From Meridianimaribacter flavus (GTDB lineage Bacteria > Bacteroidota > Bacteroidia > Flavobacteriales > Flavobacteriaceae): 64,000 nt of DNA. The notes below the pieces were generated by a model. The model searched no databases. It was given only the letters and a program-made list of their open reading frames with translations, and had not been told where the DNA came from. The stretch lies in NCBI RefSeq assembly GCF_004366715.1, contig NZ_SOQZ01000001.1:248001-312000 (forward strand). Direction: 5' to 3'. Of this stretch, positions 1 through 64,000 are shown one piece after another (positions within the stretch are counted from its first letter, which is position 1; every line of letters begins with the position of its first letter). The translations under genes and the position numbers were made by a program.

Positions 1-288
1 TTTCTTATTGTTGAAATGAACTACCCAAACGGTAAGGTTCAAAAAGATACTCTAGAGTATGATATGACTGCTCCAGATGGCACTTTTTTAGGAAAAGGAT
101 TTACCGATGTTAAAGAAAATAAACTTTGGTATAAAGGTTATGAAAAACCATTTGTATTTAATGAAGTAGGAGAATATACGGTTAAAATTCAGCAAGCAAT
201 GAGAGAAAACGGTAAAGTTGATGGAGTAGAAAATCTAGAGGGAATTACTGAAGTAGGATTTAGAATAGAACATTCAAATACTAATTGA
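1..288 (+). CDS. gldH: GldH gliding-motility lipoprotein, C-terminal part
   Basis: Open reading frame that enters from the left edge in frame 1 and stops at 286-288, so only about 95 C-terminal residues are visible. The pattern of a YPNG turn, a DTLEY strand, a KENKLWYKG segment, an IQQAMREN(G) stretch and a final LEGITEVGFRIE matches the end of GldH as I know it from flavobacteria. GldH is an outer-membrane lipoprotein needed for gliding and for type IX secretion; its signal peptide and lipid cysteine lie outside the window. Its stop codon is two bases before the start of the next gene, so the two are probably cotranscribed. The in-frame ATG at 16 is internal and is not the start. Confidence 0.85.
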   Translation, partial: FLIVEMNYPNGKVQKDTLEYDMTAPDGTFLGKGFTDVKENKLWYKGYEKPFVFNEVGEYTVKIQQAMRENGKVDGVENLEGITEVGFRIEHSNTN

Positions 289-290
289 TT

Positions 291-2621
291 ATGGCTAAAA
301 AAGCAGCTTCAAAAAAGCAAGAAACGAACGATTTCTCAAAGTATATACGTTGGTTTTGGATCGTATTTTTAGGAGGAATCCTTTCAATAGGTTTAATATT
401 TCTATTAGCATCTTGGGGCGTTTTTGGTGAAATGCCTGATCATACGGTTTTAGAAAACCCTAAAACAAATTTAGCAACCGAAATTATTTCTTCTGACGGA
501 AAAACCCTAGGTAAATTCTATTTTGACGACAACCGTACACCTGTTGATTATAGCGAGCTACCAAAAAACTTGGTTGATGCTTTAATTGCAACCGAAGATG
601 CGCGTTTTTATGACCATTCAGGAATTGATGCTAGAGGAACATTAAGAGCTGCAATAAAACTTGGAAGTGGAGGAGGAGCAAGTACAATTTCGCAGCAATT
701 AGCGAAACAGTTATTTCATGGAGAAGGTTCAAAAAACATTATAGAGCGTGTATTGCAAAAAGCTAAAGAATGGATAATTGCTACAAGATTAGAACGTCAA
801 TATACTAAAGAAGAAATCATCGCTCAATACTTCAATATTTATGATTTTGGTAATAATGCTGATGGTATAAGAAGTGCATCAAGAATTTATTTTGGAAAAG
901 AGCCACAAGACTTAAACCTTAAAGAGTCTGCAATGTTGGTAGGAATGTTCAAAAACTCATCATTGTACAATCCTAGGCGAAATCCTGTTGGAGTTAAAAA
1001 TAGACGTAATGTAGTCTTAGCTCAAATGAATAAATATGAGTTTATTGATGAAACAGTAAAGGACTCATTACAAAAAACAGAATTAGATTTAGATTACACT
1101 CCAGAAACCCACAATGCAGGAATAGCGACTTACTTTAGAGAATACTTAAGGGATTTTATGAAGCAGTGGATTAAAGATAATCCAAAACCAGACGGTGAAA
1201 AGTGGAGTTTATACAACGACGGATTAAAAATTTATACCACAATAGATTCTAGAATGCAACAGTATGCCGAAGACGCTGTGCAAAAGCACATGCCAAGGCT
1301 GCAAGCTGAATTTGACCATCAAAACACACCAGATAGAAACCCAACAGCTCCTTTTTTAGAATTAGATTTGGATGAGATTGATGCTTTAATGAAACGTAGT
1401 ATGCGTCAGTCAGAACGATGGAGACACATGAAGTATGATTTGAAAAAATCTGATAAAGAAATTATCGAGTCTTTTGATAAACCTACCCAAATGGAAGTGT
1501 TTTCATGGAAAGGAGAAATTGATACCATCATGAAACCAATAGACTCTATGCGTTACTACAAATCATTTTTGCATACAGGTATGATGTCTATGGATCCTCA
1601 AACAGGACATGTAAAAGCATGGGTTGGAGGAGTTAATTATAAACACTTTCAGTATGACCATGTAAAACAAGGAAAGCGTCAAGTAGGTTCAACTTTTAAG
1701 CCTTTTGTATATGCTACAGCAATTGACCAATTGCACCTTTCACCTTGTGACACGCTTCCAAATACCCAAATTACAATTGAAGCAAATAAGTATGGAAATC
1801 CAGAGCCTTGGACTGCTAAAAATTCTGATGGAAAATATGGAGGTTTTAAAACATTAAAGAACGCTTTAGCCAATTCTACAAATACTATTACTGCAAGACT
1901 AATGGATAAAGTTGGTCCGCAACCAGTTATTGATATGGCAAAAAACTTAGGCGTTGAAGAAGAGATTTTACCAGTACCTGCAATTGCATTAGGAACACCA
2001 GATTTAAGTGTTTATGAAATGGTTGCAGCATACTCAACCTTTGCAAATAAAGGAGTTTATAACAAGCCTGTTTTGGTGACCAGAATAGAAGATAAAAATG
2101 GCACAGTATTATTTCAGTTTACTCCAGAGTCTAAAGACGTTTTAAGTGAAGAAGTAGCCTATGTAACTGTTAATCTTATGGAAGGAGTTACCCAAGGTGG
2201 TTCGGGTACTAGATTAAGACATACTTGGGCAGGAAATACTCAAGTATATAAAGAAATAATCACAGGTTATCCTTATGGATTTGATAACCCAATTGCTGGA
2301 AAAACAGGAACTACACAAAACCAAAGTGATGGTTGGTTTATGGGAATGGTCCCAAATTTAGTAACAGGTGTTTGGGTTGGTGCCGAAGATAGAGCAGCTC
2401 ACTTTAGAACCATTACCTATGGTCAAGGAGCGTCTATGGCATTGCCAATTTGGGGATTGTATATGAAGAGTTGTTATGAAAATCCTGAGCTAGGAATTTC
2501 TAAAGGTAATTTTGAAAAACCTAATGAGTTATCCATACAAGTTGATTGTGACAATTATCAACCCGATGAAGGTGCAAGTCAGTCCATTGATGAGGATTTA
2601 GATGGAGTCATAAACTTTTAA
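291..2621 (+). CDS. Penicillin-binding protein 1A (bifunctional peptidoglycan synthase)
   Basis: Class A penicillin-binding protein of 776 residues that polymerises glycan strands and cross-links their peptides at the periplasmic face of the inner membrane. A short basic N-terminus precedes one membrane segment (about residues 20-45). The GT51 glycosyltransferase domain has Glu102-Asp103 in an ATEDARFYDH motif and a later GASTISQQLAKQ motif. The transpeptidase domain has the nucleophile Ser467 in STFK, an STN motif and KTGTT. I start it at ATG 291 (MAKKAASKK); the TTG six bases upstream overlaps the gldH stop and is less likely. The length is normal for the family and all catalytic motifs are present. 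The pairing gldH-PBP1A puts a cell-wall enzyme next to a gliding gene. A hairpin terminator follows. Confidence 0.95.
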   Translation: MAKKAASKKQETNDFSKYIRWFWIVFLGGILSIGLIFLLASWGVFGEMPDHTVLENPKTNLATEIISSDGKTLGKFYFDDNRTPVDYSELPKNLVDALIATEDARFYDHSGIDARGTLRAAIKLGSGGGASTISQQLAKQLFHGEGSKNIIERVLQKAKEWIIATRLERQYTKEEIIAQYFNIYDFGNNADGIRSASRIYFGKEPQDLNLKESAMLVGMFKNSSLYNPRRNPVGVKNRRNVVLAQMNKYEFIDETVKDSLQKTELDLDYTPETHNAGIATYFREYLRDFMKQWIKDNPKPDGEKWSLYNDGLKIYTTIDSRMQQYAEDAVQKHMPRLQAEFDHQNTPDRNPTAPFLELDLDEIDALMKRSMRQSERWRHMKYDLKKSDKEIIESFDKPTQMEVFSWKGEIDTIMKPIDSMRYYKSFLHTGMMSMDPQTGHVKAWVGGVNYKHFQYDHVKQGKRQVGSTFKPFVYATAIDQLHLSPCDTLPNTQITIEANKYGNPEPWTAKNSDGKYGGFKTLKNALANSTNTITARLMDKVGPQPVIDMAKNLGVEEEILPVPAIALGTPDLSVYEMVAAYSTFANKGVYNKPVLVTRIEDKNGTVLFQFTPESKDVLSEEVAYVTVNLMEGVTQGGSGTRLRHTWAGNTQVYKEIITGYPYGFDNPIAGKTGTTQNQSDGWFMGMVPNLVTGVWVGAEDRAAHFRTITYGQGASMALPIWGLYMKSCYENPELGISKGNFEKPNELSIQVDCDNYQPDEGASQSIDEDLDGVINF

Positions 2622-2628
2622 AAAAATC

Positions 2629-2658
2629 AAAAGCCATTCATTTTAGAATGGCTTTTTT
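2629..2658 (+). terminator. Rho-independent terminator after the PBP1A gene
   Basis: Perfect 11-base stem (AAAAGCCATTC at 2629-2639 with GAATGGCTTTT at 2646-2656), six-base loop, T-rich tail. It separates the gldH-PBP1A unit from the CoA-transferase genes. Confidence 0.85.
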
Positions 2659-2692
2659 ATTTTGTATTTTTCGGTAGAAAATATTCTTAAAA

Positions 2693-3394
2693 ATGATAAA
2701 TAAAAAAGTTGCAGATGTCACAGAAGCACTCAAAGGTGTTTCTGATAATATGACATTTATGCTTGGTGGTTTTGGGCTTTGTGGTATTCCTGAAAACAGT
2801 ATTTCTGAATTGGTTAAACGCAATGTAAAAGGTGTGACTTGTATTTCTAACAATGCAGGTGTTGACGATTTTGGATTGGGATTATTACTTCAAAAACATC
2901 AAATAAAAAAAATGGTGTCTTCTTATGTAGGAGAAAACGATGAGTTTGAACGCCAAATGCTAACTGGAGAACTCGAAGTTGAGCTTATTCCTCAAGGCAC
3001 TTTAGCTGAACGTTGTAGAGCTGCTCAATCTGGTTTTCCTGCATTTTACACTCCTGCAGGTTATGGAACCGAAGTTGCAGAAGGCAAGGAAACAAGAGAG
3101 TTTAATGGAAAAATGTATGTGCTAGAACAAGCCTTTGAAGCCGATTTTGCTTTTGTAAAAGCTTGGAAAGGTGATGAGGCTGGTAACTTAATTTTTAAAG
3201 GTACAGCAAGAAACTTTAACCCAGTAATGTGTGGTGCAGCCAAAATAACTGTGGCTGAGGTTGAAGAGCTAGTACCTATTGGAGAATTGGATCCAAACCA
3301 AATACATATCCCTGGAATTTTTGTACAGCGCATTTTCCAAGGAAAAGACTATGAAAAACGAATTGAGCAACGCACAGTAAGACAAAGAGATTAA
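2693..3394 (+). CDS. scoA: Succinyl-CoA:3-ketoacid CoA-transferase, subunit A
   Basis: Alpha subunit (233 residues) of a family I CoA-transferase, which moves CoA from succinyl-CoA to acetoacetate or a similar 3-oxoacid in ketone-body and branched-chain catabolism; cytoplasmic. The glycine-rich motif [13 protein letters not shown] near residue 25 and the segment [13 protein letters not shown](I)F are typical of this subunit. The start is the first ATG, about 35 bases past the upstream terminator. The stop is two bases before the subunit B gene, so the two subunits are translated from one message. The exact acid substrate cannot be fixed from the sequence. Confidence 0.93.
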
Positions 3395-3396
3395 TT

Positions 3397-4050
3397 ATGT
3401 TAGACAAAAACGGAATTGCAAAACGCATAGCAAAAGAGGTGCAAGATGGTTACTATGTAAACCTTGGTATTGGAATACCAACTTTAGTTGCCAATTATGT
3501 AAGAGATGATATTGAGGTTGAATTTCAAAGTGAAAATGGTGTTTTAGGTATGGGTCCTTTTCCTTTTGAAGGCGATGAAGATGCTGATATTATAAACGCT
3601 GGAAAGCAAACTATCACCACACTACCAGGAGCTAGTTTTTTTGACTCTGCTACTAGTTTTTCAATGATTAGAGGTAAGCACGTTCATTTAACAATACTTG
3701 GTGCTATGGAAGTTGCTGAGAATGGAGATATAGCCAATTGGAAAATTCCTGGACGTATGGTAAAAGGTATGGGAGGCGCAATGGATCTTGTTGCAAGTGC
3801 CGAAAATATTATTGTAGCAATGATGCATACTAATAAAGTAGGTGAATCTAAACTTCTAAAAAAATGTTCATTACCACTAACAGGAGTGGGATGTGTAAAA
3901 AAGATTGTGACCAATATGGCTGTTTTGGAAGTAACTGATGACGGTTTTAAACTTTTAGAAAGAGCTCCAGGTGTTTCGGTTGAAGCTATTAAAAATGCAA
4001 CCGAAGGTCGTTTAATTGTTGAAGGAGATATTCCTGAAATGGACGTTTAA
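3397..4050 (+). CDS. scoB: Succinyl-CoA:3-ketoacid CoA-transferase, subunit B
   Basis: Beta subunit (217 residues) of the same CoA-transferase. The SENGVLGMGPFP motif near residue 49 holds the glutamate that forms the enzyme-CoA thioester in this family. The downstream segments GASFFDSATSFSMIRGKH and MKGMGGAMDLV-like (here VKGMGGAMDLV) are also family hallmarks. The length is normal. It is coupled to subunit A with a two-base gap and is followed by a strong terminator, giving a two-gene operon. Confidence 0.94.
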   Translation: MLDKNGIAKRIAKEVQDGYYVNLGIGIPTLVANYVRDDIEVEFQSENGVLGMGPFPFEGDEDADIINAGKQTITTLPGASFFDSATSFSMIRGKHVHLTILGAMEVAENGDIANWKIPGRMVKGMGGAMDLVASAENIIVAMMHTNKVGESKLLKKCSLPLTGVGCVKKIVTNMAVLEVTDDGFKLLERAPGVSVEAIKNATEGRLIVEGDIPEMDV

Positions 4051-4076
4051 AATTCAATATAAATTATAATAAATTG

Positions 4077-4107
4077 AGCCACTTTTTTAAGTGGCTTTAT
4101 TTTTTTA
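4077..4107 (+). terminator. Rho-independent terminator after scoB
   Basis: Stem AGCCACTT (4077-4084) with AAGTGGCT (4089-4096), TTTT loop, then a T-rich tail to about 4107. It ends the scoAB unit. Confidence 0.85.
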
Positions 4108-4249
4108 CAACCTATATTTGTAAGAAAAATCTTCAGACAATCGCTTAAATGTTAAAAATTTATGCTTTTTATCGATTTTTTATGTATTTAAGCCGATTTA
4201 TTCAAAAGTTTATTTCATATTAGCAAAACCAAATCGAAACTAAATAATT

Positions 4250-4340
4250 AACCAAATCTGTCATAAACTTAATTTATGATTTTCCCCAAATCTATCATAA
4301 ATTTCTACTTATGAAAAATGTAGCCCCAAATCTACCAAGA
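4250..4340. repeat. Three imperfect repeat units with small hairpins
   Basis: The 380-base gap between the convergent scoB and ABC genes holds no coding region I can support. It does contain CCAAATCT three times, at 4252, 4286 and 4326. The first two copies continue as (G/A)TCATAAA and then a complementary TTTATGA or TTATGA, giving hairpins at 4261-4279 (7-base stem) and about 4294-4313 (6-base stem). The third copy diverges after CCAAATCTA. The role is unknown; it could be a decayed repeat family or a small RNA. Confidence 0.45.
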
Positions 4341-4433
4341 CCTACTTTTTTTGAAAGCAAGATTTTTTCAACCTTTCAAAGCACGTTAAGATTAATGAGA
4401 AACATCTTAGCGTTAACCAAAAAAATATTCATG

Positions 4434-6125
4434 CTATAACCCTTTTGGGATGGCATGAATTAATTTTTTTGTGTACTCTTTCTGAGGAGAGTTGTAAATT
4501 TCATCAGCATCATTCATTTCTTCTATTTCACCTTTATTCATAACCACTAATTGGTCTGACATATATTTCACTACAGATAAGTCGTGCGAAATGAAAATAT
4601 ATGTAAAGTTGAAGTTTTCTTTCAACTCGTTTAAAAGATTCAATACCTGTGCTTGAACCGAAATATCTAAAGCCGAAACCGATTCGTCACAGATAATTAA
4701 CTTTGGTTGTAATGCTATAGCTCTTGCAATACCTACTCGTTGACGTTGCCCACCAGAAAACTCATGTGGATACTTGTAAAAAGAATCATTATCTAAACCA
4801 ACCCTTTCTAGCAAGTCCATTACTTTCTCTTTCCTTTCATTATTTGAAGTTCCTATACGATGCACTTTCATAGGTTCCATTATGGCTTTACCAATAGGTA
4901 GTCTAGGATTTAACGAAGCATAAGGGTCTTGAAAAATAATTTGGATGTCTTTTCTAAGAGCTCTGATTTTAGATTTTGATAAGGTATTAATGTCAACTCC
5001 ATTGTATAGGATTTTACCAGCTGATGCTTTGTCTAATAATAAAATGGCATTTGCTAATGTTGACTTACCACAACCAGATTCTCCAACAAGCCCCAAAGTT
5101 TCTCCACTGTACAATTTAAAACTTACATTATTAACCGCTTTAAAAACTGTAGGCTTAGAAAACCATCCAGATTTTGAGAAATACTCTTTTTCCAAATTAA
5201 CTATTTCAAGCAATGGAGGTTTTGAATAAATAGTCTTATGAGTTATTTGTCTTTCTTCAGTAGATACAACTGTATAATCAGTAGTTTTATTAATAAAATC
5301 GCTAATGGTTGGTAGGGTTTTCAGTCTAACATCCAATGAAGGTTTTGAATTTATTAATGCTTTTGTGTAAATGTGTTCAGGTGTTTTAAAGACTGTATTA
5401 ACATCACCTTGCTCAACAATTTCGCCCTTGTACATAACAACAATTCTGTTCGAAATTTCTGAGACCAAAGCGAGATCATGAGAAATAAAAATAATGCTCA
5501 TGCCTTCGTTTTTTTGAAGCTCTTTTAAGAGTTTAATAATTTCTTTTTGAACAGTAACATCTAGAGCTGTTGTAGGTTCGTCAGCTATAAGTATTTTAGG
5601 TTTACATGCAATAGCCATGGCTATCATTACACGTTGCTTTTGTCCGCCAGAAATTTCATGAGGATATGCGCTAAACACACGTTCAGGTAATGGCAGTTTT
5701 ACTTTTTCAAAAAGAGATAAAGTTTCTGCTTTAGCTTCAGTTTTTGAAAGCGTGGTATGTTTTAAAATAATTTCAGAAACCTGCTTACCACATGTCATAG
5801 AAGGATTTAACGAACTCATTGGTTCTTGAAAAATCATAGCAATATCATTGCCTCTAATATGTTCAAAAGCTTTTGGTTTTAATTTTGTTAAATCAAGATT
5901 GTTAAATACAATTTCACCAGAAGTTATTTTTGATATTTTATTAGGCAAAAGTCCTAAAATAGCTAGAGAAGATACTGATTTTCCAGAACCAGACTCTCCA
6001 ACAATTCCTAAAATTTCATTTTCATAAAGCGTATACGAAATGTGTTTAATTATGTCTTTTTCTCCAGAATTTGAAGAAAATGAAATTGACAAGTCGTTAA
6101 CCGAAAGTAATTTTGATTTGGACAT
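4434..6125 (-). CDS. Peptide-type ABC transporter, two fused ATPase domains (OppD-OppF/YejF-like)
   Basis: Single 563-residue protein with two ABC ATPase halves of the oligopeptide/nickel importer class. Half one has Walker A GESGSGKS at 43-50, signature SGGQKQR and Walker B LIADEP. Half two has GESGCGKS, SGGQRQR and IICDES; the Asp-Glu pair is kept in both. Each half ends in the oligopeptide-type C-terminal extension. It should energise an inner-membrane importer of peptides or similar solutes, but no permease or binding protein is in the window, so the partner genes lie elsewhere, as is common in Bacteroidota. Monocistronic by layout: convergent with scoB and divergent from the metalloprotease gene. 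Confidence 0.92.
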   Translation of the reverse strand: MSKSKLLSVNDLSISFSSNSGEKDIIKHISYTLYENEILGIVGESGSGKSVSSLAILGLLPNKISKITSGEIVFNNLDLTKLKPKAFEHIRGNDIAMIFQEPMSSLNPSMTCGKQVSEIILKHTTLSKTEAKAETLSLFEKVKLPLPERVFSAYPHEISGGQKQRVMIAMAIACKPKILIADEPTTALDVTVQKEIIKLLKELQKNEGMSIIFISHDLALVSEISNRIVVMYKGEIVEQGDVNTVFKTPEHIYTKALINSKPSLDVRLKTLPTISDFINKTTDYTVVSTEERQITHKTIYSKPPLLEIVNLEKEYFSKSGWFSKPTVFKAVNNVSFKLYSGETLGLVGESGCGKSTLANAILLLDKASAGKILYNGVDINTLSKSKIRALRKDIQIIFQDPYASLNPRLPIGKAIMEPMKVHRIGTSNNERKEKVMDLLERVGLDNDSFYKYPHEFSGGQRQRVGIARAIALQPKLIICDESVSALDISVQAQVLNLLNELKENFNFTYIFISHDLSVVKYMSDQLVVMNKGEIEEMNDADEIYNSPQKEYTKKLIHAIPKGL

Positions 6126-6208
6126 GTGTAAATGTAATCAAATTTTAAGATGAAATATTGAGGTTTAAGATAGCTTATTGAAATATGTAAGACATTTCTT
6201 GTGATGAA

Positions 6209-6225
6209 TTACGGAAAAACCGTAA
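6209..6225. promoter_or_regulatory. Short palindrome TTACGG-AAAAA-CCGTAA
   Basis: Perfect six-base arms with an A5 loop, about 113 bases upstream of the large metalloprotease start, in the 212-base divergent gap. It could be an operator or a small RNA hairpin; nothing more can be shown. I see no clear TAnnTTTG element for either gene here. Confidence 0.3.
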
Positions 6226-6337
6226 AAATCAATTTTTATTACGAAGTTATCAACAAAACAGTTAATTTTTTGAATTTTAATATTATTTTGAACAAATAAT
6301 TAATAAAAAAAGCTATCAATAACCCTTAAATCCCTAA

Positions 6338-9300
6338 ATGATGAAAGTAAAATTACTTTTGCTCATTTTTACAATGAGTATGAGCATTGCTATGGCTCAA
6401 AACAAATCTTTATGGCAAAAACAATCACTTAATAATAGTGAAAAGATCAAACCTTCAAAAGCAAATTTGCCTAGAGCAAATAGCTATGTTTTAGACATTG
6501 AAAGTTTAAAACATGCGCTTAAAAGAGCACCATTAAGGTCTTCTTCATTAAATTCATCAAGTGTTGTTTTATCTTTTCCTAATTCTGAAGGACAACTCGA
6601 ACGCTTTAAAATATTTGAAGCTCCTGTCTTTAGTCCAGAGTTAGCTGCAAAGTATCCTAACATTAAATCTTATATAGGAAAAGGTGTTGAGGATCCTTCT
6701 TTAACAATACGATTTAGTGTTTCTCATTTAGGCTTTCAATCTATGAGATTAGCTGCTGATAAATATGCAACATTTATTGAAGCTATAACTGACGATTTAT
6801 CATATTATACAGTTTATAAAAGAGCAGATAAAATTGATTTTTCAGATGATTTTGAATGTGAAGTTACAGCACAAATGAACTCTAGTTTAAATGGTCAAAA
6901 CCCTCAAATGGCTATGAGAAATGCCGATGATGGTATACTACGAACGTATAGGCTTGCGGTTTCTGCTACTGGAGAGTACACACAATATCATGGTGGTACA
7001 AAGGCTTCAGCATTGGCAGCAATAAACGCAACTATGACTAGAGTTAATGGTGTTTTTGAAAACGACTTTAATGTTAATATGGTTTTAATTGGCAATAATG
7101 ACGACGTAATCTATACAAACGCTAATACTGATCCATATAGTAATGGAAGTTATAACAGTCAGTTACAGTCTACCCTTACTAGTGTAATAGGAGAATCTAA
7201 TTATGATATAGGTCACTTATTTGCAAGAGCTTCTAATAATGGAAACGCAGGATGTATAGGTTGTGTTTGTGTAAATGGTCAAAAAGGTAGTGCATTTACA
7301 TCGCGAACTGATCCTGAAGGAGATCCTTTTGATATTGATTATGTTGCTCATGAAATTGGGCATCAGTTTGGGGCAAATCACACTTGGACTTTCAATGGAA
7401 ATGAAGGCACAAATGCACAAATGGAACCAGGAAGTGGTTCAACAATTATGGGTTATGCAGGAATTACAGGTGCAACAGACGTACAATCAAATAGTGACCC
7501 TTATTTCCATGCAGTTTCAATTGAGCAGGTAACAGACTATATTAAATCTACAAGTTGCCAAACAAATACAAATACAGGTAATGCTGTTCCGGTTGTAAAT
7601 GCGGGAGCTAATTATACTATTCCAAGAGGAACTCCATTTGTATTAGAAGGTTCAGCAACCGATGCTGATTCTGGAGATGTACTAACCTATTGCTGGGAAC
7701 AATATGATGAAAACAATGCATCTACAACTTATCCAAGTGTTAATGCAACTAGTGGAGTTGCGTTTAGATCATATAACCCAACAACTGACAATAAAAGATA
7801 CTTTCCAAGATTATCTACCATAAAAGCAGGTAATACATCGTGGCAATGGGAAGCGGTACCTAATGTAGCAAGAACTTTAAATTTTAGATTGACCGTTAGA
7901 GATAATCAAATAGGAGGAGGAACTAATAATAGTGACGACATGGTTGTTTCTGTAAACAGTAACGCAGGACCATTTGTGGTTAACTCACCAAATACTAATG
8001 TTACATGGAACGCAGGTACAACTCAAACCGTAACTTGGGATGTTGCAGGTACAACCGGAAATGGAGTTAATACTGCTAATGTTGATATTTTCTTATCCAC
8101 TGATGGCGGAGACACTTATCCAATTTCGTTAGCATCTGGTGTTCCAAACGATGGTTCACATGATATTATAGTTCCTAATAACCAAGGAAATCAAAACAGA
8201 GTTATGGTTAGAGGTTCAAATAATATATTTTTTGATATCTCAAACAGCAATTTTACAATTGCAGGACAAGTGGTTTGTAATGCAACAGTTCCAACTGGGT
8301 TATCAGCATCAAATATAGGCTCTAACTCAGCAACATTAAGCTGGGATGCAGTTCCTGGAGCGTCTTACGATGTTCAGTATAGGGAAACTGGAGCGTCAAC
8401 ATGGACAACCTTATCTGTAAATGGAGTATCTACTAACTTATCTGGTTTAGCTACATTAACGCAGTATGATGCAAGACTAAGAAGTGTCTGTCCTGATAAC
8501 GCTACATCGTCTTATAGTAGTATTATTAATTTCACAACTACTGATGTGCAATTAAACTACTGTTCATCTACAAGCTCAAATGTAAATGATGAATATATAA
8601 GTAGAGTACAGCTAAACACAATTGACAATAGCTCAGGAGCTCAGTTCTATTCAGATTTTACTAGTATATCAACTACCTTAATTAAGGGAAATCAATATAC
8701 AATTACTGTAACACCAACATGGACAGGAACTGTGTATAATGAGGCATATTCGGTATGGATAGATTACAATAGAGATGGAGATTTTAATGATGCAGGAGAA
8801 CAAGTGTGGACACAATCACCAACCCAAACAACACCAGTTTCAGGAACATTTACTATTCCAACAAGTGCAGTAGAAAACGCAACAAGAATGCGTGTGTCTA
8901 TGAAATATAATGGAGTTCCAACTGCATGTGAGTCGTTTACTTATGGTGAAGTTGAAGATTACACAGTTATTATTCAAGGTTCAGGACCAGATGTTGAAGC
9001 TCCTAGTGCACCAACTAGTCTTACTGCTTCAAATACAACTCAAACTACAACAGATTTAAGCTGGAATGCTTCAACCGATAATGTTGGAGTTACAGGTTAT
9101 GATGTCTATCAAGATGGAAGTGTAATAGCAACAGTTACTGGTACAAATTACCAAGTTACAGGATTAACGGCTAGTACAACTTATGCGTTTTATGTGGTTG
9201 CTTTTGATGCTGAAGGAAATGAATCGAATAATAGTAATACAGCTAACGTAACTACCTTAGACCCACCAGATACACAAGCACCAACAGTTCCAACAAATTT

Positions 9301-12112
9301 AGTAGCGTCTAATACAACACAAACCACAACAGATTTAAGTTGGAGCGCTTCGTCAGATAATGTTGGTGTTGCTGGATATTACGTATACCAAGACGGAGTT
9401 AATATTGCAACAGTTTCAGGAACTACATATCAAGCTGTAGGCTTATCACCAGAAACATCGTATAGTTTTAATGTAGCTGCATTTGATGCTGCAAGTAACA
9501 CCTCTTCACAAAGTAATACAGCTAATGTAACAACGTTAGTACAACCAGATACCCAAGCACCAACTGCACCAACAAGTTTAACAGCGTCCAATACAACTCA
9601 AACTACAACAGACTTAAGTTGGAATGCTTCAACTGATAATGTAGGTGTTTCAGGGTATGATGTGTATCAAGACGGAAGTGTAATAGCTACAGTTACTAGT
9701 ACAAGCTATCAAGTAACAGGTTTAACAGCGAGTACATCCTATGCATTTTATGTGGTTGCTTTTGATTTAGCAGGTAATCAATCTAGTGCTAGTAATACAG
9801 CAAATGTAACTACTTTAAGCCCACCAGATACTCAGGCACCAACAGCACCTACAAGTTTGACTGCATCAAATACAACAGATACATCAACAGATTTAAGCTG
9901 GAATGCTTCAACAGATAATGTAGGTGTAACTGCGTATAATGTTTATCAAGATGGAAGCTTAATAGCATCTACGCCTTCAACAAGCTATCAAGTAACAGGG
10001 TTAAGTCCTAGTACAACGTATGCGTTTTATGTTACTGCGTTAGATGCAGCAGGAAATATGTCTTCGCAAAGTAATATAGTTAATGTTACTACTCAAGATG
10101 TACAGATTACATACTGTTCATCTACAAGCTCAAATGTAAATGATGAATATATAAGTAGAGTACAGCTAAACACAATTGACAATAGCTCAGGAGCTCAGTT
10201 CTATTCAGATTTTACAAGTATTTCAACTACCTTAACTAAGGGAAGTCAATATACAATTACTGTAACACCAACTTGGACAGGAACAACCTATAACGAAGCA
10301 TATTCGGTATGGATAGATTACAATAGAGATGGAGATTTTAATGATGCAGGAGAGCAAGTGTGGACACAATCACCAACACAAACAACACCAGTTTCTGGAA
10401 CATTTACTATTCCAACAAATGCAGTAGAAAACGCAACAAGAATGCGTGTGTCTATGAAATATAATGGAGTTCCAACTGCATGTGAGTCGTTTACCTATGG
10501 TGAAGTTGAAGATTATACAGTTGTGATTCAAGGTTCAGGACCAGATACAGTTGCGCCTGTTATAACACTTAATGGAGCTTCAGCAATTAATCTAGTTGAG
10601 GGTTCAACATATAGTGAGTTAGGAGCTACTGCTACTGATAATGTTGATGGCGATATTACAGCAAATATTGTTATTGGAGGAGATGTGGTAAATACAAGTT
10701 CTGTTGGTACTTATGTAGTAACGTATAATGTTAGTGATGCTGCAGGTAATGCCGCTGCAGAAGTTACTAGAACTGTTACTGTAACCGAAGCACCTGATGG
10801 CTGTTCAGGAGGAATTTCGTCTTTCCCTTATACCGAAGGGTTTGAAAATACTTTAGGTGCATGGACACAATCAACTAGCGATGATGTTGATTGGACAGTA
10901 GATGCAAATGGAACACCATCAAGCAATACAGGACCTTCAAGCGCTTTCCAAGGATCTTACTATGTGTATGTTGAGGCTTCTAGCCCAAATTATCCAAATC
11001 AACGAGCAATATTAAACTCACCTTGTTTTGACTTAAGTAGTTTATCTGATGCTACGTTTAGTTTTAAATATCATATGTATGGAGCTGCTGACATGGGAAC
11101 TCTTGATTTAGAAATTAGTACTGATAGTGGAAATTCTTGGAGTAGTATTTGGAATCAATCAGGAAACCAAGGAAATGCATGGCAAACTGCTAGTATAGAC
11201 CTTTCAAGTTATGTAGGTTCAGCAGTTCAATTACGTTTTAATCGTTTTGTAGGCGGAACATGGCAAGCTGATGTTGCTGTTGATGATATTAGTTTATCTG
11301 AAAGTGGAAGCACAGGAGGTAACGGTTGTGTTAGTGGTATTAGCTCTTATCCTTATTCTGAAAGTTTTGAAAACACAATTGGAGCTTGGAGTCAATCTTC
11401 TTCTGACGATTTAGATTGGACAGTTGATGCAAATGGAACTCCATCTAGTGGTACAGGACCATCAAGTGCTGCTCAAGGGTCTTACTATATCTATGTTGAG
11501 GCTTCGGGTCAAAATACGGGTTACCCTAATAAACGAGCAATTATCACATCACCTTGTTTTGATTTAAGTGCAGTTGTATCAGCTTCGTTTAGTTTTCAAT
11601 ATCACATGTATGGAGCTGCTGATATGGGAACTATTGACTTAGAAGTTAGTAATGACAATGGAGCTAGTTGGACTAGTCTATGGAGTCAATCAGGTAATCA
11701 AGGTAACTCTTGGCAATCACAAACGGTAAACTTATCTGCATATATTGGTGAAAGTATTCAATTACGCTTTAACAGATTTGTAGCTAGTACTTGGCAAGCC
11801 GATTTAGCAATAGATGCTATTAACTTAACAACAGCAACAAGTGCTAAAACTGAGACTTCAAAAGGAGAAGATATAGCAGATGTTTTTGATGATATTAAAT
11901 TGTATCCTAACCCAGTAAAAAGTAATGTGTTAAATATTCAAACTAGTCATAACAATATTGCATATGAAATTTACAATACTATTGGTCAAACAGTAGCTAA
12001 AGGAGAGGTAGTCAACAATAAAATTGACGTTTCAAATTTAAAAGGAGCTGTTTATCAAGTTAGGTTTACTATTGAAGATAAAATTGTTGTAAAACGATTT
12101 ATTAAAGAGTAA
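6338..12112 (+). CDS. Giant secreted reprolysin-like zinc metalloprotease with type IX secretion signal
   Basis: 1924-residue multidomain protease exported by Sec and then by the type IX system. Order: signal peptide (1-21, ending AMAQ); propeptide to about 190; reprolysin-like catalytic domain with zinc motif HEIGHQFGANH at 338-348; beta-rich linker domains; one fibronectin III domain (about 650-735); GEVED module 1 (741-885); four tandem fibronectin III domains (about 890-1255); GEVED module 2 (1259-1403); an Ig-like DUF5011-type domain with TDNVDGDITANI (about 1407-1484); two MAM-like jelly-roll domains (about 1490-1830); and a C-terminal sorting domain that starts KLYPNPV. Known members degrade extracellular protein; the substrate is not predictable. 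Two Met codons stand at the start (6338 and 6341). A bidirectional terminator follows. Confidence 0.92.
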   Translation: MMKVKLLLLIFTMSMSIAMAQNKSLWQKQSLNNSEKIKPSKANLPRANSYVLDIESLKHALKRAPLRSSSLNSSSVVLSFPNSEGQLERFKIFEAPVFSPELAAKYPNIKSYIGKGVEDPSLTIRFSVSHLGFQSMRLAADKYATFIEAITDDLSYYTVYKRADKIDFSDDFECEVTAQMNSSLNGQNPQMAMRNADDGILRTYRLAVSATGEYTQYHGGTKASALAAINATMTRVNGVFENDFNVNMVLIGNNDDVIYTNANTDPYSNGSYNSQLQSTLTSVIGESNYDIGHLFARASNNGNAGCIGCVCVNGQKGSAFTSRTDPEGDPFDIDYVAHEIGHQFGANHTWTFNGNEGTNAQMEPGSGSTIMGYAGITGATDVQSNSDPYFHAVSIEQVTDYIKSTSCQTNTNTGNAVPVVNAGANYTIPRGTPFVLEGSATDADSGDVLTYCWEQYDENNASTTYPSVNATSGVAFRSYNPTTDNKRYFPRLSTIKAGNTSWQWEAVPNVARTLNFRLTVRDNQIGGGTNNSDDMVVSVNSNAGPFVVNSPNTNVTWNAGTTQTVTWDVAGTTGNGVNTANVDIFLSTDGGDTYPISLASGVPNDGSHDIIVPNNQGNQNRVMVRGSNNIFFDISNSNFTIAGQVVCNATVPTGLSASNIGSNSATLSWDAVPGASYDVQYRETGASTWTTLSVNGVSTNLSGLATLTQYDARLRSVCPDNATSSYSSIINFTTTDVQLNYCSSTSSNVNDEYISRVQLNTIDNSSGAQFYSDFTSISTTLIKGNQYTITVTPTWTGTVYNEAYSVWIDYNRDGDFNDAGEQVWTQSPTQTTPVSGTFTIPTSAVENATRMRVSMKYNGVPTACESFTYGEVEDYTVIIQGSGPDVEAPSAPTSLTASNTTQTTTDLSWNASTDNVGVTGYDVYQDGSVIATVTGTNYQVTGLTASTTYAFYVVAFDAEGNESNNSNTANVTTLDPPDTQAPTVPTNLVASNTTQTTTDLSWSASSDNVGVAGYYVYQDGVNIATVSGTTYQAVGLSPETSYSFNVAAFDAASNTSSQSNTANVTTLVQPDTQAPTAPTSLTASNTTQTTTDLSWNASTDNVGVSGYDVYQDGSVIATVTSTSYQVTGLTASTSYAFYVVAFDLAGNQSSASNTANVTTLSPPDTQAPTAPTSLTASNTTDTSTDLSWNASTDNVGVTAYNVYQDGSLIASTPSTSYQVTGLSPSTTYAFYVTALDAAGNMSSQSNIVNVTTQDVQITYCSSTSSNVNDEYISRVQLNTIDNSSGAQFYSDFTSISTTLTKGSQYTITVTPTWTGTTYNEAYSVWIDYNRDGDFNDAGEQVWTQSPTQTTPVSGTFTIPTNAVENATRMRVSMKYNGVPTACESFTYGEVEDYTVVIQGSGPDTVAPVITLNGASAINLVEGSTYSELGATATDNVDGDITANIVIGGDVVNTSSVGTYVVTYNVSDAAGNAAAEVTRTVTVTEAPDGCSGGISSFPYTEGFENTLGAWTQSTSDDVDWTVDANGTPSSNTGPSSAFQGSYYVYVEASSPNYPNQRAILNSPCFDLSSLSDATFSFKYHMYGAADMGTLDLEISTDSGNSWSSIWNQSGNQGNAWQTASIDLSSYVGSAVQLRFNRFVGGTWQADVAVDDISLSESGSTGGNGCVSGISSYPYSESFENTIGAWSQSSSDDLDWTVDANGTPSSGTGPSSAAQGSYYIYVEASGQNTGYPNKRAIITSPCFDLSAVVSASFSFQYHMYGAADMGTIDLEVSNDNGASWTSLWSQSGNQGNSWQSQTVNLSAYIGESIQLRFNRFVASTWQADLAIDAINLTTATSAKTETSKGEDIADVFDDIKLYPNPVKSNVLNIQTSHNNIAYEIYNTIGQTVAKGEVVNNKIDVSNLKGAVYQVRFTIEDKIVVKRFIKE
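8558..8992 (+). repeat. GEVED-module direct repeat, copy 1
   Basis: 435-base segment inside the metalloprotease gene that recurs at 10112-10546, offset 1554 bases with no gaps. By eye there are about 20 mismatches, none in the first 100 or so bases. It encodes a calcium-site-like DYNRDGDFND segment and ends in GEVEDYTV. Confidence 0.9.
9008..10123 (+). repeat. Four tandem fibronectin type III repeats, 279-base period
   Basis: Units begin at 9008, 9287, 9566 and 9845, exactly 279 bases (93 residues) apart. Each starts with a PT(S/N)L motif after a PD(T)QAP-like linker and carries TDLSW, ASTDNVGV and YDVYQDG strands. The exact spacing indicates tandem duplication within the gene. Confidence 0.9.
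10112..10546 (+). repeat. GEVED-module direct repeat, copy 2
   Basis: Second copy of the 435-base module at 8558-8992. The clustering of mismatches in the middle and the identity at the 5' end suggest recent duplication or gene conversion. Confidence 0.9.
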
Positions 12113-12127
12113 AATAAGTCTACCAAC

Positions 12128-12160
12128 AAAAAAGTCCGAATTTAAAATTCGGACTTTTTT
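12128..12160. terminator. Bidirectional terminator between metalloprotease and exonuclease genes
   Basis: Long near-perfect stem: AAAAAAGTCCGAATTT (12128-12143) pairs with AAATTCGGACTTTTTT (12145-12160). Runs of A on one side and T on the other let it act for both convergent genes. Confidence 0.9.
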
Positions 12161-12175
12161 ATTTTTTACAATTTT

Positions 12176-12889
12176 TTAAATGTGAATAATCTCGTTATCA
12201 TGCAGCAGTTCGTCACCACGCAATCGAAGTAATATTTGTGCTACTGCAATTGTATCTTTTTCACAATAAGTGACAATTCGGTCAATATCATTTTCTTCAT
12301 AATACACTCTGTAAACTTCACTACCATCAATATCATCCTTAGGCGAAGGAATACCTAAAACATTGGTTAAAAGCTTTAAAGAAGTATAGGTTTTGTAATC
12401 ACCAAATTTCCAAAGTTCAAGAGTGTCTAGGTGAGGTACTTCCCAAGGTTTTTTCCCAAAAAGGTTGAGTTTATAAGGTAATTCTATATTATGAATAATC
12501 ATTCGTCTTGCTATGTAAGGAAAATCAAATTCTTTTCCGTTATGAGCACAAAGCAAATGCTTGTTTTGACTAAAATGAGTGATCAATAAGTTTTTAAAAT
12601 CTTTTAAAATTTTGATCTCATCACCATGAAAAGAGGTTACTCTAAAGGTTCTAACATCTCCTTGCATTTTAAAATAGCCTACTGATATGCAAACTATTTT
12701 ACCAAACTCTGACCAAATTCCTGCGCGATCATAAAATTCTTCAGCAGTGTATTCGTCTTGTCTTTGGTATCTCGATTTTGCTTCCCAAAGAGCTTGCTTA
12801 GTATCGTCTAAATCTGAAAAACGAGGTGTCTCTGGAACAGTTTCAATATCCAAAAAGAGAATGTTTTCAAGATTTAGTTTACTAATCAT
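12176..12889 (-). CDS. Predicted 3'-5' exonuclease (DEDDy, PolB-like family 2)
   Basis: 237-residue ribonuclease-H-fold exonuclease. Motif I is FLDIET with Asp14 and Glu16. Motif II lies in an AHNGKEFDFPYIARR segment near 125. Motif III is Y208-x3-D212 (YCEKD). These are the four acidic residues and tyrosine of DEDDy proofreading-type nucleases. The family is known as a stand-alone relative of the DNA polymerase B exonuclease domain; its in vivo substrate is not established, so DNA repair or RNA trimming are both possible. It stops 63 bases from the metalloprotease gene on the opposite strand and lies 3 bases downstream of the serine hydrolase gene, probably in the same transcript. Confidence 0.85.
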   Translation of the reverse strand: MISKLNLENILFLDIETVPETPRFSDLDDTKQALWEAKSRYQRQDEYTAEEFYDRAGIWSEFGKIVCISVGYFKMQGDVRTFRVTSFHGDEIKILKDFKNLLITHFSQNKHLLCAHNGKEFDFPYIARRMIIHNIELPYKLNLFGKKPWEVPHLDTLELWKFGDYKTYTSLKLLTNVLGIPSPKDDIDGSEVYRVYYEENDIDRIVTYCEKDTIAVAQILLRLRGDELLHDNEIIHI

Positions 12890-12892
12890 AAT

Positions 12893-14044
12893 TTATTGTT
12901 CTAACATTTTATAGGCTTCATCAATATACGCTGAAATATCAGGTGTAAAAGATGCCACAGCATCTCCAGGACCTTTAGAGTGTCCTAAACGAACTATAAT
13001 AACATTGTCATTTGGTTCAACAATAACATATTGTCCTAGATGACCACGCATCATAAAAAAGTGTTTATCGCCAACTGTTTTTAACCACCATCCATATCCA
13101 TACTCTGGGCTTTCAGTAAAACGAGGTGTAATAGATTTAGCTATAAATGCCGAATCCAATAACTGCTTCCCATTCCATTTACCATGGTCTTTATACAATT
13201 TACCCATTCTTGCAAAGTCCTTAGCATTACTTGCTATACAACAATAGGCTTTAACCAAATCGTGGTCTTCACTATCTACTTGCCAAAGTGCTTGGTTTTC
13301 GCTACCTAAAGGTTCCCAAAAACTTTCGGTTAGATAGTCATATAATTTTTTTCCAGATGCACGTTCTATTGCAATAGCTAGCATTTGAGTATCACCACTG
13401 GCATACTTATATGACGTACCAGGTTCTCTAACTACTTTTAAACCTGTCATAACCTTGGTTAAATCGTCGTCAAAATACGCACGAGTAGTTATTGAAAAAG
13501 GAGAGTAGTAACGTTCGTCCCAGTTGGTTCCTGAAGCCATACTAGATAAGTCGCCAACGGTCATTTTTGCAGCTTCGCCTTCACAAAATTCTGGTATAAA
13601 ATCGCAAACAGGTTGGTCAAGATTTTTTATGTAACCATCCATAATCGCTTTTCCTAATAGAGCAGACACATAACTTTTTGCCATAGAAAAAGAGTTGGAT
13701 TTAGAATCTTCATCAAAACCATCATAATAGTTTTCAAACCAAATACTGTCATTTTTTATAATAACGTAAGCAATCGTACCGTTTTGAGCATTAACATTTT
13801 TAAGGGTTTCAGTTTCTTTTACTGAGTTATAGTCTTTGTGATTTGGCCAAGGCTGAGGTGTTCCAGTATCTAGAGGTTTATTGTCAAAATGTTTATAATC
13901 TTCTAGATAAGCAGTTGTATGACCTTTCATATAAATGGTTCTTACAGCTTTTAAAAGATAATCAGTATCAGTGACGTAAAGTGTAATTATGAGTAAACCA
14001 AATAGAATAGCAACCCATTTAAGGAGTTTTTTGAGGAATTTCAT
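12893..14044 (-). CDS. Membrane-anchored serine hydrolase, beta-lactamase (class C/DD-peptidase) fold
   Basis: 383 residues. An N-terminal hydrophobic segment (about 8-24) should anchor it in the inner membrane or act as an uncleaved signal. The catalytic motif SMAK is at 120-123 and a second-motif YAS occurs in a YKYASGDTQ segment. The C-terminal EYGYGWW strand is typical of the class C beta-lactamase-like family. Members include esterases, DD-carboxypeptidases and peptide hydrolases; true beta-lactamase activity cannot be assumed. It lies 36 bases after the ogt gene on the same strand, in a run CNNM-ogt-hydrolase-exonuclease. Confidence 0.85.
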   Translation of the reverse strand: MKFLKKLLKWVAILFGLLIITLYVTDTDYLLKAVRTIYMKGHTTAYLEDYKHFDNKPLDTGTPQPWPNHKDYNSVKETETLKNVNAQNGTIAYVIIKNDSIWFENYYDGFDEDSKSNSFSMAKSYVSALLGKAIMDGYIKNLDQPVCDFIPEFCEGEAAKMTVGDLSSMASGTNWDERYYSPFSITTRAYFDDDLTKVMTGLKVVREPGTSYKYASGDTQMLAIAIERASGKKLYDYLTESFWEPLGSENQALWQVDSEDHDLVKAYCCIASNAKDFARMGKLYKDHGKWNGKQLLDSAFIAKSITPRFTESPEYGYGWWLKTVGDKHFFMMRGHLGQYVIVEPNDNVIIVRLGHSKGPGDAVASFTPDISAYIDEAYKMLEQ

Positions 14045-14080
14045 TCAGTGATTATTTAATAATTAAATATAACTAAAAAT

Positions 14081-14554
14081 TTAAAATAACGATTGTTGTT
14101 TATAAGGACTTTCGTGTTCTAAAAGCCATTGTTTTCTATGAAGTCCTCCAGCATAACCTGTTAAACTACCATCAGTTCCTATAATTCGGTGACATGGAAC
14201 AATAATCCATAACGGATTTTTACCGTTAGCATTAGCCACAGCTCTAATGGCTTTGACGTCTCCAAGTTGTTTTGAAAGTTCAAGGTAAGACATCGTTTTT
14301 CCGTACGGAATAGTTAAAAGAGCTTCCCAAACTGTTTTTTGAAAATCGGTACCTTGAGGATTTAAGTTTAAATCAAAAACTTGTCGTTTGCCTTCAAAAT
14401 ATTCGTTGAGTTGATACACGCAGTCTTCTAAAGACTCAGGAATAATATCAGAGATTTGCTCTTCAGAATTTAAAACCGTTACACTTGCAATACCATCATT
14501 ATCACCAGTTATTTTGGTGTAACCCAAAGGTGTTTTGATGATACAGGCTTCCAT
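14081..14554 (-). CDS. ogt: Methylated-DNA--[protein]-cysteine S-methyltransferase
   Basis: 157-residue suicide repair protein that transfers the methyl group of O6-methylguanine to its own cysteine. The active site IIVPCHRI has the acceptor Cys121. The helix-turn-helix segment with the arginine finger reads AIRAVANANGKNP. The C-terminal GYAGGL(H)RKQWLL is also characteristic. The length fits the short Ogt form without an Ada regulatory domain. Its ATG shares one base with the TAA of the upstream CNNM gene (TAATG), which indicates translational coupling. Confidence 0.95.
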   Translation of the reverse strand: MEACIIKTPLGYTKITGDNDGIASVTVLNSEEQISDIIPESLEDCVYQLNEYFEGKRQVFDLNLNPQGTDFQKTVWEALLTIPYGKTMSYLELSKQLGDVKAIRAVANANGKNPLWIIVPCHRIIGTDGSLTGYAGGLHRKQWLLEHESPYKQQSLF

Positions 14555-15675
14555 TATTGGTTGTCGTCTTTAGTATCTTCAAAAAGTCCAAGATGTTTTG
14601 CTCTTGTTTCCCAACTTTTTCTTGCAAGTAATTGTAGGTCAGGAACATTATCGCTTTCGTCCATTATTTCTAAACCAAGTAAAGTTTCAATAACATCTTC
14701 TTGGGTTACTAAACCACTTACACTTCCATATTCATCAACTACCAATGCCATATGGTTTTTACTTTCAATAAGCTTTTCAAAAAGATCAGGAATTGGTAGG
14801 CTGCGACCCACTATAATAATGTTTCGTTTAATGTCAGACAGCTTTTTGTCGCCATTATCAAAGGCCATTTCTTTAAAGACATCGTCCTTTAAAACTAATC
14901 CTGTAATATTATCAGGATCGTTAGTGTATACTGGAATTCTTGAAAAGCGAATGTTATGGTTTTCAGCAAAAAAAGACGAGATAGTTGTGTTTTCATTTTC
15001 TGTTTTAATCACAGTTCTAGGCGTCATTACATCTTTTGCCATTACGTTTTTAAAGGTCAAAAGATTTCTAATTACTTTACTTTCAGATTCATGAAAAACA
15101 CCTTCTTCGTGCGCAATATCAGTCATTGCAAGAAAACCTTCTCTACTTAAAACACTACCATGACCTTTGCCACCAATAAGTTTTGTGGTAAGTTGTAATA
15201 ACCATAAAATTCCTGTCCATTTTAATGGAAAAATTAAAACGTTTAAAGCTTTTGCGGTAAAGTTTGCAAGTTGTTTCCAGTAAGTTGCACCAATGGTTTT
15301 TGGTATAATTTCAGAAGCTACAAGAATTAAAACCGTCATTATAGAAGATACAATACCAACCATAACATCTTCGGTAATTGTAAGTCCAAAAGCAGTACTA
15401 GGGTTGCTTCCGTAGAGTTCGGCATAAGCAACTTTGGCTTGTACACCAACTAAAATTGCACCTACAGTATGCGCAATAGTATTAAGTGTAAGTATGGCAA
15501 TAAGTGGCTTGTCAACATCTTTTTTAAAGGTTTCTAAAGTAAGCGCATAGGCTTTGCCTTCTTTCTTTTTAATATTAATAAACGTTGGTGTTACACTTAA
15601 AAGCACAGCTTCTAGTATTGAACATAAAAAGGAAAAGAAAATAGATACGAGAGCGTAAAGTATGAGTAAACCCAT
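14554..15675 (-). CDS. CNNM-domain (DUF21) membrane protein with CBS pair
   Basis: 373 residues. The N-terminal half has four hydrophobic segments of the CNNM/DUF21 type (about 1-25, 55-85, 100-135 and 140-165). A CBS pair follows, with DVMTPRTVI near 215 and GLVTQEDVIETLLG near 330. CNNM proteins are linked to Mg2+/Co2+ transport; the CBS pair binds adenine nucleotides in relatives. The C-terminal CorC/HlyC domain found in longer paralogues is absent: the protein ends about 30 residues past the CBS pair. First gene of a leftward run with ogt. The 83-base divergent gap to the GLPGLI gene shows no promoter I would defend. Confidence 0.88.
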   Translation of the reverse strand: MGLLILYALVSIFFSFLCSILEAVLLSVTPTFINIKKKEGKAYALTLETFKKDVDKPLIAILTLNTIAHTVGAILVGVQAKVAYAELYGSNPSTAFGLTITEDVMVGIVSSIMTVLILVASEIIPKTIGATYWKQLANFTAKALNVLIFPLKWTGILWLLQLTTKLIGGKGHGSVLSREGFLAMTDIAHEEGVFHESESKVIRNLLTFKNVMAKDVMTPRTVIKTENENTTISSFFAENHNIRFSRIPVYTNDPDNITGLVLKDDVFKEMAFDNGDKKLSDIKRNIIIVGRSLPIPDLFEKLIESKNHMALVVDEYGSVSGLVTQEDVIETLLGLEIMDESDNVPDLQLLARKSWETRAKHLGLFEDTKDDNQ

Positions 15676-15758
15676 TAGTGTGTTTTAGTTTGATTAATGC
15701 GAAGTTACGAAATAGAATATTTAAATTAAGGGTTAAATTATTTTTCATAAATTGAAGT

Positions 15759-16475
15759 ATGAAAAACCTGTTTTATATTTTATTGTTTTTGACTTCAGGA
15801 GCAATAGTATCTCAAACCAAAGGAAAGATTACCTATTTGGCTACTATGAATAAGGACAGTATTAAAAAGCCTACTGAAGACATAAAAGACCAAGCTAAAT
15901 ATGACGCATTACAACTCATTCATGGGTCGCATCCTGTTGAAGCATATTTAGTATTTAACGATAGTATTGCGTTGTACTCTGTAGAGCCTAAAATTGAAAT
16001 TCCTGGATGGAATACTTCTGATGGTCAAATAACTATTTCAAAGGCTAACTTAAACTTAACTTGGATTTTTGCAGGAGGAGAATCGTTATACTATACCGAT
16101 TGGAGTAGGGATTGGAATATTTCACAGAAAGATGTGTATTTTGAGCGTAAGCGTATTAAATACGAAGAAAAGCCTTGGGAACTCACAAAAGAGACTAAGG
16201 AAATTTTAGGATATGTTTGTTATAAAGCTGTATCAGAAGACTCTAAACTTGAAGTATGGTATGCTCCTGAACTTAATGTAAAACATGGACCACAAGGAAT
16301 TAATGGTTTACCTGGATTGGTTTTGGAAGCAAAACGAAATAGGTTTTTAATTAAAGCCACAAGCATCGATTTAGAAAACAATGAATATGAAATTATAGAA
16401 GAACCAGTTGAAGGCGAACTCATGCAAGAAGCTGAATACAGAAAACTAGGTAAAGCTATATTTTCAAAAGAATAA
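15759..16475 (+). CDS. GLPGLI family protein
   Basis: 238-residue exported protein with a signal peptide (about 1-18, ending IVSQ). It carries the family signature INGLPGLVLEA near residue 185, inside a KHGPQGINGLPG stretch. GLPGLI proteins are abundant in Bacteroidota and of unknown function, often near TonB-dependent receptors or metal genes. Here it stands alone and converges with hemB, whose stop is two bases away; no terminator lies between them. A periplasmic or outer-membrane location is inferred from the signal peptide only. Confidence 0.88.
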   Translation: MKNLFYILLFLTSGAIVSQTKGKITYLATMNKDSIKKPTEDIKDQAKYDALQLIHGSHPVEAYLVFNDSIALYSVEPKIEIPGWNTSDGQITISKANLNLTWIFAGGESLYYTDWSRDWNISQKDVYFERKRIKYEEKPWELTKETKEILGYVCYKAVSEDSKLEVWYAPELNVKHGPQGINGLPGLVLEAKRNRFLIKATSIDLENNEYEIIEEPVEGELMQEAEYRKLGKAIFSKE

Positions 16476-16477
16476 TA

Positions 16478-17470
16478 TTACTTATTCAAAATTTTCACAA
16501 CATCCTTAGCAAAATAAGACGCAATAACATCAGCACCAGCGCGTTTTATGGCAGTAATTTGCTCCATCATAACAGCATCGTGGTCTAACCAGCCTTTTTC
16601 AGCAGCAGCTTTAAGCATAGCATATTCACCAGAAACCTGATATACAGCTACAGGAACATCCACTTCATTTTTGATTTCGCGAACAATATCCAAATAACAT
16701 AAACCTGGTTTTATCATAACAATATCAGCACCTTCATCAATATCCATTTCGGTTTCTCTAATGGCTTCAAAACGGTTAGCAGGATCCATTTGATAGGTTT
16801 TTTTGTCTTTTGGAATATTTTGAATATCAACAGGAGCAGAATCTAAAGCATCACGAAATGGTCCATAAAATGCCGAAGCATATTTAGCAGAATAACTCAT
16901 AATCCCAGTATCTGTAAACCCATTATCTTCTAAAGCTTCGCGAATGGTTAAAATACGACCATCCATCATGTCGCTTGGTGCTACAAAATTTGCGCCTGCT
17001 TCAGCGTGTGATAAGCTCATTTCAGCTAAAACATCAGCAGTTTCATCATTAAGAATAACACCGTTTTCAATTATACCATCATGTCCATAAACAGAATAAG
17101 GGTCTAAAGCAACATCAGTCATTACCAGCATGTCTGGACAAGCGTTTTTAACTGTTTTTATAGCGCGTTGCATAAGTCCGTTAGGGTTTAACGCTTCCGT
17201 ACCTTTGTTGTCTTTAAGGTTGTCAGGAACTTTTACAAACAACAATACCGATTTTAAGCCTAAACGCCACAGTTCTTTAACCTCGTTTTCCAAAAGGTCT
17301 AAACTATACCGAAAGTAATTTGGCATAGAAGCAATTTCTTCTTTTACACCTTTACCTTCAACCACAAAAAGTGGTACTAAAAAATCATTTGGTGAAATTA
17401 TAGTTTCTCTAACTAGGCTTCGAATAGCTTCGTTGGTTCTAAGTCTTCGGTTTCTTCTTAGTGGGAACAT
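16478..17470 (-). CDS. hemB: Porphobilinogen synthase (delta-aminolevulinic acid dehydratase)
   Basis: 330-residue enzyme that condenses two aminolevulinate molecules to porphobilinogen. The Schiff-base lysines are Lys196 (SYSAKYASAFYGPF) and Lys254 (VMIKPG). The metal-site segment DVALDPYSVYGHDGI (119-133) has Ala/Asp/Asp where zinc-type enzymes have three cysteines, so this is the magnesium/potassium-type variant. Last gene of the leftward hem run, 27 bases after hemF. Confidence 0.97.
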   Translation of the reverse strand: MFPLRRNRRLRTNEAIRSLVRETIISPNDFLVPLFVVEGKGVKEEIASMPNYFRYSLDLLENEVKELWRLGLKSVLLFVKVPDNLKDNKGTEALNPNGLMQRAIKTVKNACPDMLVMTDVALDPYSVYGHDGIIENGVILNDETADVLAEMSLSHAEAGANFVAPSDMMDGRILTIREALEDNGFTDTGIMSYSAKYASAFYGPFRDALDSAPVDIQNIPKDKKTYQMDPANRFEAIRETEMDIDEGADIVMIKPGLCYLDIVREIKNEVDVPVAVYQVSGEYAMLKAAAEKGWLDHDAVMMEQITAIKRAGADVIASYFAKDVVKILNK

Positions 17471-17497
17471 AAGTATAAGTTTTAAGTTGTAAGCTCT

Positions 17498-18400
17498 TTA
17501 AACCCAATTTTTAGGGTTTTGTAATACTTTAATTAGTTTTTCTTCTTCACTTCCTGTTTCAGGATGATGGTCATAAATCCATTGCACATGAGGTGGTAAG
17601 CTCATTAAGATACTTTCAATACGACCATTTGTTTTTAGTCCAAACAACGTGCCTTTATCGTGCACCAAATTAAACTCTACATAACGACCACGTCTTATTT
17701 CTTGCCAATTTCTTTGAGTTTCAGTGTATGGTAGCTGCTTGCGTTTTTCAACAATTGGAACGTAAGCTTCTAAAAAGCTATTGCCAACTTCGGTTACAAA
17801 ATCATACCAATTTTCCATGCTCATTTCATCTGTTGCTTTGCAATAATCAAAGAATAACCCACCAATACCACGTGCTTCGTTACGATGTGTGTTGTAAAAA
17901 TATTCATCACATCGTGCTTTGTAGTTTGGGTAAAACTCTGCATTGTGTTTGTCGCAAGCCGTTTTACAAGTTTGGTGAAAATGTTTTGCGTCTTCCTCAA
18001 AGAGATAGTATGGTGTTAAATCTTGTCCGCCACCAAACCATTGGTCAACAATGTTTCCGTTTTGGTCATACATTTCAAAGTATCGCCAATTGGCATGAAC
18101 CGTTGGAACCATTGGATTTTTTGGGTGAAGCACTAAACTCAATCCACAAGCAAAAAAGTCGGCATCTTTTACGCCAAAATAGTTTTGCATGCTCTCAGGT
18201 AAAGCACCATGAACAGCAGAAATATTTACACCTCCTTTTTCAAAAACAGCTCCATTTTCAATAACACGAGTACGTCCACCACCACCTTCAGGTCGTTTCC
18301 AAAGGTCTTCTTTAAATTGAGCAACACCATCAATAGTCTCGAGTTTTGACGTGATAGTGTTTTGTAAATCTTGTATATATTGATAGAATTTATCTTTCAT
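17498..18400 (-). CDS. hemF: Coproporphyrinogen III oxidase, oxygen-dependent
   Basis: 300-residue HemF, which uses O2 to decarboxylate coproporphyrinogen III to protoporphyrinogen IX. Family segments visible are a GGGGRTRVI motif near 38, ISAVHG, VPTVHANWRYFE and DQWFGGGQDLTPYY. I start at ATG 18400 (MKDKFYQY). An in-frame ATG at 18436 would overlap the preceding acetyltransferase gene and add twelve residues outside the family profile. Being strictly aerobic, the enzyme implies haem synthesis under oxygen unless a HemN exists elsewhere. Ten bases follow the GNAT gene. Confidence 0.96.
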   Translation of the reverse strand: MKDKFYQYIQDLQNTITSKLETIDGVAQFKEDLWKRPEGGGGRTRVIENGAVFEKGGVNISAVHGALPESMQNYFGVKDADFFACGLSLVLHPKNPMVPTVHANWRYFEMYDQNGNIVDQWFGGGQDLTPYYLFEEDAKHFHQTCKTACDKHNAEFYPNYKARCDEYFYNTHRNEARGIGGLFFDYCKATDEMSMENWYDFVTEVGNSFLEAYVPIVEKRKQLPYTETQRNWQEIRRGRYVEFNLVHDKGTLFGLKTNGRIESILMSLPPHVQWIYDHHPETGSEEEKLIKVLQNPKNWV

Positions 18401-18410
18401 GATTATTGTT

Positions 18411-18950
18411 TTAAAAGGCTTCTTTATGCAATTCATAAAGTTCCATATCTAGAGTAGATTTCCCAGAAACATACTCTTTTGGTAAGGTTTTAACCCAAGT
18501 AAATCCAGAACGCTCAGCGACATTTACACTTTCGGTATTAGTTTTATGTACTACTATTTGCAACGTGTTTAATTGTAATTCTGAAAAGGCAAAATTTGTT
18601 ACTGCTTTAATGCTTTTGGTCATCCAGCCATTACCAGAATATTTGCTTCCTAAGCAATATGCGAATTCACCTAATTTAGATTGATAATCCAAGTGTTTTA
18701 AAATCACTAAGCCAGCAATAGCATTAGAGTCTTTATCTTTTATGGCAAAAGTGAATTCGGTTTTATTCTGTATTTCACTATTCTTTTTTTTGATATAGTC
18801 TTTTGAAGCGTCTTCAGAAATATTCTGAGATAGTGTTATTGGTAAATACTTTTGAAATCGTTTTCCGTTAGAAATCATTAATCGGCTTAAGTTTGAAGCG
18901 TCTGAGGGTTGTAACGTTTCTAATCGAAATATGTCAGTAACCAATACCAT
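18411..18950 (-). CDS. GNAT acetyltransferase, RimJ/RimL type
   Basis: 179 residues. The order of an N-terminal RLETLQPSDASNLSRL strand-helix, a central FTFAIKDKDSNAIAG strand and a NTESVNVAERSGF helix near 150 fits the RimJ/RimL-type N-acetyltransferases. The acceptor is unknown. It is packed between the EI24 gene (2-base gap) and hemF (10-base gap) in the haem run, so it is co-expressed with haem enzymes, but there is no sequence sign that it modifies any of them. Confidence 0.8.
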   Translation of the reverse strand: MVLVTDIFRLETLQPSDASNLSRLMISNGKRFQKYLPITLSQNISEDASKDYIKKKNSEIQNKTEFTFAIKDKDSNAIAGLVILKHLDYQSKLGEFAYCLGSKYSGNGWMTKSIKAVTNFAFSELQLNTLQIVVHKTNTESVNVAERSGFTWVKTLPKEYVSGKSTLDMELYELHKEAF

Positions 18951-18952
18951 TT

Positions 18953-19711
18953 TTAAGCGTTTGATGAAATATGATTATTGGCTTTTAAAATAGAAACGGT
19001 CTCTTTTGAAGCTGCTGTAACCGAAAACGGTAATACCAAAATAACTCCCAAAACAGGAATTAACAAAAACAGCATAAACACAATACCATTACCTATGGCA
19101 ACACCTCTATTTTTACGAACAAAACGTAAACTTTCGGCATATTTAAAATGACGTTCTAAGGTATAGTCCATGTTTCCAAATCCAGCATAGTAGGCTTGTA
19201 CTAAAAACAATATAATACTAGACAAGAACCCTATTACAGGAATAAAACTTATAAGAAGAATAGGAATGGTAAGTAAGAGCTCCATACATAGGTTTCTGAG
19301 GTTAATTCTAATACCTCTCCACAGTTGCTCCTTAAACGAAGTGTTTCTATGAGAATGCTCTTCAATATTTAGTAAGTAAGCTTCAATTTTTTCAGACACA
19401 GGACTCATAAAAGGCGCAGACAATGCCATAATAATATGCTTGTATAAAATAAGCCCTAAAATAATAATAGTAAGACCACCTATAACATTACTAATTGTAG
19501 TAAAAGTTTCTTTTCCCCAATCCCAAACCCAAATTTTTGAGATGTAAAACCCTAAATTATCAGAAAGCCCATAAGCAGAAAGTCCTATAACTATTGCTGT
19601 AAATAAGCTAATAGCCATAGGAATAGCAAAATACTTCCAGAGCTTAAGTTTTGAAATTAAACCCAAAGCTCCAAAGTATGCTTGTATGCCTTTTGCTATG
19701 TTTTTAAACAT
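18953..19711 (-). CDS. EI24/CysZ-like membrane protein
   Basis: 252-residue integral membrane protein. Hydrophobic segments lie at about 28-50, 75-100, 145-170 and 205-230, with a central amphipathic [18 protein letters not shown] segment and [15 protein letters not shown], both characteristic of the EI24/CysZ family. CysZ members transport sulfate; the role of the Bacteroidota forms is unproven. Its start overlaps the hemE stop by eight bases, showing translational coupling. A role in moving a haem precursor is only a guess from position. Confidence 0.8.
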
Positions 19712-20765
19712 GATACTCTTTTACTGCATCAACAAACGCTTTAGCATTATCTAAAGGAATGTTTGGTAGTATACCATGACCTAAATTTACGATATATTTA
19801 TCCTTTCCAAACTCATTTATCATTTGATGCACCATTTTTTTAATTTCAGCAGGAGGAGACAATAATCTTGAAGGATCAAAATTTCCTTGTAGTGTAATAT
19901 TTCCACCTGTTAGGTAGCGTGCATTTTTAGCAGAACATGTCCAGTCTACTCCTAAAGCCGAAGCACCAGATTTTGACATTTCATTAAGCGCAAACCAACA
20001 ACCTTTTCCGAAGGCAATAACAGGAGCATCGTCTTTTAACGCGTCAATAATTTGTTGAATATATTGCCATGAAAATTCTTGATAATCTACAGGAGACAAC
20101 ATGCCTCCCCAAGAATCAAATACTTGAACTGCATTACAACCTGCTTTTACCTTTTCTTTTAAATAAGCAATAGTAGTGTCGGTAATTTTTTGAAGTAATT
20201 GATGCGCAGCAATAGGATTGGTAAAACAAAACTCTTTAGCTTTATCAAAATTTTTGCTGCCTTGACCTTGTACACAATAACATAAAATGGTCCAAGGAGA
20301 ACCCGCAAAACCTATTAAAGGAATCTCATTGTTTAACTTTTCTTTGGTGGCTTTTATAGCTTGGTAAACATAATCTAATGCAGTGGTTACGTCAGGAACA
20401 ATAACATTATCGACATCTTTTTGAGAGCGAACCGGATTAGGTAAATACGGACCAAAATTAGGTTTCATTTGTACCTCGATGTTCATAGCTTGAGGAATAA
20501 CCAAAATATCTGAAAACAAAATGGCAGCGTCCATACCATATCTGCGTATAGGCTGTACGGTAATTTCACTTGCTAACTCAGGTGTTTGGCAACGTGTAAA
20601 GAAGTCGTACTTAGCTTTTATTTCCATAAATTCAGGAAGATAACGCCCTGCTTGACGCATCATCCATACAGGAGGACGGTTAACAGTTTCTCCTTTTAAT
20701 GCTCTTAAGAATAAATCGTTGCGAATACCTTCGGAAGAAGGTATCTTATTAATGTTGTTTTCCAT
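19704..20765 (-). CDS. hemE: Uroporphyrinogen decarboxylase
   Basis: 353-residue cytoplasmic enzyme that removes four carboxyl groups from uroporphyrinogen III. The first signature [17 protein letters not shown] is at about 31-47, followed by the Asp-containing AAILFSDIL segment and a [10 protein letters not shown](C)Y motif. The length is normal. It lies 53 bases downstream of hemCD and overlaps the EI24 gene by eight bases. Confidence 0.97.
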
Positions 20766-20818
20766 ATTTATGTTATTCCTGGATTGTCAGGAATTTAGTT
20801 TAATTGTAACTTTATGTT

Positions 20819-22408
20819 TTAAGGTTTCTGCTTTCGCAGGAAATATTCATTCACCAATTCAATAACGCTTTCAACAGTTGGTACTTTTGCAACACGAACA
20901 TCTTTAAAATGCTTTTGTGCTTCTTTAGCTGTGGTTTCTCCAATGCAAAACGCAACAACTTCAGTGTTGTTTTGCTGTACAAAACTCTCTACTGTTGAAG
21001 GGCTATAAAACATGACACTTTCAATAGCTTTATCAACTTTTAAAGCATCGTATTTTGTTTGGTAGGCTTCAACTTCGTTAAGTTTTATTTGGTGCTCGTT
21101 TAAAATATTTGGTAAATCTTCAAGTCTTATGTCACTACAAAAAAATGTAGCTTCAGTGCCATCCATAAATTCAACCATATATTCAGCTAAAGCTTTAGCA
21201 TTCTTTTCAGAATGGGTAACTTTTCCTATTCTTTGCTCTATTAATCGCTTGGTACGACGACCAACACAATAAATGTTTTTAAATTTTAATTCTTCAGCTG
21301 GACAATTGGTTAAAATAGCTTCTACTGCATTTTTACTAGTGATAATCACGTTTTCTATTGGTGATTTTAAAACAGTAGGCGGAATTCTATTTAAGCTAAT
21401 TTTAATAGCATCGTTGCTTTCAACCACTAAATTTTCATTAAACAGAAAACGCTGGTCTTCGGTTAAAGACTTGGTAGAATAGATGTTTGTAGGTTTGCCT
21501 GAATGTTTAATATCATCCATAAGACGTTTGCCACCACGCTCAATAATATAATCGCTTGCATATTGTGCAATGTCATGATGGTTGCCTAATTTTTCTGAAC
21601 GTGAAACTTCAATTTTTTTGCTTCCGTCAGGACTTAACAATACACCTTTAAAATGAACTTCTTCGTTTTTGATAACTGCTAATGCGCCAATTGGAGCAGA
21701 GCAACCACCTTCTAGTAGTCTTAAAAACTGACGTTCAATAGTGGTGCATATTTCAGTATCTTCGTGGTTTATTTGTTGGCAAATGGCTTTAGTTTCTTCG
21801 TCATCGTCCAATGCAACTACCATTATAGCACCTTGTGCTGGAGCTGGTATCATCCAGTCTAGATTGATTGAAGTTTCAGGTCTTATCCCTAATCGTCCTA
21901 ATCCTGCAGCAGCAAAAATGGCTCCATTCCAATCGTTGTCTTCAAGTTTTTGAAGTCTTAAATTTACATTTCCTCTTAAATCTACAACGTTGTGAGTTGG
22001 ATAGCGGTTAAGCCATTGCGCTCTTCTGCGTAAACTTCCTGTTGCGATAACACCTTCTCTTTGTGATAAAAACTCTTCGTTGTTTTTAAATACCAAAAGA
22101 TCTTTAGTATTACCACGTTTTAAAACAGCAGCTTGTACAATACCATTAGGTAAAATTGTTGGTACATCTTTTAGAGAATGAACAGCAATGTCAATATCTC
22201 CATTAAGCATAGCAATGTCCAATGTTTTAGTGAAAACACCAGTGATTCCTAGCTCATACAATGGTTTGTCAAGCACTAAGTCGCCAGTTGACTTTACAGG
22301 AACAAGTACAGTTTTGTGTCCTAATTGTTCTAGTTGTTGTTGTACAGTTTTGGCTTGCCACAGTGCAAGTTCACTATCGCGAGTTCCAATTCTAATGAGT
22401 TTAGACAT
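20819..22408 (-). CDS. hemCD: Fused hydroxymethylbilane synthase / uroporphyrinogen-III synthase
   Basis: 529 residues, two enzymes in one chain. The N-terminal HemC part (1 to about 305) has the catalytic Asp81 (HSLKD), an arginine-rich RRRAQWL loop and Cys236 (EGGCSAPIGA), which carries the dipyrromethane cofactor. The C-terminal part (about 320-529) has the weakly conserved HemD pattern: VIITSKNAVEAI, then IYCVGRRTKRLI, and an end with VMFYSPSTVESF and FCIGETTAKEA. The fusion would hand hydroxymethylbilane directly to ring closure. Such fusions occur in flavobacteria. The start ATG overlaps the hemA stop by eight bases. Confidence 0.94.
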   Translation of the reverse strand: MSKLIRIGTRDSELALWQAKTVQQQLEQLGHKTVLVPVKSTGDLVLDKPLYELGITGVFTKTLDIAMLNGDIDIAVHSLKDVPTILPNGIVQAAVLKRGNTKDLLVFKNNEEFLSQREGVIATGSLRRRAQWLNRYPTHNVVDLRGNVNLRLQKLEDNDWNGAIFAAAGLGRLGIRPETSINLDWMIPAPAQGAIMVVALDDDEETKAICQQINHEDTEICTTIERQFLRLLEGGCSAPIGALAVIKNEEVHFKGVLLSPDGSKKIEVSRSEKLGNHHDIAQYASDYIIERGGKRLMDDIKHSGKPTNIYSTKSLTEDQRFLFNENLVVESNDAIKISLNRIPPTVLKSPIENVIITSKNAVEAILTNCPAEELKFKNIYCVGRRTKRLIEQRIGKVTHSEKNAKALAEYMVEFMDGTEATFFCSDIRLEDLPNILNEHQIKLNEVEAYQTKYDALKVDKAIESVMFYSPSTVESFVQQNNTEVVAFCIGETTAKEAQKHFKDVRVAKVPTVESVIELVNEYFLRKQKP

Positions 22409-23666
22409 GGTTTTTTGAAGGTTCTTCTAACTGAAATACTTTTTTAATTAATTCAAGGCTTTCAATGGTAGAAATGCCATCATCTTTTAAATGATGTGCA
22501 AAATGATTGGTTATTTTTTGAATAATATTGTTGCTGATGAGTTCAGCTTGTGCTTCATTAAAATCGACTAATTTTTTACGTTGCGAATCTAGTTCAGCAA
22601 TTTTAAAATCGTTGAGCTTGTGTTTTAATGCTTTTATGGTTGGTGCAAATTTTCTTGTCTCTAGCCAATTATTGAATTCAATTTTAATCTCTTCAATAAT
22701 GGTTTCGGCATAAGGAACTTGACCTTTTCGCTTTTCAAGCGTTTCGTCAGTAATTTGAGATAAATCGTCGAGGTGTATTAATGTAATGTTGCTCAAGTCT
22801 TTTACATTACTGTCAACATTCTTTGGGATAGATAAATCTAAAACTAACAAAGGTTTTTTACTTTGTATTAAGTGTTTATCAACCGTTGGGTTTTGTGCTC
22901 CTGTTGCTACAATTAATATGTCAGATGCGTTTATTTCTTCTTGAAGATTAGCATAATCCTTAACCAACACATTAAACTTTCCAGCAACTTCTTCGGCTTT
23001 GGTTTTTGTTCGGTTAATTAATGTAATGTGCTCGTTTTTGGTATGTTTAATGAGGTTTTCGCAAGTATTTCTACCTATTTTTCCTGTTCCAAAAAGCAAT
23101 ATGTTTTTGTTTGAAATATCACTTACATTATTCAAAATATATTGAACTGAAGCAAAAGAAACCGATGTTGCTCCTGATGAAATATCAGTTTCGGTCTTAA
23201 TACGTTTACTGGCTTGTATTACTGCATTTACCAAACGCTCTAAATAGGCGTTAAGCAAACCTTCTTTTTTAGCAGATTTTGCGCTAACTTTTAATTGGCT
23301 TATAATTTCAAAATCACCAAGGATTTGACTGTCCAGTCCACAACCTACTCTAAAAATATGAGAAATAGCTTCGGTGTTTTTGTAGATATAGGCAACGTTT
23401 TGAAACTCTTCAACAGTACCTTTTGTGTTGTCACAAAGCAATTTTATTAATTGGTATGGATGTTCAGCAAAACCGTAAATTTCGGTTCTGTTACATGTAG
23501 AAATAACTATTAAGCTTTCAACTCCATTGATTTTAGCTTGTTGATACAAGGCTTGTTTACCTTGTTCGTCTAAGCTAAAATGTCCTCTAATTTCAGCATC
23601 AGCCTTTTTGTAGCTTAAGCCAATAGCATAAAAGTAGGTCGTCTTTGATTTATTATTGTATTCCAT
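22401..23666 (-). CDS. hemA: Glutamyl-tRNA reductase
   Basis: 421 residues; first step of the C5 haem pathway, reducing Glu-tRNA(Glu) to glutamate-1-semialdehyde with NADPH. The nucleophile is Cys58 in VISTCNRTEIYG. The NADPH site is LFGTGKIGRNTCENL. A C-terminal dimerisation helix follows. I start at ATG 23666 (MEYNNKSK). The frame runs on upstream to 23738, but that adds a hydrophobic stretch foreign to the family and includes promoter-like sequence. It heads the leftward run hemA-hemCD-hemE-EI24-GNAT-hemF-hemB. The partner aminotransferase hemL is not in the window. Confidence 0.95.
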   Translation of the reverse strand: MEYNNKSKTTYFYAIGLSYKKADAEIRGHFSLDEQGKQALYQQAKINGVESLIVISTCNRTEIYGFAEHPYQLIKLLCDNTKGTVEEFQNVAYIYKNTEAISHIFRVGCGLDSQILGDFEIISQLKVSAKSAKKEGLLNAYLERLVNAVIQASKRIKTETDISSGATSVSFASVQYILNNVSDISNKNILLFGTGKIGRNTCENLIKHTKNEHITLINRTKTKAEEVAGKFNVLVKDYANLQEEINASDILIVATGAQNPTVDKHLIQSKKPLLVLDLSIPKNVDSNVKDLSNITLIHLDDLSQITDETLEKRKGQVPYAETIIEEIKIEFNNWLETRKFAPTIKALKHKLNDFKIAELDSQRKKLVDFNEAQAELISNNIIQKITNHFAHHLKDDGISTIESLELIKKVFQLEEPSKNHV

Positions 23667-23692
23667 TAAATCTATTTGGAAAAATATGAAAA

Positions 23693-23700
23693 CAAAAATA
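23693..23700 (-). promoter_or_regulatory. Candidate -7 element for the hem run
   Basis: TATTTTTG on the minus strand, fitting TAnnTTTG, 26 bases before the hemA start. No TTTG stands at the usual 19-base spacing upstream, so this is a weak call. Confidence 0.35.
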
Positions 23701-23777
23701 TAAGTATCATCGACAAAAAAATAACGCTCAAAGAACAATAAGTATCGCTTGTGGTTTTTTAACGTAGTTTTTTAATA

Positions 23778-23799
23778 AAATGTGATAATTGTCATATTT
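23778..23799. promoter_or_regulatory. Crp/Fnr-like operator between hemA and the AraC gene
   Basis: AAATGTGA, six bases (TAATTG), then TCATATTT. This differs at one position from the classic Crp palindrome AAATGTGA-N6-TCACATTT. It overlaps a plus-strand TAnnTTTG match (TATTTTTG, 23795-23802), so a bound protein would cover the promoter of the AraC gene, and it lies about 110 bases upstream of hemA. No Crp-family gene is in the window. Confidence 0.5.
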
Positions 23800-23859
23800 T
23801 TGTAGAATTAACAACGCTTTTAAAGCTTTTAGTTTAGAATCAATCTAAATAATATTAAA

Positions 23860-24759
23860 ATGAATTCAAGTTTTAATACCATAAAAAATATCGCTAAAGG
23901 GTCTTTTAACGAAGTTGAAATTGATAAAGATTTTTATGTGCTTACTTATCAAAACAATAATGATGAGGTTGAAACACTTGAGCGAGAAATAGATAGTAGT
24001 TTTATACAATTTCACTTTTGTTTAAAAGGCTCAAGTAATTTTATTTTTAACAACGGAAATTACACCTTAGAGATTAAAGATGAAAACTCGTTGTTGCTTT
24101 ACAATCCACAACGCGATTTGCCTATTCACCTTAAAAGTAATCCTGATAGTTGGTTGGTTTCGGTTTTAATTTCTATTAAAAAATTCCATAGCTTGTTTTC
24201 TCAAGAAGCCGATTATATTACGTTTCTAAGTGATGATAACAAGGATAAAAAGTATTATAAAGATGGAAAAATTACACCATCAATGGCTGTTGTGTTAACT
24301 CAGCTTATTCATTACAACCTTAATAAGTCAATCAAAAACCTTTACTTTAAAGGGAAAGCTTATGAACTTTTAAGTTTGTATTTCAATAGAAGTGAAGATG
24401 CAAATATTGAACAATGTCCATTTTTGGTAGATGAAACCAATGTGATAAAAATTAGAAAGGCTAAAGATATCATTATTGCTCGTATGACAGAGCCTCCTAC
24501 ACTGCAAGAGTTAGCTGATGAAATTCAACTTAGCTTAAAGAAACTAAAAGAAGGTTTTAAAGAAATTTATGGCGATTCAGTTTTTAGTTTTTTATTTGAT
24601 TATAAAATGGAAGTTGCTAGAAAACTACTAGAGTCAGGAAACAATAATGTTAACGAAGTAGGACTTAAAGTTGGGTACAGTACTGCAAGCCATTTTATTT
24701 CAGCTTTCAAGAAAAAGTATGGAACAACTCCAAAAAAGTATTTAATGTCATTAACCTAA
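23860..24759 (+). CDS. AraC-family regulator, PchR-like
   Basis: 299 residues. An N-terminal sensor part (about 1-185, no recognised ligand motif) is followed by a C-terminal double helix-turn-helix (about 200-299) with LQELADEIQLSLKKLKEGF and a second helix pair NEVGLKVGYSTASHF. The YFKGKAYELLSLYF segment and the LSLKKLKEGFKEIYG recognition region recall PchR-type regulators, which sense ferric siderophores in other bacteria. It is divergent from hemA and 45 bases upstream of an exported protein and hemH, so iron or haem control is a reasonable guess. The ligand and targets are unknown. Confidence 0.87.
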   Translation: MNSSFNTIKNIAKGSFNEVEIDKDFYVLTYQNNNDEVETLEREIDSSFIQFHFCLKGSSNFIFNNGNYTLEIKDENSLLLYNPQRDLPIHLKSNPDSWLVSVLISIKKFHSLFSQEADYITFLSDDNKDKKYYKDGKITPSMAVVLTQLIHYNLNKSIKNLYFKGKAYELLSLYFNRSEDANIEQCPFLVDETNVIKIRKAKDIIIARMTEPPTLQELADEIQLSLKKLKEGFKEIYGDSVFSFLFDYKMEVARKLLESGNNNVNEVGLKVGYSTASHFISAFKKKYGTTPKKYLMSLT

Positions 24760-24778
24760 AACTTGAATAATACTGTCG

Positions 24779-24786
24779 TATTTTTG
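24779..24786 (+). promoter_or_regulatory. Candidate -7 element upstream of the exported protein and hemH
   Basis: TATTTTTG, 18 bases before ATG 24805. No well-spaced TTTG upstream. It would give the hemH group its own promoter and argues against an upstream TTG start at 24763. Confidence 0.35.
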
Positions 24787-24804
24787 CTAAAAACAAATTT
24801 AATA

Positions 24805-25401
24805 ATGAAGCACTTTTTAACGCTTGCCCTTTTTTACCTTATATCTTTTTCAACATTTTCTCAATCTCATAAAGAGGTAATCACCAAAGAAGTCAATGTG
24901 TATTTCAACAATATGACAACTCAAAATTTTGATGGTGTTTTAGACTACATGTATCCAAAAATATTTGATATGGCTCCAAGAGCTCAAATGAAATTAGGTA
25001 TGGAACAAATGTTTAACGCTAAAGATATGCGTATTGAATTTTTGGCTAATGATATTACTAAAATTTCAGATAAAATGGAAGTGGATGATATTGCATACGC
25101 AGCCGTTTTTTATGATAGTAAAATGAAAATGACCTTCTTAACCGAAGACAACCAAACCCAAGAAGACAAAAAAGGATTTTTAATGTTTATGAAATCCACC
25201 ATGCAAACCCAATTTGGTGAAGATAATGTTACTGATGATTTAGACACTATGTCGTTAATTATAAAAATGAGTGCAACAATGTATGCGATTAACGATCCTC
25301 AATATCAAGGATGGAAGTTTTTAGGCAATGACGATGCACTTAAAATGTTAGTGGACAAAATTGTTCCAGAAACCGTTAGAACACAATTGCTAAATAATTA
25401 A
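24805..25401 (+). CDS. Exported protein of unknown function
   Basis: 198 residues with a clear signal peptide (MKHFLTLALFYLISFSTFSQ, cut near 20). The mature part is alpha/beta, rich in Met and Lys, with a VNVYFNNMTTQNFDGVLDYMYP segment reminiscent of the small alpha+beta barrel (SnoaL/NTF2-like) proteins, but I cannot assign a family. I start at ATG 24805; an in-frame TTG 42 bases upstream precedes the putative promoter. It stands 9 bases before hemH in the same direction, and a role in the haem/iron group is possible from position only. Confidence 0.7.
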   Translation: MKHFLTLALFYLISFSTFSQSHKEVITKEVNVYFNNMTTQNFDGVLDYMYPKIFDMAPRAQMKLGMEQMFNAKDMRIEFLANDITKISDKMEVDDIAYAAVFYDSKMKMTFLTEDNQTQEDKKGFLMFMKSTMQTQFGEDNVTDDLDTMSLIIKMSATMYAINDPQYQGWKFLGNDDALKMLVDKIVPETVRTQLLNN

Positions 25402-25410
25402 AATTGATTT

Positions 25411-26430
25411 ATGAAAGGCGTTTTACTTGTAAATCTAGGTTCTCCTGATAGTCCAAACCCAAAAGATGTAAAAAAGTATTTGGGTGAGTTTTTAATGGAC
25501 GAACGTGTTATTGATATTCCTTATCCTGCAAGAGCAGCTTTAGTAAAAGGAATTATTTTAAAAACAAGACCAAAGGCATCAGCAGCTGCTTACAAAAAGA
25601 TTTGGTGGGAAGAAGGTTCTCCGCTTATTGTAATTTCTGAACGTTTACAAAAAGGAATTCAACAGCATACTGATATTCCTATTGCATTAGCAATGCGTTA
25701 TGGAAGTATGACTATAAAAAAAGGATTGCAAGAGTTGGTAGATAAAGGTGTTGATGAGGTGTTACTATTTCCTTTGTATCCTCAGTTTGCAATGGCAACT
25801 ACCGAAACAATTACGGTTTTGGTTGATGAACTTCAAAAGGAATTTTTTCCAAATTTAAAGATTGAATCTGTTCCTGCATTTTACAATAAGCCAGATTATA
25901 TTGAGGTACTTTCAAACTCTATTCAATTTCATTTAAAAGATAAAAACCCTGAACACATATTGTTTTCTTATCATGGTGTTCCTGAACGTCATATTAGAAA
26001 AAGAGATGTTACAAAATCACATTGTAAAATTGATGGAAGCTGTTGTGTTACACCATCAAAAGCGCATGAGTTTTGTTATAGACATCAATGCTTGGAAGTT
26101 ACACGATTAGTTGCTGAAAAATTACAACTTAAAGAAGGTACTTACTCTACATCGTTTCAATCGAGATTAGGATTTGACCCATGGTTGCAACCTTATACTG
26201 ACCGAACTATTGAAAGAATGGGAAAACAAGGCACTAAAAATATGGCTATTGTTACACCAGCGTTTGTTAGTGATTGTCTAGAAACTCTTGAAGAAATTGC
26301 TATGGAAGGCGAAGAGATTTTTCATGAAATGGGAGGCGAAGAATTTACTACAATTCCTTGTTTAAACGATGATAAAGAGTTTGTTGAGCTATTGGCTAAA
26401 TGGATTAATACTTGGGTAAGTAAAAATTAA
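25411..26430 (+). CDS. hemH: Ferrochelatase
   Basis: 339 residues; inserts Fe2+ into protoporphyrin IX. It opens with GVLLVNLGSPDSP, and the catalytic His188 lies in SYHGVPERHI. A later FVSDCLETLEEI holds the conserved glutamate pair. An insert after residue 200 carries five cysteines (205, 211, 212, 222, 227) in a SHCKIDGSCC...FCYRHQC arrangement, which might hold a cluster or metal, unlike enterobacterial HemH. It is nine bases downstream of the exported protein gene and eight bases before a MATE gene. Confidence 0.97.
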   Translation: MKGVLLVNLGSPDSPNPKDVKKYLGEFLMDERVIDIPYPARAALVKGIILKTRPKASAAAYKKIWWEEGSPLIVISERLQKGIQQHTDIPIALAMRYGSMTIKKGLQELVDKGVDEVLLFPLYPQFAMATTETITVLVDELQKEFFPNLKIESVPAFYNKPDYIEVLSNSIQFHLKDKNPEHILFSYHGVPERHIRKRDVTKSHCKIDGSCCVTPSKAHEFCYRHQCLEVTRLVAEKLQLKEGTYSTSFQSRLGFDPWLQPYTDRTIERMGKQGTKNMAIVTPAFVSDCLETLEEIAMEGEEIFHEMGGEEFTTIPCLNDDKEFVELLAKWINTWVSKN

Positions 26431-26438
26431 AGCAATGA

Positions 26439-27791
26439 ATGGCTAAAATAAAAGCTACAGATTTAGGGACGCAACCCATAGGTAAGCTATTGATTAGACA
26501 AGCTGTACCAGCATCAATAGGTATATTGGTAATGTCTTTAAATATTTTAGTAGATACCATATTTGTTGGAAACTGGATTGGCTCTATTGCTATTGCTGCC
26601 ATTAATGTAGTATTGCCTGTATCATTTTTTATTGCAGCTCTAGGAATGAGTATTGGAGTAGGAGGTTCTTCAATAATATCAAGAGCGTTAGGGGCTGATA
26701 ATAAAGAAAAAGCCTTAAAAACCTTTGGTAACCAAATAACTTTAACGCTTTTATTTACCTCAACTTTAGCAGTTTTTGGATTAGCTTATGTAGATAGTAT
26801 TATTCCTGCTTTTGGAGGTAAAGGGGCTATTTTTGAACCTGCTAAAATTTACTACACAATTGTGCTATATGGAGTGCCATTTTTAGCACTGAGCATGATG
26901 GGAAATACTGTCATAAGAGCAGAAGGTAAACCTAAATTTGCCATGTATGCAATGATGATTCCTTCAGTTGGAAACCTTATTCTAGACTATGTATTTATTA
27001 ATGTTTTAGATTTTGGCATGCAAGGAGCTGCTTGGGCTACTACTGGATCTTATGTTTTATGTTTAGGGTTTATTATTTGGTTTTTCTTTTCTAAACACTC
27101 CGAATTAAAAATAAACCTATCACATTTTAGGTTGCAAAAAAGTATAATTTCAGAAATTGGTTCGCTTGGGTTTGTCACTTTAGCTAGACAAGCTGTGGTA
27201 AGCATTACTTACTTGTTTATGAATAACATATTATTCAATTTAGGAGGAGAAACTTCGGTAACAGCCTATGCTATAGTTGGTAGAATGCTCATGTTTGCGC
27301 TTTTTCCTGTGTATGGAATTACACAAGGATTTTTACCTATTGCAGGCTATAATTATGGTGCATTAGCTTATAGTAGAGTTAGAGAAACCATTAATACAGC
27401 TATTAAATATGCAGTAATTTTAGCAACAATGGTTTTTGTGTTGCTTATGGTATTTCCTGAGTTTATTACAAGATTATTTACGCACGATGCTGAAGTTATT
27501 AAGCAAACACCTAGTGCAATGCGTTGGGTATTTGCTGCTACACCAATAATTGCAGTACAGTTGATAGGAGCAGCGTATTTTCAAGCTATAGGAAAAGCGA
27601 CTCCAGCATTATTATTAACCTTAACACGACAAGGCTTTTTCTTTATTCCTTTGATATTTATTTTACCAGAGTTTTATGGAGAATTAGGTGTGTGGATGTC
27701 ATTTCCAATTGCTGATGTGTTATCTACCTTGGTTACAGCCTACTTTTTACATCGTGAAGTCAAGTTAAAATTGGTGTCAGAATCTAATTAA
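26439..27791 (+). CDS. MATE-family multidrug/solute efflux protein
   Basis: 450 residues with about twelve hydrophobic helices and the two-fold MATE layout. The first half has an IGKLLIRQAVPASIG start and a GVGGSSIISRALG loop. The second half shows VTAYAIVGRMLMFALFP and QGFLPIAGYNYGA, the classic MATE repeat signature. It should export cationic drugs or metabolites in exchange for Na+ or H+. It follows hemH by eight bases, so it is likely cotranscribed; a link to porphyrin export is conceivable but unsupported. Confidence 0.9.
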   Translation: MAKIKATDLGTQPIGKLLIRQAVPASIGILVMSLNILVDTIFVGNWIGSIAIAAINVVLPVSFFIAALGMSIGVGGSSIISRALGADNKEKALKTFGNQITLTLLFTSTLAVFGLAYVDSIIPAFGGKGAIFEPAKIYYTIVLYGVPFLALSMMGNTVIRAEGKPKFAMYAMMIPSVGNLILDYVFINVLDFGMQGAAWATTGSYVLCLGFIIWFFFSKHSELKINLSHFRLQKSIISEIGSLGFVTLARQAVVSITYLFMNNILFNLGGETSVTAYAIVGRMLMFALFPVYGITQGFLPIAGYNYGALAYSRVRETINTAIKYAVILATMVFVLLMVFPEFITRLFTHDAEVIKQTPSAMRWVFAATPIIAVQLIGAAYFQAIGKATPALLLTLTRQGFFFIPLIFILPEFYGELGVWMSFPIADVLSTLVTAYFLHREVKLKLVSESN

Positions 27792-27841
27792 CCGTATTTA
27801 ATTATTATTTTTAGTCCACATTGATATTAAAACCAACCAAA

Positions 27842-30800
27842 ATGAAACGCTCTTTTCTGTTTTCGCTATGTCTAATTTTTACAACCTTAAATTTTAATGC
27901 TCAAGATTTTGAACAATCTGATTTTTCTGCTTTAGAGTATCGTTTAATCGGTCCTTTTAGAGGAGGAAGAAGTGCAGCAGTAACAGGTGTGCCAAACCAA
28001 CCTAATCTATATTACTTTGGTGCAACAGGAGGAGGAATTTGGAAAACAAAAGATGGAGGACGAAGCTGGGAAAATATTTCCGATGGTTTTTTTGGCGGAA
28101 GTATAGGAGCCATTACAGTATCTAAAAGTGACCCAAACGTGATATATGTTGGTGGAGGAGAAAAAACCGTTCGTGGTAATGTATCTTCAGGATATGGTAT
28201 TTGGAAAAGTGTTGATGCAGGAAAAACATGGACATCTTCAGGATTAAAAACGTCTCGTCATATACCAAGAATTGCAGTAGATCCAACAAACCACAATATC
28301 GTTTATGCAGGTGTGTTAGGTAATATCTATAAACCAACCCAAGAAAGAGGTGTTTATAAAAGTACAGATGGTGGAGCAACATGGAAAAAAACATTATTTG
28401 CTAACAACCAAGCAGGAGTTGTCGACTTATTGATTGACCCAACCAACCCTAGAATTTTATATGCTTCAACATGGAATGTACAACGAACGCCTTACAGCTT
28501 AAGTTCAGGTGGAGAAGGATCTGCACTTTGGAAAAGTACTGATAGAGGTGAAACCTGGACAGAAATATCAATCAATGAAGGGTTTGCCGAAGGTACTTTA
28601 GGTATTATAGGAGTGTCAGTATCACCAATAAACAATCAACGTGTTTGGGCTATGGTTGAAAATAAAGATCAAGGCGGTTTGTATAGAAGTGATAATGGAG
28701 GAGAAACTTGGACTAAAGTTAATAGTGATAGAAACTTACGACAAAGAGCGTGGTATTATACTAGAGTTTATGCTGATACCAAAGATGTAGATGTAGTATA
28801 TGTGCTAAACGTAAGATACCATAAAAGTACTGATGGAGGTAAAACATTTAGTTCGCATAATGCACCACATGGAGACCATCATGATTTATGGATAGCACCT
28901 GAAGATCCAAATAGAATGATTATTGGAGACGATGGAGGAGCTCAGGTAACTTATGATGGAGGAGAAACCTGGAGCACCTATCACAACCAGCCAACATCAC
29001 AATTTTATCGTGTTACAACCGATAATCATTTTCCGTATCGTATTTATGCAGCACAACAAGACAATTCTACAGTAAGAATTTCGCATAGAACAGATGGACG
29101 ATATATTACTGAAGATGATTGGGAGTCAACTGCTGGTGGAGAATCGGCTCATATTGCAGTAGACCCAGAAGATAACGACATAGTTTATGGTGGAAGTTAT
29201 GACGGATTTTTAACACGATTAAATCACAAAACAGGTACTGTAAGAGCTATAAACGTATGGCCTGATAACCCAATGGGACATGGAGCTGAAGGTATGAAAT
29301 ATCGTTTTCAATGGAATTTTCCAATACTGTTTTCTAAGCATAATCCTAACCGACTATACACGTTTTCTCAACATGTTCATGTTACTGAAAATGAAGGGCA
29401 ATCTTGGGATATTATAAGTCCTGACTTAACACGAAATGATCCTGAAAAATTAAAATCTTCAGGAGGACCTATTACTCAAGACAATACTTCGGTAGAATAT
29501 TACTGTACCATTTTTGCTGCTCAAGAATCTCCAATTACCGAAGGTTTACTTTGGGTTGGTAGTGATGATGGATTAATTCATGTTACCAAAGATGGAGGAA
29601 AAAGCTGGGAAAATGTTACACCTAAGGGAATGCCTGAATGGATGATGATTAACAGTATTGAACCAAGTGCTTTTGATGCTGGCACATGTTATGTTGCTGG
29701 TACAAAGTATAAAACAGGAGATTTCACACCTTATTTGTATAAAACAACCGATTACGGAAAAACTTGGAAAAAAATCACTGATGGAATTAATTCAGAACAT
29801 TTTACCAGAGTTCTTAGAGAAGACCCAAAACAAAAAGGATTGTTGTACGCAGGAACAGAAACAGGAATGTATATTTCGTTTAATGATGGAAAAAACTGGC
29901 AACCATTTCAGTTAAATCTTCCTATTGTTCCTATTACAGATTTGACGATTAAAGATAATAATTTAATTGTTGCAACTCAAGGACGAAGCCTTTGGATTAT
30001 TGATGATTTAACAGTGTTACATCAACTGTATGGTTCTTCTTCCGAAGGAAATAAATTATTCAAACCAAAAGACACCTACAGGATGAGTGCTGGTTATAGA
30101 ACAGGAAGTAAAACAGCAGGAACCAATCATCCTAATGGAGTAATGGCCTATTTTGATTTAAACAAATATGATAAAGAAAACGATGAGGTGTCTTTGACGT
30201 TTTTCAATCAAAAAGGAGATACTATCAATTCGTTTTCTACTAAAAACAAAAAGAAAAATACATTAGAAGTTAAAGAAGGAATGAACCAATTTGTTTGGGA
30301 CATGACATACGATGGAGCCGAAAAACTAGATGATATGATTTTATGGTGGGCAAGTCTTGATGGCCCAAGAGCAATACCAGGAACTTATAAAGTAAGCTTA
30401 AATGTAAACAGTAATGTTACTTCCCAAACATTTAATATTGTTGCTGACCCAAGAGCTGAAAGTTCTCAGGCAGATATGCAAAAACAGTTTGATTTTATTA
30501 CTGATGTGAATAAAACCATGGACAAAGCACATAAGTCCATTAAAAAAATAAGAAACATAAAAGAACAGCTCACAGCCTTTGAAACGCAATATAAAGGGAA
30601 TGACGATTTAAAAGAGTTGCTAGAAGCTGCCAAGAAACTAAAAGAAGACTTTACTAAAATTGAAGAAGCATTATATCAAACTCAAAATAGAAGTGGACAA
30701 GACCCTTTAAACTTCCCAATAAGACTAACAAATAAGCTGGGACACCTTAATGCCTTAGTTGGTATGGGAGATTTTGCACCAACTGATCAGGATGTAGCTG

Positions 30801-30931
30801 TAAAAAATGAATTGACTAAAAAAATCAATGTACAATTAGATGCGTTTAATCAATTAATAAATACTGAAATCAGTGCTTTTAATACAGCATTTAACGAAAA
30901 ACAATTAAACTACCTATTTGTTGAAGATTAA
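27842..30931 (+). CDS. Exported sortilin/VPS10-like beta-propeller protein
   Basis: 1029 residues with a signal peptide (about 1-20, ending FNAQ). The body is built of BNR/Asp-box repeats (S-x-D-x-G-x-T-W), e.g. STDGGATW, STDRGETW, SDNGGETW and TKDGGKSWE, forming the ten-bladed-type propeller of sortilin-like 'glycosyl hydrolase' proteins. A C-terminal part (about 760-1029) has a beta domain with KEGMNQFVWDMTYDGAE and then a coiled-coil-rich tail. No glycosidase active site is evident. There is no type IX sorting domain, so a periplasmic or membrane-associated place is likely. I start at ATG 27842 (MKRSFLF), before a normal signal peptide; the in-frame TTG 21 bases upstream is less likely. 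Confidence 0.87.
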   Translation: MKRSFLFSLCLIFTTLNFNAQDFEQSDFSALEYRLIGPFRGGRSAAVTGVPNQPNLYYFGATGGGIWKTKDGGRSWENISDGFFGGSIGAITVSKSDPNVIYVGGGEKTVRGNVSSGYGIWKSVDAGKTWTSSGLKTSRHIPRIAVDPTNHNIVYAGVLGNIYKPTQERGVYKSTDGGATWKKTLFANNQAGVVDLLIDPTNPRILYASTWNVQRTPYSLSSGGEGSALWKSTDRGETWTEISINEGFAEGTLGIIGVSVSPINNQRVWAMVENKDQGGLYRSDNGGETWTKVNSDRNLRQRAWYYTRVYADTKDVDVVYVLNVRYHKSTDGGKTFSSHNAPHGDHHDLWIAPEDPNRMIIGDDGGAQVTYDGGETWSTYHNQPTSQFYRVTTDNHFPYRIYAAQQDNSTVRISHRTDGRYITEDDWESTAGGESAHIAVDPEDNDIVYGGSYDGFLTRLNHKTGTVRAINVWPDNPMGHGAEGMKYRFQWNFPILFSKHNPNRLYTFSQHVHVTENEGQSWDIISPDLTRNDPEKLKSSGGPITQDNTSVEYYCTIFAAQESPITEGLLWVGSDDGLIHVTKDGGKSWENVTPKGMPEWMMINSIEPSAFDAGTCYVAGTKYKTGDFTPYLYKTTDYGKTWKKITDGINSEHFTRVLREDPKQKGLLYAGTETGMYISFNDGKNWQPFQLNLPIVPITDLTIKDNNLIVATQGRSLWIIDDLTVLHQLYGSSSEGNKLFKPKDTYRMSAGYRTGSKTAGTNHPNGVMAYFDLNKYDKENDEVSLTFFNQKGDTINSFSTKNKKKNTLEVKEGMNQFVWDMTYDGAEKLDDMILWWASLDGPRAIPGTYKVSLNVNSNVTSQTFNIVADPRAESSQADMQKQFDFITDVNKTMDKAHKSIKKIRNIKEQLTAFETQYKGNDDLKELLEAAKKLKEDFTKIEEALYQTQNRSGQDPLNFPIRLTNKLGHLNALVGMGDFAPTDQDVAVKNELTKKINVQLDAFNQLINTEISAFNTAFNEKQLNYLFVED

Positions 30932-31479
30932 TGGAATATTATAATTACATAAAGGCATTACACCTCATTTTTGTGGTCACTTGGTTTGCAGGTTTGTTTT
31001 ACATTCCTAGATTGTTTGTGTATCATATTGAAGCGTCTCAAAAACCATCTCCTGAAAAGGAAATTCTTTCTGAACAACTCAAGTTAATGACCAAACGATT
31101 ATGGACTATCATTACATGGCCTTCAGCTATTTTAGCTACCATTTTTGCGGTTTGGTTGCTTATACTCATACCAAGTTGGTTACAACAACCTTGGATGCAT
31201 GTAAAACTCACATTTGTAGTGTTACTCTTTATCTATCATTATAAAACGCATGTGTTTTACAAACAGTTGCAGCAAGATGATATAAGGAAGACCTCAAACT
31301 TTATGCGATTATGGAATGAAGGAGCAACATTTATCCTTTTTGCTGTGGTGTTTTTAGTCATTTTAAAAAACGCTATTTCTTGGGTTTTTGGTGTTATAGG
31401 TTTGGTGGTTTTAGCAATACTTTTAATGCTAGGATTTAAAATGTACAAGCGCATTAGAGAAAAAAATAAGAGACCTTAA
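30931..31479 (+). CDS. hemJ: Protoporphyrinogen IX oxidase HemJ (CopD-like membrane protein)
   Basis: 182 residues, four to five membrane helices. It has the N-terminal KALHLIFVVTWFAGLFYIPR motif with conserved His11 and the mid-protein MHVKLTFV motif with Lys92, both diagnostic for HemJ, the haem-containing protoporphyrinogen oxidase that stands in for HemG or HemY. It catalyses the step between HemF and HemH, both encoded nearby. The start ATG shares one base with the stop of the upstream gene (TAATG). No hemY or hemG occurs in the window, so this is probably the cell's enzyme for this step. Confidence 0.88.
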   Translation: MEYYNYIKALHLIFVVTWFAGLFYIPRLFVYHIEASQKPSPEKEILSEQLKLMTKRLWTIITWPSAILATIFAVWLLILIPSWLQQPWMHVKLTFVVLLFIYHYKTHVFYKQLQQDDIRKTSNFMRLWNEGATFILFAVVFLVILKNAISWVFGVIGLVVLAILLMLGFKMYKRIREKNKRP

Positions 31480-31556
31480 ATGCATTTTTCTGTTTTTTAA
31501 AACACCTTAGGTGGTTTGGTGCGATTATTGTTATCTTTAGCTTCACAAGCTATTAC

Positions 31557-33014
31557 ATGAAACTAAAAAAACTCTCCTTACGATTTAGAATTTTTATAGC
31601 CATGATACTATTGGTATTATTGGCTTCTATTTTAATAGCTATTGTTACCATTTATCAGTATAATGAAGAAGCTCAAGACTATCACAAAGAACGACTAGAG
31701 CGTAAAGAAGAAAACATAAAAAGTAGTATTGATTTTACCATTAAAGAAACTACTTATCCTGTAAACACTGAGAATATTCCGTTGATATTTAAGGAAAAAA
31801 TCCATGAGATTGCAACCATTCATAAATTGCAAATTAACCTTTATGATTTAGATGGAACTATACTAAAAAGTTCTAAAGAAAGCTTTTCAAAAAACGATAC
31901 TATAACTAAATGCATTGATGTTGAAATACTGAATGCTATTTCTAATACTGCCGAACATAGATATGTAATTAAACGTGTTGAAAACGGGAAGAATTATCAA
32001 TCGTCATACTCTTACATTACAGATACTAAATTTAAGCCTTTAGCTATATTGAATTTACCTTATCTTGAAGACGACGATTTCTTAAACAAAGAGCTTAGAG
32101 AGTTTTTAGAGCGTTTGTCGTATGCTTATTTGGTTATGCTGCTTATTGCTATTGGATTGGCGTATTTGCTGTCAAAATACATTACAAAATCACTTAAAAC
32201 CATAAGTGATAAAATGAATGAAACACGACTGGAAAAGCGAAACAAGAAAATTGAAATCGCGTCCTCTAGCGAAGAAATTGAAACGCTTGTAAAATCGTAC
32301 AATAGTATGATTGATGAACTCGAAGAAAGTGCAGTAAAATTAGCCACTAGCGAACGTGAACAAGCTTGGAGAGAAATGGCAAAACAGGTAGCTCACGAAA
32401 TTAAAAATCCGTTAACTCCAATGCGTTTGAGTGTACAAAGTTTTCAGCGTAAGTTTGATGCCAACGATCCTGATATCGATAAAAAAGTGAATGAGTACAG
32501 TAAAACACTTATTCAGCAAATTGATACCATGAGTTCTATAGCTTCGGCGTTTTCAAACTTTGCTAAAATGCCAGCTCAAAAGAATGAAATACTTAATGTG
32601 GTTGAAATTACTAAGCTAGCACTGGATATTTTTAGTGAAGAGTACATTCATTTTATTTCTGATAAGGAGCATATTAATGCTAAATTTGATAGAACCCAAC
32701 TTATAAGAGTTATTACAAACCTTGTAAAAAACGGTACACAAGCCATTCCTGAAGAGCAAAAGGATAAGAAAATTGTGGTGAATGTTTCAGAAGTTGAAGA
32801 CCAAGTACTTATCACAATATCTGATAATGGTGTAGGTATTTCCGAAGAAAATAAAGAGAAAATCTTTGAACCAAAATTCACAACTAAGTCAAGCGGAATG
32901 GGTCTTGGATTGGCAATGGTAAAAAACATTGTGGAAACTTATAAAGGAAATATTACCTTTACAACACAAAAAAATAAAGGCACCACTTTTAAAGTGTCTT
33001 TTCCAAAACAATAA
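31557..33014 (+). CDS. Membrane sensor histidine kinase, NtrY-like
   Basis: 485 residues. Membrane helices at about 11-33 and 187-207 enclose a periplasmic sensor region of about 150 residues. A HAMP-like linker follows, then an H-box [14 protein letters not shown] with phospho-acceptor His280 and an ATPase domain with the N-box [16 protein letters not shown] and [14 protein letters not shown]. The NPLTPMR H-box is typical of NtrY/AtoS-type kinases, which usually act with an NtrC-like regulator. No response regulator is in the window. It is followed two bases later by an enoyl-CoA hydratase gene. Confidence 0.92.
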
Positions 33015-33016
33015 CC

Positions 33017-33799
33017 ATGGATTTCCAAAATATTCTTTTTCAAGTCAATAACAGTATTGCGCAAATAACTATAAACAGACCTAGCAAACTCAACGCTTTA
33101 AACAAAGCAACCATACAAGAGCTTCACGAGGCTTTTGATACTGCTGATAAGGACAAAGCAGTTAAAGTTATTATAGTTACAGGAAGTGGTGAAAAGGCAT
33201 TTGTTGCAGGAGCTGATATTAGTGAGTTTGCACATTTTGATGTTGAAAACGGAAGCAAATTGGCACAAAAAGGACAAGAATTATTGTTCGATTTTGTTGA
33301 AAACCTATCCACTCCTGTTATTGCCGCAGTTAACGGTTTTGCACTTGGTGGCGGACTAGAGTTGGCAATGGCTTGCCATTTTAGAGTAGCGAGCGACAAT
33401 GCAAAAATGGGCTTACCAGAAACCTCTCTTGGTGTTATTCCTGGTTATGGTGGTACGCAACGTTTACCACAACTTATTGGTAAAGGTCGTGCTATGGAGT
33501 TGGTAATGACTGCTGGTATGATTGATGCGCAAACAGCCTTAAGTTATGGTTTGGTAAACCATGTCACTACACAAGACGACTTATTGCCTTTAGCTGAAAA
33601 AATTGCAGGTAAAATTATGCGAAACTCCTCTGTGGCAATTAGTAAAGCTATTAAAGCTGTAAATGCCAATTTTAAAGATGGTGTTGATGGTTTTGCTATT
33701 GAAATTGAAGAATTTGGTAACTGCTTTGGAACCGAAGATTTTGCCGAAGGAACTACCGCATTTTTAGAAAAGCGTAAAGCTGATTTTCCTGGGAAATAG
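33017..33799 (+). CDS. Enoyl-CoA hydratase
   Basis: 260-residue crotonase-fold enzyme that hydrates trans-2-enoyl-CoA in beta-oxidation or related pathways. The oxyanion-hole motif is AFVAGADISEF (61-71). The catalytic glutamates are Glu115 (GGGLELAMAC) and Glu135 (LPETSLGVIPGYGGTQRL); both are present, which supports true hydratase activity (short-chain or crotonyl-CoA type). It is coupled to the kinase gene by a two-base gap. Confidence 0.93.
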   Translation: MDFQNILFQVNNSIAQITINRPSKLNALNKATIQELHEAFDTADKDKAVKVIIVTGSGEKAFVAGADISEFAHFDVENGSKLAQKGQELLFDFVENLSTPVIAAVNGFALGGGLELAMACHFRVASDNAKMGLPETSLGVIPGYGGTQRLPQLIGKGRAMELVMTAGMIDAQTALSYGLVNHVTTQDDLLPLAEKIAGKIMRNSSVAISKAIKAVNANFKDGVDGFAIEIEEFGNCFGTEDFAEGTTAFLEKRKADFPGK

Positions 33800-33828
33800 T
33801 TAGAATGAGCTATCCACATTTTTGTGTT

Positions 33829-34218
33829 TTAGTGCTTTTTCTTTTTTATTAATTCCTTTAATTCAACACATTTTTTATCCATAAAATGAAAATTTGGTAG
33901 TTTTAATTTTGATTCAATTCCGCCTGATTTGTAAATAATCCGATTATTTTTTATTTCAATAATTTTATCTAATTCAATCCGCTCAATTCCATTTTTCAAA
34001 TAAATATAACTGTCGTCAAATTCAATTTCATTTGGTTTGTCAAAAACCTTTTTCATTAGAATTAACGTATAAATCACAAATAAACAACAAAAAATAATTG
34101 CTCCGATTTCTTTAATCCAGATGCTATAAATTAGAAATCCTATTCCACCAATAAGAGCAATTCTTGTGCCTATATATTGAACATAATGCAGAGTAGTGTC
34201 AATTCGTTTTTTTGTCAT
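33829..34218 (-). CDS. Small membrane protein of unknown function
   Basis: 129 residues. Two adjacent hydrophobic helices (about 17-55) are followed by a soluble C-terminal part rich in Ile, Lys and Asp (IELDKIIEIKNNRIIYKSGG) that looks like a short bacterial PH-like beta domain; I do not recognise a family. It lies alone, against the direction of both neighbours, with repeat-like sequence just upstream (34275-34310), which fits a recently gained accessory gene. Confidence 0.6.
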   Translation of the reverse strand: MTKKRIDTTLHYVQYIGTRIALIGGIGFLIYSIWIKEIGAIIFCCLFVIYTLILMKKVFDKPNEIEFDDSYIYLKNGIERIELDKIIEIKNNRIIYKSGGIESKLKLPNFHFMDKKCVELKELIKKKKH

Positions 34219-34274
34219 TTATTTTTGTCCGTAATCGTTTTGAGCATTACTTACAACCAGTGGCTATTGATAAA

Positions 34275-34310
34275 TATACAATGGTTTTAGCCGTATACAA
34301 TGTTGTATAG
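34275..34310. repeat. Palindromic, repeat-rich site upstream of the small membrane protein
   Basis: TATACAA-TG-TTGTATA is a perfect palindrome with seven-base arms (34294-34309). TATACAATG also occurs at about 34276, and GGCTA (34262) / TAGCC (about 34288) form a further inverted pair. This could fold like a recombination site, but it does not fit the integron attC core consensus. The rest of the 34219-34489 gap holds a hairpin AGAGTAT...ATACTCT with a T run (34359-34387), of uncertain role because genes diverge here. Confidence 0.4.
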
Positions 34311-34489
34311 CGTTTTATCCATTCTCTACGAATTTCGACTATTTATTTTATAAATTCAAGAGTATAAGTGATTTAATACTCTTTTTCGCGTTTGTTAATA
34401 ACCCATTTTGGTTTTAACAGTTTCAAGAGCAATTAATCCCTAATTTTAAGTCACCACTTTTTTAAGTACTCACTTTATACTTTACTGTT

Positions 34490-35563
34490 ATGAACCCAAA
34501 ACCTACCATAAAAGGACGTGGTGCACAACTAAACGTGCACAATAAATTCTTTGAATTCAGTCATGAAATCCGAGACGATTTTTTAGAATATTGTGCTAAA
34601 GAAGGCGAAGAGGCTGATAAAAACAAAACACTTTACTTACCTGTATTTCCTAAAACCATCGTTAATAAAGTAGAGAGTCCAGATGTTGGTATGGCGTATT
34701 CCATGAACATGTATCAAGGTTGCGAACAAGGTTGTATTTATTGCTATGCTAGAAACAGCCATGAGTTTTGGGGTTATAGTGCAGGATTGGATTTTGAACG
34801 TCGCATTTTGGTAAAAAAAGACGCTCCTAAACTTCTAGAGGCACTACTAAAAAAGAAAAGCTGGAAAGCGCATCCTATTGTTATGTCTGGTAATACGGAT
34901 TGCTATCAACCAGCCGAAAAAGAGTTTGAACTTACAAAGCAGTGTTTAGAAGTGTTTTTAAAATACAAGCATCCTGTGGCAATCATTACTAAAAACGCAT
35001 TAATATTAAGAGATTTGGAACTTTTAAAAGCCTTGGCAAAAGACAATCTAATCAACGTTAATATATCCATTACCTCATTGTCAGAAACTACAAGACGCGT
35101 TTTAGAACCACGAACAGCAACAATAAAAAAGCGGTTAGAAACAGTAAAAGTGTTATCGCAAAACAACATTCCTGTAAATGTGATGTTGGCACCTATAATT
35201 CCGTCTATAAATAGTCATGAAATTTTACCATTAGCAAAAGCAGTGTCTGACGCTGGAGCGTTGTCTATAGCGCATACCATTGTACGATTAAATGGAGCTA
35301 TTGGTGAGATTTTTGCCGATTGGATTAAAAAAACACTACCAGACAGAGCTGATAAAGTATTGCACCAAATTGAAAGTTGCCATGGTGGTAATCTCAACGA
35401 TTCGCGTTATGGAACACGCATGCGAGGAGAAGGTAAAATTGCTGAACAAATAAATATGCTAGTGCGATTAGCGCGTAAAAAATACTTTAAAGACAAGGCA
35501 ATGCCAAAGTTGAATACTGAACTGCATGAGCAGTATAAAGACGGACAGTTAAAGTTGTTTTAA
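34490..35563 (+). CDS. PA0069-family radical SAM protein
   Basis: 357 residues. The 4Fe-4S ligands are Cys78, Cys82 and Cys85 in GCEQGCIYCYARNSHEFWG, the C-x3-C-x2-C radical SAM motif. Later segments match the SPL/PA0069-like Rv2578c group: VMSGNTDCYQPAE, ISITSLSETTRRVLEPR and NDSRYGTRMRGEG. The reaction is unknown; relatives of spore photoproduct lyase act on nucleic acid, but there is no evidence for that here. Monocistronic, with a hairpin after the stop. Confidence 0.88.
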   Translation: MNPKPTIKGRGAQLNVHNKFFEFSHEIRDDFLEYCAKEGEEADKNKTLYLPVFPKTIVNKVESPDVGMAYSMNMYQGCEQGCIYCYARNSHEFWGYSAGLDFERRILVKKDAPKLLEALLKKKSWKAHPIVMSGNTDCYQPAEKEFELTKQCLEVFLKYKHPVAIITKNALILRDLELLKALAKDNLINVNISITSLSETTRRVLEPRTATIKKRLETVKVLSQNNIPVNVMLAPIIPSINSHEILPLAKAVSDAGALSIAHTIVRLNGAIGEIFADWIKKTLPDRADKVLHQIESCHGGNLNDSRYGTRMRGEGKIAEQINMLVRLARKKYFKDKAMPKLNTELHEQYKDGQLKLF

Positions 35564-35568
35564 AAAGT

Positions 35569-35595
35569 AAGCGGCAAACCTTTGGTTTGCCGCTT
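35569..35595. terminator. Hairpin between the radical SAM gene and a convergent gene
   Basis: Perfect 12-base stem AAGCGGCAAACC / GGTTTGCCGCTT with a TTT loop. The T run (complement of 35564-35568 and neighbours) is on the minus-strand side, so it is best as a terminator for the leftward gene 35633-36244, but may block both. Confidence 0.75.
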
Positions 35596-35632
35596 TACTA
35601 ACTAACATTCTAACATTATTTAAATAATCAAT

Positions 35633-36244
35633 TTAAATCATTTTTACGGTTTGGGTAAACTCTCTTCCATCTGTTTTTATTACAACTTTGTAATCTCCTG
35701 TGTTACCCTTCATTAATTTATAAACACGTTCAAAAATTTGAGAAGTGCTATCTATGTTTTCAGAATAGATTAATTCAAAATCTTTATGAGTAGCTTCATT
35801 ATTTGCATAATGAATTTCTAAACTTAAAGGCGCATTGTTTAACGAGAACTTTGATACAAACAAACGGTTATCTTCCATTCTCAAAATTGGTTTAAAGACC
35901 TTAGACTCTAAACTCTTATTAAATTCTACTCTGTTTTCTACAACTTTAAACGGAATGACATTAATTTCAACATCCTTGTTCAACTCAAAAAAGTAGTCTC
36001 CATTAGGAAGCTGAGTAAGGTCAAACAAATTATTGTATGTTCCTGTTGCGTTTATGGTTTCTTTATATAGTATAATACCATTAACATCTTTTATTAATAG
36101 TTGCTGTCCTTGTTTAACATCGTCTAATGCTAACATTGTTTTTTTCTCCTTACCAACTATTAAAGTAGCAGTTGCATTTGCGTTGGTTACCATGGCAGCA
36201 ATAATAGCTACCATAACGATACTGTTTTTAATTGCTTTTTTCAT
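35633..36244 (-). CDS. Exported protein of unknown function
   Basis: 203 residues with a signal peptide (about 1-27, ending NANATA). The rest is beta-rich: LALDDVKQGQQLLIKDVNGIILYKE is followed by FDLTQLPNGDYFFELNKD, a pattern seen in the 'secretion/Por-like' beta-sandwich domains of Bacteroidota, then a second similar beta block. It could be one or two Ig-like folds. There is no sorting domain and no enzyme motif. It has its own promoter-like element and terminator. I do not recognise a named family. Confidence 0.7.
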   Translation of the reverse strand: MKKAIKNSIVMVAIIAAMVTNANATATLIVGKEKKTMLALDDVKQGQQLLIKDVNGIILYKETINATGTYNNLFDLTQLPNGDYFFELNKDVEINVIPFKVVENRVEFNKSLESKVFKPILRMEDNRLFVSKFSLNNAPLSLEIHYANNEATHKDFELIYSENIDSTSQIFERVYKLMKGNTGDYKVVIKTDGREFTQTVKMI

Positions 36245-36281
36245 GACATATAAATATTTAGGTTAATAATTTTGGACACTT

Positions 36282-36312
36282 CAAAAGTACACTGAAACGC
36301 AAGGTTTAAAAA
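36282..36312 (-). promoter_or_regulatory. Promoter of the exported protein at 35633-36244
   Basis: Minus-strand TACTTTTG (36282-36289) fits TAnnTTTG. Nineteen bases upstream is TTTT (36309-36312), three of four to TTTG. It lies 38 bases before the start codon. Confidence 0.5.
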
Positions 36313-36430
36313 CATCGATTTTTCCCAATTTATATACAGAATTAACTCTATTAACAATACTATAACTATAGGTTGTTAAAATAGTATATAATTGAGGTAA
36401 TTTTAAATAGGTTTTTAATTTCATTACTTG

Positions 36431-36438
36431 TAATTTTG
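36431..36438 (+). promoter_or_regulatory. -7 element of the second AraC gene
   Basis: TAATTTTG, a full TAnnTTTG match, 12 bases before ATG 36450. Transcription would begin around 36443-36446, so a TTG at 36441 cannot be the start and the leader is very short. Confidence 0.45.
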
Positions 36439-36449
36439 CATTGAAAGTT

Positions 36450-37337
36450 ATGGGTATGATAACACGAAAACCTACACTCGAAAAAATTAGTCCAGAATTT
36501 GGAAGTTCCATTTTTGTGAGACGACATGAAAACTACACGTTTCAAGAAGAAGTAAAACCGTTTTGGCATTTTCATCCTGAAATTGAACTGATTTACGTAA
36601 ACAAAGGAAAAGGAAAACGTCACATAGGTAATCACTTATCATATTTTAATAATAGTCAATTACTGTTAATTGGTCCCAACTTACCTCATAATGGATTTAC
36701 TGACCGTTTAACCATTAACGGTTCGCAAACTTTAATTCAATTTAAACCTGATTTTTTAGGAGCACATTTTTTTAATATTCCTGAAATGGAACGTATTAAT
36801 AATTTGTTTGAACGTTCTAAGAAAGGTATTTTGTTTGGAGTTAAAACCAAGAAAAAGTTAGGCGATAAAATTGAAAGGTTTGCTAAAAAAGAAGGATTTA
36901 AAAAAATACTGGTTCTACTTGAAATTTTACACACTTTAGCTAAAGCCGAAGATTATACACTTTTAAATGCTGATGGGTTTGCTTTTGAAACTGAAGCTCA
37001 GGATAGTGCAAAAATTGACATTATTTTTAAACATGTCAATCAAAATTTTACTGAGCACATAAGCTTAGATGAAATTGCTGATAAAGTGAGTATGACAGTA
37101 CCTGCGTTTTGTAGATACTTTAAAAAGGTAACAGGAAAAACCTTTACTAAGTTTGTTAATGAGTATAGAGTAGTGCATGCTACCAAGCTACTTTCTGAAA
37201 GTCAAATTAGTATTACTGATGTGTGTTATGAGTGCGGATTCAATAACTTTTCACACTTTAATAAAGTCTTTAAGGAAGTAACAGGTAAAAGTGCATCAAA
37301 ATATAGAGGCGAAGTAAAACGTATTATCCACAATTAA
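36450..37337 (+). CDS. AraC-family transcriptional regulator with cupin sensor
   Basis: 295 residues. The N-terminal cupin-like domain has FWHFHPEIELIYVNKGKGKRH, where the two histidines and a glutamate resemble a sugar- or metal-sensing AraC pocket. The C-terminal double helix-turn-helix (about 195-290) has ISLDEIADKVSMTVPAFCRYFKK and ISITDVCYECGFNNFSHFNKVFKE. The start is chosen at ATG 36450; ATG 36456 is equally possible. It overlaps the convergent acetyltransferase gene by four bases. Its targets are unknown; sugar-uptake control is common for this type. Confidence 0.87.
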   Translation: MGMITRKPTLEKISPEFGSSIFVRRHENYTFQEEVKPFWHFHPEIELIYVNKGKGKRHIGNHLSYFNNSQLLLIGPNLPHNGFTDRLTINGSQTLIQFKPDFLGAHFFNIPEMERINNLFERSKKGILFGVKTKKKLGDKIERFAKKEGFKKILVLLEILHTLAKAEDYTLLNADGFAFETEAQDSAKIDIIFKHVNQNFTEHISLDEIADKVSMTVPAFCRYFKKVTGKTFTKFVNEYRVVHATKLLSESQISITDVCYECGFNNFSHFNKVFKEVTGKSASKYRGEVKRIIHN

Positions 37338-37792
37338 TTTAGCTGCTTTTCAAACACTATTTTGGTTTGACCAGTTTCATTTGTGTAAACACTTTTAATG
37401 TCAAAGCCATTTTTAAGGTTTAAAATCATCATAGGTTTAAAACGATTCATGGATTTGGTTCTTAACGTATTATAACCTTTGCGCTTTATAACTTGTTCTT
37501 GCAATTGCGATAGTTGTTTTCCAATACCATTTTTTCTGTGATCTGGTAAAACGCCACCAACCCAACTGTAAAAAGTACTAGCATTATATTTGTAACCAAT
37601 TTTAAAACCAATTAATTGCTTTTGATGATAACAAAGTAGAGTTAATAGGTCTTCTTTTTGTTGAATTCGGTCGTTAAAAAAATCGATATTATAGTCTTCA
37701 AAAACAGATTTATAAACGGTTAAAATTGCATTTAAGTTGTTTTTAGAAGGAATGCCTTCTAGTGTTTTAAAAGTAAATTTAGCGTTCTCCAT
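37334..37792 (-). CDS. GNAT-family N-acetyltransferase
   Basis: 152 residues. The acetyl-CoA loop reads GGVLPDHRKNGIGKQLSQLQ near residue 90, the R/Q-x-x-G-x-G/A-type motif A. The acceptor is unknown. Two starts are possible: ATG 37804 gives four more residues; I use 37792 because it shortens the overlap with the upstream HD gene to 14 bases. It sits last in the leftward run plsC-HD-GNAT. Confidence 0.82.
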   Translation of the reverse strand: MENAKFTFKTLEGIPSKNNLNAILTVYKSVFEDYNIDFFNDRIQQKEDLLTLLCYHQKQLIGFKIGYKYNASTFYSWVGGVLPDHRKNGIGKQLSQLQEQVIKRKGYNTLRTKSMNRFKPMMILNLKNGFDIKSVYTNETGQTKIVFEKQLN

Positions 37793-38435
37793 CCCATTCT
37801 GCATAAAATTGCTCTAGATAGGTTTCCATAAATTGATGTCTTTTAGAGGCAATTTGTTGTCCTGTTTTGGTATTCATTTTGTCTTTTAACAACAATAGCT
37901 TTTCATAAAAATGATTTATCGTAGGTGCCGCTGAGGTTTTGTATTCCTCTTTGGTCATGTTCATGTTGGGTTGTATTGAAGGATCAAACAACGGTCTGTT
38001 TTTAAAACCACCATAATTAAAACAACGTGCAATACCAATAGCTCCAATGGCATCTAACCTATCAGCATCCTGAACAACTTGTAATTCTTTAGATGTAAAT
38101 TCAGTGTTTCCACTTAGGGAGTTTTTAAAGGAAATGTGTTTTATAATATTTACAACATGCTCAATAATTAAGGAATCAACATTTAGTTCAAACAAAAATA
38201 CTCTTGCCATTTCAGGACCCACAGTTTCATCTCCATTATGAAATTTACTATCAGCAATATCATGTAGTAATGCTCCAAGTTGTACTACAAAATCATCAAC
38301 AGGTTCTTTTTTAGAAATCAATACAGCGTTGTTGTAAACTCTTAAGGTATGAAACCAATCATGACCTCCTTCGGCATTTTTAAGAGTTTCTTTTACATAA
38401 GCTTTAGTAGCGTCAATTATTTGTTGATTAGTCAT
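37779..38435 (-). CDS. HD-domain phosphohydrolase
   Basis: 218 residues. It has metal-binding His in GGHDWFHTLRV (near 23), the His-Asp pair in GALLHDIADSKFH (near 57) and a later Asp in VQDADRLDAIGAIGIAR (near 125), the H...HD...D pattern of the YedJ-like HD superfamily. It is probably a nucleotide phosphohydrolase; the substrate is not predictable. It overlaps the acyltransferase gene upstream by four bases and the GNAT gene downstream, so the three are translationally linked. Confidence 0.88.
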   Translation of the reverse strand: MTNQQIIDATKAYVKETLKNAEGGHDWFHTLRVYNNAVLISKKEPVDDFVVQLGALLHDIADSKFHNGDETVGPEMARVFLFELNVDSLIIEHVVNIIKHISFKNSLSGNTEFTSKELQVVQDADRLDAIGAIGIARCFNYGGFKNRPLFDPSIQPNMNMTKEEYKTSAAPTINHFYEKLLLLKDKMNTKTGQQIASKRHQFMETYLEQFYAEWDGER

Positions 38436-39169
38436 GATTTTACTGAAGAAGTTATGGTCTGTTCAATATTGTTAATAAGTGCAATATGGTCTTTACTGTC
38501 GCTTAAAATTATAGGTTCATGAACAGTAAACGTAATATGAGCTCCAAGTCCCATTGGAAATTTACCATAACGCAAGGTTTTCCATGAGTTGTTTATGGTT
38601 ACAGGAACTATGGTTGCAGAAGGAATATGCTCAAACAAGGTAAGTAGTCCTTTTCTTTGAAAAGGTTTTGGTGTTCCAGTTCTACTTCTTGTCCCTTCAG
38701 GAAAAATCACAGCTGCACGCTTGGTGGTTTCAATATAGTGCGAAAAATCTTCAATAGCTTTTATGGCTTGTTTTGGGTTTTTTCGGTCAATCAATGCAGA
38801 ACCACCATGACGTAAATTAAACGATACACTTGGGATGCCTTTACCTAATTCTTTCTTGCTAATAAACTTTACATGGTGTTTTCGCATGTACCAAATTAAA
38901 GGAGGAATATCGTACATACTTTGGTGGTTAGCAACAATAATAACTGGTTGGTTACTGCTAATTTGAAACGGATTAGAAAACGAAAAACGAGTACCTAAAA
39001 CATTAAGACATCGCATAATGAAAAACTGTAACCAATCTACACTTATCTTATGAGCTTTATATCCAAATACATTAAGACACAGCCATTGTATTGGATGAAA
39101 AATAACTAGCGTTAATCCAAACAATATAAAGTAAATAACCGTTAAAGGGTAGGCAAAAAGTTTTGTCAT
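38432..39169 (-). CDS. plsC: 1-acyl-sn-glycerol-3-phosphate acyltransferase
   Basis: 245 residues; makes phosphatidic acid in the inner membrane. N-terminal hydrophobic segment (about 8-30). The acyltransferase motif H-x4-D is NHQSMYD (His82, Asp87), with FPEGTRSRTG further on. I start at ATG 39169 (MTKLFAYP), because the promoter's -7 element ends just upstream at 39174; the in-frame ATG at 39187 lies within the promoter. This gives an almost leaderless message. Confidence 0.92.
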   Translation of the reverse strand: MTKLFAYPLTVIYFILFGLTLVIFHPIQWLCLNVFGYKAHKISVDWLQFFIMRCLNVLGTRFSFSNPFQISSNQPVIIVANHQSMYDIPPLIWYMRKHHVKFISKKELGKGIPSVSFNLRHGGSALIDRKNPKQAIKAIEDFSHYIETTKRAAVIFPEGTRSRTGTPKPFQRKGLLTLFEHIPSATIVPVTINNSWKTLRYGKFPMGLGAHITFTVHEPIILSDSKDHIALINNIEQTITSSVKS

Positions 39170-39173
39170 ATTA

Positions 39174-39204
39174 CAAAAGTAATTCAATGAAATGTATGCA
39201 CAAA
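39174..39204 (-). promoter_or_regulatory. Canonical Bacteroidota promoter of plsC-HD-GNAT
   Basis: Minus strand: TTTG (39201-39204), exactly 19 bases, then TACTTTTG (39174-39181), a full match to TTTG-N19-TAnnTTTG. The TTTG is carved from the T run of the upstream gene's terminator. Confidence 0.75.
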
Positions 39205-39231
39205 AAAACCACGACTATATCGTGGTTTTTT
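39203..39231 (-). terminator. Terminator of the bacilliredoxin gene
   Basis: Twelve-base stem AAAAAACCACGA / TCGTGGTTTTTT with loop CTATA; on the minus strand it is followed by a T-rich end. It lies about 26 bases after the bacilliredoxin stop. Confidence 0.85.
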
Positions 39232-39256
39232 CATAATTCTTTAATGTTGTAGCAAA

Positions 39257-39667
39257 TTAACAGTGCTCGTTATAAGCATCAACTAGGTTGTCAGCAATCA
39301 TGTCAGCTGGACGACCTTCAATGTGGTGACGCTCTAACATATGAACCAATTCACCATCTTTAAATAAAGCCATACTTGGAGAACTTGGAGGAAAAGGAAC
39401 CATGTAAGCTCTAGCTTTATCAGTAGCTTCTTTATCTACACCTGCAAAAACAGTTACTAAGTGATCAGGACGTTTAGCATTTTGTAAACTCATTCTAGCT
39501 CCTGGACGTGCATTTGCTGCAGCACAACCACAAACCGAGTTTACAACTACTAAAGTTGTTCCTTTTTTTGCTAAAGCAGCATCAACAGCTTCAACAGTAT
39601 GTAATTCTTCAAAACCAACATTGGTCAAATCTTCGCGCATTGGTTTTACTAATTCTGCTGGATACAT
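39257..39667 (-). CDS. BrxA/BrxB-family bacilliredoxin
   Basis: 136 residues, the YphP/YqiW (DUF1094) thioredoxin-like family. Active site VNSVCGCAAANARPGA with Cys46-Gly-Cys48. In Bacillus these proteins remove bacillithiol from oxidised proteins; whether this organism makes bacillithiol cannot be told from the window, though Bacteroidota often do. Monocistronic, with its own promoter element and terminator. Confidence 0.92.
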   Translation of the reverse strand: MYPAELVKPMREDLTNVGFEELHTVEAVDAALAKKGTTLVVVNSVCGCAAANARPGARMSLQNAKRPDHLVTVFAGVDKEATDKARAYMVPFPPSSPSMALFKDGELVHMLERHHIEGRPADMIADNLVDAYNEHC

Positions 39668-39703
39668 ATATCGTAAATTTTATAAGATTAATAATTTATT
39701 GTG

Positions 39704-39711
39704 CAAAGATA
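39704..39711 (-). promoter_or_regulatory. -7 element of the bacilliredoxin gene
   Basis: Minus-strand TATCTTTG followed by C, a full TAnnTTTG match, 36 bases before the start codon. The upstream TTG is at a non-standard distance (15 bases). Confidence 0.45.
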
Positions 39712-39823
39712 CGGAAAAATAGTAGGCAATCGACAGATTGTAGTTGTTAGAATAAATAGAACCATTTAGGTTTTCAATGGGTAATTTCAGTAACAAAAGC
39801 TGTTAAAAAACTACTAACTATAG

Positions 39824-39831
39824 TATATTTG
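39824..39831 (+). promoter_or_regulatory. -7 element of the TerB/DnaJ gene
   Basis: TATATTTG, a full TAnnTTTG match, 27 bases before ATG 39859. The -33 region is poor (TGTT at 39801). Confidence 0.45.
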
Positions 39832-39858
39832 AGTCCCTTATAAAATTAAAATACACAT

Positions 39859-40638
39859 ATGAGTTTTTCAAAATGGATTGGAGCTTCAATTGGTTGGTCT
39901 GTTGGAGGTCCAATAGGAGCAATTGTAGGTTTAGCTTTAGGTAGTATTGTTGATGCTATGACCAATGGCAATGGTGGTCCGCTTTTAGGACAAAGTGAAC
40001 CAAAACGTACAAGACAAGGTCGTTATAGCTCAAGACCAACTAAGGCACCAAAACAAACACAATCTGGCGATTTTGAAGTAAGTCTACTCATTTTAGCGTC
40101 TATAGTTATAAAAGCCGATGGTAACCAAGACCAAAGAGAACTGGATTTTGTAAGGCAACAGTTTACCAATATGTATGGTAAAGACCGAGCAAATAATGCG
40201 TTTAGACTCTTTAAAAGTATTAGTAAGCAGAATATTTCTACAAGACAAGTTTGTATGCAAATACGCAGTATGATGGATCATGCGTCGCGTTTACAACTCC
40301 TTCATTTTTTATTTGGAATAGCAAAAGCCGATGGACACGTTACTGAAGATGAAGTAAGACAAATTTATACCATTTCAGGGTATTTAAGCATTAGTTCACG
40401 CGATTTTGAAAGTATTAAAGCCATGTTTTACAACAGTACCGATAGTGCTTATAAAATTCTTGAAATCACTAAAGATGCTACTGTTGATGAAATTAAAGCA
40501 GCCTATCGTAAAATGGCAAAAAAATACCATCCTGATAGAGTAGCGCATCTAGGAGAAGAACACCAAAAAGGAGCTGAAGAGAAGTTTAGACGTGTACAGG
40601 AAGCGTATGAAAAGCTACAAAAGGAAAAACGATTTTAA
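39859..40638 (+). CDS. TerB-DnaJ (DjlA-like) co-chaperone
   Basis: 259 residues. A glycine-zipper-like hydrophobic N-terminus (about 5-35, [21 protein letters not shown]) probably inserts in the membrane. It is followed by a TerB-type helical domain (about 70-180, [21 protein letters not shown] and a second [10 protein letters not shown] helix) and a C-terminal J domain with HPD at 224-226. DjlA in other bacteria stimulates DnaK at the inner membrane and is linked to envelope stress. The next small gene begins at the base after the stop. Confidence 0.88.
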
Positions 40639-40839
40639 ATGTACTGGATTATAGGAATTATCGTCGTTTTTGTACTGGCTTATATCATTATCAAGCTTAC
40701 TATTAACACAAAAGAAAATCCAGATTCAAGTTTAGGTGTTTTAGAGCATCCAAGTACTTTTGAAAAACAACAAATAGAGAGGGTTGATAATAACATTTCT
40801 GTTAACAAACATTTTTTTAAGTTGGAAGACCAAAACTAA
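40639..40839 (+). CDS. Small single-pass membrane protein
   Basis: 66 residues. A membrane helix at about 2-22 (YWIIGIIVVFVLAYIII) is followed by a polar tail with no known motif. The start codon directly abuts the DjlA-like stop and the next gene begins three bases after its own stop, so it is translated as part of a three-gene unit. Function unknown. Confidence 0.65.
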   Translation: MYWIIGIIVVFVLAYIIIKLTINTKENPDSSLGVLEHPSTFEKQQIERVDNNISVNKHFFKLEDQN

Positions 40840-40842
40840 ATT

Positions 40843-42030
40843 ATGAAATACTCTAAGGACGCCTTATTATATATCACTTCAAGTTGTTTTGAGAGAGCAT
40901 CATTTTATGGAGTAAGAGCAATACTGGTTTTATTCATGGTTGGAGAAACTATGAAGATGACTACAGAAGAAGCTTTAGCTGTCTACGGGATTTTTATAAC
41001 TAGTTTATATGGTTCAAAAATTATTGGTGCATTATTTGGGGATTTATTGTTTGGCAACAAAAGAGCTCTTTTGGTAGGTGGTTTATTACAAACTATAGCG
41101 TGTTTTATGCTTTGTTTTTCATCTTTAACGCTGTTTTATATTGGGATAGGTTTATTTGTTTTAGGAAATGGATTCTTTACTTCGAACATAGTAGCTCAAT
41201 TTGGTAAGCAGTTTACTTATAAACCTAAATTAATTGACTCAGCATTTACAGCATTCTTTTTGTTTGTAAATGTTGGAGCGTTCTTAGGAATTACTTTTTT
41301 AGGAAGTATAGCCGAAATAAATTTCAAATATGGATTCGCTCTAGGAGGAATTATCACTCTTATAGCTACAATTATAGCATATTTCCCTAAAGAACTTGAA
41401 TATGAAGCTAATAAAGTAGAATTTAAAACGCATATAGGATTAAGAGCACTATTTATTTTTATAGCTATTATACTTTCGGGAATTTTTTGGATGGTTTATG
41501 AGTTGTCCTTTTTTGGGGTATATGAGATTCAAGAATCTATTATTGAAAAATCTTATTTAACCAATTATAGAGAACTAATAATGAATATGCTGAATTCCTA
41601 TTTTGGGATTGCTATAGCAATTATTCTCACAGTTATATGGATGTTCATTTACACCAATCAATTTTTTAAATTTTTTATGGGCTTAATTATTTCTGCTATA
41701 GCTTTTATGCTGTTATTAATAATGCCTGAAAATAACTTACCTATTTTATTAATATTTATGTTTTTACTAGCGTTGGGAGAAATGTTTGTTTCTCCAATGT
41801 TATACGCTATAACTACTAGGTATTCAAATGCAAAGTATTTAGCTATTGTTTTAAGTGTTGTATCTATTCCTCTTATGTTGTTTAATAAAGTATCAGGTAA
41901 AATATCTGAATATTTAACTGATTTAGGGTCAGAAAGAATTTTGATTGGGTCTACAATAGTTTTGTTTTTCTTTAGTTTAATAGCACTTACTTTTTGGTTA
42001 ATTCAAAAGCATAGCCAAAAGGTTCAATAA
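40843..42030 (+). CDS. POT/PTR-like major facilitator transporter
   Basis: 395 residues with about twelve hydrophobic helices. The opening SSCFERASFYGVRAIL recalls the proton-coupled oligopeptide signature E-x-x-E-R-F-x-Y-Y-G, with Glu17-Arg18 kept but Ser14 in place of the first glutamate. A later FTAFFLFVNVGAFLG matches the second PTR signature. It is shorter than typical POT members (450-600). It may move peptides or another solute; the lost glutamate cautions against assuming normal proton coupling. It abuts the convergent metal permease gene with no spacer. Confidence 0.78.
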   Translation: MKYSKDALLYITSSCFERASFYGVRAILVLFMVGETMKMTTEEALAVYGIFITSLYGSKIIGALFGDLLFGNKRALLVGGLLQTIACFMLCFSSLTLFYIGIGLFVLGNGFFTSNIVAQFGKQFTYKPKLIDSAFTAFFLFVNVGAFLGITFLGSIAEINFKYGFALGGIITLIATIIAYFPKELEYEANKVEFKTHIGLRALFIFIAIILSGIFWMVYELSFFGVYEIQESIIEKSYLTNYRELIMNMLNSYFGIAIAIILTVIWMFIYTNQFFKFFMGLIISAIAFMLLLIMPENNLPILLIFMFLLALGEMFVSPMLYAITTRYSNAKYLAIVLSVVSIPLMLFNKVSGKISEYLTDLGSERILIGSTIVLFFFSLIALTFWLIQKHSQKVQ

Positions 42031-43191
42031 TCAACCTCTAAACAAAAAGAAATCATCTTTCATGTCTTCAATTTGGGCATCTTCGTTTGTGATAATATAA
42101 TCAATTGCTTTTGAAGTAAATTCGTCGCCTTTTTCGGTAAGTGACACAATCTTATTGTCAATTTCAATCATATTGTTCTTTTGAGCCAAATCCAATACGG
42201 TTTTACTGCGCACTTTTTGCCAATTGATATGTTCGTTGAGGTGATTGACATGACGTTCTTCAATATCGTCATGGTTTTTTAAATGCAGTAAAAATGTAAG
42301 TAAAGACACTTCAATGCGTTGTTGTTTTTCTCGGTACATTACTGCTATTAAACCTTTACTTGGTGCAAACAAATACACGATTAAAAAAAGTAAACCTAGC
42401 ATAGTTGTTATTGAGCCCGCAATTGAGGCATCCAACCAATGCGCAAACCAATAGCCTGAAATAGCACTAAAGACGCCAAATATTATAGCGAGTAAGAGCA
42501 TTTTCTTTAAGTCGGTAGTTATTAAATAGGCAGCTGCAGCAGGTGCAATCATTAAAGCTACAACTAATATAGCACCAACAGCATCAAAAGCACCAACGGT
42601 AGTTACCGAAGACACAGTCATTAGTCCATAATGAATTAACGCTGGAGAAAACCCGAGTGAAGCTGCTAATCCAGCATCAAAGGTGCTTATTTTTAGTTCT
42701 TTAAAAAAAGCAAAAAGTAACCCTAAGGTAATAAGTAGAATAGCGCCAATAATCCATAACGATTTTGGACCAACATCAGTTCCTGCAATAAAAAGTCTGT
42801 CAAAAGGCGCAAAAGCCAATTCGCCCAAAAGTACAGCATCTACATCCAAATGTACATCGTTGGCATTTTTAGCAATCATAATCACACCAATACTAAACAA
42901 TGCAGGAAATACCAATCCAATAGCAGTATCTTCTTTTACCAAGCCTGTTTTTTGAATGTGCTCTACCAAAACCACTGTAATAATTCCTGTGATGGCTGCT
43001 AATAAAATAAGCAATGGCGAGTTGAGGTCTTGCGTTATGAAAAATCCAATTACAATTCCTGGTAAAATAGAATGACTGATAGCATCGCTAATCATTGCCA
43101 TTTTTCGAAGCACTAAAAACGTTCCTGGAATGGCGCAAGCCACAGCAACCAAACTGGCAATGAGCTGTATTTCAATTTGAGCGCTATTCAT
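42031..43191 (-). CDS. Metal ABC transporter permease (Mn/Zn/Fe type), second subunit
   Basis: 386 residues. Eight or so membrane helices of the ZnuB/MntC family fill the first 270 residues (VLRKMAMISDAISHSILPGI, VLGELAFAPFDRLF and a GAILVVALMIAPAAAAYL helix). A cytoplasmic tail of about 110 residues follows, with an LLTFLLHLKNHDDIEERHVNHLNEHINW segment and a later VSLTEKGDEFTSKA, which resembles a winged helix of the DtxR type. I start at ATG 43191; an in-frame ATG at 43233 would overlap the upstream permease by 50 bases. Overlap with that gene is eight bases. Confidence 0.88.
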   Translation of the reverse strand: MNSAQIEIQLIASLVAVACAIPGTFLVLRKMAMISDAISHSILPGIVIGFFITQDLNSPLLILLAAITGIITVVLVEHIQKTGLVKEDTAIGLVFPALFSIGVIMIAKNANDVHLDVDAVLLGELAFAPFDRLFIAGTDVGPKSLWIIGAILLITLGLLFAFFKELKISTFDAGLAASLGFSPALIHYGLMTVSSVTTVGAFDAVGAILVVALMIAPAAAAYLITTDLKKMLLLAIIFGVFSAISGYWFAHWLDASIAGSITTMLGLLFLIVYLFAPSKGLIAVMYREKQQRIEVSLLTFLLHLKNHDDIEERHVNHLNEHINWQKVRSKTVLDLAQKNNMIEIDNKIVSLTEKGDEFTSKAIDYIITNEDAQIEDMKDDFFLFRG

Positions 43192-44218
43192 CGGTCTTGT
43201 GTTGTTGGTTATACAGGTTAGCAGCTTTTTCAAAACCTTTTTGGGTTAAACTCCACATCGTGCCATCAATGGTGACATAGTCTTTATCAACCAGTTTTTG
43301 CAAGGTTTTACGTGTAAACCCTTGGAAGTTATTTAAGATTTTAATGGTATGAGGATGCGAAATATCTTCATGGGTTTCAGCGATATGGTACATAAAGGCT
43401 AGGGTTTTTTGCTGTTCCAAATCGCGTCTATTGGCAATAAATCGGATTTGTCGAAATAGTAATCCTCTGCTTGGAGAAAAGATAAAAGACACAACAACAA
43501 ACACTGATGCTACAATAACAATAACAGGACCAGTAGATAGGTTGTTCTGACTTGCGCTAATGGCAGTACCAAACACTCCTGAAAAGGCGCCAAAAATAGC
43601 AGCTAAAAGCACCATCTTACTCAAGCTATTGGTCCATTGTCTTGCAGCAGCAGCAGGTGCTAATAACATAGCACTCATTAAAACCACACCTACAGTTTGT
43701 AAGCCTAAAACAATAGCTAAAACAATAAAACTCGTAATTAGGATGTCAATGGTTTTGGTGTTGAAACCTAATGTTTTTGCATAGTCTTTATCAAACAATA
43801 ATATTTTGAATTCCTTCCAAAAGAGAAAAAGCACCAATAAGCACAGTCCAGTCACGATAGCCATTAACCACACATCACTTTCCACTAAGGTTGCCGCTTG
43901 ACCAAACAGGTATTTGTCTAATCCAGCTTGATTGGCATTGGGTTGTTTTTGAATAAAGGTGAGCAATAACATTCCAAAACCAAAGAACAAGGACAAAATC
44001 AAGCCCAAAGCAGTATCCGATTTTAAATGTGTTTTGGTAATGATGCCTCTAATCCAGAACGTGCCAAGTAACCCACTTACTAAAGCACCTAACAAGAGCG
44101 TATTGCTGTCTTTTGCTCCAGTAATTAAAAAAGCGATTGCAATTCCAGGTAAGGCAGCGTGGGAAATAGCATCTCCAAGTAAACTTTGTTTTCGGAGTAC
44201 AGCAAAACTACCCAACAT
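43184..44218 (-). CDS. Metal ABC transporter permease (Mn/Zn/Fe type), first subunit; start uncertain
   Basis: 344 residues from the first in-frame ATG (MLGSFAVLRKQSLLGDAISH), with the ZnuB-type helices and a soluble winged-helix-like tail (TRKTLQKLVDKDYVTIDG, WSLTQKGFEKAA). The reading frame continues upstream without a stop to 44339 and encodes a family-typical N-terminus (DYTLRTITLGTAILGAVTG, first helix), yet has no ATG, GTG or TTG there; only ATC (44315-44317), ATA and ATT codons could serve. Either a rare start codon is used, the protein is truncated, or a mutation removed the start. It lies 132 bases after the ATPase gene stop, separated by a REP-like element. Confidence 0.8.
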   Translation of the reverse strand: MLGSFAVLRKQSLLGDAISHAALPGIAIAFLITGAKDSNTLLLGALVSGLLGTFWIRGIITKTHLKSDTALGLILSLFFGFGMLLLTFIQKQPNANQAGLDKYLFGQAATLVESDVWLMAIVTGLCLLVLFLFWKEFKILLFDKDYAKTLGFNTKTIDILITSFIVLAIVLGLQTVGVVLMSAMLLAPAAAARQWTNSLSKMVLLAAIFGAFSGVFGTAISASQNNLSTGPVIVIVASVFVVVSFIFSPSRGLLFRQIRFIANRRDLEQQKTLAFMYHIAETHEDISHPHTIKILNNFQGFTRKTLQKLVDKDYVTIDGTMWSLTQKGFEKAANLYNQQHKTDE

Positions 44219-44357
44219 ACCAGTAACAGCACCAAGAATTGCGGTTCCAAGTGTGATGGTTCTTAAGGTGTAATCGTTAATTACGAGTTCTATGTATTCT
44301 AGAAAGTCTATTGGGATTTTGTTGTTAGAGGTTAGACATTAGTTTTTGTTTTTTTTC

Positions 44358-44440
44358 ATTCCGCAATATCACACTGAGCTTGTCAAAGTGTTGATGCGGA
44401 ATCCATTAATTTTAGACCCTGAATCAAGTTCAGGATGACA
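44358..44440. repeat. REP-like intergenic palindromic element
   Basis: Two hairpins. Outer arms ATTCCGCA (44358-44365) and TGCGGAAT (44395-44402) enclose CACTGAGCTTGTCAAAGTG. A second hairpin, CCTGAA-TCAAG-TTCAGG (44418-44434), is followed by ATGACA. I recognise the wording (CACTGAGCTTGTC..., CCTGAATCAAGTTCAGG) as a type of repeated intergenic element common in Bacteroidota genomes. It sits within the metal-transport operon. Confidence 0.75.
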
Positions 44441-44450
44441 GTTTTTAATA

Positions 44451-45185
44451 TTACTCTTGTATACTCACTTTATAATTAATGCCGTAGGTTTTAGTCAGGT
44501 TGTCATCATTAAAAATATCCTTGACAGGACCTGTGGCAATTTTTTTCACATTCAAGAAAGTTACCCAATCAAAATATTCAGGAACAGTTTGTAAATCGTG
44601 ATGTACGACAATAACGGTTTTTCCTGCTTTTCGCAATTCCTTTAAAATATTGATAATGGCAATTTCAGTAGTGGCATCAACGCCTTGAAAAGGTTCATCC
44701 ATAAAATATATGGAAGCGTCTTGCACTAAAGCACGCGCTAAAAAAATACGCTGTTGTTGTCCACCTGATAGCTGACTTATTTGTCTGTTTTTAAAAGGTA
44801 ACATACCTACTTTTTCCAAAGCTTCAAGAGCTGCTTTTTTTTCTTTTTGACTAGGACGTTTTATCCAACCTAAACTGCCATAAGTTCCCATCATTACCAC
44901 ATCTAAGGCTGTTGTAGGGAAATCCCAATCTACACTTCCTTTTTGAGGTACATAAGCAACCAAATCACGTTGTTTCTCGTAAGGTTTTCCATAAATGGAA
45001 ACACTACCAGCAATAGGTTTTAAAATACCCAATATGGCTTTGATGAGTGTCGATTTTCCTGCGCCATTTGGTCCAACAATAGCCATAAGAACACCTTCAG
45101 GAATTTCTAAATCAATATCCCAAAGTACAGGTTTGTAATTATAAGCAACCGTTAAATCATCGACTTGTACAGCTATTTTTTTCAT
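44451..45185 (-). CDS. Metal ABC transporter ATP-binding protein
   Basis: 244-residue ATPase of the Mn/Zn/Fe importer. Walker A GPNGAGKS (near 38-45), a Q-loop in [13 protein letters not shown], signature LSGGQQQR, Walker B IYFMDEP and switch histidine in VVHHDLQT. The [10 protein letters not shown] segment is typical of manganese/zinc ATPases. Its start overlaps the binding-protein stop by one base. It powers the two permeases encoded further left. Confidence 0.93.
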
Positions 45186-46093
45186 TATTTCAACGCATTA
45201 ACAATAGTATTTACATTATACTCAAACATGCCAATATAAGTCCCTTCATTAGTTCCAGTATTTCCAAGCGCATCTGAATATAAAGTTCCACCAATTTCCA
45301 CATTGTGACCTTTGGATTTTACTGCAGCTTGCAGTGCTTCAATAGTGCGTTTTGGCACTGAACTTTCTACAAAGATAGCCTTAATGCCTTTTTCAATAAT
45401 AAAAGCTGATAATTTTTGAACATCTTGAACACCAGCTTCAGTTGCTGTTGAGAGTCCTTGCAGACCAACAACTTCAAAATTGTAAGACCTTCCAAAGTAA
45501 TTAAACGCATCATGAGCTGTTACTAAAACGCGTTTTTCCTTAGGTAACTCTTCAATTTTTAATGTGATATCAGCCTTTAAGCTTAAAAGACGCTTGTAGT
45601 AGTTTTGCCAATTTTCCTCATACAGTTGCGCATTTTCAGGATCTTTTTCTTGTAAAACCCTTGACACTTCACTTCCAAAGCTGATAAAGTAATCAATATT
45701 AAACCATACGTGAGGATCGTAATTTGAAGCAAAATAGTCGGAACCTATTAAGGTAGATTTGTCAATGACATGAGTTAAGGCAATTGGCGTTTTTCCATTT
45801 CGTTCCATTTTTTCAAAGACTTCAACGAGTTTGCCTTCCAAATGCAATCCGTTGTAAAAAATAATATCGGCATTTACCAATTTGGTAACATCGCCTTCGC
45901 TTGCTTTGTAAAGGTGAGGGTCGACACCACTTCCCATTAATCCTTGAAGGTTGATATTATCTCCTCCAATGTTTTTAACCAAATCGGTAATCATGGTTGT
46001 TGTGGTAACCACATTGAGTTTGTTATTGCTTTTTTCGTCTTTTTTACAGCCTAATAATGTTACTGCTATTACAACAAATAGTATTTTTTTCAT
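45185..46093 (-). CDS. Metal-binding lipoprotein of the ABC importer (ZnuA/MntA/TroA type)
   Basis: 302 residues with a lipoprotein signal peptide (LLGC, lipid Cys16). Cluster A-I metal ligands are visible: His60 ([10 protein letters not shown]), a second His in YDPHVWFN or [11 protein letters not shown], and a late acid residue near DALG. No histidine-rich loop as in ZnuA is present, so manganese or iron is at least as likely as zinc. It captures metal in the periplasm for the permease. Three bases follow the outer-membrane protein gene. Confidence 0.92.
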
Positions 46094-46096
46094 GGT

Positions 46097-46930
46097 TTAT
46101 TTTTTTGCTCTGTAACTAAATCCTATGCCTAATAAAATGTCTTGTCCTTCAGTAATGCTAGTGCCTACGTAAGCGTCTAATTGCAAGTCGTTAGACACTA
46201 AATAGGTCATGCCAGCATCCCAATAGTGATTAGCCGAATGGTCTTCAGGTAAATCGCCATAAACTTCAGCATAGATTCCAAACCTGTCTGTGATACTGTA
46301 ACCATAAGCTAAAGTGTAAACACAAGTGGCTTCAGGAGAATCATTTCCCCATTCTGCACCAATATTGTACCCTAAATTTGATTTTTCACTTAATGTGTGT
46401 GACAATGAAAATCTAAAATCCACTCCTGTATGTTCTGGTCTATAGTCAGTTGAAGCACTAAAAACAGGAAACACATGGCCAATAAGTGCAATTTCAGGCA
46501 TTAATCCATTTTCTTCAGTAATATCCACTTTCATACCCAATAACAAAGGCGACAATCCGCTAGTAACATTATCCAGTTTGTTGCCATTTACTTTGGTGAT
46601 GCCTTCTACAAAATCCCAACCCAAGCGCAATTCCATGTTATCGAGAATTCCATAACGAATCAGCATGGTGTTGTAGGTATAGTTTTCGTTTTTTATGTTG
46701 TTGTTTTCGTAAGATTCATAAATTCCGCCAGTTTCAAATTGTAAAACACCTTTGCCAACGGTTGAAGACGACTCGGTTGCGTCTGGTCTGTCGGTTACTA
46801 ATGGTTCATCGGAAAAGCTAATTAATTTCCCTTCTAGAGCAGAAACAATGTTTAAACTATCATTTTGTGAATAGACAGCACATGATAACATACCAAAAAA
46901 CAAGGCTGTTATAATTGTATTACGCTTCAT
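46097..46930 (-). CDS. Outer-membrane channel-like protein (MetA/phenol-degradation family)
   Basis: 277 residues with a signal peptide (about 1-22, ending VYSQ). The opening LVTDRPDATESSSTV and the alternating beta strands (ELRLGWDFVEG, RFSLSHTLSEKSNLGYNIGAEWG, GIYAEVYGDLP) ending in FSYRAKK match the Phenol_MetA_deg 'transporter' family of outer-membrane barrels. I start at ATG 46930 (MKRNTIITALF), giving an 11-base overlap with mntR. Lying between the repressor and the binding protein, it is a good candidate for metal passage across the outer membrane, by position. Confidence 0.82.
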   Translation of the reverse strand: MKRNTIITALFFGMLSCAVYSQNDSLNIVSALEGKLISFSDEPLVTDRPDATESSSTVGKGVLQFETGGIYESYENNNIKNENYTYNTMLIRYGILDNMELRLGWDFVEGITKVNGNKLDNVTSGLSPLLLGMKVDITEENGLMPEIALIGHVFPVFSASTDYRPEHTGVDFRFSLSHTLSEKSNLGYNIGAEWGNDSPEATCVYTLAYGYSITDRFGIYAEVYGDLPEDHSANHYWDAGMTYLVSNDLQLDAYVGTSITEGQDILLGIGFSYRAKK

Positions 46931-47576
46931 TGACATAGATAATGTTTGTAAAATCTTCATTTAAAAGAATAGTGTTAGTGTTGATGGTAATTTGTGTCAT
47001 TTTGTTTTTACTGAACTGCTTTGTCACGACTATGGCATTGCCATATTTTAAGCCATTTAGTGCACAAAAATCGAAGAACTCTTTGTCGTCACTCATCAAA
47101 CGTGAAATGATGTATGATTTACCTTCTTCAGCATTTGAAAGCGATATGGAATGATCTTCGGTAGTTATCTCGCCATTTTCATTTGGAATTGGATCACCAT
47201 GAGGATCAAATTTTGGATTGCCTAAATAAGCACTGATTTTATTTGCTAAAAAATCGGAGGTTTCGTGTTCCAACAATTCTGCTTCACGATGAATTTCATG
47301 TAAACTCATGTCAAAAAGTTTGAACAAAAATGCTTCCCAAAGCCTGTGCTTTCTCACGACGTTAAGAGCCATTTTTGTTCCAGCTTCGGTAAGTTGAAGT
47401 GCTTGGTATTTTTCATATTTCAACAAATCTTTAGAGGCTAATTTCTTAGCCATATCTGTTGCAGCAGCATTAGATATTCCAAGTTTTTTAGCAATGTTAC
47501 CAGGTTTGGTATCATGATGATCTTGTATGTTGTTGTTGTAAATGGCCTTTACAAAATTTTCAATAGCTACAGACAT
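46920..47576 (-). CDS. mntR: DtxR/MntR-family metal-dependent repressor
   Basis: 218 residues. The N-terminal winged helix is GNIAKKLGISNAAATDMAKKL. The metal-binding and dimerisation domain has KHRLWEAFLFKLFDMSLHEIHREAELLEHETSD with the conserved Glu and His ligands. A C-terminal SH3-like FeoA domain (about 150-218) is present. It should repress when Mn2+ or Fe2+ is bound. First gene of mntR-outer-membrane protein-lipoprotein-ATPase-permease-permease. A perfect palindrome overlaps its start site, so self-repression is likely. The metal (Mn or Fe) is not certain. Confidence 0.9.
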   Translation of the reverse strand: MSVAIENFVKAIYNNNIQDHHDTKPGNIAKKLGISNAAATDMAKKLASKDLLKYEKYQALQLTEAGTKMALNVVRKHRLWEAFLFKLFDMSLHEIHREAELLEHETSDFLANKISAYLGNPKFDPHGDPIPNENGEITTEDHSISLSNAEEGKSYIISRLMSDDKEFFDFCALNGLKYGNAIVVTKQFSKNKMTQITINTNTILLNEDFTNIIYVNEA

Positions 47577-47596
47577 TTATAATTGCTTTAAATTAA

Positions 47597-47614
47597 ATTT
47601 AAGTATACTTAAAT
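47597..47614. promoter_or_regulatory. MntR-like operator, perfect 18-base palindrome
   Basis: ATTTAAGTATACTTAAAT, a perfect inverted repeat, 20 bases upstream of the mntR start and directly downstream of its -7 element, so it covers the expected transcription start. Size and place fit a DtxR/MntR dimer site controlling the whole metal operon. Confidence 0.65.
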
Positions 47615-47620
47615 ATTTTT

Positions 47621-47628
47621 CAAAGATA
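47621..47628 (-). promoter_or_regulatory. -7 element of the mntR operon
   Basis: Minus-strand TATCTTTG, a full TAnnTTTG match, 44 bases before the mntR start and six bases from the palindrome. No TTTG at the 19-base spacing, as expected for a promoter of moderate strength. Confidence 0.5.
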
Positions 47629-47699
47629 GCTAAAATATTTAATTTAGGAAGAGATTTTAATAATTAGTAACTTTCGCTTTTAATATTTAAATACACGCA

Positions 47700-49727
47700 A
47701 TGAACCGTTTTTTAGTCTTCTTAATTAGTGTTATGAGTTTTGGATGTTTAACCGCACAAAACGAAAAAATACCATTTCAACCTTTAGATGTTTTTGAATT
47801 AGAATGGGTTAGTGACCCTCAAATTTCACCTGATGGTACACAAATTGTTTACCGAAGAAACGGATTTGATATCATGAAAGATAATTCTAGAGGCAACCTC
47901 TGGATTATTAATACTGACGGAACATCACATCGAAAATTAACCTCTAGAGAAGTAGGTGAGTCACAAGCAACATGGTCGCCAAGTGGAGATCGTATAGCGT
48001 TTGTAAGTTCTACCAATGAAGGTGCCGAAATTTATATGTATTGGGTAAGTTCTGGTCAAATTGCCAAATTATCACAATTAGAAAAATCACCAGGAAACCT
48101 AACTTGGTCACCAGATGGTTCACAAATAGCATTTACCATGTTTGTTGATGAAAAGCCACCTGTTGTAGCACAAATGCCATCAAAACCTAAAGGCGCTAAA
48201 TGGGCTGAACCAGCACGAATTACAGATAGACTAAAACACGAAGCCGATGGTAGAGGTTATATGCCAACAGGCTTTACACATATTTTTATGATTTCTGCTG
48301 AAGGCGGAACAGCACGTCAATTAACATCAGGAGATTACAGTCATGGAGGAAGCTTGTCGTTTTCACCTAACGGAAAAGAGATTTACTTCTCCGCAAATAG
48401 AGTAGACGATTGGGAATATAGATTTAGAAATAGCGAAGTCTATAAAGTGAATGTGAATACCCAACAGATAATCGCTTTAACTACTCAAGATGGACCAGAT
48501 TATTCGCCAAAAGTATCACCAGATGGAAAAACAGTTGCATTTTTAGGCTATTTAGACAAAGTTCAAGACCATCAAAATACGGTTTTGCATTTAATGAATA
48601 CTGATGGTTCTAACCGAAGAATTATTTCTTCTGGCTTGGATGAAAGCGTTTCAGATATTACTTGGGACACTTCAGGAAAAGGCTTGTACTTTATGTATGA
48701 CGAAAAAGGAAATACCAAAATAGGTTACATTACAACCTCAGGAAAAATTTCAAAACTTACTGATAATGTTGGAGGCACAACCATAGGAAGACCTTATGCG
48801 TCTGGGTCGTATTCGGTATCAAATAAAGGTGTTATTGCTTACACGCAAACTCGACCAGAATATCCTGCAGAATTGGCTGTAATTCAAAATAAAAAAACGC
48901 CAAAACTCATTACTGGTTTAAATGCTGATGTTTTAGCACGCAGACAACTTGGTGAAGTAGAAGAAGTGTGGTACAAATCGACGTTTGATGGAAGAGATAT
49001 TCAAGGATGGATTGTAAAGCCACCTTTTTATGATGCTTCTAAAAGCTATCCGTTATTGGTTGAAAATCATGGAGGACCGATTTTAAACTATGGAGATCGT
49101 TTTACAGCTGAAATTCAATTGTATGCAGCTGATGGTTATGTGGTGTTTTATCCAAACCCTAGAGGAAGCACTAGCTATGGTGAGGAATTCGGGAATCTAT
49201 TGAAGAACAATTATCCAGGACAAGACTATAACGATGTGATGGATGGTGTGGATTATTTAGTTGAAAAAGGCATTGCAAATAACGACCAATTGTTTGTAAC
49301 TGGAGGAAGTGCAGGAGGTATTATGACTGCGTGGATGATAGGAATGAACAATCGTTTTAAGGCAGCAGTTGTGGTAAAACCTGTTATGAACTGGATTAGT
49401 AAAACTTTGGTTGCTGATAATTATTTTTATTACAAAGACACACGTTATCCAGGACATCCTTGGGAAAACTTTGAAAACTATTGGAAGTTTTCACCAATTT
49501 CTTTAGTAGGAAATATTGAAACACCAACAATGGTTATGGTTGGAATGAACGATTTACGAACACCACCTAGTGAAGCTAAACAATTATATCATGCTTTAAA
49601 GCTACGTAAGATAGAAACCGTTTTAGTTGAAATTCCTGAATCGTATCACAATATTGCTGCAAAGCCTAGTAACTTGATTAGTAAAGTAGCACATACTTTG
49701 GCGTGGTTGAAGAAGTATAATAAGTAA
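47700..49727 (+). CDS. S9 family peptidase (prolyl oligopeptidase/acylaminoacyl peptidase type)
   Basis: 675 residues with a signal peptide (about 1-19, ending LTAQ). An N-terminal seven-bladed propeller of PD40 repeats (DPQISPDGTQIVY, ATWSPSGDRIAFVS, YSPKVSPDGKTVAF) is followed by an alpha/beta-hydrolase domain with the nucleophile Ser537 in GGSAGG, an Asp in MVGMNDLRTPP and the catalytic His in ESYHNI. It cleaves peptides in the periplasm or at the surface; it lacks a type IX signal, so the periplasm is likelier. Divergent from mntR; convergent with the feo cluster. Confidence 0.93.
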   Translation: MNRFLVFLISVMSFGCLTAQNEKIPFQPLDVFELEWVSDPQISPDGTQIVYRRNGFDIMKDNSRGNLWIINTDGTSHRKLTSREVGESQATWSPSGDRIAFVSSTNEGAEIYMYWVSSGQIAKLSQLEKSPGNLTWSPDGSQIAFTMFVDEKPPVVAQMPSKPKGAKWAEPARITDRLKHEADGRGYMPTGFTHIFMISAEGGTARQLTSGDYSHGGSLSFSPNGKEIYFSANRVDDWEYRFRNSEVYKVNVNTQQIIALTTQDGPDYSPKVSPDGKTVAFLGYLDKVQDHQNTVLHLMNTDGSNRRIISSGLDESVSDITWDTSGKGLYFMYDEKGNTKIGYITTSGKISKLTDNVGGTTIGRPYASGSYSVSNKGVIAYTQTRPEYPAELAVIQNKKTPKLITGLNADVLARRQLGEVEEVWYKSTFDGRDIQGWIVKPPFYDASKSYPLLVENHGGPILNYGDRFTAEIQLYAADGYVVFYPNPRGSTSYGEEFGNLLKNNYPGQDYNDVMDGVDYLVEKGIANNDQLFVTGGSAGGIMTAWMIGMNNRFKAAVVVKPVMNWISKTLVADNYFYYKDTRYPGHPWENFENYWKFSPISLVGNIETPTMVMVGMNDLRTPPSEAKQLYHALKLRKIETVLVEIPESYHNIAAKPSNLISKVAHTLAWLKKYNK

Positions 49728-49730
49728 TAG

Positions 49731-49952
49731 CTATTTTTTTATAAAACCCTTAATAGTAAATAAGAGTATTATTTCAATTCCAATAGAAAATATGATGTAT
49801 AAAATATTTATGTTGAATTGATATCTTAAAATTAAAGCATACAAGACGAAACAACCAAAAATCATTAATCCTGATTTTAAATCAGATATAAAAGTGTCAG
49901 GTCTTGATTTGTAGTCAAAAAAATAAGCAATAAGAATAATTATTATAGCCAA
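49731..49952 (-). CDS. Small hydrophobic protein downstream of feo genes
   Basis: 73 residues from a TTG codon, with two predicted membrane helices (about 1-12 and 27-68, rich in Ile, Leu and Phe) and a basic end. Nine bases follow the Cys-tailed FeoB partner gene. No family recognised. The TTG start is the only one available downstream of the previous stop in this frame, so the gene is plausible but not secure. Confidence 0.4.
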   Translation of the reverse strand: MAIIIILIAYFFDYKSRPDTFISDLKSGLMIFGCFVLYALILRYQFNINILYIIFSIGIEIILLFTIKGFIKK

Positions 49953-49961
49953 TTTAGGTTT

Positions 49962-50099
49962 TTAGCTGCAGCCACAATCACTGTTGCCACAAGATTTAGT
50001 TGTCGCTTTTTTTGGCTTCCAAATAAATTTTTTAACCAAAAATAATATTGCGATTCCTAATGTAACAAAAACCAATATGTTTTGAATAGTATCGTTCAT
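49962..50099 (-). CDS. FeoB-associated Cys-rich membrane protein
   Basis: 45 residues, read on the minus strand from ATG 50099 to TAA 49962. It opens MNDTIQNILVFVTLGIAIL (one membrane helix), then a basic KKFIWKPKK stretch and a cysteine-rich tail SCGNSDCGCS (Cys37, Cys42, Cys44). This is the layout of the small FeoB-associated proteins that lie beside feoB in many Bacteroidota and Firmicutes; they may carry iron to or from FeoB. It starts one base after the feoB stop. Confidence 0.85.
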   Translation of the reverse strand: MNDTIQNILVFVTLGIAILFLVKKFIWKPKKATTKSCGNSDCGCS

Positions 50100-50100
50100 C

Positions 50101-52203
50101 TTATTTTAAAAATTGAAATGCCAATAAAGCAACAATATACGCAAAAACACTCATAGTTATAAGTTGCAGCATTGGCCATTTCCAAGAATTAGTTTCTCGT
50201 TTTACTATAGCTAATGTGCTCATACATTGCATTGCAAAAGCATAAAACAGTAATAAAGAAATCCCTGAAGCTAGTGTAAACACCTTTGTGCCATCCTTAT
50301 GGACTTCAGCAGCCATTTTGTTCTTTATGGTGTCTTCATCTTCATTATCATTGGCGCTACCAACACTATAAATAGTGGCAAGTGTACCCACAAAAACTTC
50401 GCGAGCTGCAAAAGAAGTGACTAGTCCAATACCAATTTTCCAATCATAACCTAATGGCTTAATTACAGGTTCAATGGTTTTACCAATAATACCTATATAG
50501 CTATATTCTAGTTTATGAGCAGCGATTTTATCATTCAATTCGTCTTCAGAAAGTTGAGGGCTTTCAGTTTTTACTATGTTTTCAGCGTCGTTAAATCGTT
50601 CTCCAGGACCATAAGAAGCTAAAAACCACAATACAATAGAAATGGCTAAAATGATTTTACCAGCTTCGAACACAAAGGTTTTAGTTTTTTCCAAAACGGT
50701 CAACCCTACATTTTTCAACAAAGGAAATTTATAACTAGGCATTTCAACCACAAAGTAAGATTTGCTCTTTATTTTCAGCACTTTGTTTAATATATAAGCT
50801 GAAAATATAGCAGTTAAAAAACCAATAATATATAAAGACATTAGGGTTAATGCTTGGTAGCTTAAACCTAAGAAACGTCCGTCTGGAATAACCAAAGCAA
50901 TAATGATAACATACACTGGCAATCGTGCAGAACACGTTGTAAAAGGTGTAACCAATATGGTAATTAGACGTTCTTTCCAGCTTTCAATATTTCTTGCAGC
51001 CATAACAGCAGGAATAGCACAAGCGTTTCCTGAAATTAAAGGCACTACGCTTTTTCCGCTTAGTCCAAAACGACGCATTACACGATCCATTAAAAATACA
51101 ACGCGACTCATGTAACCGCTTTCTTCTAGTAGAGCAATAAAGAAAAAGAGAAATGCAATTGGTGGGATAAATACCATAATACCACCTATTCCTGCAATAA
51201 TACCTTCGGCTAATAAATTTGTGAATACGCCTTCAGGTAAGGTGTTTTTTACCCAATCGGCTAAAGTAGCAAACCCTTCATCAATCAAATCAGTTGGGTA
51301 AGCTGCCCAATTATAAACCGCTTGGAACATTAATAGTAAAATGGCAAAGAAAATAACATAACCCCAAACTTTGTGCGTTAAAATCCTGTCTAGTTTAATA
51401 CGAAGGTCCTTAGCGTTTTTAAGGTCTATGGTTTGTCCTTTTTTAAGCACATTGTTTATAAACTGATAGCGCTTAATGGTTTCCTTTTGCTGAAGTCGTT
51501 TTAAATCGGCTTTACTTTTGGTTTTAAAATCTTCTAAACTATCAAACTCTTGTCTTTCAACAGTGCCAAAATTTACATCTTGTGTAATGACTAACCAAAG
51601 TTTGTATAACAGTTGGTCTGGAAATGCATTTTGAAGGTTTTCAAAATAGGCTTTGTCAATTTCAGAAGCGTTTAAACATCCTTTTGTAGATAGCTTCTTA
51701 TAATCTGCAATAAGCGTTTTAAGCTCAGAAATACCAGTATTTTTTCTGGTACTCACTAGTGCTATTTTTGTGTTAAGCTCTTTTTCTAAATACTCAATAT
51801 CTAAAGAAATACCTTTATAATCCATTCTGTCAGACATGTTAATTACCAAAATAGTTGGTATTTCTAAGTCTTTAATTTGGGTAAATAATAAAAGGTTACG
51901 CTTTAAATTTTCAACATCGCTAACAACAACAGCTACATCAGGAAAATCTTTATCGTTTTTGTTTAAAAGTAGCTCAATAACTACATTTTCATCTAGTGAA
52001 GAGGCGTTTAAGCTATAAGTTCCAGGAAGGTCAATAATATGGGCTTTTACACCACGAGGCAGTTTGCAAACACCTTCTTTTTTATCGACAGTAATTCCTG
52101 GATAATTACCAACTTTTTGGTTGAGTCCTGTTAAGGCATTAAAAACCGATGTTTTTCCTGTATTGGGATTACCAATAAGTGCTACGTTAATTTGCTTACT
52201 CAT
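50101..52203 (-). CDS. feoB: Ferrous iron transport protein B
   Basis: 700 residues. The N-terminal G domain has G1 GNPNTGKTS (11-19), a G2/switch GNYPGITVDKKEG, G3 DLPGTYSL (near 59) and G4 NMSD (near 125). A helical linker follows, then about eight to ten membrane helices with two nucleoside-recognition (gate) repeats, e.g. FLFFFIALLEESGYMSRVVF and VPLISGNACAIPAVMAAR. It imports Fe2+ through the inner membrane. Full length and intact. It overlaps feoA by four bases and is followed by the small Cys-rich protein. Confidence 0.97.
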   Translation of the reverse strand: MSKQINVALIGNPNTGKTSVFNALTGLNQKVGNYPGITVDKKEGVCKLPRGVKAHIIDLPGTYSLNASSLDENVVIELLLNKNDKDFPDVAVVVSDVENLKRNLLLFTQIKDLEIPTILVINMSDRMDYKGISLDIEYLEKELNTKIALVSTRKNTGISELKTLIADYKKLSTKGCLNASEIDKAYFENLQNAFPDQLLYKLWLVITQDVNFGTVERQEFDSLEDFKTKSKADLKRLQQKETIKRYQFINNVLKKGQTIDLKNAKDLRIKLDRILTHKVWGYVIFFAILLLMFQAVYNWAAYPTDLIDEGFATLADWVKNTLPEGVFTNLLAEGIIAGIGGIMVFIPPIAFLFFFIALLEESGYMSRVVFLMDRVMRRFGLSGKSVVPLISGNACAIPAVMAARNIESWKERLITILVTPFTTCSARLPVYVIIIALVIPDGRFLGLSYQALTLMSLYIIGFLTAIFSAYILNKVLKIKSKSYFVVEMPSYKFPLLKNVGLTVLEKTKTFVFEAGKIILAISIVLWFLASYGPGERFNDAENIVKTESPQLSEDELNDKIAAHKLEYSYIGIIGKTIEPVIKPLGYDWKIGIGLVTSFAAREVFVGTLATIYSVGSANDNEDEDTIKNKMAAEVHKDGTKVFTLASGISLLLFYAFAMQCMSTLAIVKRETNSWKWPMLQLITMSVFAYIVALLAFQFLK

Positions 52204-52430
52204 ATAACAATATCAATTAAAATATGAACAGCAGTTTCTTTTCTAATAGCTAAATGCGATCCATTAATATTCAAATACATTGGGTCCGAAAAAGGCGCTA
52301 CATGTAACAGCTCTACACTATTACCAGGTAAACAACCCATCTCCAATAATTTTAAAGGAATATGAACAGATGAAACATCTTTTATAATTCCTTTTTGACC
52401 ACGTTTTAAATGTGCTATAGTGTGTTGCAA
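52200..52430 (-). CDS. feoA: Ferrous iron transport protein A
   Basis: 76-residue SH3-like protein that supports FeoB. The IAHLKRGQKGIIKDV opening, PLKLLEMGCLPGNSVELLHVAPF middle and NGSHLAIRKETA end are typical of FeoA. The start is TTG at 52430: a stop codon lies three codons upstream and no ATG comes before the conserved first strand. It overlaps feoB by four bases. A -7 candidate TATTTTTG lies 27 bases upstream. Confidence 0.92.
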   Translation of the reverse strand: MQHTIAHLKRGQKGIIKDVSSVHIPLKLLEMGCLPGNSVELLHVAPFSDPMYLNINGSHLAIRKETAVHILIDIVI

Positions 52431-52456
52431 GCTTATTTAGATTGATTTTAAAGAAG

Positions 52457-52464
52457 CAAAAATA
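52457..52464 (-). promoter_or_regulatory. -7 element of the feo operon
   Basis: Minus-strand TATTTTTG followed by C, 26 bases before the feoA TTG start. No TTTG at standard spacing upstream. No Fur-like box of the classic 19-base type was evident. Confidence 0.45.
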
Positions 52465-52502
52465 AGAGAAATATTCAGGGTAAAAAAATGCTTAACAAAA
52501 AT

Positions 52503-53174
52503 CTAAGGTTTTTCCTGTTTTAATGTTTCAATGTCTTCTAATAATTGTGTAATATCTTCAGGTTTTGTGCCATCATAAAAACCTCTTATTTGGCGTTTTT
52601 TGTCAATAAGCATAAAGTTTTCGGTATGAATCATATCATACTCATCACCACTCCCAACGGTTTTAACTGCTAAGTAACTTTTTCTAGCAAGCTCGTAAAT
52701 TTGCTTTTTGTCACCTGTTACCAAGTTCCATTTTTTGTCATTAACGCCTTTTTGTTTTGCATAGCGTTTTAACTGCGCAACAGAATCAATTTTTGGAGTA
52801 ACCGAATGCGATAATAGCATTACTTCATCATCATCAATTATTTCCTTTTGTATTTTATACATATGGTCTGTCATTATTGGGCAAATGGTTTGACAGGTTG
52901 TGAAAAAGAAATCCGCCACATAAATTTTATCCTTGTAATCGTTTTGGGTTATGGTTTGTCCGTTTTGATTTGTTAGGGAAAAGTCTGCAATTTTATGATA
53001 CTTTTTTTGGTGCTGAATAGTGCTGTCAACCATTTCATAATTCACCATTGCAGGTTGATAAATAGGAAGTACTTTTTTAGGTTTTAAAATAGAATAGAAT
53101 ATTGAAATTATAATTGCCGAAACGATTAATAAAACAATTCCGAAAAATTTGTATTCTTTAAAAAAAGACAGCAT
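52503..53174 (-). CDS. SCO1/SenC-family copper chaperone-like protein
   Basis: 223 residues, membrane-anchored by a helix at about 8-30. Thioredoxin-like fold with the copper-binding C-x3-C in FTTCQTICPI (Cys94, Cys98) and a distal His in a YDMIHTENFMLID segment. SCO proteins help to load copper into cytochrome c oxidase or act in thiol redox. I start at ATG 53174 (MLSFFKEYKFF); the frame extends upstream to 53255, but that covers a -7-like element (53213-53220). Divergent from the M1 peptidase gene. Confidence 0.9.
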   Translation of the reverse strand: MLSFFKEYKFFGIVLLIVSAIIISIFYSILKPKKVLPIYQPAMVNYEMVDSTIQHQKKYHKIADFSLTNQNGQTITQNDYKDKIYVADFFFTTCQTICPIMTDHMYKIQKEIIDDDEVMLLSHSVTPKIDSVAQLKRYAKQKGVNDKKWNLVTGDKKQIYELARKSYLAVKTVGSGDEYDMIHTENFMLIDKKRQIRGFYDGTKPEDITQLLEDIETLKQEKP

Positions 53175-53269
53175 TTTGCTTGATTTTGAGGTGAAAACGT
53201 AAGATTTGAATACAAAAATACGACACAATACCCATAAAAGTGGTATTTTTAACATGATAAATTAAAGCT

Positions 53270-55207
53270 ATGAGAACATTTTTACCTTACCTATTTTTTG
53301 TCCTTTCAATTACTGCTTTTGGGCAAGATTTTAATGAAACTTTGAACACTATTAGAGAAGCTGAAGCCAAAGCAGCGCTCAACCAAATGTTCTACAGAGC
53401 AAATCTCAATACAGGTAATTATGATTTAAAATATCATAGATTAGAGTTAAATGTTGATCCTTCGGTGTCATTTATTTCAGGAGATGTCACCACTTATTTT
53501 GAAGCTAAAGAAGCATTAACTGAAATTACTTTTGACCTTGCTGATAACATGACCGTTTCGCAAGTGTTACATAATGGTAATACATTATCGTATACACAAA
53601 ACTCTGATGATGAACTCATAATTACACTTCCTGCTGTACAAAATGCAGGTGTGCTAGATTCTTTGACTATAAGTTACTCTGGTAATCCCATAAGTTCTGG
53701 GTTTGGTTCCTTTGAACAAACAACTCATAATGGAGACCCAATAATATGGACATTATCCGAACCTTATGGAGCTAAAGGTTGGTGGCCTTGTAAACAAGAT
53801 TTAATTGATAAGATAGACTCTGTTGATGTGTATTTAACAACGCCTCAATTTAACCCTTCAAACGAAGCATATGTTGCTGTGTCAAACGGTTTGGAAATAA
53901 GTCAAACCACAAACGGAAGCGATAAAACCACACGATATAAGCATCGTCATCCAATTCCTGCATATCTAATAGCAATTGCGGTTACTAATTATGAAGTGTA
54001 TTCGCATACAGTATCTAACAATGGTAACCCATTTGATATTGTCAATTATGTGTTTCCTGAAAACTTAGCAAGCGCTCAAGCTAGTACTCCAGTTACTGTT
54101 GATATAATGAATATTTTTTCTGATTTATTTGAAGAATATCCTTTTGCTGACGAAAAATATGGTCATGCTCAGTTTGGTTGGGGAGGTGGAATGGAACATA
54201 CAACGGTTTCATTTATGGGAAATTTTAGCAGAAATCTTATTGCACACGAACTAGCACATCAATGGTTTGGAAATAAAATAACTTGTGGTAGTTGGAAGGA
54301 TATTTGGCTTAACGAAGGCTTCGCAACTTACTTGTCAGGTATTGTTTACGAAGAATTAGACGGAAACGAAGCCTTTATAAATTGGAAGCAACAAAACATA
54401 AATACAATTACTTCTGCTCCAGATGGAGCAGTGTATTTATCAGATGCTGATACTCTAAGCGTAAGTAGAATATTTAATTATAGATTATCTTACAGTAAAG
54501 GCGCAATGGTTTTGCATATGCTACGTAAGAAACTTGGAGATACTGAGTTTTTTGGCGGTCTTCAAACTTATCTAGTAGATGAAGACCATGCCTACGACTA
54601 TGCAAAAACAGAAGAGTTTATTAATATTATCGAAACTACTAGCGGACAAGATCTAACAGAGTTTTTTAGCGATTGGTTGTATAGCGAAGGATATCCTAGT
54701 TATACCATAAACTGTACGCAACAGTCACCTACAGAAATAGATATTGAAATAAGCCAAACCCAAAGTCATGCATCAGTATCGTTTTTTGAAGCTCCAGTAC
54801 CTATTCGATTAATTGGGACTGAAGGTGAGACGCTAGATTTAGTACTAGATAACACAACAAACAATCAAGTCTTCAACGAGAGCATTAATTTTATTGTAGA
54901 TACTGTCATTTTTGACCCTGAAGCTGATCTAATTTCAAAAAACAATACAGTGTCATTGAGCATTAACGAAGAAGCTTTTAATAATAAACTACTTATTTAT
55001 CCGAGTCCAGTTTCTGAAACGCTAAACATAAAAAAACCTGACTTTTTACAAGTAGAGGAAGTAAGGGTTTATAATGCCTTGGGTCAACTATTGTACAATA
55101 GCGAATGGACCTCCACAATTGACACAACTCCTTTTTCAACAGGATTACTTTTTGTTCAACTTCAAACCAACGAAGGAATAATTAATAAATCTGTGTTAAA
55201 AAACTAA
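53270..55207 (+). CDS. M1-family aminopeptidase with type IX secretion signal
   Basis: 645 residues. Signal peptide about 1-18 (ending AFGQ). Aminopeptidase N-like fold with the exopeptidase motif GGGMEH and zinc site HELAH (326-330) plus Glu349 in WLNEGFATYL. The family's long C-terminal helical domain is absent. In its place are a beta stretch and a C-terminal sorting domain (from about 570) with IYPSPVSETLNI and VRVYNALGQLLY, ending in KSVLKN. It is therefore exported to the cell surface or medium to trim peptides, alongside the large metalloprotease. Confidence 0.93.
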   Translation: MRTFLPYLFFVLSITAFGQDFNETLNTIREAEAKAALNQMFYRANLNTGNYDLKYHRLELNVDPSVSFISGDVTTYFEAKEALTEITFDLADNMTVSQVLHNGNTLSYTQNSDDELIITLPAVQNAGVLDSLTISYSGNPISSGFGSFEQTTHNGDPIIWTLSEPYGAKGWWPCKQDLIDKIDSVDVYLTTPQFNPSNEAYVAVSNGLEISQTTNGSDKTTRYKHRHPIPAYLIAIAVTNYEVYSHTVSNNGNPFDIVNYVFPENLASAQASTPVTVDIMNIFSDLFEEYPFADEKYGHAQFGWGGGMEHTTVSFMGNFSRNLIAHELAHQWFGNKITCGSWKDIWLNEGFATYLSGIVYEELDGNEAFINWKQQNINTITSAPDGAVYLSDADTLSVSRIFNYRLSYSKGAMVLHMLRKKLGDTEFFGGLQTYLVDEDHAYDYAKTEEFINIIETTSGQDLTEFFSDWLYSEGYPSYTINCTQQSPTEIDIEISQTQSHASVSFFEAPVPIRLIGTEGETLDLVLDNTTNNQVFNESINFIVDTVIFDPEADLISKNNTVSLSINEEAFNNKLLIYPSPVSETLNIKKPDFLQVEEVRVYNALGQLLYNSEWTSTIDTTPFSTGLLFVQLQTNEGIINKSVLKN

Positions 55208-55225
55208 TGAATAGTTTACATAATG

Positions 55226-55256
55226 TTTTCAAAATGCGGTTAAAAAGTTATTTTTG
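55226..55256 (+). promoter_or_regulatory. Promoter of rseP
   Basis: TTTT (55226-55229), 19 bases, then TATTTTTG (55249-55256, full TAnnTTTG match), ending 23 bases before ATG 55280. Confidence 0.5.
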
Positions 55257-55279
55257 TTGCTTAATTTTTTAAGAGATAC

Positions 55280-56623
55280 ATGGAGTTTGTAATTAAAATA
55301 TCTCAATTTTTATTGAGTCTTTCACTCCTAATCGTGCTTCACGAATTAGGACACTTTATACCTGCAAAAGCATTTAAAACCAGAGTAGAAAAATTCTACT
55401 TATTCTTTGATGTAAAATACTCGTTATTTAAAAAGAAAATAGGAGAGACTGTTTATGGTATTGGTTGGTTGCCACTAGGAGGTTATGTTAAAATCTCAGG
55501 AATGATTGATGAGAGCATGGACAAGGAGCAAATGGCACAACCACCACAACCATGGGAGTTTAGATCTAAACCTTCATGGCAACGTTTAATTATTATGCTT
55601 GGTGGTGTAACGGTTAACTTTATTTTGGCTTACGTTATTTATGTATTTATTTCATTTGCTTATGGTGATATTGATATTACATCAAGTAGTGTGAAGGATG
55701 GTTACATGGTGACTAACCCAATATTAAAAGACTTAGGAATAAAAACAGGGGATAAGGTTATAGCTATCAATGACGAAGAGATTGAAACCGTATCACAGAT
55801 AAGAAGAAAAATTATTTCTGCTGAAAAACTTACAATTTTAAGTGGTAACGAGACTAAAGAAGTTGTGCTTCCTGAAGATTTTTTAGGTCAATTCAGTTCT
55901 AGTGAAAGCAAGAGTTTTTTCTCATTACGCTATCCTTTTATCTTAGAAAAAATTCCTGATACATCTATAAACGCTTCTGCAGGTTTACAACCAAAAGATG
56001 TTATTGTTTCTTTAAACGGAAAATCCTTAAAGTATTATGACCAGTATGATGCAATAATGGATTCTTTAACTGCAACACACAAGACAATTGATGTTGGTAT
56101 TTTAAGAGATGGCCAACAATTAACAAAGACACTTAAGGTTGAAGACGGTAAATTTGAAATTAAAGCAGGAGGAGATCTTAATGACTTAGAACGCTTAGGC
56201 TATTATGATATCGTTAAGACGGATTACACTTTTGGAGAAAGTTTTGGAGCAGGACTATTAAAGTTTAAAGACCAAGTTGCTAGTTATGGCGAACAGCTTA
56301 AAAAAATATTCAATCCAAAAACAGGAGCATATAAAGGTGTAGGAGGTTTTAAGGCTATTTACGACGTGTTCCCAGACACTTGGAGCTGGCAAGATTTTTG
56401 GGCGCTTACAGCGTTTCTATCAATCATGTTGGGTGTATTAAATTTATTGCCAATACCAGCTTTAGATGGAGGTCATGTAATGTTTTTACTCTATGAAATG
56501 ATATCAGGAAGAAAACCAAGTGAAAAGTTTTTAGAGCGTGCTCAAATGGTTGGTTTCTTCATTCTTATTGCTTTAGTATTATTTGCTAACGGTAATGATA
56601 TCTTTAAAGCATTATTTAAATAG
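55280..56623 (+). CDS. rseP: Site-2 protease RseP
   Basis: 447-residue intramembrane zinc metalloprotease. The active site H21-E22-x-x-H25 (HELGHF) lies in the first membrane helix and the third ligand in LLPIPALDGGHVMF near 395. One or two PDZ domains lie between (about 115-290, e.g. DLGIKTGDKVIAINDEEI and AGLQPKDVIVSLNG). It cleaves membrane-anchored regulators such as anti-sigma factors and clears signal peptides. Complete and single-gene, with its own promoter. Confidence 0.94.
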   Translation: MEFVIKISQFLLSLSLLIVLHELGHFIPAKAFKTRVEKFYLFFDVKYSLFKKKIGETVYGIGWLPLGGYVKISGMIDESMDKEQMAQPPQPWEFRSKPSWQRLIIMLGGVTVNFILAYVIYVFISFAYGDIDITSSSVKDGYMVTNPILKDLGIKTGDKVIAINDEEIETVSQIRRKIISAEKLTILSGNETKEVVLPEDFLGQFSSSESKSFFSLRYPFILEKIPDTSINASAGLQPKDVIVSLNGKSLKYYDQYDAIMDSLTATHKTIDVGILRDGQQLTKTLKVEDGKFEIKAGGDLNDLERLGYYDIVKTDYTFGESFGAGLLKFKDQVASYGEQLKKIFNPKTGAYKGVGGFKAIYDVFPDTWSWQDFWALTAFLSIMLGVLNLLPIPALDGGHVMFLLYEMISGRKPSEKFLERAQMVGFFILIALVLFANGNDIFKALFK

Positions 56624-56641
56624 AAATATTTTTCAAATAAA

Positions 56642-56672
56642 TTTGTTGAAATTAAAAAATAACATATATTTG
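56642..56672 (+). promoter_or_regulatory. Canonical promoter of tRNA-Asn
   Basis: TTTG (56642-56645), exactly 19 bases, then TATATTTG (56665-56672): a full match to TTTG-N19-TAnnTTTG, ending 25 bases before the tRNA. Confidence 0.8.
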
Positions 56673-56697
56673 CGCTCGCAAAAGCGAAAAGAAACAC

Positions 56698-56771
56698 TCC
56701 TCCTTAGCTCAGTTGGTTAGAGCATCTGACTGTTAATCAGAGGGTCCTTGGTTCGAGCCCAAGAGGAGGAG
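56698..56771 (+). tRNA. tRNA-Asn (GTT)
   Basis: 74 bases. Acceptor stem TCCTCCT (56698-56704) pairs with AGGAGGA (56764-56770), discriminator G at 56771. D arm AGCTC...GAGC, anticodon stem CTGACTGTTAATCAG with anticodon GTT, T arm with GGTTCGAGCCC. CCA is not encoded. Confidence 0.97.
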
Positions 56772-56775
56772 CAAA

Positions 56776-56807
56776 AAAAAATCCCATCGATTTCGATGGG
56801 ATTTTTT
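56776..56807. terminator. Terminator after tRNA-Asn, bidirectional
   Basis: Stem AAAAAATCCCATCG / CGATGGGATTTTTT with an ATTT loop. The A run and T run let it serve both the tRNA and the convergent dehydrogenase gene. Confidence 0.9.
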
Positions 56808-56829
56808 ATTTAATACTATTTCTTAATAA

Positions 56830-57789
56830 TTATTTTTCAGAACTCTGATACTTCTTTTGTAGTTGGGTGATCATTTCAGAAGTCATTTTTTCCATATCAA
56901 AGGTATGGTTCCAATTCCAGTCTTTTCTAGCTTCAGAGTCATCAATAGATTTTGGCCAACTATCAGCAATTTGTTGTCTAAAGTCTGGGTTATATGATAT
57001 TTCAAAATCAGGAATATGTTTTTTAATTGCGCTATAAATGTCTTTAGGAGTAAAGCTGATAGCTGCTAAATTATATGAAGAACGAATACTGATGTTTTCA
57101 GCAGGTGCTTGCATTAATTTTACCGTAGCCTCAATAGCATCGTCCATAAACATCATAGGAAGCTCTGTGTTTTCAGATAAAAAACACTCGTAAGTTTTGT
57201 CAGTAATTGCTTTATGGTAAATTTCAACGGCATAATCAGTTGTTCCACCACCAGGTAATGTTTTCCAACTAATAATTCCAGGGTATCTTATGCTTCTAAC
57301 ATCAACACCATATTTACTATTATAATATTCGCACCAACGCTCACCAACTTGTTTTGTAATACCATAAACTGTTGTTGGTTCCATTACTGTGTATTGAGGC
57401 GTGTTGTCTTTAGGTGTTGTTGGTCCAAAAACTGCAATACTAGAAGGCCAAAATACACTTTTAATAAAACCTTCTTTAGCAAGATTTAATACATGAAACA
57501 GTGAGTTCATGTTTAAATCCCAAGCTTTCATAGGATATTTTTCTCCAGTAGCACTCAACATAGCAGCCATAAGATATATGGTGTCTATTTGATGTTTTTC
57601 AACACAAATTTTAACTGAAGCATAATCTTGGGCATCGACAATTTCAAAAATACCAGAGTTAACAACATCTAAATTGTTGTAATTAATATCGCTAGCAATA
57701 ACATTATTGTTTCCATGGGTTTCTCTTAGTTTTGAAGTTAACTCAGAACCAATTTGTCCACATGCACCAATTACTAAAATCTTTGGCAT
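56830..57789 (-). CDS. L-threonine 3-dehydrogenase, short-chain (epimerase-like) type
   Basis: 319 residues. The NAD site GACGQIGSEL (8-17) and the catalytic Y-x3-K in YGITKQVGE near 145 mark an extended short-chain dehydrogenase. The IYLMAAMLSATGEKYPMKAWDLNM segment and the SIRYPGIISWKTLPGGGTTDYAVEIY loop are those of the UDP-galactose-epimerase-like threonine dehydrogenases of flavobacteria, which oxidise threonine to 2-amino-3-oxobutyrate. Other sugar epimerase roles are less likely. A promoter element lies upstream (57813-57843). Confidence 0.87.
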   Translation of the reverse strand: MPKILVIGACGQIGSELTSKLRETHGNNNVIASDINYNNLDVVNSGIFEIVDAQDYASVKICVEKHQIDTIYLMAAMLSATGEKYPMKAWDLNMNSLFHVLNLAKEGFIKSVFWPSSIAVFGPTTPKDNTPQYTVMEPTTVYGITKQVGERWCEYYNSKYGVDVRSIRYPGIISWKTLPGGGTTDYAVEIYHKAITDKTYECFLSENTELPMMFMDDAIEATVKLMQAPAENISIRSSYNLAAISFTPKDIYSAIKKHIPDFEISYNPDFRQQIADSWPKSIDDSEARKDWNWNHTFDMEKMTSEMITQLQKKYQSSEK

Positions 57790-57812
57790 TTTTTTGAAAT
57801 TATTTGTTCGTT

Positions 57813-57843
57813 CAAAAATAATAAGAATAAAGAGTACCTAAAA
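57813..57843 (-). promoter_or_regulatory. Promoter of the threonine dehydrogenase gene
   Basis: Minus strand: TTTT (57840-57843), 19 bases, then TATTTTTG (57813-57820), ending 23 bases before the start codon. Confidence 0.5.
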
Positions 57844-57943
57844 CTTAAAACAAAAAATTATTCTCTAATTTTATACTAATGTTTAAACCATCAAGTTTAG
57901 TTATATTTACACCTTGTTGTATTAAAAATCTATAAGAAATACT

Positions 57944-58474
57944 ATGCGTGCTTTAAGCCATATACTATTACTCATTTGTTGTGTTATTATGCTTAATTGT
58001 AATTCTAGATCAAAAAAAGAATTACAAACAACAGATGATGTAAAAACAGAAGATACAAATAAAATAAGCTCAAATGACATTGAAGCATTAGCTTTTGATG
58101 ATTATATTTTAAGTAATGCTTCTAAAACTAAAATCATGGATTGGCAAAAACTTCATGAACTTAATACGCAAGTTGAGTTTTTAAAAAAAGGTGATTTGTC
58201 TTTCTTTTCAGCTAACGATTCTATAGTTAAATCATTTGTATTTCAACTTAAAGAAGAAACACCTGAAAATGTTGATACAGATATTATAAAATCTAGAGTT
58301 ACTGCTTTGGAAACAAAAATTCTAAAGCTTAACAATACAATTGAATTAACAAATATCCCAAAGGAAGAGGTTTTAATGAATATTAAAGAGGTTTTGGTTG
58401 CTATGTCCAATCTCAACTTTCAAATCAACAAGAAGTTTGAACTGGATGCAAATAATATTGAGAAGCCGCTTTAA
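57944..58474 (+). CDS. Putative lipoprotein of unknown function
   Basis: 176 residues. N-terminal hydrophobic stretch ending in a lipobox-like MLNC (Cys19), so probably an outer- or inner-membrane lipoprotein. The mature part is helical, rich in Lys, Glu and Asn, with a KSRVTALETKILKLNNTIEL coiled-coil-like segment near 125. No family recognised. It converges with the TPR gene, 10 bases apart. Confidence 0.65.
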   Translation: MRALSHILLLICCVIMLNCNSRSKKELQTTDDVKTEDTNKISSNDIEALAFDDYILSNASKTKIMDWQKLHELNTQVEFLKKGDLSFFSANDSIVKSFVFQLKEETPENVDTDIIKSRVTALETKILKLNNTIELTNIPKEEVLMNIKEVLVAMSNLNFQINKKFELDANNIEKPL

Positions 58475-58484
58475 TAAAACTTAT

Positions 58485-59171
58485 TTACTCCTTAGCAGCT
58501 CTTGCTTGTAAAGCCTCTTTACTAATTTTAGCTAAATTAAAGTTTGGATCAGTAGCTAAAGCTCTGTTTAATACAGCTACAGCCTCATTAGTATTCGCTT
58601 CTTTGTCTTCGTTAAAAATTAATATTGCTCTTAAGTAAGTTAAAGCAGCACTTAATGATACTTGATAAGGTGTTTGCATTTCGTAGTAAGTGCGCTTCAT
58701 ATCGCTAGTTGCATTGGTTAACCCATATTCAATAGCCGTTTTTGCTCCAGCTAAATCGTTTAACTGAATTTTTAAATCGGCAATTTCATAAGCTAAGTAC
58801 GCATTTGCTTGTCTTTGAAAAAGGACTTCGTAATGCTCTAAAGCGCGTTTAGGTTGATTAAGTGCTTTTAAGGATAATGCTTTTACTTCTACATTGATAT
58901 TAGAGTCTGTTGGGTTTTTATCAATACCAATAGTGTTTAATGCCTCTAAGTGTCTTCCTTCAGAAGCATAAACGTATGCCAATGTGTCTTTTCTTGCCTG
59001 AGTAGGGTTAAGTACGTCCAAATGAGTCATGGCATTTATAATACCTTGAATATCACCTTGTGCTGTCATTTGCTTGTAATACTTTTCAAAATGTTTTTCA
59101 AGCTCAGACTTAGTTTGCGCGCTTGCACTAAGAGCAATCATTGTTATAGATAGAAGTAAAAACTTTTTCAT
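58485..59171 (-). CDS. Exported TPR-repeat protein
   Basis: 228 residues with a signal peptide (about 1-18, ending ASAQ). The rest is helical with tetratricopeptide-like pairs, e.g. LAYVYASEGRHLEALNTIGI, LKALNQPKRALEHYEVLF and AIEYGL, ending in NEAVAVLNRALATDPNFNLA. TPR proteins bind partners in the periplasm; the partner is unknown. Alone between a convergent lipoprotein gene and the M28 peptidase gene upstream. Confidence 0.8.
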   Translation of the reverse strand: MKKFLLLSITMIALSASAQTKSELEKHFEKYYKQMTAQGDIQGIINAMTHLDVLNPTQARKDTLAYVYASEGRHLEALNTIGIDKNPTDSNINVEVKALSLKALNQPKRALEHYEVLFQRQANAYLAYEIADLKIQLNDLAGAKTAIEYGLTNATSDMKRTYYEMQTPYQVSLSAALTYLRAILIFNEDKEANTNEAVAVLNRALATDPNFNLAKISKEALQARAAKE

Positions 59172-59238
59172 GTCATAAAATTTAAAGCGTTAAAACTATA
59201 AAAATATATGGGAATAGGTCTTAAAAACTTGCTAATAT

Positions 59239-61542
59239 TTAATCAATTTGTATGGTTTTTTTAATAACCACAGCATCATTTAATACAAATGGCTTTGGAA
59301 TCATGTCTGCAGGACGTTTTGGAACTCTAAATAGAGGATTATCTAACATATCAAATGAGGCTTCAAGTAAATCAATTTTTGTGCTTTGATTTTCAGGAAC
59401 AGTAAACTCAAGTTCTAAAAATTTATCATCTGCAACAAAATAACTAAATAGCCTATTGAACCTTCTGTTTTCAAAAACATAGGTTTCACTTTCAGCTTTA
59501 GGAATAGTGTAACCGTTAACGTTAAAGGATAAAAACAGATTAGTAGAATCAGAAAATAGCTCCAATCTATTCACATTTCGTTGAGGTGAAATAAATAGTT
59601 TTATTTCTCTTTTACCATCTACAATAGTATCCTTTTTAACATCAATGTAAGGGTGTTTTAAGGGTTTAATGTTAGCTTTTTTAGTAAACGTAAATTGAGT
59701 TTTATACTTACTGGCAATGGTGAATTTTGACAGTGAATCTATATGGTCTGGATTGTCAGTAAGGTAGCTTTCAGTCCAAGGGTCTAAAATATTGTCGTAA
59801 GTAGCCCAAACAGCTTCATTTTTGTCACTATCTAAGATGTAAACCAGACTGTTTGGTTTTGGACGTTCTTCATTAAAATCAGATTTTAAATGTGCTGAAA
59901 TAAAGCAACAAATAGCTAAGAAAAACAATAAGTAGGACCATCTATTTTTATATCTAGAAAACCCAAATAGTGAGATACAAAGTGAAAATATTAGCGACAC
60001 TAAAAGAGTAGTAGCAATAATTGTTTTTAGGCCTAATCCTACAGGGAACATTTTTACAAAAGGCGATAAAATCATTAATGCAGGAAACAGTAACAGTGCC
60101 ATTAAAATTAAGTTAGGGTGCTTTTGTCTTACCAGAATAAATAAGCTCACTAAACCAAAATACACAGGAATAATCAAGAAACTAGCACCTTTAAGTTCAA
60201 AAGCCATAACTGCTGAAATAACTATCCAGAGCAGTAGAGGAGGAGCAACCAAGCTTGCAGTATTTTCGGGTTTGTACACTTTGTTATACAACCACATACA
60301 CACACCTGCCGAAAGGAAGGTAAATGCTAAAATATAGATGTAACCATTGTAAGTAAAACCATGTAGTATTTCATTATACTGAGGATATATTGCTTTTAAA
60401 ACACTCCACCCAAAGTAACCAATTACTCCATTAATAACTAAAGCAGCAATTCCTGGTAAAATACCAATAAGCATATGTTTTGAGTTAAGCATTCTTTTTT
60501 TAATGCCATAAAATACCAATGCAATAAATAATACAATGGCAATAATAAGCATTGGTAAAATCCATGTATTAGGATAGCTTACAGTTTTAAATAGCGGTAC
60601 ATTAAAATAGACGTTGTCTACATCACTTTTTAGGTTATTTAAGTTAGTATCGCTAAAATAGTGGAGTAAAGGCATTAAATAACTGCCTTGGTGCTCTAGT
60701 GTCTCTCTATCTAAGCGTTCATAATTGTCTAAAGCAGTATGGTAATCGAAATGGTCGTCAATAAATGCAAAATTAAAGCCTTCAATGTCTCCATCTTCTC
60801 TAAAAATAGTGAGATCAGTATCATTAGGCAGTTTTTTATAAACGCTGTAAGCAAGGGAGTTTGCTACAGGATATTTAGGGTTGGCTTCAATAAAACCTTT
60901 AACCATATTTTGGTTGCCTCCATTGGTTTCAATAAGCATGTAACTTGGTCCTCCACTTCCTCTGGCTTCAAAATTTAATACTAAACCAACGTCTTTTGCC
61001 CAAGCATGATTATTTACAAACAGTTCTGCTCCATTAAGTCCTAATTCCTCAGCATCAGAAATTAAAATAATAATATCATTTTTAGGCTGTTTACCTTCGT
61101 GTAGGTAAGCTCTTAACCCTTCTAAAATTGTTACCACACCAGATCCAGCATCACTAGATCCAATTGATGAATGCGGATTACTATCGTAATGTGTAAGTAG
61201 CATAAGCGCTTTGGAGTTGTCAGTCCCTTTTAGTCTTGCTAAAATGTTTTTAGGTTTGGTTAAGCTTCCCCATTTTTTATTGTAGCTGTAACCGTCTTGA
61301 ACTTGGGTTTCTAAACCTAATTTTTCTAATTCTTCAATAATATAGTTTCTTACATTTTCGTGTTCGGGAGAACCCACATAATGTGGTGCTTTTGAAATTT
61401 CTTTTAAATGAACCAATGCACGTTGTGTAGAAAAGGTATTGTCATTGGCATCCAGCTGACTTATTTTATTAGGCATTAGGGCAGAAAAGCTCCAATAAAT
61501 AGCAATAATTATAAGTAAAAAAGCTATAATTTTTTTAAACAT
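59239..61542 (-). CDS. M28-family membrane metallopeptidase
   Basis: 767 residues. One N-terminal helix (about 4-22), then an M28 zinc peptidase domain with His118-x-Asp120 (LLTHYD), Asp131 in SSDAGSG, Glu165-Glu166 in SDAEELG and a late His in a HTALDNYERL segment. The second half has eight or nine membrane helices (about 310-560) and a C-terminal beta domain. This is the large multi-pass M28 form found in Bacteroidota, similar in layout to eukaryotic ERMP1-like peptidases. It probably faces the periplasm; its substrates are unknown. A weak -7 element (TAATTTTG, 61575-61582, minus strand) lies 32 bases upstream. Confidence 0.88.
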   Translation of the reverse strand: MFKKIIAFLLIIIAIYWSFSALMPNKISQLDANDNTFSTQRALVHLKEISKAPHYVGSPEHENVRNYIIEELEKLGLETQVQDGYSYNKKWGSLTKPKNILARLKGTDNSKALMLLTHYDSNPHSSIGSSDAGSGVVTILEGLRAYLHEGKQPKNDIIILISDAEELGLNGAELFVNNHAWAKDVGLVLNFEARGSGGPSYMLIETNGGNQNMVKGFIEANPKYPVANSLAYSVYKKLPNDTDLTIFREDGDIEGFNFAFIDDHFDYHTALDNYERLDRETLEHQGSYLMPLLHYFSDTNLNNLKSDVDNVYFNVPLFKTVSYPNTWILPMLIIAIVLFIALVFYGIKKRMLNSKHMLIGILPGIAALVINGVIGYFGWSVLKAIYPQYNEILHGFTYNGYIYILAFTFLSAGVCMWLYNKVYKPENTASLVAPPLLLWIVISAVMAFELKGASFLIIPVYFGLVSLFILVRQKHPNLILMALLLFPALMILSPFVKMFPVGLGLKTIIATTLLVSLIFSLCISLFGFSRYKNRWSYLLFFLAICCFISAHLKSDFNEERPKPNSLVYILDSDKNEAVWATYDNILDPWTESYLTDNPDHIDSLSKFTIASKYKTQFTFTKKANIKPLKHPYIDVKKDTIVDGKREIKLFISPQRNVNRLELFSDSTNLFLSFNVNGYTIPKAESETYVFENRRFNRLFSYFVADDKFLELEFTVPENQSTKIDLLEASFDMLDNPLFRVPKRPADMIPKPFVLNDAVVIKKTIQID

Positions 61543-61657
61543 AGGAAAGCGTGTTAGTTAGTCTTCTAAATTTACAAAATTATTTCCTATAAAAATATAG
61601 TTAGGTTAAGTCGTTTTAAATCAGTAAATTTAAGACTAACATTATTAATAATTAGTT

Positions 61658-62125
61658 ATGGGAATTAAGAGTTTTCAAGGTGCCAGAAAGCAACAAATTA
61701 ACGCTACTGAAAGCACACAGTTAAAAGTGAGCGATTACATGTCAACCAGTTTAATAACTTTTAAACCAGAACAGTCAGTTGAAGAAGTTATCGAATCTTT
61801 AATACGAAATAAGATTTCTGGAGGACCTGTGGTTAATGATAAAAACGAACTTGTAGGTATAATTTCAGAAGGAGATTGCCTAAAGCAAATAAGTGATAGC
61901 AGATATTACAATATGCCAATGGCTCAAGACAATGTTGAAAAGCGCATGATAAGAGATGTTGAGACTATAGATGGCAACATGAACGTGTTTGATGCTGCTA
62001 ATAAATTTTTAAATTCAAAAAGGCGTCGTTTTCCTATTGTTGAAAACGGTAAGCTAGTAGGTCAAATTAGCCAAAAGGATATTTTAAAAGCAGCAATGCA
62101 GTTAAAAGGACATAATTGGAAGTAG
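61658..62125 (+). CDS. CBS-pair protein
   Basis: 155 residues: a short polar N-terminus and two CBS motifs (VSDYMSTSLITFKPEQSVEE near 25 and MIRDVETIDGNMNVFDAA near 90), ending in GQISQKDILKAA. CBS pairs bind AMP, ATP or S-adenosylmethionine. With no attached enzyme it may regulate another protein. It is convergent with the GIDE-domain gene, one base apart. Confidence 0.88.
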   Translation: MGIKSFQGARKQQINATESTQLKVSDYMSTSLITFKPEQSVEEVIESLIRNKISGGPVVNDKNELVGIISEGDCLKQISDSRYYNMPMAQDNVEKRMIRDVETIDGNMNVFDAANKFLNSKRRRFPIVENGKLVGQISQKDILKAAMQLKGHNWK

Positions 62126-62126
62126 C

Positions 62127-62831
62127 TTAATGTCTTTTAAAGTTAACGGTTTCAGGCAAATCTGTAATTATAATTTTTTGTTTAACATCACTTTCTAAAG
62201 TTGCTATTTTAGAGTAGTTATATTCAGGAATAGGTTCGCTAAGGTTTTTCCATTTTACTATTCCAGCAACCGTTATGGTTTCTCCAATTTCAATTATACC
62301 TTCTTTGTAACGAAGCGTTTTATTGAATCCAAAATACCCTGTTGAGTCTATATTATACTTTTTTAAAAGAGATTCAAATTCTGGAGTAGGATTGTTAAAA
62401 GTACCTGAAGATGTTTTCTTGTCAATTACTAAATGACTTTTATAGTTTTTTGGATGTTGAGTTGGCTTAATAATAACCATATTGCCATTACTCTCAATAA
62501 AGAAATCCTGAAATCGCTCTTCTTCAATTAAGGTTTTCCAATACGAATTTTTGCCATTGCTTTTCTTCTGTTCAATTTTAATATAATAGAAAATACACTT
62601 TCTTTTACTAAGTGGAGCAATCAAAGGATCTTGTACATGCAACGCTTTACCACTTACTTTAACAAATTCATTGCTTTTAAAACTACTTACAGGTTTATAT
62701 GGTGTCTTTGCTAAAATTCGTAGTATAGTTTGTTTTGAACTGAAGTAGTATGATGTTATTCCAATTATACTAAGAATAAGAATAACAATACCTATAATCA
62801 GAAATGGTGAGGTTGATAAAAATGGAAGCAT
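62127..62831 (-). CDS. GIDE-domain membrane protein
   Basis: 234 residues. One N-terminal membrane helix (about 8-30), then a GIDE-like domain: VSGKALHVQDPLIAPLSKRKC near 60-80, FYYIKIEQ and later ETITVAGIVKWK. The same domain in animals is found in the MUL1 ubiquitin ligase; bacterial forms lack the RING and have no known function. No enzyme motif is visible. Confidence 0.72.
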   Translation of the reverse strand: MLPFLSTSPFLIIGIVILILSIIGITSYYFSSKQTILRILAKTPYKPVSSFKSNEFVKVSGKALHVQDPLIAPLSKRKCIFYYIKIEQKKSNGKNSYWKTLIEEERFQDFFIESNGNMVIIKPTQHPKNYKSHLVIDKKTSSGTFNNPTPEFESLLKKYNIDSTGYFGFNKTLRYKEGIIEIGETITVAGIVKWKNLSEPIPEYNYSKIATLESDVKQKIIITDLPETVNFKRH

Positions 62832-62887
62832 GAAAATTTAATTGTTGAATACACTATTAGTTGGACATTTACTTTAAATGTTACAGT

Positions 62888-63238
62888 TTAACTTTCTCGC
62901 TTTACCAGTGCGTAATAGTCGCCTTCAATAGGTAAGTAGCCTTGGTCGTAAACAAAGTAATAAACAGTACCTGCTTTGGTTGTATAAATACTTGTTATGT
63001 AATTAAAGTCAAACCCTTTTTCAATAAGTTTTGCTCTAGAGGTTTTAGTTTTTTGCTCAGGGTTTAATGCTTCAAGAATTCTGTAGTTTTTTCTAAGTCG
63101 GTTGTTGGTGTTTCGTATTAAGTTTTTACTGTCTTTATTCACTCTGTTATTATATGAATTCCGACAAGCATCGCTACAGAATTTTTTATCAATTCTGCCA
63201 ACTATTTTCTCACCACATTCAGGACAAGTTTTTTTCAT
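62888..63238 (-). CDS. Zinc-ribbon protein (DUF2116-like)
   Basis: 116 residues. N-terminal Cys4 ribbon with Cys5, Cys8, Cys21 and Cys25 (TCPECGEKIVGRIDKKFCSDAC). The C-terminal half is alpha+beta (KGFDFNYITSIYTTKAGTVYYFVYDQGY). Small proteins of this sort are common in flavobacteria, with no assigned role. It starts within the last codons of the acetyltransferase gene (20-base overlap), so the two are translated together. Confidence 0.8.
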   Translation of the reverse strand: MKKTCPECGEKIVGRIDKKFCSDACRNSYNNRVNKDSKNLIRNTNNRLRKNYRILEALNPEQKTKTSRAKLIEKGFDFNYITSIYTTKAGTVYYFVYDQGYLPIEGDYYALVKRES

Positions 63239-63770
63239 AATCGTTTAGTTTTAATTCATACCAAGAAGCTCTTTCGCCTTCACAATCAAAATCTTCAATA
63301 TGTTGTAATCCAATTTTTTGAAGCACTTTATTTGAGCCAATATTATCTGTAAGAGCAACTCCTACAATGGTTTCGTATTGTTTTACTTTAAAACCATAAT
63401 CTAATGCAACAATAGCCGATTCGGTTGCGTAACCTTTTCCCCAATATCGAGGAATAAACCGATAACCAATATCATAAAAATCTTGTTTTCCGTTTAAAGA
63501 ATCTTTTTCACCTGTATTAAGTTTTAACCCTGACCAACCTATAAAATCTCCTGTAGATTTTTCAATAGCAGCCCAACGACCAATTCCTCTTTCTTCGTAT
63601 TGTTTTATAATGTTTTGTATTATTTTTTCTGAATCATATTTAGTCTTTACAGGTTTATTGCCCAAGTATTTGTGGACTATTGGGTTAGAATCTAATTCAA
63701 ACATACCTTCAATATCAGTAGGTAATATCTCTCTTAGAATTAAACGTTCAGTTTCTAATAATGCTTTCAT
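63219..63770 (-). CDS. GNAT acetyltransferase, RimJ/RimL type
   Basis: 183 residues. The opening LLETERLILREILPTDIEGMFEL, a middle IGYRFIPRYWGKGYATESAIVALDYGF (motif A, near 105) and the LTDNIGSNKVLQKIGLQHIE end are typical of ribosomal-protein-type N-acetyltransferases. The acceptor is unknown. First gene of a two-gene unit with the zinc-ribbon protein. Confidence 0.88.
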   Translation of the reverse strand: MKALLETERLILREILPTDIEGMFELDSNPIVHKYLGNKPVKTKYDSEKIIQNIIKQYEERGIGRWAAIEKSTGDFIGWSGLKLNTGEKDSLNGKQDFYDIGYRFIPRYWGKGYATESAIVALDYGFKVKQYETIVGVALTDNIGSNKVLQKIGLQHIEDFDCEGERASWYELKLNDYEKNLS

Positions 63771-63821
63771 TTATAAGTGATTATTAATAGCGATTTAGCT
63801 TGTATACAATATACAAATTAT

Positions 63822-63864
63822 TCGTTTACAAACGACTACAAACATTTACAAACGAATTTAAACA
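63822..63864. repeat. Helically phased 10-base repeats and palindrome
   Basis: TTTACAAACG (63825), ACTACAAACA (63835), TTTACAAACG (63845) and AATTTAAACA (63855) are spaced exactly 10 bases apart, about one helical turn. TCGTTT-AC-AAACGA (63822-63835) is a perfect palindrome with six-base arms. This looks like a cluster of regulator sites upstream of the gene at 63988. Confidence 0.5.
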
Positions 63865-63968
63865 GTTAATAACCGAATAAATTTTGGTGTCTGTTTCATA
63901 TTTGCAGTGTCGAATTAATACTGGATGCACTTCAGTAACATAAGAACTCGATAGTATTAACTGTTTAA
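63858..63968. repeat. 14-base perfect inverted repeat around 83 bases, with an alternative inner stem
   Basis: TTAAACAGTTAATA (63858-63871) is the exact reverse complement of TATTAACTGTTTAA (63955-63968). Inside, TTAATACT (63915-63922) is the exact complement of AGTATTAA (63953-63960), which overlaps the right arm, so only one of the two stems can form at a time. The enclosed 83 bases contain a near -7 match (CATATTTG, 63897-63904). Confidence 0.55.
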
Positions 63969-63987
63969 CATTTAAAAAATTAAAATT

Positions 63988-64000
63988 ATGAACACGCTTA
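63988..64000 (+). CDS. Start of a gene cut by the right edge
   Basis: ATG at 63988 after an A/T-rich leader (TTAAAATT) of the kind seen at starts here, reading MNTL before the window ends. The product cannot be told. Its upstream region holds the repeats described at 63822-63968. Confidence 0.45.

Follow-up and report, generated by a model that had tools for sequence, protein, structure and literature searches.

Where does translation begin in the first permease gene of a metal ABC transporter operon from Meridianimaribacter flavus whose reading frame offers no ordinary start codon ahead of its first membrane helix? The operon occupies the minus strand of the 64,000-nucleotide stretch analysed here (the window), in the order binding protein (46093-45185), ATPase (45185-44451), first permease and second permease (43191-42031), the last opening on a normal ATG and overlapping the end of the first permease. 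The first permease is a member of the ABC-3 family (PF00950): Pfam aligns residues 14-278, numbered from the AUA proposed below, at an E value of 2e-74 and 250.7 bits against a curated cut-off of 20.1, and the ATPase and binding-protein genes adjoin. Its frame is open from 44338 to 43184 and is closed upstream by an in-frame TAA (44341-44339). As a sequence-only reading of this DNA had reported, DYTLRTITLGTAILGAVTG reads in frame upstream of an ATG at 44218, no in-frame ATG, GTG or TTG lies between the TAA and that ATG, and an ATG at 44359 runs through six codons (MKKNKN) into the same TAA. This mini-ORF (44359-44339) overlaps, as TAATG, a second one, MSNL* (ATG TCT AAC CTC TAA, 44339-44325), which is out of the permease frame. 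Between ATPase and permease lies a REP-like palindromic stretch (44440-44357) that ends at about 44357, and the same reading had proposed that its insertion replaced the original start, leaving a rare start codon, a truncated protein or a lesion.

The codon that aligns with the ATG or GTG of relatives is an ATA at 44311-44309 (minus strand), 139 nt after the ATPase stop. To place it in context, we collected 80 Flavobacteriaceae loci by a genome-contig scan and added those from a family survey of 149 genomes, 59 of which held a close match. Before counting we dropped L081 and L082, which come from the window's own genome, and L083-L088, L096 and L102, which were judged duplicates by junction text and by distances equal to those of named loci, not by whole sequences. 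This left 131 distinct loci, window included; an order-level search (196 genomes, seven matches including the window's own) was kept out of the counts, and its G124 was already among them. At the ATG column the 131 loci read ATG 83 times, ATA 22, ATC 13, GTG six, TTG once and GTC once, with five rows shifted. Non-AUG codons (ATA, ATC or GTC) therefore stand at the column in 36 of 131 loci, window included. ATT occurs only in L135, a shifted row whose ATG is the preceding codon, and L055, the GTC locus, has an ATC one codon upstream.

Thirty of the 36 non-AUG loci, the window among them, contain no canonical start from the column back to the preceding in-frame stop (for example TAA AAT ACT ATA in L012 and TAA CGA CCT ATA in L036); six have a possible canonical start further upstream. 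In 24 of the 36 there is also none before the internal methionine. An initial flag for loci lacking a start had raised 25, of which L061 and L077 proved to be misplaced anchors, with TTG and ATG there. Neighbouring genes served as controls, and none lacked a start upstream of residue 20 (ATPase 0/81, second permease 0/81, binding protein 0/79). Many related marine bacteria carry AUA or AUC in place of their relatives' AUG, and the non-AUG permease start therefore seems to be a genuine weak start that evolved repeatedly, not damage. On this comparison the window permease very probably starts at the AUA at 44311-44309 and is 375 residues long (375 codons plus stop, 44311-43184).

Coding selection begins at the same place. 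Summed pairwise over the 36 non-AUG loci, pN/pS takes values of 0.86 and 0.93 for the twelve codons that precede the column, against 0.17 over codons 1-30 and 0.04-0.08 beyond them; the corresponding values in canonical loci are 0.96 and 1.13, 0.19, and 0.05-0.10. Amino-acid conservation switches on exactly at the proposed start column, so that a near-cognate codon aligned to the relatives' AUG coincides with the onset of selection. Residue 11 of the solved manganese permease 7kyp pairs with residue 12 of the window permease. Comparison of the loci thus shows where the N terminus lies and that the non-AUG codon recurs there. An AlphaFold model built from a 13-row alignment had a mean pLDDT of 42.5 and was set aside.

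These data also bear on the other places at which translation might begin. The ATG at 44218-44216 is the first canonical start in frame, and methionine occupies its position in 36 of 36 non-AUG loci; initiation there would yield a permease of 344 residues that lacks the leading half of the first membrane helix, inside which this codon, residue 32, lies. A Met32 start would therefore discard conserved, selected sequence, given that the preceding 30 codons evolve under protein-level selection in the non-AUG loci (pN/pS 0.17) and that both ABC-3 and the manganese permease align upstream of it. Relatives do not begin at the equivalent of 44218, which would have spoken for this start; they start 31 codons further upstream, and we regard the internal ATG as an improbable start. 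A neighbouring near-cognate is another candidate, either the ATC at 44317, two codons upstream of the ATA, or the ATA of codon 6, which is present in 35 of 36 non-AUG loci. Against these, codons 1-5 are conserved as protein, U, a disfavoured base, sits at -3 of codon 6 in 36 of 36, and only the ATG-aligned column looks start-like across the set, all of which makes use of such a neighbour quite unlikely. Ribosomes could instead enter from an upstream ATG, by readthrough of the UAA that ends MKKNKN* or by a frameshift from MSNL*, both of which lie directly upstream. Yet L036 and L012 have no comparable mini-ORF, upstream ORFs in relatives use any of the three frames and stop at -13 to 25 nt, and codons before the column show no selection; entry of this kind is very unlikely.

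Damage to the gene, by the REP-like repeat or through a sequencing error that removed the start, would be suggested by the palindrome within 50 nt of the candidate codon. Set against it, 35 other independent assemblies are non-AUG behind unrelated DNA, and the rest of the gene is intact. Nor does it resemble a pseudogene: the frame is open, the sequence is 93% identical to L001, and pN/pS is low in the set. We consider damage extremely unlikely. The proposal that the REP-like insertion displaced the start is further weakened by L001, which has ATC behind an intact gene, and by the association of REP-like ends with ATG and GTG. Of the three outcomes that the earlier reading had offered, comparison supports the rare start codon well, but not the truncated protein or the lesion.

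REP-like ends lie within 25 nt of the start in 33 of 60 canonical loci scored as 'apart', a set that omits 30 loci whose ATPase and permease genes overlap or lie no more than 3 nt from each other, versus two of 36 non-AUG loci, where we judged that the pattern had matched by chance within a coding gene. Two further copies of the window's REP-like core, with at most three mismatches, occur in the genome. The window's nearest neighbour on the tree is L001 (Subsaxibacter; SH-aLRT 91), where an intact four-helix-bundle gene ending SSNL* (TCT AAC CTC TAA) stops 12 nt before an ATC. The window retains these last four codons as the end of MSNL*, whose stop lies 13 nt before the ATA. We infer that the non-AUG start is probably older than the REP-like stretch, which would now occupy the place of the lost gene's body.

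What precedes the permease differs widely among relatives. Thirty canonical loci have an ATPase stop that overlaps the permease ATG or is no more than 3 nt from it, and in most non-AUG loci other DNA separates the two genes. At least six dissimilar gene types occupy the junction in different genera (L001, L006, L020, L027, L050, L055, L073 and others), including a four-helix-bundle gene of the 23S rRNA-IVP family, one gene that by eye looks VOC-like (with a weak 4HPPD match) and another that by eye looks isochorismatase-like, two small genes of membrane-like character that match nothing in Pfam, and a gene of 400-540 codons. The ATPase-permease junction of this metal transporter operon thus looks like a hot spot of gene swapping. 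A four-helix-bundle subfamily (at least 73% identity) occurs in seven of 149 genomes, each time adjoining this permease and nowhere else at that identity, and the gene is often framed by TTAGTGG/CCACTAA heptamers. As a side observation, arrays of TTAGTGG and CCACTAA/CCTCTAA around it in L001, L006, L076 and L080 resemble element ends. Flavo-1 small RNA matches also lie near the operon in two relatives (L076:1443-1516 and L035:6140-6236).

We compared how closely upstream ORFs approach the start. In 24 of 36 non-AUG loci the end of an ORF of 60 or more codons falls in the interval from 25 nt upstream of the permease start to 15 nt past it, versus six of the 60 canonical 'apart' loci (Fisher 1e-8; five shifted-start rows, L125, L134, L135, L137 and L139, omitted). 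For ORFs of any length the counts are 31/36 and 25/60. A phylogeny-aware version of this test was weak, with 12 independent pairs giving a median p of 0.04 (range 0.001-0.29). Twelve of the 36 non-AUG loci, window included, have no long ORF ending nearby, and the sole upstream remnant near the window start is the four-codon mini-ORF MSNL*. Within Winogradskyella, L027, L051 and L070 have their ATA 5 nt after the end of a VOC-like gene; in L037, L041, L042 and L045, where a REP-like stretch sets that gene and the permease start 101-103 nt apart, the start is GTG. Counter-cases are L032, which keeps ATA at 69 nt, and L093, which has ATG at 20 nt despite an inserted gene. Taken from sequence comparison, this pattern suggests weak initiation and, tentatively and with somewhat less than even confidence, its frequent coupling to upstream termination. 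Separately, L002, L003, L005 and similar loci carry a short direct repeat around an overlapping TAATG, in which the ATPase C terminus reads SIQE* and the permease N terminus MDIQEY or MDLQEY.

The bases before the column fit the initiation context of Flavobacterium johnsoniae, a member of a phylum without Shine-Dalgarno sequences, in which positions -3, -6, -12 and -13 are determinants of initiation (PMC6847099). Over the 36 non-AUG loci, A is found at -13 in 31, at -12 in 27, at -6 in 22 and at -3 in 24, over a background A frequency of 0.43, and U is found at -3 in none. This fit supports an AUA start but does not prove it, because much of the A at -14/-13 belongs to the TAA stops of upstream genes. 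Counting against the AUA-start reading, isoleucine codons near the beginning of genes tend towards ATA in any case (25 of 66 in the window). Four loci were folded, and they gave no consistent hairpin at the start.

Just inside the gene, codons 4-6 (GAATACATA, 44299-44291 in the window) are nearly invariant as DNA. Where residue 6 is isoleucine they nearly always read GAA TAC ATA, and ATA encodes that isoleucine in all 35 non-AUG and all 40 canonical loci concerned; elsewhere in the gene, the same loci use ATA for 507 of 2,324 isoleucine codons. The codons flanking GAATACATA vary normally. A preference for ATA and TAC is seen among early codons in the window, though it is less strong than in codons 4-6, and the 15-mer holding GAATACATA occurs once in the window genome.

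The non-AUG state has changed often. A tree of the three transporter proteins requires 27 changes, at least 17 of them forced by well-supported branches; among single-gene DNA trees, that of the first permease gives 26 changes (10 forced) and that of the ATPase 25. With repeated changes on all trees, a single origin is not supported. A single element causing the non-AUG codon was likewise rejected, since at least six dissimilar gene types precede the start. So was excision of an intron or mobile element that would restore an ATG: the spacer ranges from 6 nt (L012) to more than 500 nt with unrelated content, and Rfam found no introns in the eight loci searched. In nine of 11 comparisons between a non-AUG locus and a near ATG relative, the first twelve codons are 39-67% identical and the following sequence 73-85%; L012/L009 and L073/L103 show no such drop. 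From these nine drops, the first dozen codons seem to travel with the junction, which may reflect either horizontal exchange or local change that happened repeatedly.

A mechanism can be proposed on these grounds. The AUA at 44311-44309 would be read by initiator tRNA as (formyl)methionine, giving the full-length 375-residue membrane subunit. Initiation there would be inefficient, presumably aided by the A-rich bases ahead of the start, a context on which Flavobacterium ribosomes rely in place of Shine-Dalgarno pairing. In many relatives the start may be supplied by ribosomes fresh from termination at a gene whose stop lies a few bases upstream; the window's copy of that gene would have decayed to MSNL*, 13 nt before the AUA, and delivery of ribosomes by this remnant is a guess. 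A weak start would set the permease below the ATPase or tie it to initiation-factor levels. A bolder scenario, which we think unlikely as a whole, holds that unrelated genes are repeatedly swapped into the junction, that each time the start becomes AUA or AUC and is held by selection as a weak start fed by the new neighbour's ribosomes, that GAATACATA takes part as a nine-base downstream element, and that later separation by a repeat returns the start to AUG or GUG.

Known systems resemble parts of this picture. In Staphylococcus aureus, AUA and AUU starts work at about 10% of AUG in poor medium, and infC, ccpN, cvfC1 and citZ have natural AUA or AUU starts that, as here, are weaker than AUG, some of them conserved across species (PMC13009471). 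Unlike the permease, whose lineage does not use Shine-Dalgarno pairing, infC, ccpN and cvfC1 have extended Shine-Dalgarno motifs (PMC13009471), and the present case concerns a metal permease whose state changes many times within one family. Termination-reinitiation in Escherichia coli likewise involves a start a few bases from an upstream stop, is sensitive to IF3 and can use non-AUG codons with a mutant initiator tRNA (PMC2268962); here, reinitiation is suggested by gene layout only. The Kozak-like, non-Shine-Dalgarno initiation of F. johnsoniae favours A at -3, -6, -12 and -13, as in our loci, and the accessible text of that study has no match for 'non-AUG' and none for 'coupling' (PMC6847099). 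The literature searched yielded no recurrent AUA/AUC start in a lineage that does not use Shine-Dalgarno pairing, and none of the titles and abstracts listed for AUA/ATA or other non-AUG starts in Bacteroidetes, Flavobacterium or bacteria at large named the permease family.

If the AUA-start reading is correct, annotation restricted to ATG, GTG and TTG would misplace the start of this permease, and cut a membrane helix, in roughly one in four of the loci sampled. The family would then be a natural, many-times-replicated experiment on non-AUG start choice by ribosomes that work without Shine-Dalgarno signals, and a test of whether the weakness of a start codon can be made good by coupling to an upstream stop.

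The manganese permease 7kyp and ABC-3 belong to the same family and share the N-terminal register of the window permease; the window protein differs from them by about 90 extra C-terminal residues. In both permeases of the operon some 80-90 such residues (43460-43184 and 42350-42031, minus strand) look winged-helix-like by eye.
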